Source: a virus | DNA length: 64,000 nucleotides | Direction: 5' to 3' (one strand) | IMG/VR virus record: IMGVR_UViG_3300044797_000396 | Coordinates: 26,551-90,550 of that record | Part shown: one piece after another, positions 1 through 64,000 of the stretch | Position numbering within the stretch: the stretch's first letter is position 1 | Layout: each line of letters opens with the position of its first letter | Program-made: the position numbers and the translations under genes | The notes under the pieces: generated by a model | Databases searched by the model: none | What the model saw: the letters and a program-made list of their open reading frames with translations, nothing else | What the model was told of the DNA's origin: nothing

Positions 1-3000
1 TATCGGGTGTTTATTGGGGCGGCAGAATATCATCCCACTATCGTTAATAACAATTTTACTTTGGATAAAAATTCTAATGTCGTGGGTACACCTAACACCA
101 ACAAAGATGGCGTTTTTATTTATTATGATAATGATCCCAGTGGTACCTTTCAGCGTTGGTATGTGGAGGTAATTGATGGTTATGTGGCCCCTGACACTCA
201 TACTTACAAATTCAATATTACCTCCTCAGGTAAATTCTATGATACTAAATCTCTTACTTATCCTCGCCCAGCAAACCTAACTACAATCACTAGCAATAGT
301 AAAGTTAGTATGACCATTACTCCGCCAGCAGATGGATATGGCATCAATGAAGGACTGACTTTTATTTCTGACGTAGAACATTATTTGTTAGACTTTGGAT
401 TGCAAGTAGATGCCAATAGGTTATCTATTTACAAGGATGTCGGAGGTTATATGAACTTCCGCGTTTATGATAAAAATAAAAAAGCTTATTCGGTTAGCGC
501 TGATGTTTCTGCTTGGCAGCCCAATGTAGCTCATATGGTAGCTGCTTCTTGGATGCTTAATACTCGAAATAACCGAGATGAGATGCACCTTTTTATTGAT
601 GGTTTGGAGGTGCCCAATATCATCAAATACGGTCAGGCACTCATACCATATCCTCACGAAAAGTTTCGCACGGTGGATCCAGAAGAAATAGTGGGTCTCT
701 CTAATCGTGATATCATAGGATCCGATGATTTGGTGACTACCATTAATACTCCTGTGGTCAGTTCCAGTATCAATTTTAGTCAGTATAATATTTTTGTTGG
801 AAATACTATTTTTATTAATGAAACTGGTTTCTCTCCTGTGGGCTACACCATTGAAGCCATAGATGGCCAAATATTAACACTTAACGAGAATATGCCGGGC
901 ACTCTTACCAACGGCAGATTTTCAGTTAATGAAACACAATTTTTCATTACCTCCGAAATTAATATCTATCCTAATATTACCGTTAGTACCATTCATACTT
1001 TTATAACTGGTGATGATTTAGAAACTACTAGCGGACTAAATACCGTTTCTTCACCTAGCACTAATTTTACTACGGCCGGGGTGTTACCAGGATATTTACT
1101 TAGAGTTGATGCGGCTGGTTTCCCCTTAACTTACAATATTCTAAAAGTTAATGGTCATACTTTGACTGTGACTGATCCAGCACCTACTAATCTAACAAAT
1201 GCGATCTATCAGATATACTCCAATACGGAAAATGAGTTGCCAGGTGTCAGGGCTTTGGATCCAGATTATGCTATTAGTCAGGATATCAATTTTGATAATG
1301 TATTAACTATCTACAACGGTGTGTTCGCTAACGATCTAATTTTAGTTAGAACTCTGGGTCTCAATTTCCAAGATGTTAGCAGGCAATATTATGTATGGAG
1401 TACAGGCGTTGAAAATGTTTTAATGACCCAGCTGCCACCACCTATTGATTTGGATCAGGCTAATATTACTAAAATTATTACCCCCACTGTCGCTATCGGT
1501 CCAGCCAACTCTACTTTGGTAGGCGGTGTTTTTGTATCCAACAATCTCAGCACCGCTGAGCCTTCTAACTCACAGAATGGTAGAACTATTGAAGCTACTA
1601 TTAGTGGTACCAATATCAATTTTTCTACTCCGGTGCAAGTGACTATTAATGGGGTTACGGGCGTTAGCACCATCAGTGAAACTATTACTTTTACTGATTA
1701 TGGTACATTGTCTTTTGCTAATCCATATAACCAACTCAATTATGTACAAATAAATGTACAACCAATTAATGCAAGTAGGAATGCATGCGCCCTAGGGGTG
1801 ACTGAAAAATATCCAATTACTTATGGTGAGTTTAGTGATACGGTGCCCGTTATTAGATATAGTTATCCTATTACACAAGGATATAATCTGGCCTCGGATG
1901 GTTATGGTATAGTTGATGATCAATTCAACCTATTTAGCGGATTGGATATTGGTAACTGTTTATTTATTAGTTCGCCCTCCCCAGTGGCTGGATACTACAC
2001 TATCGTTAGCCTTTCTGCCGATAGACACTCCATTGGTATACAGGCTACGTCAACTTCACCGCCTCTTCCGCTGCCAGCTTTTACCGGAGGAATTTATCAG
2101 GTTCTTTACACTACTGCTTATCGTAGCGGTTTGCAAAATGGTTTCTTTACCTTGGAAGATAGTACGTTGCCAGGGCAACCTTACTACTTAAATCAAGGAT
2201 TTTATCAAGTAGAATACGCCACCTATCTTAGTATCAAATTTGCTCCGCTGAATGATAATTTATTCTTTGGTAGTAATTTCTTGGGTTTTGATCAAGCAAA
2301 TGCTATTCTCAACCAAGCTACTTTATATTCTGTAATGCTAACAGATACCAGAATTGGGGAAGTAGTTTCAGGCAATACTCTATCTGTTACCAAAGATTAT
2401 AATTCTATTAATGCACCAGTGCCTAATGCCAATACTTTGGCCTTGGTTAGTTTCAATAGTTTTCCTTTTACTAATGCAGCCAGCTTGTATGCTAGCACTA
2501 ATGACGATCATGTTCATTTCCAGTCAGATTGGGCGGTCAATGATAATTTTGGTCAAAGTTTAGTGTTCTTAAATCAACCTATTCTCCTCCCTAATACTGG
2601 TATTCTAGATACTCATAAGCAAGGAACTATTGAGTTTTGGATGAGCCCCTTGTTTGATACGGCTAATGATCCTAACTATCGATTTTATTTTGATGCTTAT
2701 GGGGCGGTAGTAACACAAGTAGTGAGTAATAGTAATGTCACTGTCAAACTTTCCGCCCCCGCCAGCCAAATTTTGAGCGTTACTTTATCAGCGGGTGACC
2801 CCAGAATAGACTACTTTGCAGGCGGAAGGCTAGAAATTGATACGCAGAATGCTATACAAGAAACGGACACCAGTGTGGGGGTGGGTTCCGTAGTGGCTCA
2901 ACAAACCGTGCTTCAGGTCATTACCGTCAGAATTGTGGGAGACCTAACTAATAAAGACTATTTCAATGGTGGTTCTGTTGGAGTGGATGGTAAAACTATT

Positions 3001-3876
3001 TACTTAGGTACTCCACTACCTGTTGGCAATATTCCAGTAATTGTTACCTATCAAACCACGAATATCAATAATGCCCCGCTTAATACTCAAATAATTAGGC
3101 TCAATAGACAGTTGCCTGCCCAAAATTGCACCGTTACTGTTAAGTATATTCCTAGTGGTTTGCAAGGAGATCGTATCTCCGTCTATAAAGACCAGTACGG
3201 CTACATCAATTTTTCTATCACTGCCTCTGGAACTGATTACATTATTAGGGGGCCTACTCGCTGGGCTCAAAACACTTGGCATCGTGTTAAAGCTAGCTAC
3301 ATGATCAACGGTGGTTTGGGCAACGATCAAATGAGATTGTTTTTGGATGGATATCAATATACGGACGTTTTGTTTGGCACGGATTTGATTGCAGGTCAGT
3401 TCCCAATGGTTATGGGAGCCGTAACTATTGGAGATGGTTATGGTTTGATTGCTGGTATCAATTTTACCGATCCTATCAATGACTTATGGATTGGCACCGA
3501 TTATGCACAAAATAATCCTATCTTTACTTTGCTTAATAATTTCCGTATCAGCAATTTGTCTCGACCTATCTATGCCCCTTACGGAGAGCCAATTGATGTC
3601 AATTATAGCAGTAATCTGAGTACCGTCTTTCCAGTAACCAGTGATCTTTATACAACTTACCTTATGAATTCCGGCACTTTGGTCAGTTTGATCACTAATT
3701 TTGCTACCTTAGTAGATCGAGATAGTGGCGCCTTTGATTTCATTGTCAACATATTTGATAGTTTTGGCATAGTTGCCAGTAGTACCCAAGTCCAACAAAT
3801 ATTGGAAAACTTGATAAATACGCTAACGCCAGCTAACTGTCAGGGTTTCATCAAATATATTCCACCACTAATCTGA
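1..3876 (+). CDS. Giant virion protein with two LamG-like modules (5' partial)
   Basis: The frame is open from base 1 and the first start-like codon is a GTG at 7, so the gene almost certainly begins upstream of the window. About 1,290 residues are visible, rich in Asn, Thr, Ser and aromatics, with no membrane segment. Two regions look like LamG/concanavalin-A-like jelly rolls: about residues 110-215 (LSIYKDVGGYMNF followed by MHLFIDG) and about 875-1150 (TIEFWMSPLF, ISVYKDQYGYINF, RLFLDGY). The tripeptide DGY recurs five times. Such modules in giant phage proteins usually sit in baseplate, tail-wall or receptor-contacting appendages. The next gene encodes a second giant structural protein. 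The structural role is inferred from size, composition and neighbours; the exact particle location is unknown. Confidence 0.75.
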   Translation, partial: YRVFIGAAEYHPTIVNNNFTLDKNSNVVGTPNTNKDGVFIYYDNDPSGTFQRWYVEVIDGYVAPDTHTYKFNITSSGKFYDTKSLTYPRPANLTTITSNSKVSMTITPPADGYGINEGLTFISDVEHYLLDFGLQVDANRLSIYKDVGGYMNFRVYDKNKKAYSVSADVSAWQPNVAHMVAASWMLNTRNNRDEMHLFIDGLEVPNIIKYGQALIPYPHEKFRTVDPEEIVGLSNRDIIGSDDLVTTINTPVVSSSINFSQYNIFVGNTIFINETGFSPVGYTIEAIDGQILTLNENMPGTLTNGRFSVNETQFFITSEINIYPNITVSTIHTFITGDDLETTSGLNTVSSPSTNFTTAGVLPGYLLRVDAAGFPLTYNILKVNGHTLTVTDPAPTNLTNAIYQIYSNTENELPGVRALDPDYAISQDINFDNVLTIYNGVFANDLILVRTLGLNFQDVSRQYYVWSTGVENVLMTQLPPPIDLDQANITKIITPTVAIGPANSTLVGGVFVSNNLSTAEPSNSQNGRTIEATISGTNINFSTPVQVTINGVTGVSTISETITFTDYGTLSFANPYNQLNYVQINVQPINASRNACALGVTEKYPITYGEFSDTVPVIRYSYPITQGYNLASDGYGIVDDQFNLFSGLDIGNCLFISSPSPVAGYYTIVSLSADRHSIGIQATSTSPPLPLPAFTGGIYQVLYTTAYRSGLQNGFFTLEDSTLPGQPYYLNQGFYQVEYATYLSIKFAPLNDNLFFGSNFLGFDQANAILNQATLYSVMLTDTRIGEVVSGNTLSVTKDYNSINAPVPNANTLALVSFNSFPFTNAASLYASTNDDHVHFQSDWAVNDNFGQSLVFLNQPILLPNTGILDTHKQGTIEFWMSPLFDTANDPNYRFYFDAYGAVVTQVVSNSNVTVKLSAPASQILSVTLSAGDPRIDYFAGGRLEIDTQNAIQETDTSVGVGSVVAQQTVLQVITVRIVGDLTNKDYFNGGSVGVDGKTIYLGTPLPVGNIPVIVTYQTTNINNAPLNTQIIRLNRQLPAQNCTVTVKYIPSGLQGDRISVYKDQYGYINFSITASGTDYIIRGPTRWAQNTWHRVKASYMINGGLGNDQMRLFLDGYQYTDVLFGTDLIAGQFPMVMGAVTIGDGYGLIAGINFTDPINDLWIGTDYAQNNPIFTLLNNFRISNLSRPIYAPYGEPIDVNYSSNLSTVFPVTSDLYTTYLMNSGTLVSLITNFATLVDRDSGAFDFIVNIFDSFGIVASSTQVQQILENLINTLTPANCQGFIKYIPPLI

Positions 3877-3900
3877 TATATAGTCTAACGAAGGAATATC

Positions 3901-3924
3901 AATGAAGAAGTTTGGAGATAGATA
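3901..3924 (+). CDS. Possible 7-residue leader ORF (MKKFGDR)
   Basis: An ATG at 3901 is preceded by a good Shine-Dalgarno-like GAAGGA. It opens a seven-codon frame that stops at 3922-3924, two bases before the ATG of the following giant structural gene. Placement and ribosome site are seen directly. A role as a translational coupling or leader peptide is inference, and it could be fortuitous. Confidence 0.3.
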
Positions 3925-3926
3925 AT

Positions 3927-6900
3927 ATGGTTAATAGAGCTCCGGTATCTGTACAAAGACCCATTTGGTACGACTCTCAGCAAGTCGATGAGACGGATCT
4001 TACTTCCGAGCAACAAGCCAATGAAACCATTGAGGCTTCTATCATCGACAATCATGTGGGCGATGGTGTTTTGCCCGAAGTTTTGGTGCAAAATGTTATC
4101 TATAATTCTGCCGTAGCTATCGGATATCAAGACGGATTACCCATCCTTGCGCAGTCCCAGCCCACTGATACTAATCTAGGCAATCAGCTTTCTATTAGTT
4201 TGATCGGCTCTACGGCTTCTGGCAAGCGTCAAATCAAGGTATGTGTTATTGGATTAGATTTTCAGAGCAATTTACAATACGAAGTTTTTTATTTTGAGCG
4301 AAATGAAGTGCAGGTGGGCGCCCAACATTTTACAAAAGTATTATTGTTATTGTTCAACGATTTTATTGGTAATCCAACCCTATCTTTCAATCTAGGTGGA
4401 GAAATAGTTATCACGGAAGCTAACCCAATGACACTCTCCCGAGATGTTATTATGGTGGCGCAAGACCAACAACCTAGTTTATTTTGGAGAGATTTTTTCC
4501 TCGATCCTTCTGTTAGTCAGTTATCCGTGCAGGCAATGTTACAAGCCGCTTTGCCCACCTACAATGTAGCGGATCTCAATATCTACACTGCCCCTTTGGA
4601 TAATTTAGCTTTATTGAGTGGCGATGTGACCACCCAAATTGGAGAAAAATTTATTGCCACCACTAACAATGTGCAAAAAGCCACACTATTATTGTCAGTG
4701 CAAAACCTAGCGGTGGGACAGCAAAATAATTTAGTATGGACAGGAGATCTTGTCGTCAGTATTTATCCATTGCAAACTACCTTAGGTTGCCCTACTGATT
4801 TTGTGCCTAACCTACCTATTGATTTTTCGCCCAGTGGTATCCCGCTAGCGCAAATTAGTTATAACTATACGAGTTTGATGGCAGCGGGTTATGTCTTGAA
4901 TTCAGTTCCACAACCCATTGATTTTGTATTTAGCAATAGCCCTATTGCCAACGGTAGTTTGATGGTACCAGGACAATATTACGCCCTTACTGTTAAAAGA
5001 TCTGGTGCAGCTAACCAATGTAATATTTTAGTAGCGGTAGGTGGATCTATCATTCCCAATTCCTGGGTTACTACTTTCGCTAGCACTCTGTGGGTAGATA
5101 TTACTACGGAACAATTGTGGTTTCGTGTTTGGACAGATGCCGCTAAACTATCTGATGGCCAAGCTTATGATGCAGGTAATGGCGTTATCATTCCTAAAAC
5201 TACCACCGATCCTACTACTCAGGCTACGGTAGACTATTCTTTTGGTAACCAACAGTTTGTGGGCAATGACGTTTTTAGTGCTGTTATGGCGGCTGTAACC
5301 CAAGACTCCGTTCCAGTTCCTTCCCAGGCCACTGGTAATCCTGTCAATTCTCGTCAGCAATTCGTGCCACAGCTCAATTTGTTAGATACTATTGATTTAA
5401 CTAATTTAGAGGCCACTTCCTCTCCCTTGGTATTGGGAGCCATTAGCGATAAAAACATTAAGTCTTTTAACCCTGGTGCCGGCGTTATCACCGCTCCTCT
5501 TTTTAGTGCCACTATGGCTGCCGATGAATTATTGATTAGAGTGGTGACCGATCCTACTGATACGGTTAGATACAATACCTTAGTGACGGCATTAGCTAGT
5601 TATTTGCTTAATGGTGCTTTGGTCAGCGCTCAAATTACACCAGATACGGGCGGAGCCCCTTTCACTAACTATCGTGTTGCTAGCGCTCAACTATGTTCAA
5701 TGATTGTGGGTGATGTGGATGGTAATGGTATTATTGATGAGAATGACTTAGCACTTCTCAATACTTACATTGGATATAATCTCAATGTGGGATTACCAGA
5801 TCAAACGATTATTAATACAGACGGCTATAATACTTCTTTTATTAATGGTTATCAAACTTTAATTCAACCTTTTGCCAATCTATATAATGTTAGTTTCCAG
5901 TTAGTAGATCCTAATACTACCACCGTTATTGCAGATGGTTATGATGGTGTTTTGGTGGCTAACCCAGCTATTCCAGGTTCAGCTCAATTTACCAGCGCTT
6001 CGGTAACCTTCAACACTATTATTGGACTTAGTAGCTACAATTTGGTAGTGCTAAGTAATGGGGCTAATTCCGCCGACTTGGGAGGCTGGGCTATTTCTAG
6101 TTTGGACTCGGAAGCTGATGTCATCACCATTACTAAAATCTATTTGACGGGCGATGTTATTGCTCAAATGTTGCGAGCCGATATTGATGGAGATTTTGCC
6201 ATTACCTATGCTGATGGTTATTTGCTTAATAACTACATCGAAAGATTACCTACTTCTACGATCCCGCCTGCTACCTATCCAGCCCCCTCTACTAATCCAT
6301 ATACTAAAATTGGTACTCGTTTTAATGTTATTAGATTGCGAGTAGAAGAGTTCATTGATAGGGCGGATGATTATGATGCTAATCCTAATACTCGTGCCCT
6401 ATCTGTGCATCCACCACAAGATATTTTCAATAGTGATGGTTATCTATCCGGTCATAATTTCTATACTTTTCCAATCCAAATGTCTTTCAATCAAGAATTG
6501 GTATGGGATCCATCCTTGGTAATAACTTCTGCTCAACCTAAGTTAGTGTCAGCTGTCTTTGAGACGGAGTCTGGTTTCGTGCAAAATTCCTGTGTTATTG
6601 ATGGGGTGCAATGCAATATTTATCCCGTTCCCACTCCTTTTGATCCAGGTCGCAATGACTTCTTCATTCCTAATAATCTTATTATAGGTGAGGGTGGGGA
6701 GCTACAAAGACCAGATGGAGATTTCTACAAGGTAGATTTCGAGGTAGGAACTATTACCTTAGAAATACCAGATGGGTTGTTTGGTTCTGAACGAACTATC
6801 GATATTCTAAATGACTTCATTGCGGATTATACAGGTAATGGCGCTACTCGTTTGGGTTTTCCTTCTATGAGATTTGCTGATTGTTCTTTCGTATCGACTA

Positions 6901-7481
6901 ATGCTATTGTAAATGATCAAATTATCTTCTCCGTTTCCGTCCAATCATTCTCTCCTAATACTAATGGTCTCAGTACCGATGGTTATTATGGAGCTATTGT
7001 AGATGGTACAATGGGTGTTAGTTTAGATCCTAGCACCGGCCTCTTGACCTTGAATTTTAGCAACCTTTATCAAGACCCTGTCCTACAAACTTTAAGCACC
7101 AAAGTATTAATTAGCGTCTTCTTAAAGAAGGGTGGTTTCAATAACCAACCTCTCTTCGTGGATTCGACCAAAGTGCAAAATATGCTCAGTCTAATTAGCG
7201 TATTCAGTGGAGCTAATGAGGGCGGTCCCTCTGCCCTAGTACAACTCGGTAATGATGTCACTGGTATTTTACCAATTCTCAATGGTGGTACTGGCCTAAA
7301 TGGAGTAGGTGCTTTCGGAACCGTGCTAACCAGCACCGGCAGCGGTGTTAGTTATCAGTTCGTTACTTCTGCCTCTATCGCTTATGTTCCGGCTGTCTTG
7401 GCCAATTGGAGTGGCACTGCCCCTACTTCTATCGCTAATGCTTTGGATCGTATCGTTGCTCATCTTGGACCAATTCCATAA
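3927..7481 (+). CDS. Giant virion protein with split dockerin-like calcium loops
   Basis: About 1,184 residues from the ATG at 3927, which has GGAG nine bases upstream; an in-frame TTG at 3912 would add five residues. Near residues 595-615 the sequence GDVDGNGIIDENDLALL is a textbook type I dockerin/EF-hand-like calcium loop. A second loop, ADIDGDFAITYADGYLL, lies about 150 residues later with a beta-rich insertion between them. The last ~80 residues contain a phage-fibre type repeat (GNDVTG...LNGGTG...GTVLTSTG). DGY occurs five times, as in the upstream gene. It follows another giant structural gene, so a baseplate or tail appendage role is likely. Calcium binding is predicted from loop residues, not shown. 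Confidence 0.75.
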   Translation: MVNRAPVSVQRPIWYDSQQVDETDLTSEQQANETIEASIIDNHVGDGVLPEVLVQNVIYNSAVAIGYQDGLPILAQSQPTDTNLGNQLSISLIGSTASGKRQIKVCVIGLDFQSNLQYEVFYFERNEVQVGAQHFTKVLLLLFNDFIGNPTLSFNLGGEIVITEANPMTLSRDVIMVAQDQQPSLFWRDFFLDPSVSQLSVQAMLQAALPTYNVADLNIYTAPLDNLALLSGDVTTQIGEKFIATTNNVQKATLLLSVQNLAVGQQNNLVWTGDLVVSIYPLQTTLGCPTDFVPNLPIDFSPSGIPLAQISYNYTSLMAAGYVLNSVPQPIDFVFSNSPIANGSLMVPGQYYALTVKRSGAANQCNILVAVGGSIIPNSWVTTFASTLWVDITTEQLWFRVWTDAAKLSDGQAYDAGNGVIIPKTTTDPTTQATVDYSFGNQQFVGNDVFSAVMAAVTQDSVPVPSQATGNPVNSRQQFVPQLNLLDTIDLTNLEATSSPLVLGAISDKNIKSFNPGAGVITAPLFSATMAADELLIRVVTDPTDTVRYNTLVTALASYLLNGALVSAQITPDTGGAPFTNYRVASAQLCSMIVGDVDGNGIIDENDLALLNTYIGYNLNVGLPDQTIINTDGYNTSFINGYQTLIQPFANLYNVSFQLVDPNTTTVIADGYDGVLVANPAIPGSAQFTSASVTFNTIIGLSSYNLVVLSNGANSADLGGWAISSLDSEADVITITKIYLTGDVIAQMLRADIDGDFAITYADGYLLNNYIERLPTSTIPPATYPAPSTNPYTKIGTRFNVIRLRVEEFIDRADDYDANPNTRALSVHPPQDIFNSDGYLSGHNFYTFPIQMSFNQELVWDPSLVITSAQPKLVSAVFETESGFVQNSCVIDGVQCNIYPVPTPFDPGRNDFFIPNNLIIGEGGELQRPDGDFYKVDFEVGTITLEIPDGLFGSERTIDILNDFIADYTGNGATRLGFPSMRFADCSFVSTNAIVNDQIIFSVSVQSFSPNTNGLSTDGYYGAIVDGTMGVSLDPSTGLLTLNFSNLYQDPVLQTLSTKVLISVFLKKGGFNNQPLFVDSTKVQNMLSLISVFSGANEGGPSALVQLGNDVTGILPILNGGTGLNGVGAFGTVLTSTGSGVSYQFVTSASIAYVPAVLANWSGTAPTSIANALDRIVAHLGPIP

Positions 7482-7489
7482 TTGAGCCC

Positions 7490-7517
7490 TTGACATCCTA
7501 ATTTTTGTAATTACGAT
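7490..7517 (+). promoter_or_regulatory. Sigma70-type promoter giving a predicted leaderless transcript
   Basis: TTGACA at 7490-7495, a 16-base spacer and TACGAT at 7512-7517. Counting from the -10 box, transcription should start at 7524, which is the A of the next gene's ATG. No Shine-Dalgarno sequence is present before that ATG. Confidence 0.6.
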
Positions 7518-7523
7518 GTTCGT

Positions 7524-8195
7524 ATGCGGATACTAAAAAAATTATTGAAATTACCAAGCCCAAAGGATTTGGGTTGGTCCAACGATAATGCTTTGCCATC
7601 GCGAGATTTTTCTCCTAATGCTATTGGAAAAACTTGGGAGGATTGGGATGAAAAAGTTAAGACGGACTATCCTGTTCGCTATTTTTTTGTGGAACAACTA
7701 TATCCCTGGTTCCTGAGAAAATATCGGAGATTAGTCAAAGATCCTATTTATTATCTAAAATGTCATTTACTCCCCAAACACAAATATCACTTGATCGATA
7801 TCAGAGAGCCGAATGGTTATCGTTTTGGTTGGATTGATGCGGATCATAAAATGATCTTAGCCCTTTTCACTATCCTCAATGATTTTGTCAAAGAGGAGAT
7901 GCCACAAATGTATTGCCCTAGCGAAGAAGAAATACAAGTGGATCCTCATTTGTTGAAGCAGCGCAATGCCTATTTAGAGATCAAAGCCATTCACTATTGG
8001 TGGAACATTGAGCGTCTCCGTCAAGAAAAAGCTCATGACGATTTGTTGAGTGCTTGGTCTGCCGCTAAGCATTCTCAGGATCCCGCAGAGCATCAAATGT
8101 GGATCGATTTACAAAAAATACGAGAAGCCAACGAGGCCAAAACTGAGGAAATGATTGAGCGATTATTAAAAATTAGACGCCACTTATGGACTTGA
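7524..8195 (+). CDS. Conserved-type phage protein of unknown function
   Basis: 223 residues, rich in Trp, Tyr and charged residues, with no signal peptide or membrane helix. The C-terminal third (about 135-223) is strongly helical and charged and probably forms a coiled coil. The N-terminal half has many aromatic positions (PVRYFFVEQLYPWFLRKYRR). I do not recognise a catalytic motif. It sits between the giant virion proteins and the glycosyltransferase cluster and seems to have its own promoter. The start ATG at 7524 lacks an SD sequence but lies where the promoter at 7490 should begin transcription. A virion-assembly or accessory role is possible but unproven. Confidence 0.75.
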   Translation: MRILKKLLKLPSPKDLGWSNDNALPSRDFSPNAIGKTWEDWDEKVKTDYPVRYFFVEQLYPWFLRKYRRLVKDPIYYLKCHLLPKHKYHLIDIREPNGYRFGWIDADHKMILALFTILNDFVKEEMPQMYCPSEEEIQVDPHLLKQRNAYLEIKAIHYWWNIERLRQEKAHDDLLSAWSAAKHSQDPAEHQMWIDLQKIREANEAKTEEMIERLLKIRRHLWT

Positions 8196-8230
8196 TGATA
8201 TAGATTGGATATAGCAAACATGCGCGTATT

Positions 8231-8246
8231 TGTGCATTTTTGCACA
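8231..8246 (+). promoter_or_regulatory. Perfect 6-bp inverted repeat upstream of a glycosyltransferase gene
   Basis: TGTGCA, four T, then TGCACA, followed by a T-rich stretch up to the ATG at 8255. It could be a weak terminator of the upstream transcript, an operator, or a hairpin affecting initiation. The stem is too short to decide. Confidence 0.35.
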
Positions 8247-8254
8247 TTTTATTT

Positions 8255-9379
8255 ATGAAAATACTAATCCGTCAATTTTTGGGAAAGAACCACTCATGGT
8301 GTGTGGTTGGATGGGGTATCGCCAATGCCTTGATAGAACAAGGTCATGATGTTCATTTGTTTTCCACTGATGGTATAAAACAACTACCTAAAAAATTACA
8401 ACCCAATCTTATTGGGTATGTTGAGGAAAATGAAAAAAAACTTTTTGGTAGATTACCAGATAAAGAATATGATTGCCAAATTAGTTATACGGCATTAAAA
8501 AATTTTCCAGCTTATCTTAGCAACGGTTCTAAAAATAAATTTGGTATATGGTGCTATGAGTGGTCTGGCCCCAATGTTCTACCATTTGGTTTCGCCAAAC
8601 ATTATCAATCTTGTGATTATTTGTGCGCCCCATCAGAATGGCAAAAAAAAGAATTTATGAATTCTGGTATTCCAGAAGAAAAAATAAAAGTAATACCACA
8701 TGGCATATGTGCTGCACAATACAAACAAAACACAACTATGGTTCTACCAACCAAAAAGCGTTTTAAGATTTTAGCCAATATTGCGCAAAATCATTTAAGA
8801 AAAAATATTCCCGGCTTGCTGGATGCTTATGGCAAAGCATTTACTGAAAAAGACGATGTTTGTTTAGTTTTGAAGGCCAAAGACAAACCAATTGCAGCAT
8901 TATTTGAGGTATCTTTAAACGAATGTTTGAATACTTTTAATCGCAAGTATCCAAAACATGCCGAAGTAAAAATTTTATCGTCTTTTATAGACGATATGTC
9001 GATGTTGTATCGTAGCGTAGATGCAACATTTACTATGAGTTTAGGTGAAGGGTTTTATTTTCCTGGGCTTGAAAGTATTGCTGCTGGAAAATTAGCAATT
9101 GCACCAAATAATGGTGGTCATATGGATTTTCTTAATGGCAGCAATGCGTTGTTAATTGCGGGTAAAGAGGAAAGGGCTAATCCCAAAAGCATGTATTGGG
9201 GTGCAAATCCCAACGCAATGTGGTATCGACCCGACATAGATGATGCTGTTGATAAACTCAGATTTGCCTATGAAAAATACGAAACATTAAATAAAAAAAT
9301 TGATGAACAGAGGATGAGTGTATACAATGAGTACGACTGGGGCGTGGTTGCTTCCAAATTTATTTCACTTTGCAAATGA
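8255..9379 (+). CDS. GT-B (GT4-type) glycosyltransferase
   Basis: 374 residues starting MKILIRQF; an in-frame TTG at 8240 is less likely. The layout is that of GT4 retaining glycosyltransferases. The N-terminal Rossmann half has a GIANALIEQGHDVHLFST-type segment. The middle joining region has APSEWQKKEF and KVIPHGI. The C-terminal donor half contains SLGEGFYFPGLESIAAGKLAIAPNNGG, the usual EGFG-P-EA-A-G-P nucleotide-sugar signature. It would transfer a sugar from a nucleotide donor to an unknown acceptor in the cytoplasm. Two GT2 enzymes and a sugar-nucleotide dehydratase lie downstream, suggesting modification of virion proteins, DNA or host surface glycans. The downstream gene overlaps by ATGA. 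Confidence 0.88.
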   Translation: MKILIRQFLGKNHSWCVVGWGIANALIEQGHDVHLFSTDGIKQLPKKLQPNLIGYVEENEKKLFGRLPDKEYDCQISYTALKNFPAYLSNGSKNKFGIWCYEWSGPNVLPFGFAKHYQSCDYLCAPSEWQKKEFMNSGIPEEKIKVIPHGICAAQYKQNTTMVLPTKKRFKILANIAQNHLRKNIPGLLDAYGKAFTEKDDVCLVLKAKDKPIAALFEVSLNECLNTFNRKYPKHAEVKILSSFIDDMSMLYRSVDATFTMSLGEGFYFPGLESIAAGKLAIAPNNGGHMDFLNGSNALLIAGKEERANPKSMYWGANPNAMWYRPDIDDAVDKLRFAYEKYETLNKKIDEQRMSVYNEYDWGVVASKFISLCK

Positions 9380-10098
9380 ATAAAGTATTGAGTATTATTA
9401 TTCCAGTTTGGAATAAATCGCACTTCACTAAAACTTGTATTCAAGACTTATCTTTACTACCAGCGGATCACGAGATCATTTTAGTTGATAACGGTAGTAC
9501 TGATGATACTGAAACAATATTCCGAAATCTAAAATTGAAAACTACTGCGCCTGAGTTTCGATACGTGCGCAATATTACTAATTTAGGTTTTGCTTGTGCC
9601 TGTAATATTGGTTATGAGGAAGCTATTGCCCATAATGTTTTGTTCCTTAATAATGACATCAAAGTGCGCGATCATTTTACTGATTGGACTAGTTCTTTAA
9701 TAGAGCATTGTGTTACTTCTTTGGTTGGACCTACCATGGGGCAACTTAATAATGAATTGGCCTTTGTCAAAGAAGCCAACCAAGAATTGCCTGGTAAATC
9801 CTATATGTCTGGTTGGTGTCTTGCCTCGTCCAAAGAAATATTCAAGAAATTGGAAATTCCCAGACCTCTTTGTATCTACGACCACATTCCAGCACCTCAA
9901 ATATTTTCCGAAGAATTTGGGAAGGCTTATTTTGAGGATACCGACTTATCTTTCCGAGCCAGACAATTGGGTATTCCATTCAAGGTAGTAAATATTCCAG
10001 TGGTTCATTTTGGAAAACAGACCAGCTCGCAACTCAATACACACAAATTATATTCCGAAGCTAGGCAAATCTTTATTAAGAAGTGGGCTAAGAAATGA
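9376..10098 (+). CDS. GT2 family glycosyltransferase
   Basis: 240 residues from the ATG at 9376, which overlaps the previous stop (ATGA). It shows the inverting GT-A signature: SIIIPVWNKSHFT at the N-terminus, LVDNGSTDDTE for donor binding, RNITNLGFACACNIG, and the metal-site equivalent FLNNDI. Toward the C-terminus FEDTDLSFRARQLG matches the catalytic ED-D element of rhamnosyltransferase-like GT2 enzymes. It probably adds a sugar made with the help of the RmlB-like enzyme encoded at 13192. Acceptor and sugar are unknown. Confidence 0.9.
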   Translation: MNKVLSIIIPVWNKSHFTKTCIQDLSLLPADHEIILVDNGSTDDTETIFRNLKLKTTAPEFRYVRNITNLGFACACNIGYEEAIAHNVLFLNNDIKVRDHFTDWTSSLIEHCVTSLVGPTMGQLNNELAFVKEANQELPGKSYMSGWCLASSKEIFKKLEIPRPLCIYDHIPAPQIFSEEFGKAYFEDTDLSFRARQLGIPFKVVNIPVVHFGKQTSSQLNTHKLYSEARQIFIKKWAKK

Positions 10099-10412
10099 AG
10101 TATTTTTCGCATGAACTAAGTGATTGGACTTGGTTTGATAGAAATCTTTATAGGACAAATGATCAAAAAGGTGACAAGCAGTTTTTGATCGGGTTGGTAT
10201 GCCTCGATAAACCCAAGCCTATTCAGAATACACATGAGCTTTGGCGAGTAGATGTTTTAGATTGGGGGGGCAATCTACAGTATCATACTATTTCTTTACT
10301 CAAAGAAGCGGGTTTATATCGTAAAGAGTATTCTTATAGCGAATTGGATCAAGCTAGAAAAGAATTAGATAATTTTATTATTCGAGTTGATAAACTGAAA
10401 CTATTTATATAG
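10095..10412 (+). CDS. Small protein with KLKLFI C-terminal tail
   Basis: 105 residues, overlapping the upstream glycosyltransferase by ATGA. No known domain is recognised. There is a beta-rich N-terminal half with several Trp (SDWTWFDRN, WRVDVLDWGG) and a helical C-terminal half. It ends RVDKLKLFI, one of the many versions of the KLKAFL-type tail in this window. Function unknown. Confidence 0.75.
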   Translation: MKYFSHELSDWTWFDRNLYRTNDQKGDKQFLIGLVCLDKPKPIQNTHELWRVDVLDWGGNLQYHTISLLKEAGLYRKEYSYSELDQARKELDNFIIRVDKLKLFI

Positions 10413-10428
10413 AGAAAGAACGTGTATT

Positions 10429-11268
10429 ATGCCGGAAGGAGTCGAGGTCAAACTAAGTGCAGAAGTAATTAAGCCATTAGTAAAAGACAAACGAGTTCTC
10501 AGTGTTTCATTAGGAGCTAATAGTAGATACAAGTCACAACCTCCTGAGGGGTTAAATAAGTTTATTGAGGCTACATGTGCTGAAATAATAAAAGTAAATG
10601 ATGTCCAAACTAAGGGTAAGTTTATGTATTGGACACTATCTCACGATTGGCATATGTTCTGCACGTTTGGTATGTCTGGTCAATGGAGCCCCAACAAAGG
10701 CAAACATCCTTGCTTGGGTATATTTTTGGGCGAAAACCATTTGACACATCCCGTAGAAAATATTTATTTTAATGATCCGCGCCATTTTGGAACTATCAAA
10801 TTTACTAATAATCCAAAAGACTTGACAGATAAAATAAAAGAATTAGGTTGGGATCCATTGCAAATGTTATTATCCAACAATTTACCTTGGATTACGGCTC
10901 GGCTTGCAAGAACCAAAAAGCCTATTGCCGAGGTGTTGATGGATCAAAAAATCTTTGCTGGCGTTGGCAACTATATAAAATGTGAAGGTCTTTACAGGGC
11001 AAAACTTTCCCCATGGAGAGCTAGTCCATCTCTGAATAACGCAGAGATACAACTTTTATGTCAGTCTATTGTGGATGTAATGAACGAGTCGTATCAGCAT
11101 CAGGGTGCCACCATACAAACTTATAAAACTGTGTACGGTGAAGAAGGAAGATATTCAACACTTTTCAGGGTGTATGGTAAAAAAGTGGATCCTAATGGAA
11201 ACAAAATAATTAGCGAAATAACGCCAGATAAGAGGAACACGCATTGGTGTCCCATTATCCAAAAATAG
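10429..11268 (+). CDS. Fpg/Nei-family DNA glycosylase, zinc-finger degenerate
   Basis: 279 residues. The mature N-terminus PEGVEV supplies the catalytic Pro and Glu of Fpg/Nei base-excision enzymes (MPEGPE type). KGKFMYW corresponds to the beta-hairpin lysine region. GVGNYIKCEGLYRAKLSPW is the helix-two-turn-helix. The family removes oxidised bases from DNA and nicks the abasic site. The C-terminus keeps the fold of the hairpin (VYGKKVDPNGNK... THWCP) but has only one cysteine where a canonical enzyme has four, so zinc cannot be bound in the usual way. This resembles 'zincless finger' enzymes of NEIL1 and mimivirus type. SD-like GAAAGAA precedes the ATG. Likely role: repair of phage DNA. Confidence 0.88.
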   Translation: MPEGVEVKLSAEVIKPLVKDKRVLSVSLGANSRYKSQPPEGLNKFIEATCAEIIKVNDVQTKGKFMYWTLSHDWHMFCTFGMSGQWSPNKGKHPCLGIFLGENHLTHPVENIYFNDPRHFGTIKFTNNPKDLTDKIKELGWDPLQMLLSNNLPWITARLARTKKPIAEVLMDQKIFAGVGNYIKCEGLYRAKLSPWRASPSLNNAEIQLLCQSIVDVMNESYQHQGATIQTYKTVYGEEGRYSTLFRVYGKKVDPNGNKIISEITPDKRNTHWCPIIQK

Positions 11269-11280
11269 TGTGCCCATCGA

Positions 11281-11286
11281 TATAAT
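11281..11286 (+). promoter_or_regulatory. TATAAT -10 element
   Basis: A perfect TATAAT lies in the short intergenic stretch after the glycosylase gene. The predicted start is about 11293, one base before an ATG at 11294 that opens a 31-codon basic frame, and 80 bases before the next sizeable gene. No clear -35 is visible. The 31-codon frame itself is not called. Confidence 0.4.
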
Positions 11287-11372
11287 AGTGTGTATGAAGA
11301 AGCGCACCAGCACAAATATAATTTACAAAATTACCGCTATAACTAGAATTATAAAAAAGTTAGGAAACAAAA

Positions 11373-12359
11373 ATGACAATAGTGAATAAAATTTTGATTA
11401 TATGTTGTGTTTTACTTGGTGTTGGATTAGTATCATATATGATCTACAACCAAGAAGTGATTAAAAAACAAAATACGCAACTGCAATCTCAGATTGTTGC
11501 GCAACAACAACTAGTGGATGGCATCGTTCGTAGTCAAAGTCAGTATGCCTCCGCAGCGGATTTGGCTAAGTTTGCCGCTGACAATGATATCAATCTGAAA
11601 GCCATCCAAACTAATTTGCAAAGCCTTAACTCACAACTATCTTCTATCAATGTTATTACCGCAGATAGTTCTGGTCAAACAGTTACCAATGTTAGCAGCA
11701 CTAGCACTGGCCCAGCCAATCCCAATCCAGTAGCAGCGGGCACTTCCGATCCTTCCGGCTATATGAAAAATGAGCAACAGCTAGCTCTCAACGAAGACTT
11801 TGGCACTCTCAAAGTGCCCTTTGGCACGGTAGGCTTCTCTGCCTGGCAAGCAGCTCCTTGGAATATCAATATTCTTCCAAGGGAGTATAATGTAGATACC
11901 GTAGTGGGAGTGGATGCTAACGAGAGACAAACTTTCTACAATAAATTTACGGTAGATATCGGTGGCAAAACTTATGACATTCCAATCAAGAAAGCTACCA
12001 CCGAGCAGCGGCTACCTAAGGCAACTTTTAGCTGGTGGAACCCGAAATTGTTCTTGACCGCAGGAGGTGGGCTCAACATTACTAGCTTGCCAGTCAATGG
12101 TTCCTTCAATGTGGGCGCGACTATGGAAATAATGTCATACGGAATATATCAAACAAGTCCCACTCTCTCTATCTTGCAATTAGGAGCGGGTTATCAGTCT
12201 AACAAAAACCAATTTACTGCTATTATTAACCCCATCAACTACAATGTGGGTAAACTTGTTCCAGGTAATCTTGCGAACAATACCTACTTGGGGCCTTCCA
12301 TTCAGTTTTCACCCAACGGGAATGTATTTGCTGGATTGAATATTAGTATGGGATTTTGA
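11373..12359 (+). CDS. Membrane-anchored phage protein with coiled-coil stalk
   Basis: 328 residues. Residues about 6-25 (ILIICCVLLGVGLVSYMIY) form one transmembrane segment or signal anchor. A Gln-rich helical stretch (about 28-90) follows that looks like a coiled coil. Next comes a Ser/Thr/Pro linker and then a C-terminal region (about 125-328) rich in Gly, Asn and aromatics, perhaps a beta-barrel or beta-sandwich domain. The ATG is preceded by TTAGGAAAC, a usable SD. It lies inside the glycosylation cluster, so it may be an envelope protein or a modified target. It is also possible that it is a phage spanin or superinfection protein, but no motif supports that. Confidence 0.75.
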   Translation: MTIVNKILIICCVLLGVGLVSYMIYNQEVIKKQNTQLQSQIVAQQQLVDGIVRSQSQYASAADLAKFAADNDINLKAIQTNLQSLNSQLSSINVITADSSGQTVTNVSSTSTGPANPNPVAAGTSDPSGYMKNEQQLALNEDFGTLKVPFGTVGFSAWQAAPWNINILPREYNVDTVVGVDANERQTFYNKFTVDIGGKTYDIPIKKATTEQRLPKATFSWWNPKLFLTAGGGLNITSLPVNGSFNVGATMEIMSYGIYQTSPTLSILQLGAGYQSNKNQFTAIINPINYNVGKLVPGNLANNTYLGPSIQFSPNGNVFAGLNISMGF

Positions 12360-13195
12360 TGAGCAAAGTCCATCTATTAACTCTCACTTGGAATGGTTTA
12401 GACAAACTAACTACACTACATAATTCATTGGCACCAGCACTAGCTGATCTGGATTATCATTGGTGGATCAAAGACAATGCCTCCAAAGATGATACGGTAG
12501 CAGTGGCCTCCACTTGGGAGAAGACTACGGTTCTTCCCTACAAAGATAATACGCAAAACTTTTCACAGGGTTGCAATGTTCTTTTTCGAGAAGCTTCTCC
12601 GAAAGATCAAGACTATGTGATGTTGCTCAACAACGACATTATCTTTAATGATACTGTTTCTATTAAGAATATGCTCTCTATTATAGAAAAAGATATTACG
12701 GTGGGAATGGTGGGAGCTCGATTACTTTACACTAATACTGATAAGATACAGCACGCTGGTGTAGTTTTCGTTCCTAAGTATAATACTCCGATGCATTTTC
12801 GTGCGGGGCAACAAACAGACCACGATGCCCAACGCAATCGTCTTTTTCAGGCCATTACGGGAGCGGTCGCTATTACCAAGGCAGAATATTATCGTAATAT
12901 TTGCACCACCAACAAATCAGGGATTAATGGGGCGGATGAACAATTCAGATGGGCCTTTGATGATACTGATATGTGCCTTTCTATCAAATATAATATGGGC
13001 AAGAAAATCGTTTATTGTGGCAACACCAATATTTTCCATGAAGAAAGTGCTTCTCTCAAAAAGAACCCCACCAACAAATTGTTTCTAAATCATAACCTTA
13101 CATATTTGTTCAAGAAATGGAAAGGTCGCTACCAGATAGATATAGAGACTTATACCAAGGATCCTAAACATAACTTGTATATGGCGGGTAAATGA
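12359..13195 (+). CDS. GT2 family glycosyltransferase
   Basis: 278 residues; start at ATG 12359, sharing the A of the upstream stop (TGATG). GT2 features: LLTLTWNGLDKL, IKDNASKDDT at the nucleotide-binding site, LLNNDI in the metal-site region, and RWAFDDTDMCLSIK near the catalytic base. It is distinct from the GT2 enzyme at 9376. Together with that enzyme, the GT4 enzyme and the dehydratase that overlaps its end, it forms a sugar-transfer cassette. Confidence 0.88.
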   Translation: MSKVHLLTLTWNGLDKLTTLHNSLAPALADLDYHWWIKDNASKDDTVAVASTWEKTTVLPYKDNTQNFSQGCNVLFREASPKDQDYVMLLNNDIIFNDTVSIKNMLSIIEKDITVGMVGARLLYTNTDKIQHAGVVFVPKYNTPMHFRAGQQTDHDAQRNRLFQAITGAVAITKAEYYRNICTTNKSGINGADEQFRWAFDDTDMCLSIKYNMGKKIVYCGNTNIFHEESASLKKNPTNKLFLNHNLTYLFKKWKGRYQIDIETYTKDPKHNLYMAGK

Positions 13196-14160
13196 AGAAA
13201 ATACTTATTACTGGAAGCAATGGATTTTTAGTTTCTAATTTTCTTCGTAAAGTGATTTACGAGCAAAATCAAAAGAAACCACAAGATCGTCTTTACAAAT
13301 TTGCCAGCATAGATAGGATGACGACTAATAATAACAATATGTATTGGAATACAAGTCATAGTTTTTATTTAGCAGATATTTGTGATGCTCACATTGTGGA
13401 TCGCATTTTTCAGTTTGAGAAGCCAGATATCGTTATTCATAGTGCAGCAGAAAGTCATGTCGATACCTCTCTAAAAGATCCAAATGTTTTTATTAATTCT
13501 AATGTTTTAGGCACTCAGGTAATCATTAATAACTGCTTAAAATATAAAACGGAAAAACTGATTTATACTAGTTCGGATGAAATTTATGGACAACTAACCA
13601 ACGAAAATGATCCGTCCTGGACGGAAGATGCTCCGTTGGCTCCTCGTTCTCCCTATTCGGCGAGTAAAGCGGCTGGGGAGCTCTTGGTTAAAGCGGCTCA
13701 TGCGAGCTACGGGTTAATTTATAATATTACCCGAAGCTCTAATTGCTATGGACCATACCAACTCTCCGAAAAATTGATACCGAAAGCTATAAAATGCATT
13801 ATCGAGGGACAGAAAATTCCCATTTACGGGAAAGGTTTGCAAATTCGAGACTGGACTTATGTAACAGATAATTGTTCTGCTGTCATGACCATCTTGGAAA
13901 AAGGTGGTCCTAATGAAACTTACAATATTTCTGCTCACCAAGAATTTACTAACATTGAAACCATTCAAGAAGTGTGTAATGCTATGGGCAAAGGCCATGA
14001 GTTAGTCTCGTTCGTTAATGAAAGGCCCGGACACGATTTTCGATATTCCGTCAATACCGATAAATTGCAAGCTTTGGGCTGGAAACCTTCCATCAAATTC
14101 AGAGAGGGTATTGTTAAAACATGCGAATGGTATAATATGAATCAATGGATCCTTCGATAA
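13192..14160 (+). CDS. NAD-dependent sugar epimerase/dehydratase (RmlB-like)
   Basis: 322 residues, ATGA overlap with the upstream GT2 gene. This is an extended short-chain dehydrogenase: TGSNGFL for NAD binding, HSAAESHVD, YTSSDEIYG and the catalytic YSASK (Tyr-x-x-x-Lys). The DE pair in SSDEIYG is characteristic of dTDP-glucose 4,6-dehydratases, which make the 4-keto-6-deoxy sugar precursor of rhamnose and related sugars. IYGKGLQIRDWTYVTDNC matches the substrate-binding end of the family. The third Gly of the usual GxxGxxG is replaced by Val (TGSNGFLVS), which is unusual and could affect cofactor preference. It likely feeds the neighbouring glycosyltransferases. Confidence 0.88.
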   Translation: MKKILITGSNGFLVSNFLRKVIYEQNQKKPQDRLYKFASIDRMTTNNNNMYWNTSHSFYLADICDAHIVDRIFQFEKPDIVIHSAAESHVDTSLKDPNVFINSNVLGTQVIINNCLKYKTEKLIYTSSDEIYGQLTNENDPSWTEDAPLAPRSPYSASKAAGELLVKAAHASYGLIYNITRSSNCYGPYQLSEKLIPKAIKCIIEGQKIPIYGKGLQIRDWTYVTDNCSAVMTILEKGGPNETYNISAHQEFTNIETIQEVCNAMGKGHELVSFVNERPGHDFRYSVNTDKLQALGWKPSIKFREGIVKTCEWYNMNQWILR

Positions 14161-14216
14161 ATCTATACCTCAGAAATAAAAATAATAATTCGACCATCTC
14201 AAAATTAGACAAGCGA

Positions 14217-14224
14217 TATAAATA
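14217..14224 (+). promoter_or_regulatory. TATAAATA, T4-late-promoter-like element
   Basis: TATAAATA occurs in the 84-base gap before the tubulin-like gene, followed by AAGGAG (14232-14237) and the ATG at 14245. It matches the T4-type late promoter consensus. Whether the sigma-like factor at 26897 uses it is inference. Confidence 0.4.
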
Positions 14225-14244
14225 CGAACACAAGGAGCATAATA

Positions 14245-15606
14245 ATGCCAGCTACGAGCACAACCGAACAAGGAACAAAAGAAATAATTACGGACAATGT
14301 ATCTAATACGGAAATCCGTCATCCAGAAGTAGTAGATCTCGGCAAATTGGCCGCCCTCAAAGCACAAAGCCAAGCCAAGCAAAATCAGGAGAATAAAATG
14401 GCAGCTAAGATAGTGTCAAAGAAAGAACGAAGTATCGTATTAGGGGTACTAGGATCAGGTCAGGCCGGTTCTAGAATTGCCGAGGCTTTTTACAAACTGG
14501 GATACGATGCGGTGGTATGCAACACTTGTATGGCCGATCTAAAATTTTTAGATATTCCAGATAGTAATAAACTTTTATTGGAGTATGGGGTTGGTGGCGC
14601 CAGCAAAGAGTTAGAAATCGGTCGTCAAGCAGCCGAAACTCATAGAGGAGAAATTTTACAATTAGTGAATGGAAAACTATCGGGATCTCAGGTTAATATT
14701 TTGTGTTTTTCTTTGGGCGGTGGATCGGGTGCAGGTTCATGTGAAACATTAGTAGAAATTATGTCCAACTTAGGTAAGCCGTTGGTGGTCATTACTGTTC
14801 TTCCGATGGATACCGATGATGCACAGACGAAATCAAATTCATTAGAAACTTTATCTAAATTGGCCGCTTTCGCTAGAACGAAAAAAATAAATAATCTTAT
14901 TGTGATTGATAACGCAAAAATCGAAAGTATTTATCACAATGCCAATCAATTTGATTTCTTCAATTTGGCTAATAAATCAATAGTAGAAACTTTCGATTCA
15001 TTCAACACTATGTCGTCGTTGCCTTCGGCAATCAAAGCTCTTGACCCAATGGAATGGTCAAAAATCTTGATGGATGGTGAAGGATTAAGTGTGTATGGTG
15101 AATTTATAGTAAATAATTATGTTGAAGATGTGGCTATTGCTCAGGCGGTAGTGGAAAATCTCAGCAATAATTTGTTGGCAAGTGGTTTTGATCTAAAAGG
15201 CGCTAAATATGTTGGATTTATTGTATCCGCCAATAAAGATGTTTGGGCAAAAATACCTGCGTCTAGCATTAATTATGCAACATCAATGGTTAATGATCTA
15301 ACGCCAGGAGCTAAAGGCGTATTCAAGGGCATCTATACAGTAGAAAATCAAGATGATTTCGTTAAAGTGTATTCTTTTTTCTCGGGTCTCTCGTTGCCAA
15401 CTGCGAGAATTGAGCAACTTAAAAATGACACGCTAGAATTGCAATCCAAAATAAAAATTAAGGATGAAGAGCGTAATCTTTCGCTACAGTTAAATGTTGG
15501 CTCCAATGAAACAATTAGTGACGCGCAAAAGATTAAAAATAAAATTGCAGCAAAAAGCTCTACCTTTGGAAAATTTGTAAGTGGAACAGTCGATCGTAGG
15601 AAATAA
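14245..15606 (+). CDS. Tubulin/FtsZ-superfamily GTPase
   Basis: 453 residues. After an Ala/Gln/Lys-rich tail of about 60 residues comes the nucleotide fold: GVLGSGQAGSRIAEAF (about 67-82), GVGGASKE, and the tubulin signature GGGSGAGS at 158-165. Hydrophobic strands and the VITVLPMDTDD region follow. Family members polymerise with GTP. Phage versions such as PhuZ centre and rotate the phage nucleus or move capsids, while the GQAG motif here is closer to FtsZ/CetZ. Length exceeds PhuZ (about 315). The first ATG has AAGGAG upstream. A second in-frame ATG at 14398 also has AGGAG six bases upstream and would remove only the N-tail. The last residues are basic. Confidence 0.88.
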   Translation: MPATSTTEQGTKEIITDNVSNTEIRHPEVVDLGKLAALKAQSQAKQNQENKMAAKIVSKKERSIVLGVLGSGQAGSRIAEAFYKLGYDAVVCNTCMADLKFLDIPDSNKLLLEYGVGGASKELEIGRQAAETHRGEILQLVNGKLSGSQVNILCFSLGGGSGAGSCETLVEIMSNLGKPLVVITVLPMDTDDAQTKSNSLETLSKLAAFARTKKINNLIVIDNAKIESIYHNANQFDFFNLANKSIVETFDSFNTMSSLPSAIKALDPMEWSKILMDGEGLSVYGEFIVNNYVEDVAIAQAVVENLSNNLLASGFDLKGAKYVGFIVSANKDVWAKIPASSINYATSMVNDLTPGAKGVFKGIYTVENQDDFVKVYSFFSGLSLPTARIEQLKNDTLELQSKIKIKDEERNLSLQLNVGSNETISDAQKIKNKIAAKSSTFGKFVSGTVDRRK

Positions 15607-15968
15607 TGGTTAAGATACGCGATATTAATTTGTCGTCTTTCACGTATTCACAAATCAATAAAAGAGATGATGGCACCATTATTTCCCATTGTGAATTTGT
15701 AAAATCTAATATGGTAGCTAATATAGAGGCTTTCCATAACAAAAATTATGATCAGTCAGACGCCATCTTTCTGTGTTGTCGAGAGAAGATTGAAAACTCC
15801 GATGATTATAGATATACGATGTGCACCATTCCTACAACTGGATATGATGCCGAAGTAACGAACGTTCGATTAGACAGTTTTAGTAGGCTGCCCACAATTA
15901 TATTATATAGTAGATCAAACATAGCCGATGTTATAAAAAGAGTATTGAACAATCTAATTTTTTCCTAA
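15606..15968 (+). CDS. Small protein, paralogue 1 of a tandem pair
   Basis: 120 residues, starting on the last base of the tubulin-like gene's stop. It is clearly related to the next gene: both share CREK...YRYT...IP, a DSFSRLPTIIL-type strand and an IKRVLNNLIFS end. The ending is a variant of the C-terminal motif seen throughout the window (LxFS instead of KAFL). No known domain; function unknown. Confidence 0.75.
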   Translation: MVKIRDINLSSFTYSQINKRDDGTIISHCEFVKSNMVANIEAFHNKNYDQSDAIFLCCREKIENSDDYRYTMCTIPTTGYDAEVTNVRLDSFSRLPTIILYSRSNIADVIKRVLNNLIFS

Positions 15969-15997
15969 TTAACCTATTTCCCCATTCGAGAATAACA

Positions 15998-16351
15998 ATG
16001 AGAACCGCAACAATAGTTTCTAATCCTTTTCGCCAACATCCCAAAGAGGGCGAAACCCCTAAAACACCAACCGAGATGATGAAGGCTAGCGTATCTGAAA
16101 GTTTGGATGTGTTTGATGGTAACAATCTTGAAACCGCAGACAGGGATTGTATTTGTATCTGTGCCCGAGAAAAAACTGAGTTAGGCGAATATCGATACAG
16201 CACCATAACCATTCCTACCAAAGAATATTCTACTAACCTAGTCAATGTGGTGTTAGCTAATTTCAAGAAGATGCCTACTATCATTTTGGATGATAAAGCG
16301 GACACCGTAGAAACAGTGCGCAGGGTGCTAACTAATCTTAATTTTTCGTGA
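15998..16351 (+). CDS. Small protein, paralogue 2 of a tandem pair
   Basis: 117 residues, related to the preceding gene (CAREK, YRYST...IPT, FKKMPTIIL, VRRVLTNLNFS). The N-terminal 35 residues differ and are Pro/Lys/Thr-rich. Tandem duplication followed by divergence is the simplest explanation. Function unknown. Confidence 0.75.
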   Translation: MRTATIVSNPFRQHPKEGETPKTPTEMMKASVSESLDVFDGNNLETADRDCICICAREKTELGEYRYSTITIPTKEYSTNLVNVVLANFKKMPTIILDDKADTVETVRRVLTNLNFS

Positions 16352-16357
16352 GGAATA

Positions 16358-16657
16358 ATGGAGCTGGATATCCTCAAACATTTTATTGGAATGAATGTAG
16401 AAGTGCTGGTGGCGGGTGTCTGGATGGAGGGAAACCTCAAACCCATTGTCAAGGGCGTGGTAGTTTTACAGCCCATTGGCGAGATGATGCAATTCTATGG
16501 ACCCTCCTCTATGAAAGCGGATGTTATCCAAGCTATTAGGCAAGTCAAGAAATTGTCAACTACCCCACAGCCACCTCTACCCTCCCCAGACAGCACTAAA
16601 GTTGTGTCTAGTTTCGAGCAGTCCTCTCCCACCAAACGTTTTGTTGTAGTTAAGTGA
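16358..16657 (+). CDS. Small beta-barrel protein, possibly LSm-like
   Basis: 99 residues. Residues 1-62 show a strand pattern (MNVEVLVAGVWMEGNLKP...GVVVLQPI...VIQAIRQV) that parallels the protein at 16876 and resembles an Sm/Hfq-type barrel. The last 35 residues are Pro/Ser-rich and probably disordered. The LSm assignment is inference from the spacing of hydrophobic strands and one turn glycine. Confidence 0.65.
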   Translation: MELDILKHFIGMNVEVLVAGVWMEGNLKPIVKGVVVLQPIGEMMQFYGPSSMKADVIQAIRQVKKLSTTPQPPLPSPDSTKVVSSFEQSSPTKRFVVVK

Positions 16658-16664
16658 GATAAAA

Positions 16665-16886
16665 ATGAAAAAACATAAAATAACCAAGAAGCAGAAAAAA
16701 GCAGCTAAGAAAATTGCCGACCAACAAAGGGCAGAGCGAAATAAATTAGAGCGCAAGCCTGTCACAAGCACCTCAATACTAACCTTGACGCAATATTTGC
16801 AAAAGCAGGCGGAAAAGAAATATCTCAAAGAATTACATCGTGAGGAGAAGAGGCACGTTAAATTAGGAAAAGATCATGTTCATTGA
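16665..16886 (+). CDS. Very basic small protein
   Basis: 73 residues, about one third Lys/Arg, highly charged and helical, with no hydrophobic core. It may bind nucleic acid or be a virion-internal protein. The SD-like GAGATAAAA is weak. Its end overlaps the next gene by 11 bases. Confidence 0.6.
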   Translation: MKKHKITKKQKKAAKKIADQQRAERNKLERKPVTSTSILTLTQYLQKQAEKKYLKELHREEKRHVKLGKDHVH

Positions 16887-17127
16887 TATTTTAGATGATT
16901 TTTCAGATCTAAGTGTAGAGATAACGACTGCCAATGGCAAGTCTTTTACTGGAACACTCAAACATCAAACGAGCAAAGGTTTAGTTATTATCACTCCCAC
17001 TGATAAATATCATCGTTTCGGCCCCGCTTACATTGCAGATAGTGAAGTTATAACTATTCGTGAGGTCTTACCACGTATTCATGAAGAAAAATATGAAGTG
17101 GAAGACGGTGGTGATGAAAAAACCTAA
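16876..17127 (+). CDS. Small beta-barrel protein, possibly LSm-like
   Basis: 83 residues. VEITTANGKSFTGTLKH followed by GLVIITP and a VITIREV strand has the order expected for a five-stranded Sm/Hfq barrel. It aligns by eye with the protein at 16358, so the two are likely paralogues separated by the basic protein. The C-terminal 18 residues are acidic. RNA binding is a guess based on fold resemblance. Confidence 0.65.
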   Translation: MFIDILDDFSDLSVEITTANGKSFTGTLKHQTSKGLVIITPTDKYHRFGPAYIADSEVITIREVLPRIHEEKYEVEDGGDEKT

Positions 17128-17192
17128 ATAAAATATCACGGCACTTTGACACATATGAATGAGGCTTTTAAGAAACAGAAATAAGGTAGTAT

Positions 17193-18089
17193 ATGGCAGA
17201 TTTGATCAAGGGAATAGATATTTCTTCTTTACAAGGGACAATAGATTTTGCAGCGGTAGCTGCTACTGGTGTGCAATTTGTGATCTGCCGATGTGGCGTA
17301 GGTAATAACGGTAAAGATAGTATGTATGGTCAAAATATGGCTAATGCTCAGGCCGCTGGTCTCCAAGTGGCTGCTTATAATTTTATCTTCCCACTTCCAA
17401 CTATTCCATCAGAACCATTGAGAGATCCTGTCAAGCAGGCTAAATTGCATGCAGGATGGACTGGCAATGTTTCTGTGGTGTGCTGCGATTTAGAGTGGCC
17501 CGCTACCCAAGACTGGACTAAGTGGGGTTGTAGTGCTGCCCAAATTGTAGAATGGACACTTACTTATTTGCAAGCTTATGAGGCCGCTACTGGTGTTAGA
17601 CCTATTGTCTATACTTACCCATATTTTGCTCAGTCCATCAATCTGCCAGCTAGTTTTGCGCAAACTTATAAGTTATGGATTGCTAGTTATGAGGTCTCTC
17701 CTGCTATCCCTGCTCCTTGGACTGATTGGGTGATTTGGCAAAATTCAGGCGGAACCACTACCAAACTTCCCAATGGCAGCCCGGTAGATACAGATTTCGT
17801 CAAAGATTTATCTTTGTGGGGCGCCTCACCAGCAGTTCCGGCCCCGCCTGCCTTTCCGGTAATTTATAATCAAGTCCCAGCGGTGGTAACGCCCGCTCCT
17901 GTGGTTACCCCTGCCCCTGTTGTAGTAACCCCAGATCCGGCCCCAGCCCCGGTAGAAGTCTCGCCAGTTGTTTCGGCTCCCGCTGATCCTGTTTCCGCAC
18001 CTATTGAGGATATAGAAACTGGTGCAAGTTCTATCGTCTTGACTATTCTAAAGTTTATTATGGATCTCTTCAAGAAGCCGCAACTCTAA
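17193..18089 (+). CDS. GH25 muramidase (lysozyme)
   Basis: 298 residues. The N-terminal ~205 residues form a glycoside hydrolase family 25 barrel: GIDISSLQG at the start, VVCCDLEWP with the catalytic Asp-x-Glu, IVYTYPYF, and WVIWQNSGGTT at the last strand. GH25 enzymes cut the MurNAc-GlcNAc bond of peptidoglycan. A Pro/Ala/Val-rich linker (about 210-272) follows, then a short hydrophobic helix (IVLTILKFIMDLFKK) that could insert into a membrane or bind a partner. No signal peptide is seen. It is either the endolysin or a virion-bound lysin. ATAAGG six bases before the ATG serves as SD. Confidence 0.92.
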   Translation: MADLIKGIDISSLQGTIDFAAVAATGVQFVICRCGVGNNGKDSMYGQNMANAQAAGLQVAAYNFIFPLPTIPSEPLRDPVKQAKLHAGWTGNVSVVCCDLEWPATQDWTKWGCSAAQIVEWTLTYLQAYEAATGVRPIVYTYPYFAQSINLPASFAQTYKLWIASYEVSPAIPAPWTDWVIWQNSGGTTTKLPNGSPVDTDFVKDLSLWGASPAVPAPPAFPVIYNQVPAVVTPAPVVTPAPVVVTPDPAPAPVEVSPVVSAPADPVSAPIEDIETGASSIVLTILKFIMDLFKKPQL

Positions 18090-18151
18090 TTCTTGTAGAA
18101 TAAGTTTTGTCGAGAAAAAAGTGCCAGCCATGTATGGTGCTATGAGGCTCT

Positions 18152-19615
18152 ATGAGCAAGATAATTATATTGGACAATAAAAAATGCCGGATTATATCCG
18201 ATGATGCCGATATGCTCAAAGAGCTGCATCAATATTTGTCCTTCAAGCTAACCGGTATTGAATACACTCCCGCTTACCAAAATGGTTGGAGTGGTATTAC
18301 CTATTTACTCAGCAAAACCAATAAGTTTAATTACGGATTGCTACACAAGGTAGAGTGTTTTCTACAAGATAGGGAAGTTATCTATACAGTAGAGGATAAG
18401 CGCGCCCCCAAAGTTATGGTCCCTGAATTAAGCATACAAGATAGTCTCCAAAAACATCACCTCATTCCCAGAGACCATCAAGAAAGAATTTGTCAGGCCG
18501 CCCTAGCTACCGACAGGGGAATTATCAGGGCCGTGACTGGTTCAGGCAAAACATTATGCACCGCCCTGATTACTGCTAAGCTAAACAAACCGACTATTAT
18601 TTATGTGATTGGTTTAGATTTATTAGATCAGTTTTACAAACTGTATTCTAAGTTGTTTGACGAGCCTATCGGATACATTGGCAATGGTGTGTGTCGTATC
18701 GAGAGGATCAATATCGCTTCTATTTGGACGATTGGGCGTTCTCTAAAACTTGATATCAAAGATATTATCAATGACGATAGTGATGGTGGCGAGCAGGAAT
18801 TGGATGAAAGCAATCAAACCAAGATCATTAATTTATTAGCGAAAACTAAGTTGCATATTTTTGATGAAAGCCACGTAGTAACAACCACCACCATCACTGA
18901 AATTTATAAAAATATAGACCCCGAATATTTGTATGGTTTTAGCGGCACCCCCTTCCGAGATGATAATTCCGATTTGCAAATCAATGGTATTCTGGGAGAA
19001 CAAATTATCTATGTTTCTGCTTCCGAATTGATCGATAAAGGTTTGTTGGCAGCCCCCTTGATCAAGTTTTACACCGTGCCTAAGATGTCGGTTTCGAGCA
19101 ACACCTATCCCACTGTTTATAAAGAATATATTGTTGAAAATGAAATTAGAAATAATTTAATCGTCAAATTATCCAAAGAATTAATTGACAAGAAATATAC
19201 GCCACTTCTGCTATTCAAGCAAATCAAGCACGGTGACATTCTCTTAGAAAAATTAGAAGACGCCAATATCAAGTGCGCTATGTTGTATGGCAATGATACT
19301 TTGGATAAAAGAAATGAAGTCAAAGAGCAACTTGTCAATAAGAAAATACACCTAATTTTAGCCAGCACTATTTTCGACTTAGGTTTAGATTTGCCCGAAC
19401 TCAACGCCCTAGTCTTGTGTGGCGGAGGTAAAAGTAGTATTCGAGCTTTACAGCGAATAGGTCGCGTAATTAGAATGCACGGAAATAAGAAATTTGCTGC
19501 CGTGGTAGATTTTTATGACCAGGTCAGATTTCTCAAAAAACATTCTATGACCAGGTATAGTATTTATTCTTTGGAAAAAGGTTTCAAGGTAATCAAGTCA
19601 AAGGAAATGAAATAA
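18152..19615 (+). CDS. SF2 helicase, UvsW-like
   Basis: 487 residues. Superfamily 2 motifs in order: RDHQERIC (Q-like), AVTGSGKT (Walker A, about 128-135), DESH (motif II, about 240), GFSGTPFR (motif III), LLFKQIKHGD, LASTIFDLGLDLP (motif V) and QRIGRVIR (motif VI). The N-terminal ~90 residues resemble the DNA-binding head of T4 UvsW. Such enzymes branch-migrate and unwind DNA and R-loops during phage recombination and replication. GAGG precedes the ATG. It opens the replication block. Confidence 0.9.
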   Translation: MSKIIILDNKKCRIISDDADMLKELHQYLSFKLTGIEYTPAYQNGWSGITYLLSKTNKFNYGLLHKVECFLQDREVIYTVEDKRAPKVMVPELSIQDSLQKHHLIPRDHQERICQAALATDRGIIRAVTGSGKTLCTALITAKLNKPTIIYVIGLDLLDQFYKLYSKLFDEPIGYIGNGVCRIERINIASIWTIGRSLKLDIKDIINDDSDGGEQELDESNQTKIINLLAKTKLHIFDESHVVTTTTITEIYKNIDPEYLYGFSGTPFRDDNSDLQINGILGEQIIYVSASELIDKGLLAAPLIKFYTVPKMSVSSNTYPTVYKEYIVENEIRNNLIVKLSKELIDKKYTPLLLFKQIKHGDILLEKLEDANIKCAMLYGNDTLDKRNEVKEQLVNKKIHLILASTIFDLGLDLPELNALVLCGGGKSSIRALQRIGRVIRMHGNKKFAAVVDFYDQVRFLKKHSMTRYSIYSLEKGFKVIKSKEMK

Positions 19616-19616
19616 G

Positions 19617-19883
19617 ATGCGTCGATTTTGGAAATTTTTTATCAATGAGATAAGTTTTGTTTATCAGAACAAAAAATATGTATTGGAAGTTGGGTATGTC
19701 AATACCCATCCAGGATTATATATGAGATTGTATGATCAGGATGGTCAGCGGCTGGCGGGCAGCTGGGTTTCCAAGGTCGAAGAAAAAGTTAGAGATAGTA
19801 GTTTTGATTTTGTGGATAAAAAAATAGTGGATATTTGCGTAGCACAAGCTCGTCGCATAGAAAAATTGAAAGCATTCGTATGA
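19617..19883 (+). CDS. Small protein with KLKAFV C-terminal tail
   Basis: 88 residues, directly after the helicase gene. The body is a short beta-sheet-like region (YVLEVGYV, YMRLYDQ), then a helix that ends ARRIEKLKAFV. Body sequence is unlike other tail-bearing proteins. The stop overlaps the next start (ATGA). Function unknown. Confidence 0.78.
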   Translation: MRRFWKFFINEISFVYQNKKYVLEVGYVNTHPGLYMRLYDQDGQRLAGSWVSKVEEKVRDSSFDFVDKKIVDICVAQARRIEKLKAFV

Positions 19884-20485
19884 TAGATAAATTAGAAGAA
19901 ACAGGCGGGGAACTAACCGCTATTCCCAACGACAAGTATCGTAAGTTCTTTGACAAGTTTGCCGAGATCGAAACGCTAGATGTTTCGCAGTGGAAAGTGG
20001 CACATTTATTGGGCTATTTCTGCAAAAGATACAAGGAAGCATTAGGAACGGATTATGCTTGGAAGTTCAACAATCCCAGCCCCACCAAATGTTTTGAGGT
20101 ATGGCAAGCCAATACCCTGGCTGCAAAACTCTCTGCTAATCCTAAAATCCTCAAAGACTACATTGATTGGGCGTTTGACACTTTGGTTAAGGGTAAGAAA
20201 TACAAGCCGCGTTCCATTTCCTTCCTCACCAAAGAAGAAGTGGTTATCCCTTATAAGATGAATGTTTTGTTGGCTGGACAAAGAAACTCCAATGTGGATC
20301 GTTCTGCTTCCCTGCCAACTATCTACCAAGATATTCTACAACAAACGGCTGGTATTACTATTAGCACGTATGGTGATTTAGCTTTTATCTCACAAGCCGA
20401 GCCATTACCAGACAACATCATATTAGCGTTGGATCGAATGGTGGAGGCAGGATTTGATCGAGAAGTATTGAAGAGAATAGTATGA
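19880..20485 (+). CDS. Hypothetical protein in the replication block
   Basis: 201 residues from ATG 19880, ATGA overlap with the upstream gene. Mostly helical; KYRKFFDKF, KVAHLLGYFCKRYKEALG and LKDYIDWAFDTLVKGKKYKPRS are notable. The position between helicase and loader genes suggests a replication accessory, but I recognise no domain. Confidence 0.75.
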   Translation: MIDKLEETGGELTAIPNDKYRKFFDKFAEIETLDVSQWKVAHLLGYFCKRYKEALGTDYAWKFNNPSPTKCFEVWQANTLAAKLSANPKILKDYIDWAFDTLVKGKKYKPRSISFLTKEEVVIPYKMNVLLAGQRNSNVDRSASLPTIYQDILQQTAGITISTYGDLAFISQAEPLPDNIILALDRMVEAGFDREVLKRIV

Positions 20486-20793
20486 TAGTTATTAAAAAAC
20501 GAAAACTTAATTTTCTTGTGGGTGGCACAAACCCCGGAAGAATGACGCTTGATGTATTGAAGATATTTCGTCTTCCATACAATCTAACATTTATTCCCGA
20601 TGAAGATAACATTTTAGAATTTGCTGTTAAACAGGCTCAAAATCTTAATTGGGATCCTGACACAACTTTGTGTGTCTGGACTAATAAGTCGCCTGCTCCG
20701 TATCCGCGTGTCTCTTTGTTTATTAAAGACATGACTGTTGAGAGACTGATTAGTGCTACCGATAGAGTGGCAAAATTAAAGGCATTCATATGA
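20482..20793 (+). CDS. Small protein with KLKAFI tail, tandem paralogue 1
   Basis: 103 residues, ATGA overlaps at both ends. Shares with the next protein an LNWD element, a beta strand (RVSLFIKDMT) and the terminal helix ending DRVAKLKAFI. No known domain. Confidence 0.78.
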   Translation: MIVIKKRKLNFLVGGTNPGRMTLDVLKIFRLPYNLTFIPDEDNILEFAVKQAQNLNWDPDTTLCVWTNKSPAPYPRVSLFIKDMTVERLISATDRVAKLKAFI

Positions 20794-21095
20794 TGATTAT
20801 TAAGCCAAGAAAATTTCGAGCCCGCACAAAATGGCAGGAACATAGCATAGGTATATTTGATATTTTAGATGCGCTTCATATCCAACATATTGAGATGGAA
20901 GCTCCATATGATATTGATGTTTTAGAAACTTATAAGCAAAATATTTTATCAATGAATTGGGATATTAATAAAGCCATGGTAATGCCTGTAAAAGCTCCTG
21001 GTAGAAGGCGTCTTGCATTGATTATCAATGATATAACTTTTGAGAAACTTGTGGATGCCATCAATAGGGCGGTAAAATTAAAGGCGTTTTTATGA
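20790..21095 (+). CDS. Small protein with KLKAFL tail, tandem paralogue 2
   Basis: 101 residues; pairs with the preceding gene (MNWDINKA, RRLALIINDITFEKL, NRAVKLKAFL). ATGA overlaps at both ends. The body of the pair has diverged far more than the last 25 residues, which points to selection on the tail. Confidence 0.78.
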   Translation: MMIIKPRKFRARTKWQEHSIGIFDILDALHIQHIEMEAPYDIDVLETYKQNILSMNWDINKAMVMPVKAPGRRRLALIINDITFEKLVDAINRAVKLKAFL

Positions 21096-21556
21096 CAGAC
21101 ATAAAAATTGGAAAGCACGTTAAATATTTTTTGCGCAATGGAATGGTATTGGAAGGTTTTGTCGAAAAAGACACTCCCTCCGAATGCATATTAAAATCAA
21201 TAGATGGTAAAAATCTATTGATTGTGCATCGTCCAACCGAGGATATATTGCTGACGAAGGTGCTGCTAGAAGAGCCTGAAATTGTAGAAGAAAAAGTTAT
21301 TGAAACTCCTAAAAAATTGACAGAAACTCAACAAGAAGTCAGAGATAAGTTGCAGCAAGTTATACGGCCCACGGGCGAACCAGAGCTTGATAAACTAAAT
21401 ATCAAACAGCTACGTGTGCTGGTGCAAGAGCAAGATAAACAAATCATCGCTCAGAAAAAGAAGGAGCACTTTGGAAGTCCAGGGGCTGCCAAACGAGCCG
21501 TACCATATAGCACACCGAAATCAGCATATATGCCCGGCAAACTGCCAAGGATGTAA
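21092..21556 (+). CDS. LSm/Hfq-like protein with C-terminal extension
   Basis: 154 residues. The first ~60 read like an Sm1-Sm2 core: VKYFLRNGMVLEGFVEKDT, then ECILKSIDGKNLLIVHRP and a final ILLTKVL strand. Hfq shows the same order (YLVNGIKLQG, then a strand pair ending in a KHA-type motif). The rest is a charged helix and a basic C-terminal stretch. Hfq-type proteins form rings that bind small RNAs. Here the key KH signature is only partly kept (VHRP), so RNA binding is possible, not established. It lies directly before the helicase loader. Confidence 0.6.
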   Translation: MTDIKIGKHVKYFLRNGMVLEGFVEKDTPSECILKSIDGKNLLIVHRPTEDILLTKVLLEEPEIVEEKVIETPKKLTETQQEVRDKLQQVIRPTGEPELDKLNIKQLRVLVQEQDKQIIAQKKKEHFGSPGAAKRAVPYSTPKSAYMPGKLPRM

Positions 21557-21558
21557 GT

Positions 21559-22263
21559 ATGGAACCGTTAAACTTTGTTCGCTCATCAGCATTAAATAAT
21601 ATTCCAACTAAAAAACTACAAGATAAGCTAACTGCCATACAAGAAGGGGAAGATGCTCAGGAAGCTAAGATTATCAAGCTAATCGCTATCAATCGTTATG
21701 CTGAGAGTAATATTCCTATTGAGTATTGGGGATTGTCGATGGAAAAAGATTTCACTGGGGATCCTCGCCTCAAACAGAAGTATGATGAATATGTGGTGGA
21801 CGTCAAGAATTCTTACATTACTGGCAACTCTCTGTGTTTAGCAGGAGCGCATGGTCTGGGCAAAACTATGACGGTCACTTGTATGCTTAAAAAGGCTGCT
21901 CAAAAAGGATACACTTGCCTCTACACTAATTTGAGTGATATCGTTTCAGTGATGACGCAAGCTAGTAGTGAAGATAAGTTTCTATCTAGACGAGAATTGG
22001 TGTTGGTAGATTTTTTAGTGATTGATGAATTCGATCCTAGATTTATGGCAACGGAGAATGCGGCTGATTTATATGCTAGAAGTTTAGAGGGCGTGTTCCG
22101 CACTCGTAGTCAGAATAAACTACCTACTTTGATGTGCACTAATAGCCCCAATGTAGTAGAAAGTTTTAGCGGCCCACTCCGAGCTAGTATTGACAGTTTG
22201 ATGAAGGGGTATATGAAAGTCTTCTCCGTATTAGGCGATGATTTTAGAAAGAAGGGTAAATGA
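21559..22263 (+). CDS. DnaC/IstB-like AAA+ helicase loader
   Basis: 234 residues. Walker A GAHGLGKT at 96-103, Walker B LVIDEFDPR at about 150, and an arginine-finger region near the C-terminus (SLEGVFRTRSQNKLPTLMCTN). This is the architecture of DnaC-type loaders, which place the ring helicase on DNA. It overlaps the DnaB-like helicase gene, strongly supporting the pairing. A short helical N-terminus replaces the usual DnaC helicase-binding domain. Confidence 0.87.
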   Translation: MEPLNFVRSSALNNIPTKKLQDKLTAIQEGEDAQEAKIIKLIAINRYAESNIPIEYWGLSMEKDFTGDPRLKQKYDEYVVDVKNSYITGNSLCLAGAHGLGKTMTVTCMLKKAAQKGYTCLYTNLSDIVSVMTQASSEDKFLSRRELVLVDFLVIDEFDPRFMATENAADLYARSLEGVFRTRSQNKLPTLMCTNSPNVVESFSGPLRASIDSLMKGYMKVFSVLGDDFRKKGK

Positions 22264-23669
22264 GCTTTAACGCGTTAGATTTAACAGTTCTCAAAAGTAT
22301 CATTTCCAATAAAAAGCACGGTCTAGATTTCGCCAATGATAGCGATGCTAAAATCTTTTCTCCCGAAGTATGGAATTTTGCCAATGTAGTAGTGGGATAC
22401 ATCCGCACTCACAAAGAGCTTCCGACCTTACGAGTGATCTCGGAAAAATTATCCAAAGGCAATAACGATAAGTTGGTAGAAAATATCAAAATTATCTGGG
22501 CGGAATTAGATAAAATTACGGCCAACGAACACGAGTATAAACACGACCTAGAAAAAGTCAAGCAACGCTTTGCCGAAAAACAACTCCTCAACACACGAGA
22601 TGCACTGGTCAAGTTAGAGCCGGGCAGCATAGATGTCAATAAGTCCATTCTAGAATTGCAAAAAACAATTCAATCTGTCAAGTCGTTGCACCAAGTTCGT
22701 TCTTATGAACGCAAAACCTTGAAGGAAGCAGTCACTGGCTTCCGTGATGAATACAATGCCAAATTGCAAGATCCCAATTTTGACGCTGGTATCCAAACAG
22801 GATATTCCTATTTAGACTATGTGACGGGTGGACTACGACCTGGTGAATTACTTCTCATTGGTGGTGAGAGCGGATCTGGTAAAAGTATGTTACTGATGAA
22901 TATGGCTATTCAGATTTGGTTGCAAAATAATAAACCAGAAGTGCAGCCGGCATATCTACCTGGAAAAAATGTCCTTTATTTTTCATTGGAAATGCCTTTC
23001 AAGCCCTGTCTCAACCGCGTGTTAGGAAGACTGTCCTCTAGCCCAACTAAACTAATTCGTCAGGCTAAACTTAATCAAATGGACGCAGAAAACCTTAAAA
23101 AAGTGCTGAGATTTATTAATGCGTACCCTTATCACTTTGAGATTGTGGATATTCCTCGTGGAGCTACCATAGAAAGTTTGGAGTTGATATATGAGGAAGC
23201 CAAGGCCATTTATAATCCTGACATCGTGGTCATCGATTATTTAGGTTTGATGGATTATCAAGGAGGCAAAGATTTGGATGATTGGCTGAAACTTGGTAAA
23301 ATCAGCGAGGCATGCCACGAATTTTCCAGGGTACATAATTGCACCACGTTAAGCGCAGTGCAACTCAATCGCCCAAAAAGCAACAAAGAAGAGGATAAAA
23401 TTGGATTGCATCGTATTGGTCGTTCAGGGTTGATTATGACTAATGCTAATATTGCTATTCAAATTGAAAATCGTCATAATGAAAAAAGTTTTCCAGATAT
23501 GAAGTATCACATAATTAAAATGAGGGATGGTGAGCTTGGTTCTGCCACCCTCATCAAAGATTTGGCACGAGGTTCTTTGCTCGACAATCCAATAGAAGAA
23601 GACACCACTACTTTTGAGCTGCGTGATATAGATGACATATCAGAAAAGATCGAGCGACTGGACATATAG
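22260..23669 (+). CDS. DnaB-like replicative helicase
   Basis: 469 residues. The N-terminal ~150 residues are helical and correspond to the primase-interacting domain and linker. The RecA-like core has GESGSGKS at 202-209 (Walker A), NVLYFSLEMP, VVIDYLGLMD (Walker B) and a loop ending ITMTNANIA-like before QIENRH. The enzyme would unwind the phage duplex 5' to 3' as a hexamer. The upstream loader overlaps by four bases. An HNH endonuclease gene begins on the stop codon, a common insertion site for homing endonucleases next to essential replication genes. Confidence 0.9.
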   Translation: MSFNALDLTVLKSIISNKKHGLDFANDSDAKIFSPEVWNFANVVVGYIRTHKELPTLRVISEKLSKGNNDKLVENIKIIWAELDKITANEHEYKHDLEKVKQRFAEKQLLNTRDALVKLEPGSIDVNKSILELQKTIQSVKSLHQVRSYERKTLKEAVTGFRDEYNAKLQDPNFDAGIQTGYSYLDYVTGGLRPGELLLIGGESGSGKSMLLMNMAIQIWLQNNKPEVQPAYLPGKNVLYFSLEMPFKPCLNRVLGRLSSSPTKLIRQAKLNQMDAENLKKVLRFINAYPYHFEIVDIPRGATIESLELIYEEAKAIYNPDIVVIDYLGLMDYQGGKDLDDWLKLGKISEACHEFSRVHNCTTLSAVQLNRPKSNKEEDKIGLHRIGRSGLIMTNANIAIQIENRHNEKSFPDMKYHIIKMRDGELGSATLIKDLARGSLLDNPIEEDTTTFELRDIDDISEKIERLDI

Positions 23670-24376
23670 TGAAAAAAGTGTGCATTAGATGTGGAGTTGA
23701 AAAAGATACAGACAATAGTGATTTTTCCTTCATAAAAAAGACTCAAAAATACGATAACACTTGTAGACAGTGCAACAGAGAATACCAAGAGAACTATCGT
23801 GAAGAAAACAAACAAGTATTGTTATCTGATAAAAAACTATACTATCAAAATAATAGGGTGAGTATAAGGGCCAAGCAAAAACTCTACAGGCAACAAAATC
23901 TTGACGCGTATAAGATACGAGACAAAAAGTATTATGAAAACAATAAGGATACAATAATTTTCAAGAAGCGTGCTTATAAAAAGAAACGACGAGAAACAGA
24001 CCCAGTTTTCAATTTGAGAAACACGATATCAAGAGCTATAACTTTAATGATTTCTTCCCAAGGTGCCATAAAACATAGGAAATCTTGTTTGAAACATCTA
24101 CCATACACCATTCAAGAATTAAAAGATCACTTGGAAAAACAATTTGAGCCGTGGATGAATTGGGATAATCACGGAGTATATGTCAGTAATCAGTGGGATA
24201 ATAATGATTCATCTACTTGGTTTTGGCAGCTTGATCATATTGTGCCGCAATCTGACTTGTCTTATTCATCAATGGAAGATGATAATTTTAAGAAGTGTTG
24301 GGCATTAGAGAATTTACGACCTCTCAGCGCTAAACAAAACCATCTGGATGGTGTCAATAGAACGAGACATAAATAA
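23669..24376 (+). CDS. HNH homing-type endonuclease with N-terminal zinc knuckle
   Basis: 235 residues, GTG start overlapping the helicase stop. The N-terminus holds two CxxC pairs (CIRCG, CRQCN). The middle is very Lys/Arg/Tyr-rich, suiting DNA binding. The C-terminus contains WQLDHIVPQSD and CWALENLRPLSAKQN, the widespread phage HNH signature. It likely spreads itself by cutting genomes lacking the insertion. It does not interrupt a reading frame here. Confidence 0.88.
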   Translation: MKKVCIRCGVEKDTDNSDFSFIKKTQKYDNTCRQCNREYQENYREENKQVLLSDKKLYYQNNRVSIRAKQKLYRQQNLDAYKIRDKKYYENNKDTIIFKKRAYKKKRRETDPVFNLRNTISRAITLMISSQGAIKHRKSCLKHLPYTIQELKDHLEKQFEPWMNWDNHGVYVSNQWDNNDSSTWFWQLDHIVPQSDLSYSSMEDDNFKKCWALENLRPLSAKQNHLDGVNRTRHK

Positions 24377-24395
24377 GCATATAATAAGGGTTAAA

Positions 24396-24572
24396 ATGAA
24401 ACCAGATGAAGAAGTTGTCGGGGAGGCAGTCAGAGTAGAATATACGGAACACGATGGTAAACTATTTTTAGTCTTTGAGATAACGAACGAAAAATATAAA
24501 CAAGATATCAAGTTAAATTGGATAAAAGATTTAGAATACAAAATTGTGGATAAGTCTTTGGTAAAAAAATGA
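24396..24572 (+). CDS. Small acidic protein
   Basis: 58 residues from ATG 24396, preceded by TAAGGG. Beta-strand alternation (EAVRVEYTE, KLFLVFEI) suggests a small barrel or sheet. The stop overlaps the next start. No family recognised. Confidence 0.65.
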   Translation: MKPDEEVVGEAVRVEYTEHDGKLFLVFEITNEKYKQDIKLNWIKDLEYKIVDKSLVKK

Positions 24573-24922
24573 ATGATATAGAATATAACAATCTCATATT
24601 GTTGGCAGAAAATTACAAACACATATGCATCAATATGTCCGAATATACTGGTATAATTACTGGACAATACTGGAAGCTAATGTCTCTAATTACAGAACAA
24701 AAAATTATACAAGCTGGTTTATACGGAACTCTTTTTAGCGCCAAACTTTGGGTGGGAAAACATATTGCCCCTAGTTATGTTTCGGTATCTAATAATGGTA
24801 CCATAACCAGCATTGAAGAAATATGGTTAAATGAGGAGGAACTTAGTAAGTGGTCGGATCAGTGCCCACTAAAATTAGCTAACGAGATGGAACGAGCACT
24901 GAAACTGAAAGCTTTTTGGTAA
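24569..24922 (+). CDS. Small protein with KLKAFW tail
   Basis: 117 residues, ATGA overlap upstream. Body with aromatic and helical stretches, no known domain. It ends MERALKLKAFW followed by TAA. The W form of the tail uses TAA as stop and the next ATG follows one base later, so the tail is kept even when the ATGA overlap is absent. Confidence 0.78.
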   Translation: MNDIEYNNLILLAENYKHICINMSEYTGIITGQYWKLMSLITEQKIIQAGLYGTLFSAKLWVGKHIAPSYVSVSNNGTITSIEEIWLNEEELSKWSDQCPLKLANEMERALKLKAFW

Positions 24923-24923
24923 A

Positions 24924-25076
24924 ATGATTGAACTAACTTATTATTTTTGTGAGCCTTGTGGCCACGAATGGAAAAACAAAAGTGATTTTGTCCAACAATG
25001 TCCGAATTGCCAGTCCGATAATATCTACATTTCTGAATTAACAGATACGCAGCCAGAGGGTATAAAGGAAGAATAA
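24924..25076 (+). CDS. 50-residue zinc ribbon protein
   Basis: MIELTYYFCEPCGHEW opens with CxxC, and QQCPNCQ supplies the second pair, giving a four-cysteine zinc ribbon. It starts one base after the previous stop and ends one base before the next ATG. It probably binds nucleic acid or protein; no specific role. Confidence 0.72.
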   Translation: MIELTYYFCEPCGHEWKNKSDFVQQCPNCQSDNIYISELTDTQPEGIKEE

Positions 25077-25077
25077 A

Positions 25078-25269
25078 ATGAGTTTATGGTGCTTTACAGA
25101 TCAACCAATAAAAATTGGCGATGAGTATCAGGGATATTTAGTAGTTAATATCCAGCAAAAAATAATGCCATCAGTTTTGATGTATAACTATCACGCTCGC
25201 TTGCAAAATCTACCAGAGCAACCAGAGATAATGAAACAATGTATCCAACTTTCAAGCAAGGAAAAATAA
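25078..25269 (+). CDS. Small hypothetical protein
   Basis: 63 residues, tightly spaced after the zinc ribbon gene. The strand-rich middle (YQGYLVVNIQQKIMPSVLMYNYHA) has no recognised motif. Called mainly on spacing and a fair SD (AAGGAAG). Confidence 0.6.
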   Translation: MSLWCFTDQPIKIGDEYQGYLVVNIQQKIMPSVLMYNYHARLQNLPEQPEIMKQCIQLSSKEK

Positions 25270-25301
25270 ATTCCTTCTGATAGGCAATTACGTTATTAAC
25301 A

Positions 25302-25327
25302 TAATACTTATCAATATAAGTGTATTA
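25302..25327 (+). promoter_or_regulatory. Hairpin just before an endonuclease start
   Basis: TAATACTTAT, four bases, then ATAAGTGTATTA: an inverted repeat with a two-base bulge ending five bases before the ATG at 25333. Hairpins that hide the ribosome site are known before T4 homing endonucleases. The same function here is inference. Confidence 0.4.
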
Positions 25328-25332
25328 ATATT

Positions 25333-26148
25333 ATGACAATTTTATCTATTAAAGAAATCCCAATATTGCCTTCTGGCAAATATAAACACAGAGAGATATT
25401 ATTAAAATGTGATGAGTGTGGAATAGAATATACCAGACCACATAGTAAAAATAGGGATTTAAAAAGCGAATTACATTTTTGTTCTAAACGGTGTAGCGAT
25501 AAATCAATAACTGATGGTGCATTAAGGCAAAAATCAGTTAATACAATGAATGTAAAGTATGGCTCGTCATATGTTAAAACTAAAAAATTTAAAGTTGAAC
25601 GGGAAGAAACATTTTTACGTAAGTACGGGGTTAAAAGTATACTTAATTCTCCTGAAATAAAACAAAAGATCAGAAAAAGTAATTTAGAAAAGTATGGTCA
25701 GGAAGTTTATGCCGGCAGTGATGATTGGGAGTCGAAATTAGATCGTATTGAAATCGCCCGTAAAGCGTGGCTTACCAAAATTGAAAATGGCACTTGCTCT
25801 AAATCGGCTCCTGAGGAAAAATTATTTTTGCTATTAGAAAGTGTTTTTGGTAAAAGTGATATAAAAAGGCAAGTTCGTGTTATTAGACGGTGGATAGATT
25901 TTTATATAATTTCTATAGATTTATATATCCAAGTAGATGGGGTCTATTGGCACGGGCTCAACAGAAACATTGAGCTAATTAAACTAGGAAAAACATCACA
26001 AGATAGGAAAATATATAAACAAATATTAAGAGATCAAAAACTTAATCAATATATGAAAGATAATAATTTTAGGTTAGTCAGATTAACTGATGAACAAATT
26101 AAAACTTATTTACCAGAAGATATCATTGCTATATTAAAAGGAACGTAA
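25333..26148 (+). CDS. Vsr/EDxHD-like homing endonuclease
   Basis: 271 residues. An N-terminal zinc element (CDECG ... CSKRCS) is followed by repeated KYG-containing segments typical of phage homing endonucleases. The C-terminal ~110 residues have a very-short-patch-repair-like nuclease fold: IDFYIISIDLYIQVDGVYWHG, then RDQKLNQYMKDNNFRLVRL. The family cuts DNA; mobility role inferred. Codon use is more AT-rich than its neighbours, consistent with recent arrival. Confidence 0.8.
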   Translation: MTILSIKEIPILPSGKYKHREILLKCDECGIEYTRPHSKNRDLKSELHFCSKRCSDKSITDGALRQKSVNTMNVKYGSSYVKTKKFKVEREETFLRKYGVKSILNSPEIKQKIRKSNLEKYGQEVYAGSDDWESKLDRIEIARKAWLTKIENGTCSKSAPEEKLFLLLESVFGKSDIKRQVRVIRRWIDFYIISIDLYIQVDGVYWHGLNRNIELIKLGKTSQDRKIYKQILRDQKLNQYMKDNNFRLVRLTDEQIKTYLPEDIIAILKGT

Positions 26149-26149
26149 A

Positions 26150-26470
26150 ATGCCACATTATGAATATGAATGTCCCGAACACGGAATATTTGAGGAGTTT
26201 CATTCTATACTTCTAAAATTAGAAAATTGTCCGCGATGCAAAGAGACGGGCAAAGAGCAGCCCATCAAACGACTAATTTCTCTTGGTGGCAAAGGAGTAG
26301 TGGAGCTCTACGGAAATGAATTGGTAGAGAAGTGCAAAGATGATGCCCAGAAACTCAAAAAGGAAGCTGCCAAAGACGAAAAGGTATATGCTAATCTTTT
26401 AGGAGAAGAGAAATATCAAAGTATGCAAACTAGAATGGATCAACAAAAGAGAATACGAAGAAGCAAGTGA
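26150..26470 (+). CDS. FmdB-like zinc ribbon protein with helical tail
   Basis: 106 residues. MPHYEYECPEHGIFEEF ... CPRCKETG ... KRLISLGGKG is the FmdB/CxxC putative regulator pattern, with Cys-x2-His replacing the first CxxC. A charged helix follows. A paralogue sits immediately downstream. The family binds zinc; its function in phages is unknown. Confidence 0.78.
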   Translation: MPHYEYECPEHGIFEEFHSILLKLENCPRCKETGKEQPIKRLISLGGKGVVELYGNELVEKCKDDAQKLKKEAAKDEKVYANLLGEEKYQSMQTRMDQQKRIRRSK

Positions 26471-26473
26471 ATT

Positions 26474-26665
26474 ATGCCAAACTACTTATATGAATGTCCA
26501 ATCCACGGAGAATTTGAGCACGAACATTCCATTACAGAACAATTAGAGTTTTGCCCTACTTGCCCTGACTTGGGTGGTCGTCCAAAAGTTAAACGACTAA
26601 TTGCTAGTGGCACCAACTTTATTTTAGGTGGTAGTGGCTGGGCCAGAGAGGGATATTCCAAGTGA
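26474..26665 (+). CDS. FmdB-like zinc ribbon protein, short paralogue
   Basis: 63 residues: MPNYLYECPIHGEFEHEHS, CPTCPDLGG, VKRLIASGTNF. It is the same ribbon as the upstream protein without the helical tail, so a tandem duplication is likely. Confidence 0.78.
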   Translation: MPNYLYECPIHGEFEHEHSITEQLEFCPTCPDLGGRPKVKRLIASGTNFILGGSGWAREGYSK

Positions 26666-26802
26666 GCCAAGACAGAGATAATAGCAAGCTAAAAAACATC
26701 GTTGAGCTACTACAATTTGCTTTATCTTTGGACGATGAAGAAATTATTAGAACGACTATTGAAAGTGTTATTGAATTATTGCAAGAAGAAATCACCAAAT
26801 AA
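26662..26802 (+). CDS. 46-residue helical protein
   Basis: GTG start at 26662 overlapping the previous TGA (GTGA). The product is short, acidic and wholly helical, ending LLQEEITK. It could be a small partner of the following sigma-like protein, but nothing in the sequence proves that. Confidence 0.55.
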   Translation: MSQDRDNSKLKNIVELLQFALSLDDEEIIRTTIESVIELLQEEITK

Positions 26803-26829
26803 ATACGTTATGTTATGACGCTGATGCGC

Positions 26830-26839
26830 TATATTTTCA
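26830..26839 (+). promoter_or_regulatory. TATATTTTCA element before the sigma-like gene
   Basis: A copy of the TATATTTT(G/C)A motif that recurs in intergenic gaps at 38479, 42625 and 52858. It lies 57 bases before the ATG at 26897; TATACT follows about 20 bases later. Confidence 0.35.
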
Positions 26840-26896
26840 AGCCCCAATGCATAACAAGATATACTATTACTTTCGAGCCGAAGAGAGAAAATAAAC

Positions 26897-27526
26897 ATGT
26901 TGACAGAACTAGAAGCGCATGACCTAATGACTAAGTTGATTGATCTCAGGACGAGGTTTGCAGAAACCAACGACACCAAGATTGAGGCTGAATTGAAGCG
27001 TCATGAAAAAGAATGTATTGAAAAGTTTAAGTATCTTGTGACGATGAGGACTGTCCGTTATAAGTCTTTTAGTAATTACGAAGATCTCAATCAAGAAGGT
27101 TTTGAGGCCCTAATCAAAGCTATGAAAACCTTTAAGCCTAACAAGGGTAATTTCTTTGCTTGGGCGCATAATTATATTGGCACTCGTATTTCGAGAAGCG
27201 CTAATTTGCACACTACTATTCGTTTTCCGTTGAAGGTGGCCAAAGCGCACACTCCACATAAGGAAGCGATTATGCCGTTGCAAATTGAAGAGCGTTTTTG
27301 CCCAGATAAAGAGTTAGAAGAGTCACAAACCACCCACGCTATTCATAAGGCCTTGTCTGTTCTCTCTAAAGAACAACGAGAAATTATTAGTTTGGCGTAT
27401 GGGTTTGATGGTGACAAGCCAATGTCAATTAATAAAATATGTAAAAAACTCAATATCTCTCGATTGAACTATATCAAAACAATCAGTAGTTCCCTTTCTT
27501 ATATGAAAGAGAACATAAAAATATAA
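26897..27526 (+). CDS. Sigma-70-like RNA polymerase sigma factor
   Basis: 209 residues. Region 2 is visible at about 45-100: YEDLNQEGFEALIKAMKTF then GNFFAWAHNYIGTRISR, the core-binding and -10-recognition helices. Region 4 lies at about 150-205: LSVLSKEQREIISLAYGF followed by SINKICKKLNISRLNYIKT, a helix-turn-helix. Size and layout fit phage late or middle sigma factors. It would redirect host RNA polymerase to phage promoters. It has its own 94-base upstream gap with promoter-like sequence, in keeping with separate control. Confidence 0.87.
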   Translation: MLTELEAHDLMTKLIDLRTRFAETNDTKIEAELKRHEKECIEKFKYLVTMRTVRYKSFSNYEDLNQEGFEALIKAMKTFKPNKGNFFAWAHNYIGTRISRSANLHTTIRFPLKVAKAHTPHKEAIMPLQIEERFCPDKELEESQTTHAIHKALSVLSKEQREIISLAYGFDGDKPMSINKICKKLNISRLNYIKTISSSLSYMKENIKI

Positions 27527-27608
27527 CGCGTTGTAACATAGGACGCACCTCATGCTTAACCTTAACAATTAAGTAGCTGGATACTTTTTACCTTATTTCA
27601 GGACACAT

Positions 27609-28574
27609 ATGACTTTACTAACGCCCCGAGTTTCTTACGCCCCCTTCGAATATCAAAAAGCTTACCAGTACTGGGAACTACAACAACAATCACATTGGCT
27701 GCATACCGAAGTATCCATGGCATCCGATATTAATGATTGGAAAATGAAGCTAAATGAAACAGAAAAAAATATCATCGGACATATTCTAAAAGGTTTTACT
27801 CAATCAGAAGTATTCATTCAAGAATATTGGGGGCAAATGGTGGGCAAGTGGTTTAAGAAGCCAGAAATCCAAATGATGGCTGCCACTTTTTCTTCTTTTG
27901 AGAGCATTCATGCCGTCTCTTATGCTTATCTAAATCAGTCATTGGGCATTGAAGACTTTGAGGCTTTTCTCCATGAACCGACCGCCAAAGCCAAGATTGA
28001 TCGTTTGATCGCTGCCAAAGGAAAAAGTAAGGAAGAGATTGCTCGTAGTTTGGCGATCTTTTCTGCTTTCAACGAAGGCGTTAATCTTTTTTCTTCTTTT
28101 GCCGTGCTCCTCAACTTCTCTCGATTCAATAAGCTGAAAGGCGTGGGGCAAATTATTGCTTTCTCTATTAAAGATGAGAGCTTGCACTCCGAAGCTGGCT
28201 GTTGGTTATTTAGAACGTTGATTAGCGAGTTTCCTGAGATTATGACCGATACTCTCAAAGAAGAAATTTATGATGCCGCTCGTCTGACCGTAGAGTTAGA
28301 AGATGCTTTTATTTCCAAGGCCTTTGAGTATGGCTCCGTGGAAGGATTGGATTTTCACGACCTCAAAACTTTTATTCGTTTCCGCACTAATACTAAGTTG
28401 GGCGATTTGGGCCTTGGTAAGCTGTGGAAAAATATTGACAAACAAGCTATGGAAAGAATGGCGTGGTTTGATATTATGTCAGCTGGCACTTCACATGACG
28501 ACTTTTTTGCTAGCCGTGTAAATTCATACGCCAAAGGAACTATGGACTTTTCTCACGTATGGGATGTAGCATGA
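27609..28574 (+). CDS. nrdB: Class I ribonucleotide reductase, small subunit
   Basis: 321 residues. Diiron and radical residues are in place: FESIHAVSY carries Glu, His and the radical Tyr at the normal spacing, and KDESLHSEAG supplies the second Glu-x-x-His. The subunit generates the tyrosyl radical used by NrdA to make deoxyribonucleotides. AGGACA before the ATG is the SD. The nrdA gene overlaps by ATGA, so the two are made together. Nothing is truncated. Confidence 0.93.
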   Translation: MTLLTPRVSYAPFEYQKAYQYWELQQQSHWLHTEVSMASDINDWKMKLNETEKNIIGHILKGFTQSEVFIQEYWGQMVGKWFKKPEIQMMAATFSSFESIHAVSYAYLNQSLGIEDFEAFLHEPTAKAKIDRLIAAKGKSKEEIARSLAIFSAFNEGVNLFSSFAVLLNFSRFNKLKGVGQIIAFSIKDESLHSEAGCWLFRTLISEFPEIMTDTLKEEIYDAARLTVELEDAFISKAFEYGSVEGLDFHDLKTFIRFRTNTKLGDLGLGKLWKNIDKQAMERMAWFDIMSAGTSHDDFFASRVNSYAKGTMDFSHVWDVA

Positions 28575-30265
28575 ACTTGGAAGAGCTAAAACAAGCAGGA
28601 GAGGCTCCAAATTGGTTGACAGAAGAAGGATATCGCACATTGAGTGGCGGCTATTTGCTCACCAACGAAACTCCCCGTCAAATGTACACGCGCATTGCAC
28701 AAGCAGCCGCTTCTTATTACGAGGACTCTGAGAAATGGCAAGACAAATTCTTCAATGCGTTGTGGAAGAATTGGTTATGTCCTGCCTCTCCGGTAGCTGC
28801 TAATTTAGGTGCGGATCGAGGTCTCCCTATTTCCTGCAATACTGTTCATGTGGATGATAGTGTTGACTCTATCTTTATGAAGAATTATGAATTTGCTGTT
28901 CTCTCTAAAAACGGAGCGGGTGTTGGAATTTACTTTGGGGATATCAGAGGCAGAGGCACCCCTATCAAAGGCAATGGCGTTAGTGAAGGCGTTATTCCGT
29001 GGGCCAAAATATTTGATACAACGACCGTGTCAATCAGTCAAGGAAGTACTCGTAGAGGTGCTTCGGCTATCTATTTGCCTATTGAGCATCCTGATATTCA
29101 GGAATTCATTAATATTAGGCGCCCCACGGGAGACGCCAATCGTAGATGTCTAAATATTAATCATGGTGTTTGTATTAGTGATGCTTGGATGCAATCTATG
29201 CAAGCTGGTGATAAAGAGAAACGACAAATTTGGATGGAAATCTTGAAGGCTCGCGTGGAAACCGGTGAACCTTATTTGTTTTTTACTGATAATGTTAATA
29301 ACAATAACCCAGAGTGTTATGTCAAAAATAATCTAACGGTCAAGAGTTCTAATATTTGTTCAGAAATTACTTTACATACTGATCCTAATCACAGTTTTGT
29401 ATGTTGCTTATCTTCCCTTAACCTAGTGCGTTGGGAAGAATGGAGAGAGACAGATACCGTCAATGTGGCAGTCAGATTTTTAGATGCGGTGTTGTCAGAA
29501 TACATTAAGAAGACGGAACATATTAAAGGTATGGAAGCTTCCCGAGCCTCCGCTATCAAGGGTAGGGCTATTGGTCTGGGTGTTCTGGGCTGGCATACTA
29601 TGTTGCAGGAGAAGGGTATTGCTTTTGAGAGCTTCGATGCTATGCAGTTGAACGCTCAAATCTTTCGTTCCATTCGTGCCAAAGCAGAAGAAGAAACTAA
29701 ATTGTTAGCGGAAGAGTTGGGAGAGCCAGAGTGGTGTCAAGGGTTCGGTAGACGCAATACCCACCTATTGTCCGTGGCTCCAACAGTTTCTAATTCTACT
29801 ATTTCGGGAGGCCATAGCGCGGGTATCGAGCCGATCTCCGCTAACGTTTTTACTCAGAAGTCAGCTAAGGGTACTTTTATTCGCAAAAATATTACTTTGG
29901 AAAAGCTATTGGCCACCAAAGAAAAAAATACTCCCGAGGTTTGGAAGTCTATTAATGAGCAAAATGGTAGTGTTCAGCACCTTTCCTGCTTGACAGAGCA
30001 GGAAAAGCAAGTCTTTCTAACAGCTCGTGAAATCAATCAGTTTGCCGTTATCAAATTAGCAGTACAGCGACAGAAGTGGATTGATCAAGCACAGTCAGTT
30101 AATTTATTTTTTGCCATGAACTCTGACCCTAAATATATACACGAAGTACATATTGCAGCCTGGAAAGGCGGATTAAAGACACTATACTATTTCCGTAGTG
30201 ATGGTGTAATCAAGAGTGATTTAGCTTCTAGAAGTGAAGATGATTGTAAAGCTTGTGAGGCCTAA
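28571..30265 (+). CDS. nrdA: Class I ribonucleotide reductase, large subunit
   Basis: 564 residues from ATG 28571. Catalytic residues are visible: ISCNTV (first redox Cys), SSNICSEI (Asn, radical Cys and Glu), CCLSSLNL (second redox Cys), TLYYFRS (radical-transfer Tyr pair) and a C-terminal DDCKACEA tail for reduction by thioredoxin or glutaredoxin. It converts ribonucleoside diphosphates to deoxy forms. The protein is about 200 residues shorter than E. coli NrdA and lacks an N-terminal ATP cone, so dATP inhibition is probably absent, as in several phage enzymes. Confidence 0.93.
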   Translation: MNLEELKQAGEAPNWLTEEGYRTLSGGYLLTNETPRQMYTRIAQAAASYYEDSEKWQDKFFNALWKNWLCPASPVAANLGADRGLPISCNTVHVDDSVDSIFMKNYEFAVLSKNGAGVGIYFGDIRGRGTPIKGNGVSEGVIPWAKIFDTTTVSISQGSTRRGASAIYLPIEHPDIQEFINIRRPTGDANRRCLNINHGVCISDAWMQSMQAGDKEKRQIWMEILKARVETGEPYLFFTDNVNNNNPECYVKNNLTVKSSNICSEITLHTDPNHSFVCCLSSLNLVRWEEWRETDTVNVAVRFLDAVLSEYIKKTEHIKGMEASRASAIKGRAIGLGVLGWHTMLQEKGIAFESFDAMQLNAQIFRSIRAKAEEETKLLAEELGEPEWCQGFGRRNTHLLSVAPTVSNSTISGGHSAGIEPISANVFTQKSAKGTFIRKNITLEKLLATKEKNTPEVWKSINEQNGSVQHLSCLTEQEKQVFLTAREINQFAVIKLAVQRQKWIDQAQSVNLFFAMNSDPKYIHEVHIAAWKGGLKTLYYFRSDGVIKSDLASRSEDDCKACEA

Positions 30266-30289
30266 TACTAAAATGGTATTACTAGTGAA

Positions 30290-30691
30290 ATGAAAGGTAC
30301 AATACTTCTCAGTCATGATGAGGACACCCACCGAATAGAGGAGGAAGAAAAAGCACGTTTTATTCGAGGATTTCTAGAACAATGTTTCGAAGGCGCCCCC
30401 GAAGTAGCTGCCCAAATTAACTCAATTTGGAATGTGGATGGGCCTTTGCCAGCTTCCCAAAAAGTAAAATTGAGAGGCCTTCTCACCACCTTTGGTATCC
30501 AAATTATAGATAATCTTGATGGGCACATGCAGATATATTTAGAAAATGAACTGCAAGCTGAATGGTTCAAGTGTACTTACAAATTGAAAAAAGATCTACG
30601 TGTTATTGATCCACGCAAGCGTATTTACCTTGAAATGGAAGTAAGTTGTTGGAGCGTATTCGATTCACCAGAAGAAAAACAAGAGACCTAA
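30290..30691 (+). CDS. Hypothetical protein
   Basis: 133 residues: an acidic N-terminal helix, then a helical middle (FIRGFLEQCFEGAPEVAAQIN), then strands with Lys/Arg (WFKCTYKLKKDLRVIDPRKRIYLEMEV). No recognised family. It follows nrdA after a 24-base gap. Confidence 0.7.
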   Translation: MKGTILLSHDEDTHRIEEEEKARFIRGFLEQCFEGAPEVAAQINSIWNVDGPLPASQKVKLRGLLTTFGIQIIDNLDGHMQIYLENELQAEWFKCTYKLKKDLRVIDPRKRIYLEMEVSCWSVFDSPEEKQET

Positions 30692-31608
30692 TGAGAAAAA
30701 GAAGGCCAAATTTTACTACAGAAAGTTTCGTGCGTGAGTCGATGATAATTCACGGTAATGTTTATGATTATTCTTTAACTAAATTTATGGCAATCAAAAA
30801 ACCTGTTGAAATTATTTGTGATAAACACGGAGTATTTACGCAGAGCCCCGAAGTTCATCTAAGGGGACATGGTTGTTTTAATTGTGGAATAGAAAAAACC
30901 GCCAATCACATTAAAAGTAATTCTCAATCGTTCATCGAAAAATCAATCCAAATACATGGAAATTTATATTTATATGAATTGGTTGATTATTCAAATAACA
31001 ATAAAGCAGTAAAAATAATTTGCAGATCACATGGTGAATTTTCGCAGACTCCAGCCTCACATTTAGTTGGAAGAGGCTGCCCACATTGTGCAAAGGAAAA
31101 AATCAACAAAGATAAGCTGCTCACTCTAGAAGAGTTTGTTGCCAGATCTAAATCTATTCATAATGATAAATACAGTTATGATGAGGTAATTTACCAAACT
31201 GAAGATATTCCGGTAATTATTATATGTAAAGTGCATGGTAAATTTTTACAAACGCCAAGGGTGCATTTACGAGGATCAGGTTGTCGCAAATGTGTAGGAA
31301 CTATCTCTAAAATGGAAACTATGTGGCTTGATAGTCTAAATGTTGATTTAGATAATAGGCAAAAGACCCTGAAAATAGGGGATAAACGTTTTTTAGTAGA
31401 CGCTTATGATCCTACTACAGATACCATTTATGAATTTTATGGTGACTATTGGCATGGTAATCCTGAGGTATATGCTCCACAAAAAATTAACGCAATAAAT
31501 AAAAAGACTTTTGAAGAATTATATTGTAAGACAATTGAGAAAGAAAGCACTCTAAAAAATGCTGGTTATAATGTAATTAGCATTTGGGAAAGCGATTTCA
31601 ATGCCTAA
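30691..31608 (+). CDS. Homing-type endonuclease with three DUF723-like zinc repeats
   Basis: 305 residues; ATG shares a base with the upstream stop. Three repeats of about 60 residues each read F-x-x-S-x-x-IHG/HND-x-Y-x-Y ... V-x-I-x-C ... HG-x-F-x-Q-x-P-x-x-HL-x-G-x-GC-x-x-C, the DUF723 pattern with His/Cys metal ligands. The C-terminal ~90 residues form a Vsr-like nuclease: YEFYGDYWHGNPEVY and ISIWESDF. Such proteins are phage mobile endonucleases. It sits between nrdA's neighbour and phoH without breaking either. Confidence 0.82.
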   Translation: MRKRRPNFTTESFVRESMIIHGNVYDYSLTKFMAIKKPVEIICDKHGVFTQSPEVHLRGHGCFNCGIEKTANHIKSNSQSFIEKSIQIHGNLYLYELVDYSNNNKAVKIICRSHGEFSQTPASHLVGRGCPHCAKEKINKDKLLTLEEFVARSKSIHNDKYSYDEVIYQTEDIPVIIICKVHGKFLQTPRVHLRGSGCRKCVGTISKMETMWLDSLNVDLDNRQKTLKIGDKRFLVDAYDPTTDTIYEFYGDYWHGNPEVYAPQKINAINKKTFEELYCKTIEKESTLKNAGYNVISIWESDFNA

Positions 31609-32911
31609 AACTTATGTTCTTGATACTAGTGTTCTTATTTATGATCCTGCTGCGTGGAGATGCTTTCCGAATGCTATGTGTTTGGTGCCCATTGCCGTCC
31701 TTAATGAACTAGACAATCTGAAAAAAGGCCCTGCGGAAGCTGGTAAAAATGCCAGAGTAGCCATTAGATTGCTAGATGATATTTGCGACCAAGGCGATAT
31801 CAGCACTGGTATATTGTTAGACAATGATATTCTACTTAAAATAGATGCTACTTACCGTAATTGTGCCTTGCCGCCCTATGATGGATTAGGCGATGCTACT
31901 TACGGCGATACGCACATTTTAGCCTGTCTTTGTGAAACTTGGCACAACCATCCCGAACGTGATGTTACCTTGGTTAGTAACGATATCAATTTGCGTGTTA
32001 AGGCCAAGTCTCGTGGTATTGATGCAGAAGCTCACGAAGGAAAAAGATATTCTCTTAGTGATTTATATGCTGGCAATCAAATTGTTGTCCATGAAGATGC
32101 CGGTATGGATTTACAACAAAATGGCTTCATTGATCCGAGAGTGTACGGCCTAAATCTAGCGCCTCATGAGTGCGTGCTGTTTCAAGCCGACAATGGCGAT
32201 GGCATTACTATGGGCCGTCAAGTAGCCCCGGATAAAGTCAAAGTGGTTCGCAAGCAATACCCTTGGGATCTTGCTAGTCGTAACAAAGAACAAAGCTACG
32301 CTATTGATTTAATTATGGATAAAAATATCGACTTGGTAACCCTTATTGGTCAAGCTGGTACTGGCAAAAGCTTAATAGTATTAGCCTGTGCCTTGGAATT
32401 GGTTTTAAGTCGTAAAGAATATGATAAATTTATTATCTATCGCCCTATTCAGCCAGTAGGTAATGATATTGGTTATTTGCCAGGCACTATGGAAGAGAAA
32501 TTAGCTCCTTGGTTTGGTGCTATTATGGATAATTTTGAGCTTCTTTTCTCTAATAAAAATAATGGAGATTGGAAGAGGGAATTAGAAATGTATCAAAAGA
32601 AAGGCAAGATTGAAATGGAGGCTATTACCTACATCAGAGGTCGTAGTATTCCTAATACTATTATTTTGGTAGATGAATGTCAAAACCTCAGTAAGGGAGA
32701 AGTGAAAACTATTCTCACTCGTGCCGGAGAAAATACTAAAATAATTTTGACGGGAGACCTAGATCAAATTGACAATTCTGGGCTGGATGCTGTTAACAAT
32801 GGGCTAACTAATGTTATAGAGAAGTTTAGAACCTCTGAGTTGGCCGGTCATATTACCTTCACTCAGGGAGAACGTAGTAAGTTGGCTTCCAAAGCCGCCG
32901 AGATTTTGTAA
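31601..32911 (+). CDS. phoH: PIN-PhoH fusion (PhoH2-type ATPase)
   Basis: 436 residues. The N-terminal PIN domain (about 1-135) has YVLDTSVLIYDP, VLNELDNLK and LVSNDINLRVKA, with the acidic residues of a metal-dependent RNase. The C-terminal PhoH ATPase (about 215-436) has GQAGTGKS, ILVDECQNLS and LTGDLDQID. Bacterial PhoH2 proteins are RNA helicase/RNases, and phages often carry phoH. The first eight bases overlap the endonuclease gene. Confidence 0.9.
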   Translation: MPKTYVLDTSVLIYDPAAWRCFPNAMCLVPIAVLNELDNLKKGPAEAGKNARVAIRLLDDICDQGDISTGILLDNDILLKIDATYRNCALPPYDGLGDATYGDTHILACLCETWHNHPERDVTLVSNDINLRVKAKSRGIDAEAHEGKRYSLSDLYAGNQIVVHEDAGMDLQQNGFIDPRVYGLNLAPHECVLFQADNGDGITMGRQVAPDKVKVVRKQYPWDLASRNKEQSYAIDLIMDKNIDLVTLIGQAGTGKSLIVLACALELVLSRKEYDKFIIYRPIQPVGNDIGYLPGTMEEKLAPWFGAIMDNFELLFSNKNNGDWKRELEMYQKKGKIEMEAITYIRGRSIPNTIILVDECQNLSKGEVKTILTRAGENTKIILTGDLDQIDNSGLDAVNNGLTNVIEKFRTSELAGHITFTQGERSKLASKAAEIL

Positions 32912-32920
32912 GGAGTTTTC

Positions 32921-33307
32921 ATGTCCAAAGATAAAAAACGTAATCCGCAGCCAGTGGTCCCAGGAGTAGCTGTAACCCCTGATGCTGCCCCAGTTGTTGA
33001 TAATGTTCCACCACCAGTAGTTGTGCCAGTTCCCGCCGTGGTAGCTCCTGTTCCAGTGGCACCACCCACCCCAAAGTTGATGGATGTGGATAAGATGGCT
33101 TTGGATTTGGCCAAAGAGCGCAGACAAACTGCCTTGGCAGAGGCTAAGACTGCTTTGGCTAAGAACGAGAATGCCGAGCTTGGTTTCAAGTATATTGTTC
33201 TACAACTATATATGAAATATGGGCTTTCTTCTTCCGACGCTATCGGAGAAGATGGAACGATTGTTATTGGTGGGGCTGCTCAGGTAGCTCAGCAACAAGG
33301 CCAGTAA
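32921..33307 (+). CDS. Protein with long Pro/Val-rich N-terminus
   Basis: 128 residues. Residues 9-52 are nearly all Pro, Val and Ala and must be extended. A Lys/Ala-rich helix (about 55-85) follows, then a short C-terminal segment. GTAAGGAG upstream is a strong SD. It could be a virion or scaffolding protein; no homologous family recognised. Confidence 0.72.
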   Translation: MSKDKKRNPQPVVPGVAVTPDAAPVVDNVPPPVVVPVPAVVAPVPVAPPTPKLMDVDKMALDLAKERRQTALAEAKTALAKNENAELGFKYIVLQLYMKYGLSSSDAIGEDGTIVIGGAAQVAQQQGQ

Positions 33308-33564
33308 TGGAGTTCGCTGATCTCTCCCTTACTGATTTAATTGCCATTAGGCAGTATGTGGTCAATTCCACGGCCTTACCCGCTATTGACAGAAAAACGG
33401 TCAACGAGCTCAATGGTATTCTTTTGCTTTTGGACGAAAAAATTATCAGTATCTTGACAGGCCCCGCCTTCAAGGCTTACATTGGCTATGCGGATGTCCA
33501 AGAAGCTAAATTGAGGGCTGCTAATATTACTAATATTTATTCTGGAATTAAAGGAAGAAAGTAA
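33307..33564 (+). CDS. Small helical protein
   Basis: 85 residues starting on the last base of the previous stop. Helical, with LTDLIAIRQYVVNST and VNELNGILLLLDEKI. No motif recognised; probably made with the Pro-rich protein. Confidence 0.68.
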   Translation: MEFADLSLTDLIAIRQYVVNSTALPAIDRKTVNELNGILLLLDEKIISILTGPAFKAYIGYADVQEAKLRAANITNIYSGIKGRK

Positions 33565-33573
33565 GTCAAAACC

Positions 33574-34383
33574 ATGAGAACGAACATTCCCAAAGGATCG
33601 TTCAGCGATAATAATTTAGTGCGTCTCAAAAATGAAGATTGGTTGCAAAAACAAAGGGTTGCTGGCAAAATTGCTGCTAGCGCCCTTTTGCTATTGGACA
33701 ACGAAGTCAAGCAAGGTACCACTAAAACATTATTAGAGTTGGACAAATTAGCAGAAACTTACATTAGAGATAATGGTGGTATACCTACTTTTTTGATGTA
33801 TAAAGGATTTCCCAATTCTGTTTGTGTAAGCGTGAATAAACAATTAGTTCACGGTATACCTACCGATTATGTTTTGCAAGAAGGGGACATAGTTAGTTTT
33901 GATCTAGGAGTGACGGTTGAAGGAGGAGCTATTGCCGATACTGCTATTACTTGCCTTTTTGGTAAGCCTAAATCAGAAAAACATATTCAGTTAATCAAAG
34001 ATACAGAAGAAGCCTTGATGCGTGGTATTCGAGCTATTAAGGTGGGCGATAGGCTAGGTGTTATTGGAGAGGCTATTTATAAATATAGCCGTAAACATAA
34101 TTATGGGGTCATCAATAATTATGGTGGTCATGGCTTAGATTGGAATATTCCGCACGCCTCGCCATTTGTGGAAAACAAATCAGATCATACCAAGGGAATG
34201 AGAATTCAACCAGGACTTACCATAGCCATCGAACCAATGTTTACCTTAGGTTCTACCACCACTACCACCGCCGAGGATGGTTGGACGGTGGTAACGCCCG
34301 ATCTGAGTGCGCACTTTGAGCATTCTATTTTTGTCCACGACACTCATGTAGAGATTATTACTGATAGGAGTAATTTGTGCTAA
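33574..34383 (+). CDS. map: Type I methionine aminopeptidase
   Basis: 269 residues. All five metal ligands of the pita-bread fold are present: Asp110 and Asp122 (SFDLGVTVEGGAIADTA), His186 (GGHGLD), Glu220 (AIEPMF) and Glu249 (FEHS). The substrate His is His93 (LVHGIP). It removes the first Met from new proteins. Phage copies are uncommon and fit with the IF-1 gene at 53284 as part of a translation-associated set. SD is weak. Confidence 0.93.
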   Translation: MRTNIPKGSFSDNNLVRLKNEDWLQKQRVAGKIAASALLLLDNEVKQGTTKTLLELDKLAETYIRDNGGIPTFLMYKGFPNSVCVSVNKQLVHGIPTDYVLQEGDIVSFDLGVTVEGGAIADTAITCLFGKPKSEKHIQLIKDTEEALMRGIRAIKVGDRLGVIGEAIYKYSRKHNYGVINNYGGHGLDWNIPHASPFVENKSDHTKGMRIQPGLTIAIEPMFTLGSTTTTTAEDGWTVVTPDLSAHFEHSIFVHDTHVEIITDRSNLC

Positions 34384-34634
34384 CTATTCGAGATTGTAAT
34401 ATAAGTATGAGCGCGGCTCGCCAAGATCCTCTGATCTCTGAAGAAGACAATGGTGATATTATTCTAGATAAACTTATAATTCACGATCTGGATTACGTTA
34501 TACGGCTAGAACAAGAATTCGGTGTCAAACTAAAGTTCAAGCTAATGTTGGCGGTGGATGAGCCGGGCGGTCCCACTGGCTATTATGATGAAAATGATAT
34601 TCGCAAGGTATTAAGCAACAAGGCGTTTTGGTGA
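34377..34634 (+). CDS. Small protein ending NKAFW
   Basis: 85 residues from GTG 34377, overlapping map by seven bases; an ATG at 34407 would give 75 residues. A GYYDENDIRKVLSNKAFW end belongs to the KAF-tail group, with Asn for the usual Leu-Lys. Body unrecognised. Confidence 0.68.
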   Translation: MLTIRDCNISMSAARQDPLISEEDNGDIILDKLIIHDLDYVIRLEQEFGVKLKFKLMLAVDEPGGPTGYYDENDIRKVLSNKAFW

Positions 34635-34638
34635 TTAA

Positions 34639-34854
34639 ATGAGTGTCGTAATCGCAGATGTAGCTGATAGTAATATCCTTCTAATTGCTGATGGTATTTC
34701 CAAAGGAATATCAGAGAAAGAAATAATTGAGGCGTATATTATCGTTGGGTTCGGGATGGCGGATATTACACTATTATTAGCGGCCGCAAAATTACTATGC
34801 ACGGATCGTAAAAACGTTCAACCCACCAAAAAATTATTTAAGAGGGTAGTATGA
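34639..34854 (+). CDS. Small protein, mostly hydrophobic helix
   Basis: 71 residues with alternating hydrophobic segments (IIEAYIIVGFGMADITLLLAAAKLL), perhaps a single membrane helix or a packed helical bundle. ATGA overlap with the next gene. Unknown function. Confidence 0.65.
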   Translation: MSVVIADVADSNILLIADGISKGISEKEIIEAYIIVGFGMADITLLLAAAKLLCTDRKNVQPTKKLFKRVV

Positions 34855-35027
34855 AAATAATTTTCGAGGATAAATCATTTGTGGAGTGCGCCAAATCCAA
34901 TACCCCTGGCAAAGTAGTTATTACTATTAGTGCGAAAGATGGCACAGACCCCCTTAAAAAAATTATCAATGCCGTAGAGATTACCGAAAAAGAATTCCAA
35001 AGACTGATTAGCGATGTCCAAGCCTAA
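34851..35027 (+). CDS. 58-residue protein
   Basis: From ATG 34851 (ATGA overlap) to TAA 35025-35027. It ends EITEKEFQRLISDVQA. The E-F-x-R-L spacing resembles the segment before the KLKAFL tail in neighbouring proteins, but the tail itself is missing, so it may be a decayed or alternative form. Confidence 0.6.
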   Translation: MKIIFEDKSFVECAKSNTPGKVVITISAKDGTDPLKKIINAVEITEKEFQRLISDVQA

Positions 35028-35283
35028 AAACTCAATCTGCCCAATGTGCAAAGAATGGATGATTGATTGGGCAGATGGTAGCCAGTGTGGACAGTGTGGT
35101 ATTGTATATTGGTCAGCATCAAGCATTGAAGCTCAAATAGGCATTAGGTCTTCCAATACAAAATCGGAATGGTCGCAGATACCTTTACCTGTCGATCAGC
35201 CATATTATTATTTTATAGAGCACGAAAAATTTTATACCGTCTCAGAGATGGAAAGATTATGTCGTCTGAAAGCATTCCTATGA
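35014..35283 (+). CDS. Zinc ribbon protein with RLKAFL tail
   Basis: 89 residues. CPMCKEW and CGQCGIVYW make a four-cysteine ribbon. A middle region (YYYFIEHEKFYTVSEMERLCRLKAFL) ends in the recurrent tail. The next gene encodes a paralogue. Overlaps by 14 bases with the gene before and ATGA with the one after. Confidence 0.82.
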   Translation: MSKPKNSICPMCKEWMIDWADGSQCGQCGIVYWSASSIEAQIGIRSSNTKSEWSQIPLPVDQPYYYFIEHEKFYTVSEMERLCRLKAFL

Positions 35284-35534
35284 ACCATATCTGCCCTATG
35301 TGTAAGCAAGAAATGGATGTGGCCGGTCGATGTATGAAATGTGATATCATATACTGGTCACTTGAAGAGCTGGAAGAATTACAAAGTAAAAATGGTGATA
35401 TCTTTGCTACTGAGCCGTGGTCAAAAATACGTCTCAATCCCATCGATCAATCATATTATTATTTTTTTAAACACGGAAAATTTTATACCGTTCCAGAAAT
35501 GGAACGTCTTACAAAATTGAAGGCATTTCTATGA
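35280..35534 (+). CDS. Zinc ribbon protein with KLKAFL tail, paralogue
   Basis: 84 residues from ATG 35280. CPMCKQEM and CMKCDIIYW form the ribbon; YYYFFKHGKFYTVPEMERLTKLKAFL closes it. It is a near-tandem copy of the preceding protein, and both resemble the three ribbon proteins encoded on the other strand at 49007-49653. ATGA overlap with the kinase-like gene. Confidence 0.82.
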   Translation: MNHICPMCKQEMDVAGRCMKCDIIYWSLEELEELQSKNGDIFATEPWSKIRLNPIDQSYYYFFKHGKFYTVPEMERLTKLKAFL

Positions 35535-36082
35535 AAGTTTATTTTATTGGATCTCACGCAACAGGAAAAAGTACACTTGCTAGGTATACTTCCCAGAAAT
35601 ACAATCTCCCTATGATTTCCGAAACTGCCAGAGCAATTCTCTCGGAGCAGGAGATGCAAATAGACACTTTACGATACGATCTAGATACGGCGGATAAATA
35701 TCAACAACAAGTTTTCGATCGTCAAATATCAGAAGAACAGAAACACTCTTCTTTTGTATCCGATCGTAGTGTGATAGATATTCTTGCTTATTCGGGACAA
35801 CACGCCCGTATTTTACCCCAGTTGATGCGGGCATCGGAGTTGGAGCCCTACTTGTCAATTTTACGCGAGCCAGGCTCATTTATTTTCTTCGTCAAACCTT
35901 CTAAGGCCACTCTGAAAGCTGACGGAGTACGAGAGAGCCTAAATTGGGACGGAGTGGTGGCCATCGATGCCATGTGCAAATTTATGCTCAATATGTGGAA
36001 TTTGCCGCATTTCCAAATTAATATGGATAATATGCAAGAGCGTGTTAGATTGATCGACTCCGTTCTTCGACCTAAATCCTAA
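35531..36082 (+). CDS. P-loop nucleoside/nucleotide kinase-like ATPase
   Basis: 183 residues. Walker A GSHATGKST at about 7-15 and an early YNLPMISETAR segment match the AAA_28/NadR-like small kinase group. FVSDRSVIDILAYSG supplies the D-R motif that often contacts the phosphate acceptor. A deoxynucleotide or cofactor kinase is likely; substrate unknown. It is the last gene before the tail-fibre block. Confidence 0.78.
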   Translation: MKVYFIGSHATGKSTLARYTSQKYNLPMISETARAILSEQEMQIDTLRYDLDTADKYQQQVFDRQISEEQKHSSFVSDRSVIDILAYSGQHARILPQLMRASELEPYLSILREPGSFIFFVKPSKATLKADGVRESLNWDGVVAIDAMCKFMLNMWNLPHFQINMDNMQERVRLIDSVLRPKS

Positions 36083-36112
36083 CCCGAAATAGCCATATTA
36101 CGATATAGTCGT

Positions 36113-38416
36113 ATGGCAAACGTAATAACCCCAGGTTTCATTTTTTGGGATGGTTTTAAGTATATCACTACTCCCGTTGTCCCACCAGGTGGTAATAGTA
36201 TCACTACTTTGGATGGAGATGTGCTTGCTGCTGGCCCAGGCCCAGCCGAAGCCACTGTGGTGGGCATTAGAGACATTACAGTGCCCGTCCCCTCTAGTAA
36301 CTTTACCGTTCTACAATATAATAACGGGGCTTATTCTTGGGCTGCCGTGGGCGCTAGTGGTATCACCGCCCTAACAGGGGATGTTAGTGCATCCGGTTCA
36401 GGTTCGGTTGCTGCTGTCGTGGAAGGCCTGAAAAACATTGCTGTGCCCACACCGTCCGGCACCAATACAGTCCTACAATACAATAGCGGAGCTTATTCTT
36501 GGGCTACCGTGACCCTTGCGCCAGGAACTCCTGGCCAAGTGCTAATGACCAATGGTAGTTCGGCCACTACCTGGACCACATTATCAGGAGATGTGACGGT
36601 CAGTGCTACGGGCGTTACCACGGTCGGCAAAATACAGGGCGTAACTATTTCTGGCACCCCTTCTGCTGGTGAAGTGTTAGTTGCTACCTCTTCTACCGCA
36701 GCTGATTGGGCCATTATCAGTCGTGCCTATAGTAATGTTCTCTATGTTTCTCAAACTGGAAACGACACTACGGGCAATGGTTCGTTCAACCTTCCGTTTG
36801 CCACCTATAGTAAGGCGTCAACCGTCGCCACTACAGGCGGGGCTACCGCTGGCAATCTGTATTGCGTCTTTTTTGGTCCGGGATCTTACTCAGAAAACAT
36901 CGTCTTAGCTCCGTGGGTAGATCTTTGCGGAATGGACAATGGAGAATCCACCATTCTTAGCGGAAACATGAACATCTCTTCTGCTTGGTCTGGTATCTCT
37001 GGATTTACCGCTATTGTCTCTAATTGTGATGTAGGAGGAACTGTTGATATCGATGCTCTGGCATTCAGCGCTGGCGGAAATTCTAGCATACAGTTTGGCA
37101 ATTGCTACATCGAATGTCCAGGCAATTTCAGCGCAAAGGGCTGGGGACCAACTCCTGGTGCGGGATCTGAATTTCAGATTCTCATTTTTAACAGCACTGT
37201 TGATTGTCATGTGACAGTCAGCGACATTTTGTTGGTTCTCCTTAACGCCGATTTCTACGATGATGGGCGAACATTCCTTGCCATGACCGCTCCCACTTAT
37301 GGAGGAACACTAGATAGCCTTGGTGGTGGAATTGGCTGTGACGTTACTGTTGATGGCTATTCTGGAAATACTATGTCTGTGGCTTTGACGGGCACCAGTG
37401 TTAGCGGACTACTCACTCTCAATGGCACGTTGGCTACCTATACCTCTACGCTATCAGGTGTTCCTGGTGGAGGAGTTACTTTCTTAGGTGGAGCTTCAAC
37501 TTCTCAGTATGTGATTAATGGAGAGCTACCGGTCGCTAATCTATCCACTGGCACCAACGGAGAAGTTCTGACTATGGTTTCTGGTACTCCTGCTTGGGCT
37601 GCTTCAGGTGGCGGTGGTGGGGGAGCTACTTATCCGCCTGTTTCTGTGGCGGTTCCAACAGCCGCTGGTAATTTAACTTTAGCACTACAGGCTAATGGGG
37701 TTCTCAGCTTAGCCGAAGGTAATAATACCGTTATTATGTGGGATAACGCTGCCAGACCCGGTTATTATTTTACTCCGGATAGCACTACGTATGGTAATAC
37801 TAGTCTCTACAACTCTAGCAACGCTAGTGTTGGCAATAATCCCACGATCGATTTTACTTCCCTTGGTGATGCGTCGCAAGGTTGTTTTGAGGTGGGTGTC
37901 AATGTCAATAGCATTCTTTCTACTATAGATAATTTCATTCAAGTTAATCAGTGGACTTTGGGTGCTGCATGCTTGTTTACTGGTACTAATGGCCTCGACA
38001 TTCCTGATAATGCCTCGCCATCTATTATAACCACGCCAAACAATTTTGGTCCTGGTTTAGTGTGTGGGTATTCCGGAGGTGATGTTATTTTTGCTGTTTG
38101 GTATCAAGATTCTACCAGCACTTTACGATCGGTAGAAAGTGCCCCTGTCAATGCAGCTGTACCGCATTATGTGATTGCTACCTTTGTTAGTGGTATTCTT
38201 AGCATTTATGTTGATGGAGTCGGTCCTGTTACTTCTGGGCCTAACACTTTACCATCTTTTTTTAACTTTAAAGGTCACAACATTACAGTAGCCTCTAATG
38301 GTATTAGTCAACTTACTGAATTTGTAGGCAGTTTAGTAGAGGTAGATGTTTGGAATCGCGCCCTCACTAGCCCAGAAATAGGAAAACTAAATACCTATTA
38401 CGCTTCTCTAATCTAA
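36113..38416 (+). CDS. Tail-fibre protein with fibre repeats, beta-helix and LamG-like end
   Basis: 767 residues. Residues about 30-205 carry three or four phage fibre repeats (ITALTGDVSASGSG ... VLQYNSGAYSW and so on). About 205-460 look like a pectin-lyase-type beta-helix opening with YVSQTGNDTTGNGSFNLPFATYSKA. A poly-Gly hinge (GGGGGGATY) follows, and the last ~230 residues are LamG-like, ending EVDVWNRALTSPEIGKLNTYY. This is a typical modular receptor-binding fibre. The ATG has no SD and lies where the upstream -10-like box would start transcription. Confidence 0.82.
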   Translation: MANVITPGFIFWDGFKYITTPVVPPGGNSITTLDGDVLAAGPGPAEATVVGIRDITVPVPSSNFTVLQYNNGAYSWAAVGASGITALTGDVSASGSGSVAAVVEGLKNIAVPTPSGTNTVLQYNSGAYSWATVTLAPGTPGQVLMTNGSSATTWTTLSGDVTVSATGVTTVGKIQGVTISGTPSAGEVLVATSSTAADWAIISRAYSNVLYVSQTGNDTTGNGSFNLPFATYSKASTVATTGGATAGNLYCVFFGPGSYSENIVLAPWVDLCGMDNGESTILSGNMNISSAWSGISGFTAIVSNCDVGGTVDIDALAFSAGGNSSIQFGNCYIECPGNFSAKGWGPTPGAGSEFQILIFNSTVDCHVTVSDILLVLLNADFYDDGRTFLAMTAPTYGGTLDSLGGGIGCDVTVDGYSGNTMSVALTGTSVSGLLTLNGTLATYTSTLSGVPGGGVTFLGGASTSQYVINGELPVANLSTGTNGEVLTMVSGTPAWAASGGGGGGATYPPVSVAVPTAAGNLTLALQANGVLSLAEGNNTVIMWDNAARPGYYFTPDSTTYGNTSLYNSSNASVGNNPTIDFTSLGDASQGCFEVGVNVNSILSTIDNFIQVNQWTLGAACLFTGTNGLDIPDNASPSIITTPNNFGPGLVCGYSGGDVIFAVWYQDSTSTLRSVESAPVNAAVPHYVIATFVSGILSIYVDGVGPVTSGPNTLPSFFNFKGHNITVASNGISQLTEFVGSLVEVDVWNRALTSPEIGKLNTYYASLI

Positions 38417-38418
38417 CT

Positions 38419-38485
38419 GCTTCACAGAAGCTACGCTTCATCTTGTGGTAAGTCATAGATACCGTAGCCAATCCACGGTATATTT
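38419..38485 (+). promoter_or_regulatory. Nested hairpins and TATATT box before the large fibre gene
   Basis: GAAGC at 38427-38431 can pair either with GCTTC at 38419 or with GCTTC at 38435. A second hairpin, TACCGT (38460) with ACGGTA (38475), overlaps TATATTTTGA at 38479. These pairings are direct; function as terminator, operator or both is inferred. No U tract follows. Confidence 0.45.
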
Positions 38486-38497
38486 TGATATTTAGGC

Positions 38498-41400
38498 ATG
38501 ACCACCACGTATCCCGGCGCTATAGATAATTCACAAAGTTTACCGTCTGTTGTCGATTTGCTAACGCCCGTTCAAGCCGATGTTTTCAATCGATTGCGAG
38601 ATGCCGTTATCGCCATTGAAGCTGCTTTGGGTGTAGAGCCACAAGGTGTGTATGGTACCACCGCGGCTCGTCTTGGTAACCTGGAAAACATCACTGGAAA
38701 TCTGCAAGTTATCTCTCTTCGACAAGATCTTGGTGGCACCTTAGGTGCACCTTTTGTAGTGGGTTTGCAAGGTCGACCTCTTTCCACCAGCGCCCCAACT
38801 GCGGGTGAAGTATTGACGTGGAACGGTATTGCCTGGCTTCCTCTCCCTTCTTCTGGTGGAGGCGCCGGTAATTTCACCGCAGGAGGAGATCTCTCTGGTT
38901 CTGCTTCTTTCCAAACCGTAGTGGGTTTGCAAGATAGGCCTATTTCCTCGGCCTCCCCTAGCACTAATCAGGTGTTAGGATGGAACGGAACTTTTTGGAT
39001 TCCAACCAGCCTACCTTCTAGCCTACCTCCTACCGGAGCAGCGGGCGGTAATCTCAGTGGCTCCTATCCTAATCCGGTAGTGGTAGCCCTCCAAAATAAT
39101 CCGGTATCAGCCACTTCCCCTACCACTGGACAAGTGCTAGAGTGGAACGGTTCAGTTTGGATTCCAGCTAACGTTAGCGGCTCCTTCTCTGCTGGCGGTG
39201 ATTTGAGTGGTACCTCTACTAACCAAACTGTCATTGGTATTCAAGGCGTGGCTATCACATCTTCCGCCCCTTCTTCTAATCAAGTGTTGGTGGCCAGTAG
39301 CCCCACTACCGGTATTTGGCAGCAAGTAGCAGACGCTCAAGTTTCTGCTTCTGCCGCTATCCAGGGCACCAAGATTAGTCCCAACTTTGGTTCTCAAAAT
39401 ATCCTCACTACAGGAACCCTCACTGCTGCGGGATCTACTTTAGGATCAACCGTGGTATCCGCTTTACAAGATACCGCTTTCGGCACCGCTGGTGTGGTGC
39501 ATAATGATGCTTCTGGTAATTTTACTAGCTCACTTATTGTCAATGCAGATGTCAGCTCTTCTGCTGCGGTTACCGTTAGCAAATTAGCGGCTGGTACTTC
39601 TGCTCAAGTATTGCTCAACAACGCAACACCAACTCCAACTTGGACCACACTCTCTGGGGACGTGACAGTTAGTTCGGGCGGTATTACTCACGTTGGTCAG
39701 TTGCAAGGAACCATCGTACTATCAGGTACGCCTTCTACCGGTCAAGTTCTAACAGCCACTTCCGCTACTGCGGCTGATTGGGTTACCCCAGCTAGTGGTA
39801 GCTTCTCAGCTGGTGGTGATTTAAGTGGCACCTCTGTCAATCAAACGGTTGTTCATATTACCGGGACCAGCTTACTCATACCATTTGCCGCTACTATTGA
39901 GGGAGATTCCACTTATAACTCCAACGCAGGTTATCCAATCTCTTATAGTGTGGCTAATGTGGTTATGCCGTCCGATGCTAACCTAACGCTGTCTAACACA
40001 CAACTTATTTCTCCTATTCTGCGTATCACTTCTACTCCGTCTTTGACAGCCACTCGTAGTATTATTCTACCAATTACTGTGACGGGTGCTAAGTATGATG
40101 TCTATAACGGTACCACGGGCGGACAGAGCTTGCTCTTTATCGGATCTTCTGGTACAGGAGTAACGGTGCCCAATGGTCTCAAGACCAGCATTTATTTTGA
40201 TGGCACTAATTATGTGACGGGTGCTATTATCGTAGGTGGTGATTTGACCGCTACTACGAACGTTTCTCAAACGGTAGCCAGCATTCAAGGCGTAGCTATT
40301 TCTGGCACTCCTTCTACTGGTTATGTATTGACAGCCACTGGTTCTGCTGCGGCTACTTGGCAAGTAGCTTCTGGCGGCTTTACTGCCGGTGGAGATTTGT
40401 CAGGAAGCAGTACCAATCAAACGGTTATTGGTATTCAAGCAGTTAGTGTTTCTTCAACTGCTCCAACCACCGGTCAAGTTTTGGAAGCCACTTCTTCCAG
40501 TGCCGCTTCTTGGACTTCTTTGCCAACCTCCTATCCTCCTAGCGGTTCTGCGGGTGGTGATCTGTCTGGCACTTATCCTAATCCAGGTGTAGCCAATATC
40601 CACGGAGCTTCTGTCCCTGCTTCTGGTAGTTTGATCACTGGTAATGTTTTGCAAGTGTCAGGAAGTGCCGCTCTCACTTACGCTCCCATTAATTTGGCAG
40701 GTGGTTCTAATTATGTGACGGGCACCTTGCCTTCCACTAACTTGCCAGTCGCTACTACCAGCGCCTTGGGTATCATTGAATTGACTGGAGACTTGGGTGG
40801 TACCGATACCTCTCCTTCTGTTTTGGCTATCCACGGTACCACGGTTCCTGCTACCCCAACTGCTGGACAAACTTTAGTAGCTACTTCAGGTACCACTGCT
40901 ACTTGGGAACTCTTGCCAGTTGCCAGCTTATCTCCTGGCTCTAGCACACAAATTTTATTGATGGACAGCTCTACTCCAACCTGGACCACCCTCTCGCAAG
41001 ATTTATCTTTGGGCGCGACAGGAGTGGCTATAGTTCAGTCCATTCAACAAGGTACTATTACCTGTACCGTTAATGCGGGAGCTTTTGAATGGTGGACAGG
41101 GGCTTCTACACCCGGTCTTTCCCAAGTCAGCACTTCTTCTGGCTCTGGCTCTAACTTTGTTATTCAAGCACAAGGTGCTACTGGTGCCTCCAACAATGGA
41201 GGGGAGCTTATTCTTTCTTCTGGTACTTCTGGTTCTGCCACCGTTGGAACCTTACTTTTGCAAACGGGAGGTACTACCCAAGCTACCATTACTCCAACTT
41301 CTGTTACCCTAGCCTCTTTGGCTGGTAGCGGTGCAGGCTATGTGGCAGTCAGCAATACTGGTCTTTTGTCTTGGTCTGCTGGTCCTGGTGGTGTTACTTG

Positions 41401-42559
41401 GGCAGACGACTTGTCAGGTAACGGTACCTCTACTTCAACAGCTCAATATGTTAGCTCGCTCTCTTACTCTAGCAGCAGTGCTGGTGGTGCTATCAATATC
41501 AATGGTACGGGCACTTCTCTTAACTGGGCAGTTGGCAACACTGGTCCATCAATTACCCAAACTGGTATTACCACTGCTACTGCTGTTAATATGACTATTA
41601 CGCCTCAAATTTCCACTAATACCAACAGTACCTCTGGTAGTTTGGTTGTTAATTTGCAAGCCTCAGGTAATGGTACTGGTGGAGGCAGCGGCAGTGAGGC
41701 TTATCTCACTGTTAATCGTTATCTTTCTGGTAGTTATTCCCCTATGTTCCAAACAGGCTTTGGTTCTGGCGGTGCCACAGCCGGCTGTGCATGTTTATGG
41801 CTGCCAGGCCCTAGTAGCCCTCCTACTGGTAGTAATCCGGCCATGTTTACTTTTGGGGGCAGAACTTACATAAATAGTACCACCAGTGATCAATTTGCTA
41901 TTAGTGGTACAGCTGTCGGTGAATTTTCTTCTGCTGGTCTGACAGTTGGAGGCGTAGGTAGTAGCTGGGGTGGTGCTAGCCCAGGAGTTGTAGCCTTGGC
42001 ACCATGTACCACTTTGCCGTCCTCTATTGAGGGCTCTTATTTCTTGATGTATAATGATCAGCATACTGCGGCACTTGACGGTTATGGTTTGGTCGTGGTG
42101 TCCCCCTCTGCTAGTGCGGTAACCCAAGTATTTGAAACCATAGCTCCTTGCTGGCAGGGCGATCAACTTGGACAGATTGGAGTTATTAAGAAATTTGGTG
42201 GTTTGGTTACTACCGGTAACAATACACTTACTACTATCATGACCATTCCATTGCTTAGCAGCAATTCTTGTCTTATTTCCGCACGTGTTGTTGGTCGTTA
42301 TGTAAGTGGTGGCACGCCCCCTTCACCTACTGTTGGCGGACAACACATTGAGGGCTTTTTCATTAATAATAGTGGTACCATTACTCAAAACGGTTCTACC
42401 TCATATCTAAATGCAGGCACATCAAGTGGAGGTGGTTTGCCAGGCGTCACTAATCCAATTACTTTTGATATTTCTACCAATCAAATTTTGGTACAAGTAG
42501 AAGGTATATCTGCCAACAATTTTGTTTGGACTGGATATGCTGATGTCATCTACAATTAA
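38498..42559 (+). CDS. Giant tail-fibre protein of ~45-residue repeats
   Basis: 1,353 residues. After an N-terminal adaptor-like stretch (about 1-60), at least nine repeats of the form GGDLSG-x-x-x-N-Q-T-V-x-x-I-Q-x ... P-x-x-G-Q-V-L-x ... W run to about residue 830. They resemble those in the gene before and in the C-terminus of the protein at 3927. Later parts are Ser/Thr/Gly-rich beta structure, and the last ~200 residues (GSYFLMYNDQHTAALDGYG onward) form a distinct tip domain. The repeats form the shaft of trimeric phage fibres; the tip would bind the host. Repeats invite recombination and length change. Confidence 0.85.
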   Translation: MTTTYPGAIDNSQSLPSVVDLLTPVQADVFNRLRDAVIAIEAALGVEPQGVYGTTAARLGNLENITGNLQVISLRQDLGGTLGAPFVVGLQGRPLSTSAPTAGEVLTWNGIAWLPLPSSGGGAGNFTAGGDLSGSASFQTVVGLQDRPISSASPSTNQVLGWNGTFWIPTSLPSSLPPTGAAGGNLSGSYPNPVVVALQNNPVSATSPTTGQVLEWNGSVWIPANVSGSFSAGGDLSGTSTNQTVIGIQGVAITSSAPSSNQVLVASSPTTGIWQQVADAQVSASAAIQGTKISPNFGSQNILTTGTLTAAGSTLGSTVVSALQDTAFGTAGVVHNDASGNFTSSLIVNADVSSSAAVTVSKLAAGTSAQVLLNNATPTPTWTTLSGDVTVSSGGITHVGQLQGTIVLSGTPSTGQVLTATSATAADWVTPASGSFSAGGDLSGTSVNQTVVHITGTSLLIPFAATIEGDSTYNSNAGYPISYSVANVVMPSDANLTLSNTQLISPILRITSTPSLTATRSIILPITVTGAKYDVYNGTTGGQSLLFIGSSGTGVTVPNGLKTSIYFDGTNYVTGAIIVGGDLTATTNVSQTVASIQGVAISGTPSTGYVLTATGSAAATWQVASGGFTAGGDLSGSSTNQTVIGIQAVSVSSTAPTTGQVLEATSSSAASWTSLPTSYPPSGSAGGDLSGTYPNPGVANIHGASVPASGSLITGNVLQVSGSAALTYAPINLAGGSNYVTGTLPSTNLPVATTSALGIIELTGDLGGTDTSPSVLAIHGTTVPATPTAGQTLVATSGTTATWELLPVASLSPGSSTQILLMDSSTPTWTTLSQDLSLGATGVAIVQSIQQGTITCTVNAGAFEWWTGASTPGLSQVSTSSGSGSNFVIQAQGATGASNNGGELILSSGTSGSATVGTLLLQTGGTTQATITPTSVTLASLAGSGAGYVAVSNTGLLSWSAGPGGVTWADDLSGNGTSTSTAQYVSSLSYSSSSAGGAININGTGTSLNWAVGNTGPSITQTGITTATAVNMTITPQISTNTNSTSGSLVVNLQASGNGTGGGSGSEAYLTVNRYLSGSYSPMFQTGFGSGGATAGCACLWLPGPSSPPTGSNPAMFTFGGRTYINSTTSDQFAISGTAVGEFSSAGLTVGGVGSSWGGASPGVVALAPCTTLPSSIEGSYFLMYNDQHTAALDGYGLVVVSPSASAVTQVFETIAPCWQGDQLGQIGVIKKFGGLVTTGNNTLTTIMTIPLLSSNSCLISARVVGRYVSGGTPPSPTVGGQHIEGFFINNSGTITQNGSTSYLNAGTSSGGGLPGVTNPITFDISTNQILVQVEGISANNFVWTGYADVIYN

Positions 42560-42576
42560 CTAAATTGACACACTAT

Positions 42577-42610
42577 CTCGCAGAGACTGCGAGCCAGCTT
42601 CTGGCGAAGC
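42577..42610 (+). promoter_or_regulatory. Two adjacent hairpins after the fibre gene
   Basis: CTCGCAG-AGA-CTGCGAG (42577-42593) and GCTTC-TGGC-GAAGC (42597-42610) stand side by side downstream of the fibre stop. They may stabilise the mRNA end or stop transcription, but no U tract follows. Confidence 0.5.
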
Positions 42611-42624
42611 ACACTAAATCTCTC

Positions 42625-42643
42625 TATATTTTGACAATATAAT
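42625..42643 (+). promoter_or_regulatory. TATATTTTGA with TATAAT, candidate promoter
   Basis: TATATTTTGA at 42625-42634 followed by TATAAT at 42638-42643. The same pair occurs at 52858 with nearly the same spacing. A start near 42650 would precede the short frame at 42668. Confidence 0.4.
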
Positions 42644-42667
42644 AATTATTAAAATAGGGGAAATACA

Positions 42668-42718
42668 ATGGGCGATACTTACATTAGAACAATCAACAAC
42701 GATGGTTATTTGCTTTAA
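42668..42718 (+). CDS. Possible 16-residue microprotein (ends NNDGYLL)
   Basis: ATG at 42668 with AGGGGA nine bases upstream and a promoter-like box before that. It stops at 42716-42718. The DGY tripeptide is the same one enriched in the giant virion proteins, so it may be a remnant of a fibre-related gene. Expression is plausible but unproven. Confidence 0.35.
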   Translation: MGDTYIRTINNDGYLL

Positions 42719-42770
42719 TTATTTTTCTACCCTATCACTTCCATAACATTACAGTATATGGGAGGTATCG

Positions 42771-43007
42771 ATGTTCCACCAAATCTATTTACTACGGCAC
42801 TTAGTAAATGGAAAAGTTTATGTGGGACAAACCTCTAATGAAATCAAAAGACATACGGTGGAATGTTTTAGTATTGAGGTCTTGACTATCGCTCATTCTT
42901 TGGAAATTGCAAATTATTGGGTGCGATATTTTGTGGAAAAATATCACGCCGATGACCCTGCTCACGGTTATAATTTTAAGAGATCGCTAAACCCGTTAGA
43001 TAGTTGA
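42771..43007 (+). CDS. Miniature GIY-YIG domain protein
   Basis: 78 residues with a strong SD (GGGAGG). IYLLRHLVNGKVYVGQTS is the first half of a GIY-YIG nuclease; HSLEIANYWVRYFV supplies the helix with the distal Glu, and GYNFKRS the end. The central segment that holds the catalytic Arg is shortened compared with the complete enzyme at 62505, so this is either a minimal nuclease or an inactive remnant still translated. Confidence 0.65.
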   Translation: MFHQIYLLRHLVNGKVYVGQTSNEIKRHTVECFSIEVLTIAHSLEIANYWVRYFVEKYHADDPAHGYNFKRSLNPLDS

Positions 43008-43013
43008 TATAAC
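43008..43013 (+). promoter_or_regulatory. TATAAC -10 box placing the start at an ATG
   Basis: TATAAC followed by six bases and ATG at 43020. Counting from the -10 gives +1 at 43020. No SD precedes this ATG. Confidence 0.45.
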
Positions 43014-43019
43014 TGTGGT

Positions 43020-44234
43020 ATGAGTAATGTGTATGATTGCGCGATAATTGGAATGGGTGTTGCGGGAGTGTTTGCGGCACATAGAATATCTACCAAATAC
43101 AAAAATATGAAAGTGATCGGCTTTGATATTGGGAAAGGCCCTGCAAAACGTAGGATGCAAGTATTTGGTTGGCTTGGTTGTTTGCCCTCAGGAGATGGCA
43201 AGCTTTTTCTGCAAGATATCAACAAGGTATCCAATCTGATCGGAATGAGAAAAACCAAAGCCGCTTACAATCAATTTTCCAAAGTATTAGCTGAGGTCAA
43301 TGATTTCAAGGTGGTCAAGGATCGCGGCCCCAACAAAGTAACGGAAAAGAACTTTAATAAGTTAGGATATTCAGTTGTCTTGAATGATTATATTCAGATG
43401 TATCCTTCTGATATTCATACCCTCTCTAAACAGATGTCCAATTTTATTGAAACTAATAGAAATATCACTTTCAAGTTTGATAATGAAGTATTGCAAGTTT
43501 TCAAGACTAAAAAATATTTTACCCTCCAAACCGAACATAAAGAAGAGTATCAGTGTAAAAAATTAATTATCGCGGTAGGTCGTGGCGGTTGGAGATGGGC
43601 TAATGACTTGTATGCTAAGTTCGGAATTATTTCCGACAATGATACCGCTCGATTTGGTATCCGAGCTGAAATGAATTCTTCTCACTTGAAAGATTTCCAT
43701 AAATCTACTTGCTCTATTATCAGTGATAATTTGGAGATCGGGCCTCTCTCTTGGAATGGGACAGTGATACCAGAAGATCATACCGATATGGCTATCTCTG
43801 CTTTTAGAAGTAATGAAAGTAGATGGCGAACGGATAAAGTCTCTTTCAATATCATTGGTAATCGTCCCTTCCCTGGTACCGGCTTCCAACAAACAGATCG
43901 CATTGGTAAGCTAACTTTCGTCTTGGCTAATGACCGTATTATCAAAGAGAGAATTTCTTCTATCCTGACAGGGAAGAGTAAAATCTCTATTATCCCAGAA
44001 TATGGTTGGCTCAAAGATGCCTTGATGGAAATAGGTTCTCTTATCCCCGAAATATTAACCAAGGGCTATTACCACTCACCCACCATTCTGCCATTGGCGC
44101 CTCAAATCAACATCGGAGATGATTTGTCTTCCGAGATTGATGGGATGTTTGTGACAGGAGAAAGTGCTGGCATCATCGGTATTTGCGCAGCAGCTGTTTC
44201 AGGAATTGTAGCGGCAGACTCAGCGTGCAAGTAA
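43020..44234 (+). CDS. FAD-dependent oxidoreductase (COG2509-like)
   Basis: 404 residues. The N-terminus YDCAIIGMGVAGVFAAHRI is a Rossmann dinucleotide site (GxGxxG). GWLGCLPSGDGKL is characteristic of uncharacterised FAD dehydrogenases related to HI0933. KKLIIAVGRGG and the C-terminal GMFVTGESAGIIGICAAAVSG complete the flavin fold. The family's substrate is unknown. Carriage by a phage is unusual; a role in base or tRNA modification or in redox control are guesses. The predicted transcript is leaderless. Confidence 0.8.
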   Translation: MSNVYDCAIIGMGVAGVFAAHRISTKYKNMKVIGFDIGKGPAKRRMQVFGWLGCLPSGDGKLFLQDINKVSNLIGMRKTKAAYNQFSKVLAEVNDFKVVKDRGPNKVTEKNFNKLGYSVVLNDYIQMYPSDIHTLSKQMSNFIETNRNITFKFDNEVLQVFKTKKYFTLQTEHKEEYQCKKLIIAVGRGGWRWANDLYAKFGIISDNDTARFGIRAEMNSSHLKDFHKSTCSIISDNLEIGPLSWNGTVIPEDHTDMAISAFRSNESRWRTDKVSFNIIGNRPFPGTGFQQTDRIGKLTFVLANDRIIKERISSILTGKSKISIIPEYGWLKDALMEIGSLIPEILTKGYYHSPTILPLAPQINIGDDLSSEIDGMFVTGESAGIIGICAAAVSGIVAADSACK

Positions 44235-44251
44235 TTTTAGAACAATTGAAA

Positions 44252-44647
44252 ATGGAATATCATATGTCCCCCAATATCAAGCCTGGCAATACCAACACAG
44301 AACCTACTATCAATTTTCCTCCTACCGAGGAAGTCAAAGAAGCACAACAAAAATACTCTTTGTCCAAATTTGATTACGATCTTTATAAAGATGAGGATAA
44401 TACGGCAGAACCCGTAGTGCGCGTCAAACGCATTAGTCTTCCCAATGATGGTGAGAGGTGGAAAATTTTCTCTGATAGTAAAACCGTAATGATCATTGAG
44501 GGCAGCAAGTTCAGCAAGAAAGAACGAGAGTTCCTCAGATCAGTGGATGGCATTAGTTGGCTACTTAGTCAGGCCAAAGCTGGAATAAAATCTTTCAATT
44601 CCCTCAAAACCGATCTTAAAAAAAGAATAAAATTAGTCAAGGCTTGA
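44252..44647 (+). CDS. Hypothetical protein
   Basis: 131 residues from ATG 44252 (ATG 44264 is an alternative). A Pro/Thr-rich disordered N-terminus is followed by a small strand/helix region with VKRISLPNDGERWKIFSDSKTVMIIEGSKF and a basic C-terminal helix. No domain recognised. The end overlaps by a few bases with the upstream part of the next gene's frame. Confidence 0.65.
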   Translation: MEYHMSPNIKPGNTNTEPTINFPPTEEVKEAQQKYSLSKFDYDLYKDEDNTAEPVVRVKRISLPNDGERWKIFSDSKTVMIIEGSKFSKKEREFLRSVDGISWLLSQAKAGIKSFNSLKTDLKKRIKLVKA

Positions 44648-44688
44648 TCTCGGAGGTTGGGTGGTTATCTTATCCTCTGAGGAAAACT

Positions 44689-45273
44689 ATGCACAATTAT
44701 GTATTTTACGGAATAGATACTGAAACAACTGGACTTGATCCTGTAAAAAATGATATCATAGAGTTGTCTATCTATCGTCTTTCGGATGATGTCCAAAGAA
44801 CTTGGTTCCTCAAACCTATTAACTTCGACAATATCGAGACCGCCGCTTTGAGAGTTAATCATCATAAATTGGAAGATCTCCGAGGGCAAACTCAGTATGG
44901 TAGAGACACCTATCAAGATCCCAAGCAAGCCATTGTGGAAATAGAGAACTGGCTTTTTGAGGATAATGTAGATACCGCTAACCGTTGCCTTATTGCCCAC
45001 AATGCTGGCTTTGATAAGGCGATGATGGAAAGTTTGTGGTTCAAGTGCCAAGCTAGCGATAGCTTTCCTTTTGGAAGAAGATTTATTGACACAATGGTTT
45101 TAGAATTAGCTATGGATTATGCGGGCGGAGAGTATGCCGAGGGATATAGCCTCAATAACTTAGCTAAAAAGTATGCTGTCAAAAATGAGCGCGCACATAG
45201 CGCGGCAGCAGATACCAAGTGTATGGTGGAAGTATTTAGAAAGCAAGCGAACTGCCTTAAACGACTTTTCTAA
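44689..45273 (+). CDS. DEDD-family 3'-5' exonuclease
   Basis: 194 residues from ATG 44689, chosen because TGAGG lies six bases upstream; an earlier in-frame start at 44644 lacks this. Motifs: FYGIDTETTGLD (Exo I), LIAHNAGFDKAMM (Exo II) and RAHSAAADTKCM (Exo III, His and Asp). This is the DnaQ/RNase T fold, a 3' exonuclease on DNA or RNA. A second DEDD enzyme lies at 54641. Confidence 0.85.
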   Translation: MHNYVFYGIDTETTGLDPVKNDIIELSIYRLSDDVQRTWFLKPINFDNIETAALRVNHHKLEDLRGQTQYGRDTYQDPKQAIVEIENWLFEDNVDTANRCLIAHNAGFDKAMMESLWFKCQASDSFPFGRRFIDTMVLELAMDYAGGEYAEGYSLNNLAKKYAVKNERAHSAAADTKCMVEVFRKQANCLKRLF

Positions 45274-45274
45274 A

Positions 45275-45541
45275 ATGTCTTCCAAACGCAAAAATCATAG
45301 AAGGCGCAATAAGGAAAGAAGAAGACGCCGTAATATAGAGAAAAGATATTGGCAAGACAAGTTTTTTGAGCTGTATCGTTTGGCTAAAAAAGTGGATATA
45401 ACACTCACCACCCATAACAGTTTCAAGCCTGATAATTGGATGTTACACAAACTGGGAACGAGCGAACTTATAATAAGTGGGACTGCTGTTGAAATAGAGC
45501 CAATTATAGATCGTTATTGGAAAATGAAGGCCTTCCTATGA
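45275..45541 (+). CDS. Basic small protein with KMKAFL tail
   Basis: 88 residues from ATG 45275. The first 25 residues are almost all Lys, Arg, Asn (SKRKNHRRRNKERRRRR), suiting nucleic-acid binding. Ends IDRYWKMKAFL. ATGA overlap with the next gene. Body otherwise unrecognised. Confidence 0.78.
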   Translation: MSSKRKNHRRRNKERRRRRNIEKRYWQDKFFELYRLAKKVDITLTTHNSFKPDNWMLHKLGTSELIISGTAVEIEPIIDRYWKMKAFL

Positions 45542-46524
45542 AAATATTATATGCCGCCTCCAATAATGCCAATGCTAAATTGCAACTATCTCGTTTCCTA
45601 CGAGCAATGGACGGCACTAAACACACCATTAAAATTGCTGCCTATAAACAGTCATTTCCAAAAAATAGGTCAGTAGATTGGTGTCTTGATGCACTTCTGA
45701 ATATATATAAACCAGAATTACTATCTCTCAATAATGATAATCTGGGTATTTATTTTCAGCAAATCAAAAGCTTTGCCCCCGATCTCATCATTAGTGATTT
45801 AGAATACTTTACCAGCTATTTAGCACATCTGGCTAATATCCAAATCTGGCAATGCAGCTCTTCTATTATCAACTTTGCTTTGTCCAAAGAAGATAAATAT
45901 AATTTGGGGTTGTTTAAGTTCTATGCACATTCTCTCAATCGAGACCCGCAACATACACAGCGCACGGCTAACATCATTCAGAACTCGGATCGTAAAATGG
46001 TATATTCGCACTTTGGTGATGTGGCAGGGGCTCCCAAATTGCACGAAGATTTTGAGTGGGTCAGGCCCTACCATCAGGTATATAAAATACACGCTCCTTG
46101 CCAACACAACGTAGTAGCTGGCTTGTCCAAAAATAATAAACAAATATTGGATCAACTCAGAAAATACTCGGACAGCGTAGTTTTTATGGACGTGGATGCC
46201 GAGAAATACCAGAACCTTCACGTCAAGGATATAGACAACGAAGACGAATACTACTGCAACCTGAGAAATTGTAATTATTTTGTGTGCCAGGGTCAAGCTA
46301 CTTTTTTGGCGGATGCTTTCTATAATGAACAAATTTCGCTCATTTATCCTGACTACGAGGATACGGAGTCCATTATCAATAGCCAATTATCCAAAAAGTT
46401 ATCCCTAGGTGATATACCTTATCCCAATACAGATATTTCCGCCTATAATACTTTTGAGGCAATACAATCTACTTACAATAATCATACTAAATATTTACAC
46501 GAAGCAATTGAGGCAATACAATGA
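45538..46524 (+). CDS. Possible GT-B-like glycosyltransferase
   Basis: 328 residues from ATG 45538. The start MKILYAASNNANAKLQLSRFLRAM has the look of a Rossmann beta1-alpha1 in GT-B enzymes (MurG/UGT-like), and ADAFYNEQISLIYPDYED near the C-terminus resembles a donor-site acidic stretch. The middle shows no clear catalytic residue. Glycosyltransferase is a moderate inference; it could be another Rossmann-type protein. Confidence 0.55.
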   Translation: MKILYAASNNANAKLQLSRFLRAMDGTKHTIKIAAYKQSFPKNRSVDWCLDALLNIYKPELLSLNNDNLGIYFQQIKSFAPDLIISDLEYFTSYLAHLANIQIWQCSSSIINFALSKEDKYNLGLFKFYAHSLNRDPQHTQRTANIIQNSDRKMVYSHFGDVAGAPKLHEDFEWVRPYHQVYKIHAPCQHNVVAGLSKNNKQILDQLRKYSDSVVFMDVDAEKYQNLHVKDIDNEDEYYCNLRNCNYFVCQGQATFLADAFYNEQISLIYPDYEDTESIINSQLSKKLSLGDIPYPNTDISAYNTFEAIQSTYNNHTKYLHEAIEAIQ

Positions 46525-47174
46525 ATTACTGTGCGTTAGATATCGGAAATGTGTTAGTTCACGCTAATTTCCAGCCCTTCCTTAACCAGCTTTCCAAATC
46601 CCTCAACATTACTTTGGAAGAGGCTGGCTATTTTATGAACCGTAGTCAGTGTCTCCATGATTTGGGTTGCACAACAATGTTATCGGAGCTAAAAGATCAT
46701 TTTAAGATCAGGTCTCCCATCATTATCGAAGAGTTAATTGAGAAATGGAATAAGGTTATTGAGCCCAACTTTGATATCATTCATCGCATAGATCGTATGG
46801 TTAGACACGACGATTTACAAGTCGCTCTCCTCTCCAATGTGGGTCTGGAGCACGCCCAACAAATGGCTCAAATTCTAGATATTGGTGATTTCTTCAAGAG
46901 CGCTATCAAGTTCTTTAGCTGCCATGTAGGAGCCCGTAAACCCACTTTGGTGTATTATCATACTTTCCTACAACTACACCCTACTTTCAAGGGTTGCCCT
47001 TACGTAGATGATTTGCAAGAAAACTTAGACGCTGGCCAGCAGTTTGGCTTCAAGACCATGCGATTTTCTTTAGAAGATGTTATGTCTAAAGGTTCCACGA
47101 CAGCCATTGGTCGCGACTACCACGATAAGACGGCTCAGTTGGAAAGGTTTATTCTTGGGAAGCCCAAGCAATAA
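46521..47174 (+). CDS. HAD-superfamily phosphatase, YihX-like
   Basis: 217 residues. ALDIGNVLVHANF is motif I (nucleophile Asp; Asn replaces the usual second Asp region as in YihX-type sugar phosphatases). LLSNVG is motif II, ARKPTLVYY gives the motif III Lys, and YVDDLQENLDAG is motif IV. It would remove phosphate from a sugar or nucleotide. Overlaps the previous gene by ATGA. Confidence 0.82.
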   Translation: MNYCALDIGNVLVHANFQPFLNQLSKSLNITLEEAGYFMNRSQCLHDLGCTTMLSELKDHFKIRSPIIIEELIEKWNKVIEPNFDIIHRIDRMVRHDDLQVALLSNVGLEHAQQMAQILDIGDFFKSAIKFFSCHVGARKPTLVYYHTFLQLHPTFKGCPYVDDLQENLDAGQQFGFKTMRFSLEDVMSKGSTTAIGRDYHDKTAQLERFILGKPKQ

Positions 47175-47228
47175 ACCCGCCTTAGTATTGATATATGATC
47201 AGATAGAGCCATACAAAAAGGACATAAT

Positions 47229-47711
47229 ATGACAGAGCAACCAAAAAATAAGTTTCAACAATCTGGACGTGTAAAGGTAATCAAGGGTAGCATTCTCTTC
47301 CCACACGATGCTGGATTGCGTTTTATCCTCAACGTTACCAACACCGCAGGCAAGATGGAAAGCCCTATGTATCCACTGTTCGATAAGAAGTGGCCCAATA
47401 TCAAGAAGGAAGCTCGTGGCTGGTATGCTAATAAGACTGGCGCTTACAAGGTAGGTGCGGTAGCTTCGGTAGCCGTTCAATCCGATGTTTGGGCTATCAA
47501 TTTGCTATGCCAAAACGATGATCTCCAGACTGACCTGATGGGTTTGGAAAAGTGCCTCAAAGAAACTTGCAAGATGGCTAAATATGAACGTGCCAGTGTG
47601 CATTGCTCTAATCTTCTAACAGAAGCTATTCCCGAACTGCAAGACCTCATCACCACACAGTTGGTGGAACAAGGTGTGGCAGTTTGCTATTATGAAGAGC
47701 CTACGGTCTAA
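47229..47711 (+). CDS. Macro-domain-like protein (possible ADP-ribose binder)
   Basis: 160 residues. Order of elements matches macro domains of the Appr-1''-p type: VKVIKGSILF, SPMYPLFDKKWPNIKKEARGWY, YKVGAVASVAVQSDVWAINLLCQND, then a helix with LEKCLKETCKMA and the final LVEQGVAVCYYEE. Family members bind or hydrolyse ADP-ribose derivatives. The loop residues that set activity cannot be judged by eye. AAAAAGGACA upstream is a good SD. It could counter host ADP-ribosylation or process tRNA-splicing products; both are inference. Confidence 0.6.
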   Translation: MTEQPKNKFQQSGRVKVIKGSILFPHDAGLRFILNVTNTAGKMESPMYPLFDKKWPNIKKEARGWYANKTGAYKVGAVASVAVQSDVWAINLLCQNDDLQTDLMGLEKCLKETCKMAKYERASVHCSNLLTEAIPELQDLITTQLVEQGVAVCYYEEPTV

Positions 47712-47713
47712 CA

Positions 47714-47893
47714 ATGAAGCCACTGGAAAAGACCGTTACTGCTCGCGTAAAAGTAGATCCTCGCATTGCTGATTTAGTATACTTTGTCAAGGCAATGAGG
47801 GAGAAATACGGCACCAATCTTGTAGCGGTTCCTGATGATGAATTAATTGCTGATGCTGAGTCTTTTTGGGACACTTGGCACGGTGAAGATTAA
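47714..47893 (+). CDS. Small acidic protein
   Basis: 59 residues starting two bases after the macro-like gene. KTVTARVKVDPRIADLVYFVKAMREKYG is helix-prone, and the C-terminus is acidic with SFWDTWHGED. Too short for confident family assignment. Likely translated with its upstream neighbour. Confidence 0.65.
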   Translation: MKPLEKTVTARVKVDPRIADLVYFVKAMREKYGTNLVAVPDDELIADAESFWDTWHGED

Positions 47894-47901
47894 TATCAAT
47901 C

Positions 47902-47907
47902 TATAAT
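47902..47907 (+). promoter_or_regulatory. TATAAT -10 box
   Basis: TATAAT, with the ATG of the next gene 13 bases later. Predicted leader is about seven bases and no SD is seen. Confidence 0.45.
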
Positions 47908-47920
47908 CTCGCATCTGAGT

Positions 47921-48304
47921 ATGACCAAACTGCGTGTTGGAGATACCGTCAGTTGTAGGATCAAGTCGTCTATGATCGTTAATTCCTATACCGACTATGA
48001 TGAGATCAAATCATTCGTTATTGTTGCAGTGGATGACGATGGCTATTTTTTGTACGTCCCTCACTATTATTGTCTGAAAGATGTTATTGTGGCGGATACC
48101 TATCGTTGCAAGCAGCTCAAAATACACCATAGGTATCTTAACGAGGAGCTGACTTACGTGCAGCTTAGTCATATCGCTTCGGTGGAGAAAGTCCAAGATG
48201 GAATGAATTGCTGCAAATGCAATGAATTTTACTTCTATGCGGTCCCTAATCAAGAAAACGAGACTTTGATTTGTTATTCTTGCCGACAATGTAAATATCG
48301 ATAA
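47921..48304 (+). CDS. Protein with N-terminal barrel and C-terminal zinc ribbon
   Basis: 127 residues. KLRVGDTVSCRIKSS at the start suggests a small beta barrel; CCKCNEFY and CYSCRQCKY at the C-terminus form a zinc ribbon. Function unknown; may bind RNA or protein. Confidence 0.7.
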   Translation: MTKLRVGDTVSCRIKSSMIVNSYTDYDEIKSFVIVAVDDDGYFLYVPHYYCLKDVIVADTYRCKQLKIHHRYLNEELTYVQLSHIASVEKVQDGMNCCKCNEFYFYAVPNQENETLICYSCRQCKYR

Positions 48305-48318
48305 TCAGATATTAGTAT

Positions 48319-49029
48319 ATGGATTTCGATAGCTACATCAGAGGGTTATTAAACGAGGTGGAAGGGCTTTTTGGCACTAAGCCTCAGTCTGCCCCAACCC
48401 GCGTCAGCCAGAACCCTATAAATTCTCCCGGAGGCTATACGGCCCCAATCCACGGTTCTTGGGCTTCAAGCGGGGGCTTTACGTATCAACCCAATGCTAC
48501 CCACCCCAAAGGGCATATGGGAGTTGATATGCGTTGTCAGGCAGGTACGCCCGTCTATCCCTTGACCTCAGGGGTGGTAACCAATGTAGGCACCGATCCT
48601 ATGGGCGGCAATGTAGTCAATGTCCAACATGCCGATGGTATCAGGACTTACTACGCTCATTTATCTGTGGCTAGGGTGCAGAAAGGCGATCGTGTTACTC
48701 CCAATACTGTTTTAGGATTAGTGGGAAATACAGGTAACGCCAGCCACACGGTACCACATTGCCATTTTCAAGTGTGGAAAGATAATCAAATTCAAGACCC
48801 CGCCAACTATTTTCATATCCCGCCCTACACTAATTTAAGTGCAGAAGAACGACAACAACCAAAGTGGGTTTCCGAACAAGCCAAGCAAGAGGCCCTTGCT
48901 TTCAATATGCAGGAGCATGTAGCGCAAGGGCGTGTGGCTGGAAATCGTGTGGCATTTTCTACCAATGCAGATAAACTATTAGTGCTATCTCATCAGTATT
49001 ACAAGCTTACAAAAAAGCTTTCAACTTAA
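48319..49029 (+). CDS. M23 (LytM-type) peptidoglycan endopeptidase
   Basis: 236 residues. KGHMGVDMRC gives the HxxxD zinc ligands, and VPHCHFQVW the HxH pair, with GNVVNVQHADGIRTYYAHLS in between: a complete LytM lysin. It cuts peptide cross-links in the cell wall. A helical C-terminal region (about 175-236) may attach it to the virion. No signal peptide. With the GH25 muramidase at 17193 the phage has two wall enzymes of different bond specificity. No SD; a -10-like GATATT sits right upstream. Confidence 0.9.
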   Translation: MDFDSYIRGLLNEVEGLFGTKPQSAPTRVSQNPINSPGGYTAPIHGSWASSGGFTYQPNATHPKGHMGVDMRCQAGTPVYPLTSGVVTNVGTDPMGGNVVNVQHADGIRTYYAHLSVARVQKGDRVTPNTVLGLVGNTGNASHTVPHCHFQVWKDNQIQDPANYFHIPPYTNLSAEERQQPKWVSEQAKQEALAFNMQEHVAQGRVAGNRVAFSTNADKLLVLSHQYYKLTKKLST

Positions 49030-49207
49030 CTACTCTTTTTATTTCATCTTGTGTATATGATATTCCATTGATTGTCCAACGTTCAATGAGACGATGATAT
49101 CTAACACCTTCTTGGCACTCCAAACACACCAGCGTTGAGACAGCTGGCAAACTTTCCCAAAGTAATGGACAGCAACACAGCGGGCAAAAAGTAATATCGT
49201 CATTCAT
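49007..49207 (-). CDS. Zinc ribbon protein with KLKAFL tail
   Basis: 66 residues. CPLCCCPL and CLECQEG form the ribbon. WTINGISYTQDEIKRVVKLKAFL ends it, with a strand then helix pattern shared with its two upstream neighbours. It is convergent with, and overlaps, the M23 gene by 23 bases. Together with the genes at 49208 and 49417 it forms a tandem paralogue set. Confidence 0.82.
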   Translation of the reverse strand: MNDDITFCPLCCCPLLWESLPAVSTLVCLECQEGVRYHRLIERWTINGISYTQDEIKRVVKLKAFL

Positions 49208-49417
49208 TTACAAAAAAGCTTTCAATTTAATCAATCGCATCATTTCTTCTTGGGTATAAGTAGTCCCATTGTATCTCCAATAAGCGGGCCCAACATAGGC
49301 AGGTGGTATCCACAATATCACATTATCATTGCATTGCTGACATTTCCACCTTTCATACCCAGAGGAAAATGTTTCAATATACATTTTCCAATGACATAAA
49401 GGGCACCAACGCGACAT
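49208..49417 (-). CDS. Zinc ribbon protein with KLKAFL tail
   Basis: 69 residues. CPLCHWKM and CQQCNDN pairs, then WRYNGTTYTQEEMMRLIKLKAFL. Starts on the last base of the upstream stop. Paralogue of the flanking genes. Confidence 0.82.
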   Translation of the reverse strand: MSRWCPLCHWKMYIETFSSGYERWKCQQCNDNVILWIPPAYVGPAYWRYNGTTYTQEEMMRLIKLKAFL

Positions 49418-49653
49418 TATAGGAATGCTTTCAATTTAGATATTCGATCCATTTGTTCCTGAGAATACTCAGTATTTTTCCAGCCCCAAACTTTTGTCTC
49501 AGCGTAAGTATTGTTTTTATAATACCAGACATCAGGGACTACATTAGGATGGAATGATGGGCATTCCGTAGTGTTTCCCTTGGTGCACCAATACATAGAG
49601 CCTGCGGCAGTTATCATTTTGCGATGACAAAAAACACAATTTATTTCCAACAT
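49417..49653 (-). CDS. Zinc ribbon protein with KLKAFL tail
   Basis: 78 residues from the ATG at 49653; a start at 49677 would overlap the upstream gene by 14 bases. CVFCHRKM and a spaced Cys pair (YWCTKGNTTEC) form a longer ribbon. Ends YSQEQMDRISKLKAFL. Confidence 0.78.
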   Translation of the reverse strand: MLEINCVFCHRKMITAAGSMYWCTKGNTTECPSFHPNVVPDVWYYKNNTYAETKVWGWKNTEYSQEQMDRISKLKAFL

Positions 49654-49663
49654 AATATTTCTC

Positions 49664-50008
49664 TCACGAAAAGACAATTAATTTCATTAGTCGCCGAAAT
49701 TGTTCATTGAGCTCATCCCAAAAAGCTTGGTTTGGCTTTGGCTCAATTTCCGACAGAGGATCAATGCTAATAACAAAGCCACTTGCATTTCTATCACTAA
49801 CCCAAAAAGGCGCGCGTGCATAGAAGCGGAAATCAGCGCCACCAAACGTTCCATCTTTTGGGGACTTCATTAGCCCCTCAAACATTACATAGGCTATCTC
49901 TTTGAGAGTTCCCTCCATACTTTCGGCGTAATAGCCGTCCTCAAATCGGAAGATATATTTATCCCCTTCTTGGGTCATCTGGAAGGTGAAAATCTGTGGA
50001 TTGCCCAT
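49664..50008 (-). CDS. Small protein ending KLIVFS
   Basis: 114 residues. Strand-rich first half (YIFRFEDGYYAES) and an aromatic middle. It ends FRRLMKLIVFS, which matches the variant tail found at 15606, 15998 and 63359. SD AAGAG. Unknown function. Confidence 0.75.
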   Translation of the reverse strand: MGNPQIFTFQMTQEGDKYIFRFEDGYYAESMEGTLKEIAYVMFEGLMKSPKDGTFGGADFRFYARAPFWVSDRNASGFVISIDPLSEIEPKPNQAFWDELNEQFRRLMKLIVFS

Positions 50009-50053
50009 CTCTTTTTAACTCAAACTTCCAGCCAGCTTTATTATTTTTGTGGA

Positions 50054-50857
50054 TCAACTATGTGATATGTGTAGTAATTGTTCGTGGAACCAGGAATAAT
50101 CTTTGGCATCGGTAGCCGATCCTATATCGAGCAAGTGACCAATATTATCGTGTAAAATTAGGTAAGTAGCCCAAGCAAACTCTCGTATTTCATATTGTGC
50201 ATCATTTTTGAGACGCTGCTTGAAAAAATGGATTAGGGTTTGGAGGCTGCACGTCCAAATGCACTCAGAATATACATTGGGTGGTAAAACTAAACGAGCG
50301 ATTTCCTTGGCAACTCCTGCTTCAATCATCCTATTGTAAGCCGCAAAAGCTGCATTGGTAGCTTGAATAATTATATCTTGTGGAGATTGGCCGCCCACAC
50401 TGATAATTTCTTCTTGGGAGGAGCCTTGTTTATTAGTAGCCGACTGTCCTCTGACTATTTGTGGCACATAAAAATGATCTTCTACTTCGGTGTAGCGAAA
50501 ACTTTGCTCATTCCAAGAGGTATCGTCGATAATAATGCTGTGCCCAATTTCTTCCTCACCCTCCCAGTTGGATCCCACCTGATATTTCCACCATTGTCTA
50601 AACACAAACAACGGAGCTTTGATACGGAAGGAAAAATAAGAGTGACGATAGGTAGAAAAGTGGCCGTGGTCAAATAAGAACTTGACTAATTTGGCATCTT
50701 TCTCGGAATATTCTTTCGACTCTTTTTTATAGGAGACGCGAGCAGCATTAGCAACTTTGAGCCTCGGATCCAAAATCATAGCATCAAATAACTCAACGTG
50801 ACCGTGATCCAGTACATCGATTTTTCGGAACATTTTTGTTACGTCAAACTTTTCCAT
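50054..50857 (-). CDS. thyX: Flavin-dependent thymidylate synthase ThyX
   Basis: 267 residues. NAARVSYKKESK, HFSTYRHSYFSFRIKAPLFVFRQWW and WNEQSFRYTE are ThyX landmarks, and LVLPPNVYSECIWTCSLQTLIHFFKQR is the C-terminal FAD/dUMP region. ThyX makes dTMP from dUMP with FAD, NADPH and methylene-folate. The normal compact RHR...SxNExSxRY signature is broken: it reads RQWWKYQ, then about 20 extra residues, then SWNEQSFRY. Either the insertion is a surface loop or the active-site binding differs. Same strand as the downstream small membrane protein. Confidence 0.92.
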   Translation of the reverse strand: MEKFDVTKMFRKIDVLDHGHVELFDAMILDPRLKVANAARVSYKKESKEYSEKDAKLVKFLFDHGHFSTYRHSYFSFRIKAPLFVFRQWWKYQVGSNWEGEEEIGHSIIIDDTSWNEQSFRYTEVEDHFYVPQIVRGQSATNKQGSSQEEIISVGGQSPQDIIIQATNAAFAAYNRMIEAGVAKEIARLVLPPNVYSECIWTCSLQTLIHFFKQRLKNDAQYEIREFAWATYLILHDNIGHLLDIGSATDAKDYSWFHEQLLHISHS

Positions 50858-50875
50858 TGTCTTACCCAGATAGCG

Positions 50876-51073
50876 TTAGTTTTTCTTGCCGAAGAAATAT
50901 TGAAAGTCGTGATAGATAAATACTCCCAAACCGGCAGCTAGTAGAGCAAACACCGCGCCCAACAAAATAGGTTGGGGAGTGCCGCTGCTAGCAGCAAACA
51001 TGAAAGCCCATACGGAGCCTCCCACACAACCGAGACCAAACAATGCAGTTAGAAGGCCAAAAAATATTCTCAT
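50876..51073 (-). CDS. Small membrane protein, two TM helices
   Basis: 65 residues: IFFGLLTALFGLGCVGGSVWAFMFAA and PILLGAVFALLAAGLGVFIYH are hydrophobic helices with a short turn between. ATGA overlap with the upstream endonuclease gene. It may be a holin-like or superinfection protein; nothing specific supports either. Confidence 0.72.
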   Translation of the reverse strand: MRIFFGLLTALFGLGCVGGSVWAFMFAASSGTPQPILLGAVFALLAAGLGVFIYHDFQYFFGKKN

Positions 51074-51789
51074 GATTTTTCCTTATTATGATAATTCCAA
51101 ATTTTACCAGCGTGTTCTACAAAATCTTGCACGCTTCTCTCTCGTTTTGCATAGTTACACCACTTACAACAAGGAACAGAATTATTTAAATTATGCGGTA
51201 TTGAAGAGTTAATTCTATCTAACCCATTGTAAGTAAAATTTCCATTTTCTATTGCAAATATAGTTTTCTTCTTTTTGTTCTTAAAAATATTATAGGTATT
51301 AGTAGGAGGATCGCCACAATAATTACATGATTGTTGTGATAATAATAAAAAATCATCAAATGATAAATCACCATCTTTATAGGATTGCCTATAAACAGCT
51401 AAGGCCGTAGATATTCTGGGCTCATCACGATTTATAAATATCGTATTACCAGATCTAAGACAACCACAAGATTTTGTATTTCCACCTAAAAGGTGTTTTT
51501 TCTTAATTACTTTTTGTACGCCACACTCGCATTGGCACGTATATTGTGTCTTTGTGATTTTATTCACTACAAGTAATTTTCCAAATTTTCTCCCAATTAT
51601 ATCTGGTGACTGTAGGCATCCACAAGATTGTGTTAATTTTGTTTTTAAGCTATTCCCCAAAACTATTTTTTCTTTGCCGCAGTCGCATGAACATTGAAAT
51701 AAACTTTGTCCATTTTTATCGGAACCAACTCGTGCAGTAACTGTTAATTTACCATATTTAGTATTTGTTAAATCCATTATTTTGGACAT
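51070..51789 (-). CDS. HNH-type endonuclease with zinc-binding N-terminus
   Basis: 239 residues. Two repeats with FGKLxV...C-x-C-x-CG...SCGCL occupy residues 10-120, a pattern common in phage AP2/HNH-associated endonucleases. The C-terminal half has CNYCGDPP and YNGLDRINSSIPHNLNNSVPCCKWCN, a Cys-rich HNH-like core. A mobile endonuclease beside guaB-like and thyX genes. Low GC supports recent entry. Confidence 0.82.
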   Translation of the reverse strand: MSKIMDLTNTKYGKLTVTARVGSDKNGQSLFQCSCDCGKEKIVLGNSLKTKLTQSCGCLQSPDIIGRKFGKLLVVNKITKTQYTCQCECGVQKVIKKKHLLGGNTKSCGCLRSGNTIFINRDEPRISTALAVYRQSYKDGDLSFDDFLLLSQQSCNYCGDPPTNTYNIFKNKKKKTIFAIENGNFTYNGLDRINSSIPHNLNNSVPCCKWCNYAKRERSVQDFVEHAGKIWNYHNKEKS

Positions 51790-51795
51790 AATTAT

Positions 51796-52818
51796 TTAAC
51801 TTTCAATAAGACTAGAAGGATAGCTTTCAGTTAATCCAGCATCACTTATTTTTATGAAAAATGGGTTTTCTTTTAAATCTCGTAAATTATGTGCATTTTG
51901 ATAAGAACATCCCGAGCGCAATCCCTCCAATAATTTAGATAGAATGTCATTATATTTTCCTTTATTTTTTACCAATCTTATAACGCCTTCTATATGGTTA
52001 TTTTTGTGAGTAGAGCTACCTACATACTCTTTATAAGAAAGACCATTAATCATAACATTTTTACTAGAAGTTTCTTCTGCACCAGCAAAGAGCCCCCCAC
52101 TCATTACCATATCAGCAAAGCATAAACTTTTGACCACATCTCCTGCATTTTTACATCCCCCATCAGCAATAATGTAAAGAGGCTTATTGAGCCGACTAAT
52201 AAGACTTTCTTTCATATTAGCCACATTCATTAGGGCGGTTAATTGTGGCACTCCGTTCGCAGTTTCTATTCTAGTTGAACAGGTGCTCCCATTTCCAATT
52301 CCACATTTTACCACATCAGCTCCTGCTTGCCATAATCTCTCCGCTCCTTCACCCGTAGCTACATTGCCAGCAATAATAAAGAGGTTAGGTTTATTTTTAC
52401 GAAGCCATTGGCACATTTCCACGCAATGCTGCGAATCGCCGTGGGCAATATCGATACAAATTGTTCTGACGCCAGCATTATAAAATTGATCAACCAGCTC
52501 TCGGTCAGAAGGCTGAACACCAATAGAAACAGCAAAATTCTCATTACCGTGGTCATCAACCATTTTATTGGCGATGTGAAGCTGTTCATGGGGGCTCATA
52601 AAACGATGTAGAATAGCTAGGCCACCACTCTTGATTACTTGATGGCACATTTCTTTGCCAGCCACTGTAGCCATATTTGCGGGAATAATGGGGTGGTCAA
52701 AAAGGGCCGCCCCCATTTTAACAGAAATATCTATCTCGGAGCGACTTTTTACAGTGGAGTGTTTGGGGACGAGCAGAACGTCATCAAAACACAACCCTTC
52801 TTGAATAATATTTACCAT
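51796..52818 (-). CDS. IMP dehydrogenase / GMP reductase family enzyme
   Basis: 340 residues from the ATG at 52818 (SD GGAGAG); an upstream in-frame ATG would add 26 unlikely residues. CFDDVLLVPKHSTVKSRSEID is the family start. GNGSTCSTRIETANGVPQL is the catalytic Cys loop. YIIADGGCKNAGDVVKSL binds phosphate. No CBS insert is present. The short flap and the ending LRSGCSYQNAHNLRDLKENPFFI are closer to GMP reductase (GMP to IMP) than to IMPDH (IMP to XMP). Either would steer purine nucleotide pools. The family is sure; the direction is not. Confidence 0.88.
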   Translation of the reverse strand: MVNIIQEGLCFDDVLLVPKHSTVKSRSEIDISVKMGAALFDHPIIPANMATVAGKEMCHQVIKSGGLAILHRFMSPHEQLHIANKMVDDHGNENFAVSIGVQPSDRELVDQFYNAGVRTICIDIAHGDSQHCVEMCQWLRKNKPNLFIIAGNVATGEGAERLWQAGADVVKCGIGNGSTCSTRIETANGVPQLTALMNVANMKESLISRLNKPLYIIADGGCKNAGDVVKSLCFADMVMSGGLFAGAEETSSKNVMINGLSYKEYVGSSTHKNNHIEGVIRLVKNKGKYNDILSKLLEGLRSGCSYQNAHNLRDLKENPFFIKISDAGLTESYPSSLIES

Positions 52819-52857
52819 ATGCTCTCCATTCCTAAACCAAACTAGATATAACGGCCG

Positions 52858-52879
52858 TATATTTTCAGTTATATAATCA
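52858..52879 (+). promoter_or_regulatory. TATATTTTCA with TATAAT, candidate promoter
   Basis: TATATTTTCA at 52858-52867 followed by TATAAT at about 52871-52876, then GAGGA and the ATG at 52890. It mirrors the arrangement at 42625. Confidence 0.4.
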
Positions 52880-52889
52880 ACGAGGATCC

Positions 52890-53297
52890 ATGACACACGA
52901 AATAAAAATTATTATGAAATACGAACTAGAAGGAATTGATAGCGATATCGACGTTCCAATCACCACAGGCAGCATCATAGTGTATCATAATGATATCCCC
53001 ATCGGGTGCATTCAGGAGCTAAAAATACACGCGCGTGTGGATAGCCCAATGCCAGAGATAGAAATTAGCTTTCCCGATCTTCGTGACCCACAAGTTTCTA
53101 CTACCCCAATTTTTAACAGCCCCACTCCACCTACATATTTTGCAGACGATATTGATGAGAACGTTAAAATTTTTTCTAGGGTACCTGGTGTTCAGGTAAA
53201 ACTTATCAAGCTAGATACTAAGAACGATACCAACCCACTACTGGAAATTGGAACCGATGGAGCCATCGATCTTATTCCTATGGTTAAGCTCCCTTGA
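52890..53297 (+). CDS. Hypothetical protein
   Basis: 135 residues with alternating strands (IIVYHNDIPIGCIQELKIHARV, EIEISFPDL), probably a beta-sandwich. It is the only plus-strand gene in this minus-strand block and has its own promoter-like sequence and SD (CGAGGA). Its last 14 bases overlap the IF-1 gene on the other strand. Function unknown. Confidence 0.72.
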   Translation: MTHEIKIIMKYELEGIDSDIDVPITTGSIIVYHNDIPIGCIQELKIHARVDSPMPEIEISFPDLRDPQVSTTPIFNSPTPPTYFADDIDENVKIFSRVPGVQVKLIKLDTKNDTNPLLEIGTDGAIDLIPMVKLP

Positions 53298-53505
53298 TAC
53301 GGTAAACGATCCTGCCCATACTAGTATCATACTCACTTACTTCGATGCGGACTTTATCACCAAGAAGTATCCTTACACTATTGGTTCTAATCTTACCTGA
53401 AAGAGTGCAAAGCACACTATAAGTATCGCTCACTTTGACTGTGAATTTTCCCTTGTTGGAATCCACTACCACACCCTCTATTTCTAGCCTATCTCTATCT
53501 ACCAT
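53284..53505 (-). CDS. infA: Translation initiation factor IF-1 homologue
   Basis: 73 residues, exactly the bacterial IF-1 size. LEIEGVVVDSNKGKFTVKV and SGKIRTNSVRILLGDKVRIEVSEYD, ending MGRIVYRI, align along the whole length with E. coli IF-1 (SGKMRKNYIRILTGDKV, KGRIVFR). IF-1 binds the 30S A site and aids start selection with IF-2 and IF-3. AAAGGA precedes the ATG. Translation factors have been reported from some huge phages. Here it may favour phage messages, possibly those without leaders. Confidence 0.9.
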   Translation of the reverse strand: MVDRDRLEIEGVVVDSNKGKFTVKVSDTYSVLCTLSGKIRTNSVRILLGDKVRIEVSEYDTSMGRIVYRIKGA

Positions 53506-53518
53506 ATATTATTATCCT

Positions 53519-53755
53519 TTATAAAAATGCCTTCATTTCAATAGCTCTTTTTACTTCGTTCAATCCCTCAAATTCGTGATCATCTACCTTAAAGAAAATA
53601 CGATTTATATAATTTTTCCCCGTAGGATATGTGATATGGACTTCAATGAAAATTCCAGTTTCTACGCTCAGTTGCTCTGCGTTGTCTCTCCACAATTTCA
53701 GTAATCTTACATAGCTATCATCATTGGGGTAGTATATGTCTTCTGGTAGTTTCAT
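53519..53755 (-). CDS. Small protein with MKAFL tail, tandem paralogue
   Basis: 78 residues. DNAEQLSVETGIFIEVHI and RIFFKVDDHEFEGLNEVKRAIEMKAFL run parallel to the adjacent protein at 53752, so this is a duplicated pair. Tail EMKAFL. ATGA with the upstream gene. Unknown function. Confidence 0.8.
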   Translation of the reverse strand: MKLPEDIYYPNDDSYVRLLKLWRDNAEQLSVETGIFIEVHITYPTGKNYINRIFFKVDDHEFEGLNEVKRAIEMKAFL

Positions 53756-53988
53756 AGAAACGCCTTATTAGCGATAAACTTTTCTACTTGTGCTAAGCCT
53801 TCACACTCGTGATCGAACACCTTAAAATAAATACGCTTTATTCTCTGTGTAGGATAAATATTCTCATATTCTACCAGAGTTTCTATATATACGCCAGTTC
53901 TAATACTGAGTTGCGTGGCGGCATCATACCAAGCATTCCTTATGTCTTGTGCGGACTGAAATTCATAAGCATTTTTTGGTAAAATCAT
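53752..53988 (-). CDS. Small protein with NKAFL tail, tandem paralogue
   Basis: 78 residues. DAATQLSIRTGVYIETLVEY and RIYFKVFDHECEGLAQVEKFIANKAFL match the preceding paralogue. Here the tail is NKAFL, as in the protein at 34377, showing variation only at the residues just before KAF. Confidence 0.8.
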   Translation of the reverse strand: MILPKNAYEFQSAQDIRNAWYDAATQLSIRTGVYIETLVEYENIYPTQRIKRIYFKVFDHECEGLAQVEKFIANKAFL

Positions 53989-53990
53989 TC

Positions 53991-54644
53991 TTACGCCTGA
54001 CCTAAGATATTTGAGATAACTTCGTAGCGTTCGTTTAGTAAATTGAGAAAACGATCACTCGCGGGAAGAAAAGATATCCACGTTTCACCCCGTACGCAAG
54101 GGATGGCGTAATTTTCTTTATTTCCGATTTGGTTGTAATACTTGATGTTGGTATGATCTGCTAGTAGTTGTAAACTTCGCATTCCCATAATGAGAGGCGA
54201 AACTTGTTGCCACTCCCCAAACCAATATAAATAAGATCGCAAGTGTTCATCGATACCTAAGAAAGTTAGCAAATAGCAATCCTGATACAAGTCCTCATCC
54301 TTGCCAGCTACCAAATGCACCAGGCGGCTCATTTTAGCCACTCGATCCAAAGAGAGGCCATAGTAAAGATCGGTGCTAACAATTTGCTTTCTATCCACCC
54401 TGAGGTCGTTATGGATTAATTTGATCTTCTTCTTTTTGAGAAGTAAGCTATTACTAAACTCATCTACCCACCACCTATATAGAGTAGGTGCGCCAATCTT
54501 TCTTTCCCCAAAAAGATAATCATAGGGTTTGAGACGACAAGCTCTGATAATGAACTCCATTCCTTCCAGTTCAGTATAAGCTTGAACCAGCTGAATATGT
54601 TTATTAAGTTTGTGATGAAGTCTTTCTATGCTGGGGGAGATCAT
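53991..54644 (-). CDS. Hypothetical protein
   Basis: 217 residues, helical and rich in Leu, Tyr and Arg (IQLVQAYTELEGMEFIIRACRL, LDRVAKMSRLVHLVAGKDEDLYQD). No recognised motif. Overlaps the exonuclease gene by ATGA, so it may work with it. Confidence 0.7.
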   Translation of the reverse strand: MISPSIERLHHKLNKHIQLVQAYTELEGMEFIIRACRLKPYDYLFGERKIGAPTLYRWWVDEFSNSLLLKKKKIKLIHNDLRVDRKQIVSTDLYYGLSLDRVAKMSRLVHLVAGKDEDLYQDCYLLTFLGIDEHLRSYLYWFGEWQQVSPLIMGMRSLQLLADHTNIKYYNQIGNKENYAIPCVRGETWISFLPASDRFLNLLNERYEVISNILGQA

Positions 54645-55279
54645 AAATCAAGTAAGGCTGGGTCTAATCCCTCTTCCACAGAGGGCGCAGTAATTTTATG
54701 TTCTGCCGTTTTGACAAAAGGTAAATGGTCGATCTTCTTGTCTTCCACCAGATTTTTCCAGAGGAGATAAGTATTACGGCTATCTACCTTGGCATTATGG
54801 CTATCGGAAAGTTTCTTGACGCCAACAATATCGCAAGCTGCATGCAAGTTTACACGTGGTTTTATAAGTCCAATATCTTTGGCATATTGTTTGGTCATTG
54901 GAATAGTATCCAGCCATAAAGTGGCTGGAAACTCTTTGCCAACACTTTCCCATAAGGCAAACAAAAATCTCTTATCGAAAGTGAAAATATTGTGTCCCAC
55001 AATGCAACGATGAGCGGGAGTGAGCCCATCCTCGGCAAAGAACTTCTCGCATTCTGCCACTACCTCTTCTCTGCTATATCCTCTTTCCAGGTCAGCCAAA
55101 GTTTTCTTGGTGATAGCGAGGGCATCAAAGCTGGATCGTTCGGGAGACTGACATTTGATATTTCTCCATAGTTGAACGCGATCGGTAGCTCGTATGATGC
55201 CTATCTCTACCATTTCGTGATAATTTGCTTTTAGTCCATTTGTTTCTGTGTCGATCACATAATATTGTAGTCCTGACAT
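54641..55279 (-). CDS. DEDD-family 3'-5' exonuclease
   Basis: 212 residues. YVIDTETNGLK (Exo I), IVGHNIFTFDKRF (Exo II) and SHNAKVDSRNTY (Exo III His and Asp) mark a DnaQ-like nuclease. It is distinct from the enzyme at 44689. A role in DNA repair, primer or RNA processing is possible. Confidence 0.85.
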   Translation of the reverse strand: MSGLQYYVIDTETNGLKANYHEMVEIGIIRATDRVQLWRNIKCQSPERSSFDALAITKKTLADLERGYSREEVVAECEKFFAEDGLTPAHRCIVGHNIFTFDKRFLFALWESVGKEFPATLWLDTIPMTKQYAKDIGLIKPRVNLHAACDIVGVKKLSDSHNAKVDSRNTYLLWKNLVEDKKIDHLPFVKTAEHKITAPSVEEGLDPALLDL

Positions 55280-55302
55280 TCTTCCTCATTCCTTATGTTT
55301 AA

Positions 55303-55725
55303 TTACCAAAAAGCTCTTAATTTTATTATTTTGTTCAACAGTTGTGCTCTTCTCTTGGCGGTGCAAGAAGCATCGAATATTTCTTCCGCCAAAAAGGTCG
55401 GGATATGTTTGGGCTCAATATTGTGCCATTGTTTAAGAAATCCTCTTTTTCTAAATAAAAGTAATGGCTCACCAATAGTATCATCTACAATTCTAGCAAC
55501 GTGAGTAGGCGTTTTGACCCTATAATAACCAAAATCTTCACAGTCTTCTTTGATAGTACTAGATACGCTACACGCTAATCCAACAACACTAAAAATTATA
55601 TCCACAAATAAAATAATGGGTGCGATAATTAAGCGCTCTGTAAAGTTGAGTTCTTCTCGATCTCTCATTTTTTCGCAAGCGATATCGAGGCGCTCGTTCC
55701 ATTGATCTTTTATATATTTTAACAT
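55303..55725 (-). CDS. Membrane protein with KLRAFW tail
   Basis: 140 residues. One or two hydrophobic helices lie at about 30-58 (LIIAPIILFVDIIFSVVGLACSV). The remainder is soluble, ending LLNKIIKLRAFW. A membrane protein carrying the tail argues that the tail is not simply a membrane signal. Unknown function. Confidence 0.75.
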   Translation of the reverse strand: MLKYIKDQWNERLDIACEKMRDREELNFTERLIIAPIILFVDIIFSVVGLACSVSSTIKEDCEDFGYYRVKTPTHVARIVDDTIGEPLLLFRKRGFLKQWHNIEPKHIPTFLAEEIFDASCTAKRRAQLLNKIIKLRAFW

Positions 55726-55728
55726 TAT

Positions 55729-56028
55729 TTACCAAAAAGCCTTCAACTTCATATAGGTATCAAATTCTTTTTGCGAGCGACAGCATAATTTCTTCCCCTC
55801 AAACCACCATTCCGCCGAGCCATCGTATTTGATAGCGGCTGGGCCATTTGCACAATGCAAGATAATATTGTGCAAACCTAAACCAAGGTCTATATTGGAA
55901 GTTATACTGATTTTTTTATATTGAAACCACCGTGCGCCAAATAAATTTTCCAACACCTGACGTATAGAGGACCCTGGATTGATATCCATATTATCTTCAT
56001 AAATATCAACTTCGATAACAGTTTTCAT
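55729..56028 (-). CDS. Small protein with KLKAFW tail
   Basis: 99 residues. Strand-rich centre (KISITSNIDLGLGLHNIILHC) and EWWFEGKKLCCRSQKEFDTYMKLKAFW at the end. ATGA overlap with the SET gene upstream. Unknown function. Confidence 0.78.
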   Translation of the reverse strand: MKTVIEVDIYEDNMDINPGSSIRQVLENLFGARWFQYKKISITSNIDLGLGLHNIILHCANGPAAIKYDGSAEWWFEGKKLCCRSQKEFDTYMKLKAFW

Positions 56029-56516
56029 CTTTTTTGTATTAGGTTTGGGTTAGTAATATATAAAGGCAGCATATCTCTACTCTTATAGTTATCCAACAAT
56101 GTTTGGCTCAAATACTGGGCACCACTAATAGTCTTTCTGCACTTATTAGAACCACACTGACAAGTCATTTGCCAACTATCAACAGTATCAGTTGAGGTGG
56201 TAGAATAATCAAAAGTTAGTTGAGAATTGGCAGGGATAACATACAGAGAATATAGGAAAGCCCTATTACCTACCACGTGCATTTTACAATTAGGGTCGCA
56301 GCTATGATTAATATAATCGTCCAAGCCACCAGAAGCGGTAATGAAGGTGTTGGGGCCTACCTGCAATAAAGCAGATTGGTTCATATCCGGTATTTCCCTA
56401 TCAGTTAGAACGGGACCTGTGATCTCGATGATCATCATATTAGCAGGAATAGCAACAGTAGTAAAAACTCCCTTGCCTACTTTGGTATTTTGTAATTGTA
56501 AATATTGACTATACAT
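56025..56516 (-). CDS. SET-domain lysine methyltransferase
   Basis: 163 residues. GKGVFTTVAIPANMMIIEITG is the SET-N strand pair. YINHSCDPNC at about 68-77 is the SAM/active-site NHSCxPN motif. LTFDYS at 100-105 carries the catalytic Tyr. A post-SET cluster CQCGSNKC (CxCxxxxC) follows, likely binding zinc with the NHSC cysteine. SET proteins methylate lysines on histones and other proteins. A small bacterial SET protein with post-SET is known; a phage copy is unusual. The target is unknown: host nucleoid proteins, ribosome or phage proteins are candidates. Confidence 0.88.
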   Translation of the reverse strand: MYSQYLQLQNTKVGKGVFTTVAIPANMMIIEITGPVLTDREIPDMNQSALLQVGPNTFITASGGLDDYINHSCDPNCKMHVVGNRAFLYSLYVIPANSQLTFDYSTTSTDTVDSWQMTCQCGSNKCRKTISGAQYLSQTLLDNYKSRDMLPLYITNPNLIQKR

Positions 56517-56863
56517 TATCCGCCTACCAGATTTTTTACGTATTTCAACATCGATGAACCAGCCTCATAAACAGATAATTTGAGCTCTTTCTTGCCAGCC
56601 AATTTATGCTTAACGCCCACGGGGGACATTCCCTTACTCAATATAGCGGCCTGTTCCGGCGTTTCAGCTAAGACACGGTAAGTGAGCACAGCAGGGAGCA
56701 TACATTCCACCTTGACATCATAATATCGCTTTTCAGGGATAGGGGCCGCTACTACCTTTGGTAGAGCTTTTTTTACTATGGGTGGCGATTGAACGGCACT
56801 TTCTTTTTTAGTGGCTCTTCGTATTAAGTCTTCAACGATATCTACGGCTGATTTATTGGTCAT
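56516..56863 (-). CDS. Hypothetical protein
   Basis: 115 residues with a Lys/Ala/Pro-rich N-terminal half and a small folded C-terminal half (YYDVKVECMLPAVLTYRVLAETPEQAAILSKG) resembling a short beta-alpha-beta unit. Start shared with the SET gene's upstream side. TATAAATA lies just before its ATG. No family recognised. Confidence 0.65.
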   Translation of the reverse strand: MTNKSAVDIVEDLIRRATKKESAVQSPPIVKKALPKVVAAPIPEKRYYDVKVECMLPAVLTYRVLAETPEQAAILSKGMSPVGVKHKLAGKKELKLSVYEAGSSMLKYVKNLVGG

Positions 56864-56875
56864 AAAGTATTTATA

Positions 56876-57679
56876 TCAAATTATATATGTTTTAGCAAAT
56901 AACTCGTTAAATCTATCCAAAAACATTTTCTTTGCTTCTTCGGGCGAAATGGGAGCTATCAGCATGGGTAACGGGTTGACTGGTAATTTCCACTCTGGAT
57001 GAATGGGCGCTAACAATGTTTGTGCCTCGGTACTTAGCATTAGAAGATCGGCTGTTTTGACGCTTTTTGGCTCCTCTTCATTTAAGTTAAACCTACGATA
57101 AATGGTGTTTTGCAAGCGTTTCTCAATCTTTTTGTATTCCTCAAATTGTCCCGATCTTTTAAGTGGAGATGCCATATCACATACATACGCCTCTGATGCG
57201 TCATGTAATAATGCATGCAGCTTATCTTGATCACTGACGAGATAAGACACTAAAACGGAATGCTGGGCTATCGAGTAGTGAAACTTGCAGTGCCCTGTAA
57301 AACGGCATTGCATTGCGAGCGCGTGAGCAATATCCTGAATAACGATGGAGTCGATATGAGGATCGAGCGGGTAAAACTTCCTTCCAGAATAAGTTTGGAT
57401 CCAAGCGTCATCCGTCAATTTTTGCTGAGTATCCATTCGGGAAGCCACCTTGAAGGCGGCATTCAAGGCTTCCAAGTTTTCAGGAGTATCCAGAGGAGGA
57501 TATGCTACTGCATTGCAACTAATAGGATCTAAAACAAAATTAGGGATACCTTTTCCTAATAGGGTGGTATCGAAGGGATCTATTTTAATAGTGGGGGTGG
57601 TTTTTTCAGCCGGTACTGCCGAAACCGCCGTTGCCTCTTTTTGAGCCGCGCTCTCGGTATAAGTTTTCGATTTCTTCAT
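56876..57679 (-). CDS. HD-domain nucleotidase (YfbR-like)
   Basis: 267 residues. HYSIAQHSVLVSYLV, LLHDASEAYVCDMASPLK and a late Asp (KTADLLML) form the His..HD..Asp metal site of 5'-deoxynucleotidases and related phage HD hydrolases. It would dephosphorylate deoxynucleoside monophosphates, with ThyX, Dut and NrdAB in nucleotide metabolism. The first ~25 codons overlap the dut gene by 74 bases in another frame; the Ala/Thr-rich N-terminal ~60 residues look extra to the domain, so a later start is possible. Confidence 0.83.
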   Translation of the reverse strand: MKKSKTYTESAAQKEATAVSAVPAEKTTPTIKIDPFDTTLLGKGIPNFVLDPISCNAVAYPPLDTPENLEALNAAFKVASRMDTQQKLTDDAWIQTYSGRKFYPLDPHIDSIVIQDIAHALAMQCRFTGHCKFHYSIAQHSVLVSYLVSDQDKLHALLHDASEAYVCDMASPLKRSGQFEEYKKIEKRLQNTIYRRFNLNEEEPKSVKTADLLMLSTEAQTLLAPIHPEWKLPVNPLPMLIAPISPEEAKKMFLDRFNELFAKTYII

Positions 57680-58133
57680 TGGATACTTTCCTTACTTTCA
57701 TTTCTTCTCGGCGCACTGGGATAAGTTGCCCAATAGCTTCTCCGTGTTTAATTTCTAACTTTGGATAATTAAAAATATCCAACATTTGAGACCCGATCGT
57801 CTCTGGCAAATACTGGCAGGCAAAAATCATCTGGCCTCCGTAATCTTCATCTATAACGCCGTAAAGGGCGTGTAGATTTTTTTTAGTAAAGGACGAACTT
57901 CTAGGATACAGTGTAAGCCACCAACCTTCGGGGATAAAAGCACGGAAACCCAGGGAAATTTTCGCGTACATCCCCATATAAATAGTCTGGTCTCCATTAG
58001 CCCTGACATCCCAACCAGTAGCTCGTTCAGAACCTTTGGTGGGGAGAAATTCATCTCCTAAACCTTCCGATAAAGCAAATTGGAAAGTTGGAATTTTCGG
58101 ACATTCGTATCCGTCAAGATGTTGTTCGATCAT
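57606..58133 (-). CDS. dut: dUTPase
   Basis: 175 residues. All five trimeric dUTPase motifs are visible: ATGWDVRA (I, residues 38-45), PRSSS (II, 77-81), GVIDEDYGG (III, 92-100), GEAIGQLIPV (IV), and RGNGGFGSTG (V, last ten residues). It splits dUTP to dUMP, which ThyX then methylates. GGAGA is the SD. Motif V is encoded in the overlap with the HD gene, so both frames are constrained there. Confidence 0.94.
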   Translation of the reverse strand: MIEQHLDGYECPKIPTFQFALSEGLGDEFLPTKGSERATGWDVRANGDQTIYMGMYAKISLGFRAFIPEGWWLTLYPRSSSFTKKNLHALYGVIDEDYGGQMIFACQYLPETIGSQMLDIFNYPKLEIKHGEAIGQLIPVRREEMKVRKVSNEEIENLYRERGSKRGNGGFGSTG

Positions 58134-58180
58134 TGTGTTTCTCCATTATTTTGCCAAATAACTTAATCATTAACTTTAAT

Positions 58181-58208
58181 TTGTCAAGTCAATAAAATGT
58201 TATATAAT
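58181..58208 (+). promoter_or_regulatory. Sigma70-type promoter TTGTCA-16-TATAAT
   Basis: TTGTCA at 58181-58186, 16 bases, TATAAT at 58203-58208. The calculated start, about 58215, falls five bases inside the next gene's apparent ATG at 58210. Confidence 0.5.
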
Positions 58209-58209
58209 T

Positions 58210-59007
58210 ATGAGTTCCTTGCCGCCTTTTGTATTGTTCGTGAATGGAGATCTAACTTACAGACCAGAACCCCCTCCCTATCCTCCTGATTTACCAGTTT
58301 TTATTGGGTCACAGCCAGAACTTCCTAGCTCTTACGCTTCTGTAAGTGAGTTAAAAAATTTGCAAATTCAATTATTTATTGATGATACTATGACTAAGGA
58401 GGAGTTTGATGCCAGGGTGTGCGCCGATCCTAATTATCCTACTATCATTCATTTGCGCGGCCTACGAATTCTAGTTATACTCCCTACTTTTCGCGATTAT
58501 CATAACAGAGAATTAGCGGATATCGTCCTCTTTTTACACCAGGGAATGGCAGATGTATTAACCAATAGGTTTCAGCATTTTGAGGAAGATTATGAGCACG
58601 AATATGATGGCTATCGTTCGCATACCTATCCATATCCTCCGCAACCCCACTATGAATATCCAGATGAACATCGCCCAAGAAAATTTGCTGTTGGCCCTCC
58701 TGGTCAGAGTTATGATATACAAAGACTAAATGTTTATGAATTAATCAGAGCCGCTCATTCTTGCGGGGGTGGTGATTTCTTCCTACCTTTCGAGATGATG
58801 CCTCATTGTCGTGATTGCAATTACCCCTACTACTGCGACTATTGCCATACTTTTAGCGGGATTAAAATATGTAGGGATTGTTGTGGCCCCTGTAAATGTG
58901 GCTGTGGAACCTACTTAATTGATAACCAGGGGATTAAAGAAAGTCCAATCCATCTTAAAAATTGCGATAATGAGTACAATAACTATGACTTCATTCATAG
59001 AAAGTAA
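58210..59007 (+). CDS. Pro/Tyr-rich protein with Cys-rich C-terminus
   Basis: 265 residues. Pro-rich N-terminus, an internal Tyr/His/Pro stretch (about 128-155), and a C-terminal Cys cluster (HCRDCN, YYCDYCHTF, CRDCCGPCKCGCG) with ten or more cysteines that should bind two or three zinc ions. No family recognised. Start ATG overlaps the -10 region of its apparent promoter, so the true start may be further in or the promoter differs. Confidence 0.72.
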   Translation: MSSLPPFVLFVNGDLTYRPEPPPYPPDLPVFIGSQPELPSSYASVSELKNLQIQLFIDDTMTKEEFDARVCADPNYPTIIHLRGLRILVILPTFRDYHNRELADIVLFLHQGMADVLTNRFQHFEEDYEHEYDGYRSHTYPYPPQPHYEYPDEHRPRKFAVGPPGQSYDIQRLNVYELIRAAHSCGGGDFFLPFEMMPHCRDCNYPYYCDYCHTFSGIKICRDCCGPCKCGCGTYLIDNQGIKESPIHLKNCDNEYNNYDFIHRK

Positions 59008-59062
59008 TTTTTTTATGGCATAATTGTGCATAATGAATAGTGTTTTGCAACAAGGATACCAA

Positions 59063-59638
59063 ATGTCAAAAGCCGACACACTTCTCAAAAAAGCCACCTC
59101 ATTCGAGAGACTAGCCCTATACTCTGATCGTAAAGCTTTTCTACAAGCTTTGGCACAAGATGCAGGATTTGGTCTAGAACCAGTTAAGCAATACTTGAAC
59201 TTAGATGAATTCGGCAAACCAAAAGCACAAGGTCTCCCAGCAGTTCCAGCAACTCCGGGAGCCCCAGCCGCCAAACCATATGATATGCCAGTCACCAATA
59301 TCACTGGTAAATACCCAACCGTTAGAAAAGAGCAGCAGGAAGCGCTCAGCCGTGTTAACAGCTATGAGGGCATTGGAAATCCTATTACCGTAGACGGTAT
59401 CTTAGGGCCAGAAACCGCAAACGCCTGTCAGTTATTCAAGAAGAAGTTTGATCCAACTAACAAATATAATCTAACAAATCAAAAAATTCTAGATTGGGCA
59501 GAAATGCTCGCCGATGAACCCAAATATAAACTAATGGGGCCACAAACTACCCCTCCTCATAAAGAAATGAACATGGATGAGATCGATAACGAATTCAACA
59601 AAATGAAGTTTGATCCAACTAACAAATATAAAACTTAA
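59063..59638 (+). CDS. Protein with peptidoglycan-binding-like repeat
   Basis: 191 residues from ATG 59063, chosen because AAGGA lies six bases upstream; earlier in-frame starts lack this. The N-terminus is helical (SFERLALYSDRKAFLQALAQ). A Pro/Ala linker follows. VDGILGPETANACQLFKKKF matches the PG_binding_1 loop. KFDPTNKY occurs twice, once at the very end. Likely a wall-binding or virion-associated protein. Confidence 0.68.
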   Translation: MSKADTLLKKATSFERLALYSDRKAFLQALAQDAGFGLEPVKQYLNLDEFGKPKAQGLPAVPATPGAPAAKPYDMPVTNITGKYPTVRKEQQEALSRVNSYEGIGNPITVDGILGPETANACQLFKKKFDPTNKYNLTNQKILDWAEMLADEPKYKLMGPQTTPPHKEMNMDEIDNEFNKMKFDPTNKYKT

Positions 59639-59642
59639 TATA

Positions 59643-59749
59643 GTAAAGGTTGCTCAGCACCGTAAAGACTGAGACTTGGGCAGTCAAGCAAGCGCTCCTA
59701 TCGGAGATCCGCAAGTTCGATAGCAAACACATATACCTTAGCTTTACGG
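59643..59749 (+). ncRNA. Candidate structured RNA (multi-helix, riboregulator-like)
   Basis: No coding frame is convincing here, but helices stack up: CTCAG/CTGAG (59653-59657 with 59669-59673), CTTG/CAAG (59675 with 59685), CTATCG/CGATAG (59698-59703 with 59718-59723), and an outer GTAAAG/CTTTAC (59643 with 59742). The hairpin-1 loop CCGTAAAG (59660-59667) can instead pair all eight bases with CTTTACGG (59742-59749), which would block the terminator just after. Helices are exact by inspection; covariation and expression are untested. It does not fit a tRNA or a known riboswitch I recognise. Confidence 0.5.
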
Positions 59750-59791
59750 GCAGCGATGATAAATTAGTCACTGCCCGTATTTTTTATTTTT
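59745..59791 (+). terminator. Intrinsic terminator
   Basis: TACGGGCAG (59745-59753) pairs perfectly with CTGCCCGTA (59771-59779) across a 17-base loop, followed by a run of T interrupted once by A (to 59791). The best Rho-independent terminator in the window. An upstream GGGCAGT (59678-59684) could also pair with ACTGCCC (59770-59776). Confidence 0.85.
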
Positions 59792-59803
59792 GTCTTCGGC
59801 TAG

Positions 59804-59831
59804 TTGCGCTTCTACATCGCGTGGTTATACT
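59804..59831 (+). promoter_or_regulatory. Weak promoter candidate TTGCGC-16-TATACT
   Basis: TTGCGC at 59804-59809 and TATACT at 59826-59831 lie between the terminator and the next gene. If real, that gene would be transcribed independently of the structured RNA. Confidence 0.35.
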
Positions 59832-59853
59832 GTTTTCTTGAAGTGAGAACCCC

Positions 59854-60633
59854 ATGAAGCGTGTAGTCGCCCTAATTTTTACAATTTTATTTTTAATCTT
59901 AATTTGTGCCCCGGCCAGCTCCCAAAATAGAGAAAATTCGCGTGAGTTAGTGGCACAAGAATTGCACACCGCTCTTATAGAAACGCCGCATTGCCCCGAT
60001 AATATGGTGGAAATTGATGGCGATTATTGTCCCAACGTACAAGAAATTTGTTTGAAATGGCTTGACACTACCCAAATGAGATGCGCAGAATTTAAGCAAC
60101 CATCTACCTGTTTATCCAAGGAGCGTAAGCATCTACATTTTTGTATGTCCAAATTTGAATATCCTGGAACGGAGGGAAGTTATCCTTTGGTAGGTATGGA
60201 TTATTACGAAGCTAAGGAAATTGCCGAAAAAGACGGTAATCGCTTATGCACCAAAGAAGAATTCAATTTTGCCTGCGAAGGAGAAGACATTCATCCGTAT
60301 GGATATGGAGATGGATTTCATAGAGACAGCAATATTTGTAATATAGATAAGCCTTGGATAGATTATGGTAAGTTTGATCAATCAAGCTGGAATGATCCGG
60401 GAGGTGGGCTGTATCAAGCAGTTAGATCAGAAAGTGTAAGTTTATGTAAATCAGATTTTGGAATTTACAATCTAAATGGTAATGTTGATGAAATTTTAGA
60501 TTCCGAGCATAGTAAAAATGTAGTCTTGTCTGGCGGATATTGGTCTACGGTTAGGTCGCGATGTCGCCCAACTACCGATGCACATAATAAATATTTTAGT
60601 TTCTATCAAATAGGTTTTAGAGAGTGTAAATGA
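59854..60633 (+). CDS. Secreted FGE/SUMF1-fold protein
   Basis: 259 residues. Residues 1-24 are a clear signal peptide (MKRVVALIFTILFLILICAP then ASSQ). Then DGDYCPNVQEIC and an FGE-type body: FEYPGTEGSYPLVGMDYYEAKEIAEKDGNRLCTKEEF, LNGNVDEIL and SGGYWSTVRSRCRP...GFREC. FGE-fold proteins oxidise sulfatase Cys or act as C-type-lectin-like binders. Paired cysteines suit an exported protein. The catalytic Cys pair of true FGE is not obvious, so a binding or non-enzymatic role is more likely. An envelope-directed phage product is unusual. Confidence 0.75.
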   Translation: MKRVVALIFTILFLILICAPASSQNRENSRELVAQELHTALIETPHCPDNMVEIDGDYCPNVQEICLKWLDTTQMRCAEFKQPSTCLSKERKHLHFCMSKFEYPGTEGSYPLVGMDYYEAKEIAEKDGNRLCTKEEFNFACEGEDIHPYGYGDGFHRDSNICNIDKPWIDYGKFDQSSWNDPGGGLYQAVRSESVSLCKSDFGIYNLNGNVDEILDSEHSKNVVLSGGYWSTVRSRCRPTTDAHNKYFSFYQIGFRECK

Positions 60634-61283
60634 AACTACACGATTTCCTTCACCATCGAGAAACATGTCCCTCCTGCCAGTATCCTTTGCTTACTAGGTT
60701 TTTGCCTCGCAAACAATCTATCAAATATGAAGATGATTATATAGTTATCGTCACGGATATGTTTAGTATTAAAAAAAATCAACCTGATTATAAAGTGGGT
60801 TATTCAATGTCTTTACAGAATAATTCTTTTCATATTGAGTTTTTTACCAAAGAAGGGGTAAGGTTTGATAAAGAAATACCCATTCATTTAATTGAGAAGT
60901 TTAGAGAGCTGGATCGCTACTTAGCAGGAATGTATGTTTTTTATAGAACTTGCGGCAATTGTTTTAAGTATACCTCTTCTACCTCTCCTATCAATTTCGA
61001 TTTTTCTTCCTCTACTTTTGAGGAATTAGAATTACGTTATGAAAGTTTTTGTTTATCTGTTCCTATAAAGGATGACGACAAAGTCAAAATTATGGTGCTA
61101 TGTAATTTTACCGATAAAAGAGACCCTGAGAGTATCGTTTATTATTGGAGGGGAAATGAGACTGAAGCCCGATGTGACAAGCAGTATTCTGCTCATGCTC
61201 AGTTTCTAAGTTTGCCTCGCATCCCGTTTGTTTCAGTAGAAGAAACCACCAAGCGCCTGAGTGGACTTTTAACTTTTGCTTAA
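60630..61283 (+). CDS. Zinc-containing hypothetical protein, ending LLTFA
   Basis: 217 residues, ATGA overlap with the FGE-like gene. CPSCQYP and CGNCFKY are zinc pairs; the rest is beta-rich. The end (SLPRIPFVSVEETTKRLSGLLTFA) parallels that of the protein at 63359, and both resemble the looser tail variant. Convergent with the gene at 61280, overlapping four bases. Confidence 0.72.
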   Translation: MKLHDFLHHRETCPSCQYPLLTRFLPRKQSIKYEDDYIVIVTDMFSIKKNQPDYKVGYSMSLQNNSFHIEFFTKEGVRFDKEIPIHLIEKFRELDRYLAGMYVFYRTCGNCFKYTSSTSPINFDFSSSTFEELELRYESFCLSVPIKDDDKVKIMVLCNFTDKRDPESIVYYWRGNETEARCDKQYSAHAQFLSLPRIPFVSVEETTKRLSGLLTFA

Positions 61284-61795
61284 AGAAATGCACTAAGTTT
61301 CTGGATACCCTGAAACCATCGAAGGATATCTGCTACTTTTTCTATGGAGACGTTATGAGCTTCGTTGCTCTTCCCAAAATATTTGACCCAAGCACAACTA
61401 GTGAAACGATTGTCCTTATCAAAACGTACGGGAAAATCCATTTTGCAGGGCATACCATTGGGGGTCTGATTTCGCTCTTCCCAAACCTTAAAAGAAGCGG
61501 TCATCTTTTCATCTTTTTCGTCAGGGGAGCTTAGCAATCGTGTAATATGAAGCTTGAACTTACCCACCTTGAAATTGGTAAAAAGCAGGACTTGCTTTCT
61601 AATCTCACTTGATGTGACATGAGTGAGGTCGATAGTGGCGTGACTTTGAGATTGGATAATTTTTTCTTTTGCCTCTGGTTCGGCCGGAATCCATTCCATT
61701 TTGCTAGTGTTATAGTCATCCAGGGCGTCATCATATTGTTGTTCTGCCAGCTTCTGACAAAGCTCAAAATATTCTTTACTAGTAAATGAATTCAT
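61280..61795 (-). CDS. Protein with KLSAFL tail
   Basis: 171 residues: helical N-terminus (YFELCQKLAEQQYDDALDDY), a beta-rich middle, and ILRWFQGIQKLSAFL at the end, a one-residue variant of the common tail. Divergent from the next gene; a shared AT-rich region with TATATAAT lies between. Function unknown. Confidence 0.75.
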   Translation of the reverse strand: MNSFTSKEYFELCQKLAEQQYDDALDDYNTSKMEWIPAEPEAKEKIIQSQSHATIDLTHVTSSEIRKQVLLFTNFKVGKFKLHITRLLSSPDEKDEKMTASFKVWEERNQTPNGMPCKMDFPVRFDKDNRFTSCAWVKYFGKSNEAHNVSIEKVADILRWFQGIQKLSAFL

Positions 61796-61835
61796 TATAT
61801 AATATACTGCATTATTACTAAACCAGCATTATCGT
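61796..61835. promoter_or_regulatory. Short divergent promoter region
   Basis: Only 40 bases separate two genes read in opposite directions. TATAAT at 61798-61803 (plus strand) and TATATT on the minus strand, five bases before the minus-strand ATG, suggest back-to-back promoters. Confidence 0.45.
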
Positions 61836-62498
61836 ATGCGACCCAACAAGCTGCTAAGATTTGCTAATATATTCTATTCTTTGGCCACTGGGGAAGAGTT
61901 GCCGGCTAATTCAAGCGATCTTAAAACTGTCTTGGCAAATCTAGAAAAATTAGAAACCTATGCAGCGCGTAAGAAGTATGCCGAAGCCAATTTAGAACAT
62001 TTAAGTTCAGGTTCAAGCCGCATTACCTACTTGACACCTGATAAAACAGTGATTAAGCTGGCTAAAAACGATCGTGGGCTAGCTCAAAACAAAGAAGAGG
62101 TGGCTGCTAATTCTAAATGCAATTCCAAATATCTCAATAAGGTATTGAAAAACGTTTCTAATTACTATTGGATCGAAGTCCCCTTTTTAGATAAAATCAC
62201 AGAAAAAAAGTTCAAGGAGATGACAGGGATAGACTTCGATGATTTTGGAGAGGCACTCAGATATTCATTAAGAAGTATCTCTGGCAACACCGATAAAGAA
62301 AAGCCCAGTGATTATGAGGAGATTACTAAGTCCGATTTATTCAAGGAGATTAGCGATATTGGGAAGAAGCTTGACCTGATGCCTGGGGATTTGGCTCGTA
62401 TTTCTTCTTGGGGCGTCAAAGAGGGTAATCCCGTTCTTATAGACTGTGGATTAACTAAAAAAGTTTTCGCGGACCACTATGAAGGAACATCATCTTAA
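61836..62498 (+). CDS. Protein-kinase-like phage protein
   Basis: 220 residues. LSSGSSRITYLTPDKTVIKLAKNDRGLAQNKEE resembles the glycine-rich loop and beta3 Lys of protein kinases, with a Glu in the next helix. DLARISSWGVKEGNPVLIDCGLT has the metal-binding Asp of a DFG-type motif (DCG). No clear catalytic HRD is visible, so it may be a degenerate or atypical kinase. Start ATG has no SD. The substrate is unknown. Confidence 0.6.
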   Translation: MRPNKLLRFANIFYSLATGEELPANSSDLKTVLANLEKLETYAARKKYAEANLEHLSSGSSRITYLTPDKTVIKLAKNDRGLAQNKEEVAANSKCNSKYLNKVLKNVSNYYWIEVPFLDKITEKKFKEMTGIDFDDFGEALRYSLRSISGNTDKEKPSDYEEITKSDLFKEISDIGKKLDLMPGDLARISSWGVKEGNPVLIDCGLTKKVFADHYEGTSS

Positions 62499-62504
62499 GG
62501 TAGT

Positions 62505-63362
62505 ATGAAAAATACCAGAGTGTGTATAATTTATTTGTTAATCAACAAAATTAATGGTAAGGTATACGTTGGCCAAACTTGGAGACCATTAAAAGATAGA
62601 TTTGGAACAAATGGCAAAAACTACAAAGCCTGTAATTATTTGTATGCTGCCATTGAAAAATATGGGTGGGAGAATTTCGACCATAGAAAACTAACAATAG
62701 AATTATCTCAAGAAGGTGCTAATGCAGCCGAGGATTTTTACATTAAAATGTATAAAAGCAGAAATCCTCATTATGGTTATAATATAAGGGGTGGTGGTTC
62801 TACAGGTCAGCTCTCGGAGGAAACAAAGAAAATTCTATCTATTCTGAACAGTGGAGAAAATAATAATTTTTTCGGTAAAACTCATACGACAGAAAGTAAG
62901 CAAAAAGTTTCGGAAAATACAAAATTATACCATTTGATGGGCGCTTATGATCTGAAAAATGAAGAACAAAAAAGATTTACTGATATTGAAGAAAGAGAAA
63001 TAGTTCGTTTATATGAAACAGGCACTATATCTATAAAAGATCTCTTGGACAAGTATAATTTTTCTTATACAGTTTTTAATAAGATTAGGGAGAAATTCGG
63101 TCTTGAAACTATTCTTCAACCTAAGAGTGAAGAGCATATAGATAAATTAAAGGGCAATATTAATATTGCGAGACAAGCTCATGTTAAAAAGGCGGAAGAA
63201 AACACACTGGAATCTATCAAAATAGCGGTAGATTTGAGAAAAGAGGGATTACTGCAAAAAGATATTGCTGCCGCAATGAATATTACGCAGGTCAGGGTTT
63301 CGCAGCTTCTAATTCAAGCTGGACTTAGAACAGAGACTAAACGTAATAGAAAGAAAAAATGA
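62505..63362 (+). CDS. GIY-YIG homing endonuclease with NUMOD3 and HTH
   Basis: 285 residues. IYLLINKINGKVYVGQT, then R (PLKDRFG), the helix AIEKYGWENFD and a Glu (AAEDFYIK): a full GIY-YIG nuclease domain (about 1-100). A NUMOD3-like NSGENNNFFGKTHT element follows. Two helix-turn-helix segments come after (about 165-190 and 245-275), the last being KDIAAAMNITQVRVSQLL. I-TevI-type layout. SD AAGG. It sits between unrelated genes without splitting either. Confidence 0.87.
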   Translation: MKNTRVCIIYLLINKINGKVYVGQTWRPLKDRFGTNGKNYKACNYLYAAIEKYGWENFDHRKLTIELSQEGANAAEDFYIKMYKSRNPHYGYNIRGGGSTGQLSEETKKILSILNSGENNNFFGKTHTTESKQKVSENTKLYHLMGAYDLKNEEQKRFTDIEEREIVRLYETGTISIKDLLDKYNFSYTVFNKIREKFGLETILQPKSEEHIDKLKGNINIARQAHVKKAEENTLESIKIAVDLRKEGLLQKDIAAAMNITQVRVSQLLIQAGLRTETKRNRKKK

Positions 63363-64000
63363 CAGATTTTTTCTTTACTTACCTTCGTGATGCTATCGCT
63401 TATCAGACACACTGCCCTATCTGCTTTACCAAACTAAAAATGGATGAAAATGACGCAACTATCCACAAACAGTTTCTCCAACTCCGTTCACAAAGCACTA
63501 TTGTATGGGTTATAGAGAGTGGTGAGTTGGTAGTCAATTTAGAAACTAACGAAATAGAGAAGGTGTCTAAAATTAAAGAAGCGACACCCATTTATGGAGT
63601 GGGCTATCATAGTAGTATGTCTTATACAACCGCACACCAATCTACTAGTGGTAAAATGTTTGTTAAACTTAGTATGGATTGTGAAGATTGTGGCCAATAC
63701 TTTTTTACCATACAAATGTTGGTAGATATTGGTGAAACAAAAATCGAATTCATTAGGCTCAATTCCGAGCATTTATCCGTAGAGGATGAGAGTGGCACTC
63801 TCCACGAAATCAGAAATGTTTATACCACTGGTAAAACTGAGTATAATCGCATTACCAAAACCGTTCGTCCAGGCTCTCCCAAAAGAGAGTTGACCGTCAC
63901 TTATGAAGGTGATATAGTTAGTTTGCCACTTATTCCGCTGGACTTACAGCATCCTAAAAAGACATTAGAGAGAATTAAAACTCTAATTTTATTTAGTTGA
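63359..64000 (+). CDS. Zinc-containing hypothetical protein, ending LILFS
   Basis: 213 residues, ending on the last base of the window (TGA). CPICFTKL and CEDCGQYF are zinc pairs. The rest is strand-rich. Distantly similar to the protein at 60630 (same spacing of the zinc pairs and a shared LPLIP-L...LERIKTLILFS end). Tail of the LxFS variant. Confidence 0.74.
   Translation: MTDFFFTYLRDAIAYQTHCPICFTKLKMDENDATIHKQFLQLRSQSTIVWVIESGELVVNLETNEIEKVSKIKEATPIYGVGYHSSMSYTTAHQSTSGKMFVKLSMDCEDCGQYFFTIQMLVDIGETKIEFIRLNSEHLSVEDESGTLHEIRNVYTTGKTEYNRITKTVRPGSPKRELTVTYEGDIVSLPLIPLDLQHPKKTLERIKTLILFS

Follow-up and report, generated by a model that had tools for sequence, protein, structure and literature searches.

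To our knowledge, the catalogue of noncoding RNAs from huge phages is short. In phiKZ, an RNA of ~100 nt derives from the 3' UTR of PHIKZ298 and contains two stem-loops, the second of which is possibly a terminator (Gerovac et al. 2021, PMC8545117); this RNA was confirmed by Northern blotting and has no mapped start site (PMC8545117). The putRNA of phage HK022, of about 70 nt, is also made of two stem-loops and acts without a protein, binding RNA polymerase and suppressing termination (PMC9378689). Here we describe a locus on the plus strand of a 64,000-nt stretch of viral DNA (the window; positions 26,551 to 90,550 of IMG/VR record IMGVR_UViG_3300044797_000396), at which the interval 59643-59791 lies between a gene coding for a 191-aa protein and a gene for a secreted protein with an FGE-sulfatase domain. 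The presence of a structured RNA in this interval is well supported, and its two-hairpin fold, which is previously undescribed, differs from the one first drawn there from the window alone. From comparative analysis, the locus probably yields a ~110-nt phage small RNA derived from the 3' UTR of the upstream gene; whereas the existence of the structured RNA is observed, its function we infer.

Results

The locus and its relatives

The 90.5-kb viral record from which the window is taken carries a PhuZ-tubulin-like gene, a DnaB-like helicase gene, a ribonucleotide reductase gene and PhoH-like genes, and its source is therefore a large phage. The protein encoded at 14245-15606 matches the PhuZ tubulin profile (PHROG 4733, E 2.8e-9). 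Elsewhere in the window, adjacent open reading frames on the minus strand carry at their 3' ends a pair of 73-nt direct repeats (49007-49280) that lie 201 nt apart and are 75% alike. The interval had no BLASTN match in 50,697 phage records, and syntenic loci were gathered by searching with the neighbouring proteins because the FGE protein, used as query, did not find relatives. Pattern searches of viral contigs at first matched only L003 with an exact pattern; a looser pattern again matched L003, L007 and L008, together with one GTDB contig (L014, a Sphingomonadales MAG), which was judged by its sequence to be a chance match.

The syntenic loci come from huge-phage contigs in IMG/VR of up to 481 kb, a collection that may omit near copies of the window's phage. 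Directly 3' of the homologue of the upstream gene (59063..59638, plus strand), the element was found in ten distinct relatives (L003, L007, L008, L020, L023, L024, L030, L031, L105 and L111, with L006, which is the same as L003, counted once), so that the window makes 11. It was missing at the more distant relatives L009, L010, L011, L028, L104 and L113, and L029 retains at most a degenerate remnant; the RNA is therefore not essential to the wider group. The upstream gene is syntenic in all RNA-bearing relatives and has no Pfam or PHROG match. In 11/11 sequences the RNA directly follows its stop codon, within the 3' UTR, and ends in an intrinsic terminator, the first helix (P1) lying about 6-30 nt from the stop codon once an insertion in the window is allowed for; in L024, P1 overlaps the stop codon, starting within the coding sequence.

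Within the upstream protein, the N-terminus (LLKKATSFERLAxYxDRKxFLxALAQ, window 59063-59170) is far better conserved than the remainder and may serve as a propeptide or in targeting; in L010 and L105 it also occurs in a second copy of the gene. Toward the end of the gene, a 33-nt direct repeat (94%; 59437-59469 and 59599-59631) reflects a duplicated stretch coding for FDPTNKY, and L003 is without the extra copy and ~34 residues around it.

A conserved fold of two adjacent helices

The conserved architecture comprises adjacent helices P1 and P2, an unpaired linker and the intrinsic terminator, in all ~115 nt (window 59676-59791). P1 (59678..59697) pairs GGGC at 59678-59681 with GCTC at 59694-59697 around the 12-nt loop AGTCAAGCAAGC; its consensus is GRRC/GYYC, with a 12-nt loop in most members, and across the 11 sequences it shows compensatory changes in 4/4 pairs with 95.2% of cells paired (GGGC/GCTC, GAGC/GCTC, GGAC/GTCC, GAGT/ACTC, GAGG/CCTC, GGAT/ATCC and GGGT/ACCC), although it is only 4 bp long and is degenerate in L105 and L031. 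P2 (59698..59723) pairs CTATC at 59698-59702 with GATAG at 59719-59723 and is extended in the window by G59703-C59718 to CTATCG/CGATAG (59698-59703/59718-59723), a helix absent from the pairings spelled out in the preliminary description. Its consensus is CTRYC/GRYAG, its loop ends in a conserved AGTTC, and compensatory changes occur in 3/5 pairs with 100% of cells paired in the 11 sequences (CTATC/GATAG, CTACC/GGTAG, CTGCC/GGCAG, CTGTC/GACAG and TTATC/GATAA). The loop consensus is AGUUANGUAAG in P1 and AGGUCNGUNAGUUC in P2, with the sequences AGTTANGTAAG and AGGTCNGTNAGTTC kept in most members. The linker (59724..59744) contains, in the alignments, a moderately conserved ACACATATACCTTAGCTT.

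Several lines of comparison recover this fold. RNAalifold, run on four sequences, arrived at P1, P2 and the terminator without guidance, and in six cores aligned with MAFFT, an alignment that was not fitted to the model, 54/54 cells pair and double changes occur in 5/9 pairs. In the alignment of all 11 members, which was fitted to the model and so leans towards it, 97.9% of cells pair versus 82% in shuffles, compensatory double changes occur in 7/9 pairs, the covariation score is 0.58 versus 0.25 in shuffles (a value reached by no shuffle), and slid controls collapse. The preliminary description had placed a structured RNA of regulatory type here and had named a covariance search as its check; the covariation of P1 and P2 bears it out on this point, in the 7/9 compensated pairs of the 11 members. 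Folding of the whole interval is not unusual relative to shuffles (z -1.42), and the conserved part, from 59674, gives z -2.97, with three relatives at z -2.6 to -3.4.

A covariance model built from six members (R1) recovered sequences left out of its construction, namely L031 (E 7.8e-7), L024 (1.1e-4), L111 (2.7e-10) and L105 (2.7e-9), and matched L023, also left out, weakly (E 0.065). The model of 11 members (R2) gave a single strong match per genome, always at this locus, so the RNA is single-copy, and it gave no strong match among 18 other records. Weak model matches elsewhere were treated as chance; the one inspected, G010:112864 (R1, E 0.006), lies inside an open reading frame and was gone with R2. 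No Rfam family matched at its gathering score, the best weak matches having E about 0.5, and a tRNA or tRNA-like cloverleaf was unsupported by ARAGORN or the Rfam tRNA model. A pseudoknot in which UAAG of the P1 loop would pair with CUUA of the linker was rejected by inspection, being possible in some members but missing in several; CsrA-type GGA loops and lambda boxA were, by eye, not conserved.

A single copy that invariably accompanies the same gene and the same terminator, together with conserved loops that suggest a ligand, would suit an element that acts only in cis, within the 3' UTR, by protecting the message from 3'-exonucleases or by mediating feedback from the upstream gene's product, with no small RNA set free. 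Simple protection, however, needs no conserved loops, because the terminator hairpin alone suffices, and the RNA loops have remained similar among relatives whose upstream-gene proteins differ greatly. We regard this explanation as plausible but doubtful.

Complementarity to the terminator is peculiar to the window

The terminator itself (59745..59791) is formed by the stem TACGGGCAGCGAT/GTCACTGCCCGTA, followed by T6AT5, with a perfect 9-bp stem at 59745-59753/59771-59779; it is as strong as first described, and a terminator of 11-14 bp with a T-rich tail lies 3' of the RNA in 11/11 sequences, its stem sequence differing among them. Two complementarities to it had led to the initial proposal that mutually exclusive helices switch the terminator, as in an attenuator or riboswitch, to control the FGE gene. 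Both are exact in the window: CCGTAAAG (59660-59667) is complementary over 8 bp to CTTTACGG (59742-59749), and GGGCAGT (59678-59684) over 7 bp to ACTGCCC (59770-59776). Among shuffles of the upstream part, 1.9% pair with the terminator at two or more places over at least 7 bp, and 3.5% do so at least once over 8 bp; the complementarities are thus nominally unusual in one sequence, but they were chosen after the fact.

Neither of the two antiterminator pairings extends beyond the window sequence. In 9/10 relatives the best pairing to a terminator arm reaches 4-5 bp, which is chance level, and in L030 it reaches 6 bp. GGGCAGT is the 5' strand of P1, and its complementarity to the terminator depends on the window phage's own terminator. 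The hairpin first numbered 1 (CTCAG..CTGAG, 59653-59673), which carries CCGTAAAG in its loop, is real in the window but belongs to an insertion of ~31 nt (59644..59674) outside the conserved RNA, a segment that is a gap in L003, L007 and L008 and has no counterpart in the other relatives. Taken with the independent promoter of the FGE gene past the terminator and the lack of an FGE match at the locus in L007 (see below), this makes a terminator switch extremely improbable. The switch, read from a single sequence, is an artefact of that sequence, and the real conserved fold, in the same place, is a different one.

Transcription signals on either side of the RNA

Promoter motifs, and the distance from the upstream gene to P1, were judged by inspection. 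The next gene (59854..60633, plus strand) does encode an FGE-fold protein with an N-terminal signal (PF03781, 51 bits), as had been noticed, and it forms a separate transcription unit. Its promoter (59804..59831) consists of TTGCGC-16-TATACT within GTGGTTATACT, and this sequence or a close variant precedes the next ATG by 15-35 nt in the window, L003, L007, L008, L020, L024 and L111. Since this promoter lies between the terminator and the next gene, the mRNA of that gene would not contain the RNA. The FGE gene is found at this locus in the window, L003, L008, L020, L024 and L029; in L007, FGE is unmatched at the locus, where the RNA is still there and the next gene is p60630. The RNA is thus not a leader of the FGE gene, and the hedge in the preliminary description that it may be a small RNA proves the better reading, the promoter after the terminator being conserved in relatives. 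The FGE-domain protein, whose N-terminus is signal-like and whose versions in several relatives look like lipoproteins, may be a cell-surface accessory protein, its gene being unmatched at the locus in some relatives.

A second, very conserved element, CTCGACAAA-N4-TGGGGGATCTATAGGGGGA, lies 3' of the RNA's terminator in most relatives and is not present in the window (L007:6630, L008:5762, L020:6749, L024:6172, L031:8398, L105:5377, L111:5398 and others). It occurs in about 3-6 copies in larger genomes, on both strands and often 50-110 kb apart, with 5 near-identical copies in one 433-kb record, and a reversed control pattern had almost no matches. In some cases it stands before a gene and in others against the direction of its neighbours, and a role as phage promoter, operator or segregation site is conceivable.

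Upstream of the 191-aa gene, a GCATAAT-N-GTATAAT-like motif occurs in the same place in most relatives; in the window it is GGCATAAT..TGCATAAT (59017..59034, plus strand), a promoter-like motif from which the unit ending in the RNA would be transcribed. From the stop codon to P1, no sigma-70-like promoter site is shared across the 11 sequences. This bears on whether the RNA comes from a small-RNA gene in its own right, driven by a promoter located either between the stop codon and P1 or at the upstream gene's 3' end. A defined 3' end and a covarying structure are what such a gene would have, and its promoter could be of an unrecognised kind, used by a phage polymerase or sigma factor; yet the 11 sequences have no promoter-like motif in common upstream of P1, whereas both neighbours have shared motifs, and in L024 P1 starts in coding sequence. 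An independent gene thus appears quite unlikely. Because promoters are conserved for both neighbours and none between the stop codon and P1, and given the overlap in L024, the RNA is most simply the 3' end of the upstream mRNA.

Discussion

Small RNAs freed from the 3' ends of mRNAs are typically terminator-ended, covarying fragments with conserved loops. We lean, with somewhat better than even confidence, towards the explanation that P1, P2, the linker and the terminator are the structured 3' end of the upstream mRNA in this clade of huge phages and yield a 3'-UTR-derived small RNA. The upstream mRNA would start at the gene's own promoter and end at the terminator, and a ribonuclease would cut it near the stop codon, freeing a stable small RNA whose 3' end is U-rich. 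The conserved loops of P1 and P2 may then be the sites at which it contacts a protein or pairs with target mRNAs, and the terminator may also insulate the upstream unit from the one downstream (FGE or p60630), which has a promoter of its own.

Another view of the two helices is that they act on RNA polymerase rather than as part of a released small RNA. In a put-like antiterminator, the two adjacent hairpins would make RNA polymerase read through the terminator into the next unit. The overall shape resembles that of HK022 putRNA (PMC9378689), and a terminator follows the RNA in every case, but putRNAs are found close to early promoters and their stems are long and indented (PMC9378689), whereas here P1 has 4 bp and P2 has 5 bp, and the element comes last in its unit. 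The downstream genes keep their own promoter, and readthrough is therefore not needed; we judge antitermination of this kind very unlikely. The broader notion that P1-P2 is a new clade-specific device, acting on RNA polymerase or on a phage-encoded protein and not by base pairing, covers put-like antitermination as well as a dedicated ribonucleoprotein in this huge-phage clade, and we consider it improbable. The 3'-UTR-derived small RNA stays our preferred reading. Its expression and function have become testable, given 11 members that share one locus, a model for searching and a structure backed by covariation.

Among known systems, attenuators and riboswitches resemble this locus in that an intrinsic terminator immediately follows a structured RNA, but the RNA described here has no conserved competing helix, lies outside the leader of the downstream gene and has no Rfam match. 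HK022 putRNA shares two neighbouring hairpins in a phage transcript, here predicted, and differs in location, stem length and conservation pattern. Like the bacterial 3'-UTR-derived small RNAs (PMC9438474), the RNA would derive from the 3' end of an mRNA, closes with an intrinsic terminator and has unpaired stretches that are conserved; unlike them it is phage-borne, and Hfq or ProQ binding is not part of the likeness. The closest parallel is with the PHIKZ298 RNA of phiKZ: whereas that RNA was seen on Northern blots, the one at this locus is known from sequence alone, and here two helices precede the terminator, but both RNAs are about 100 nt long, lie in a jumbo-phage intergenic region that follows a stop codon, and are built of stem-loop plus terminator with no start site of their own (here, no shared site was found), so that the likeness is one of size, place and architecture.
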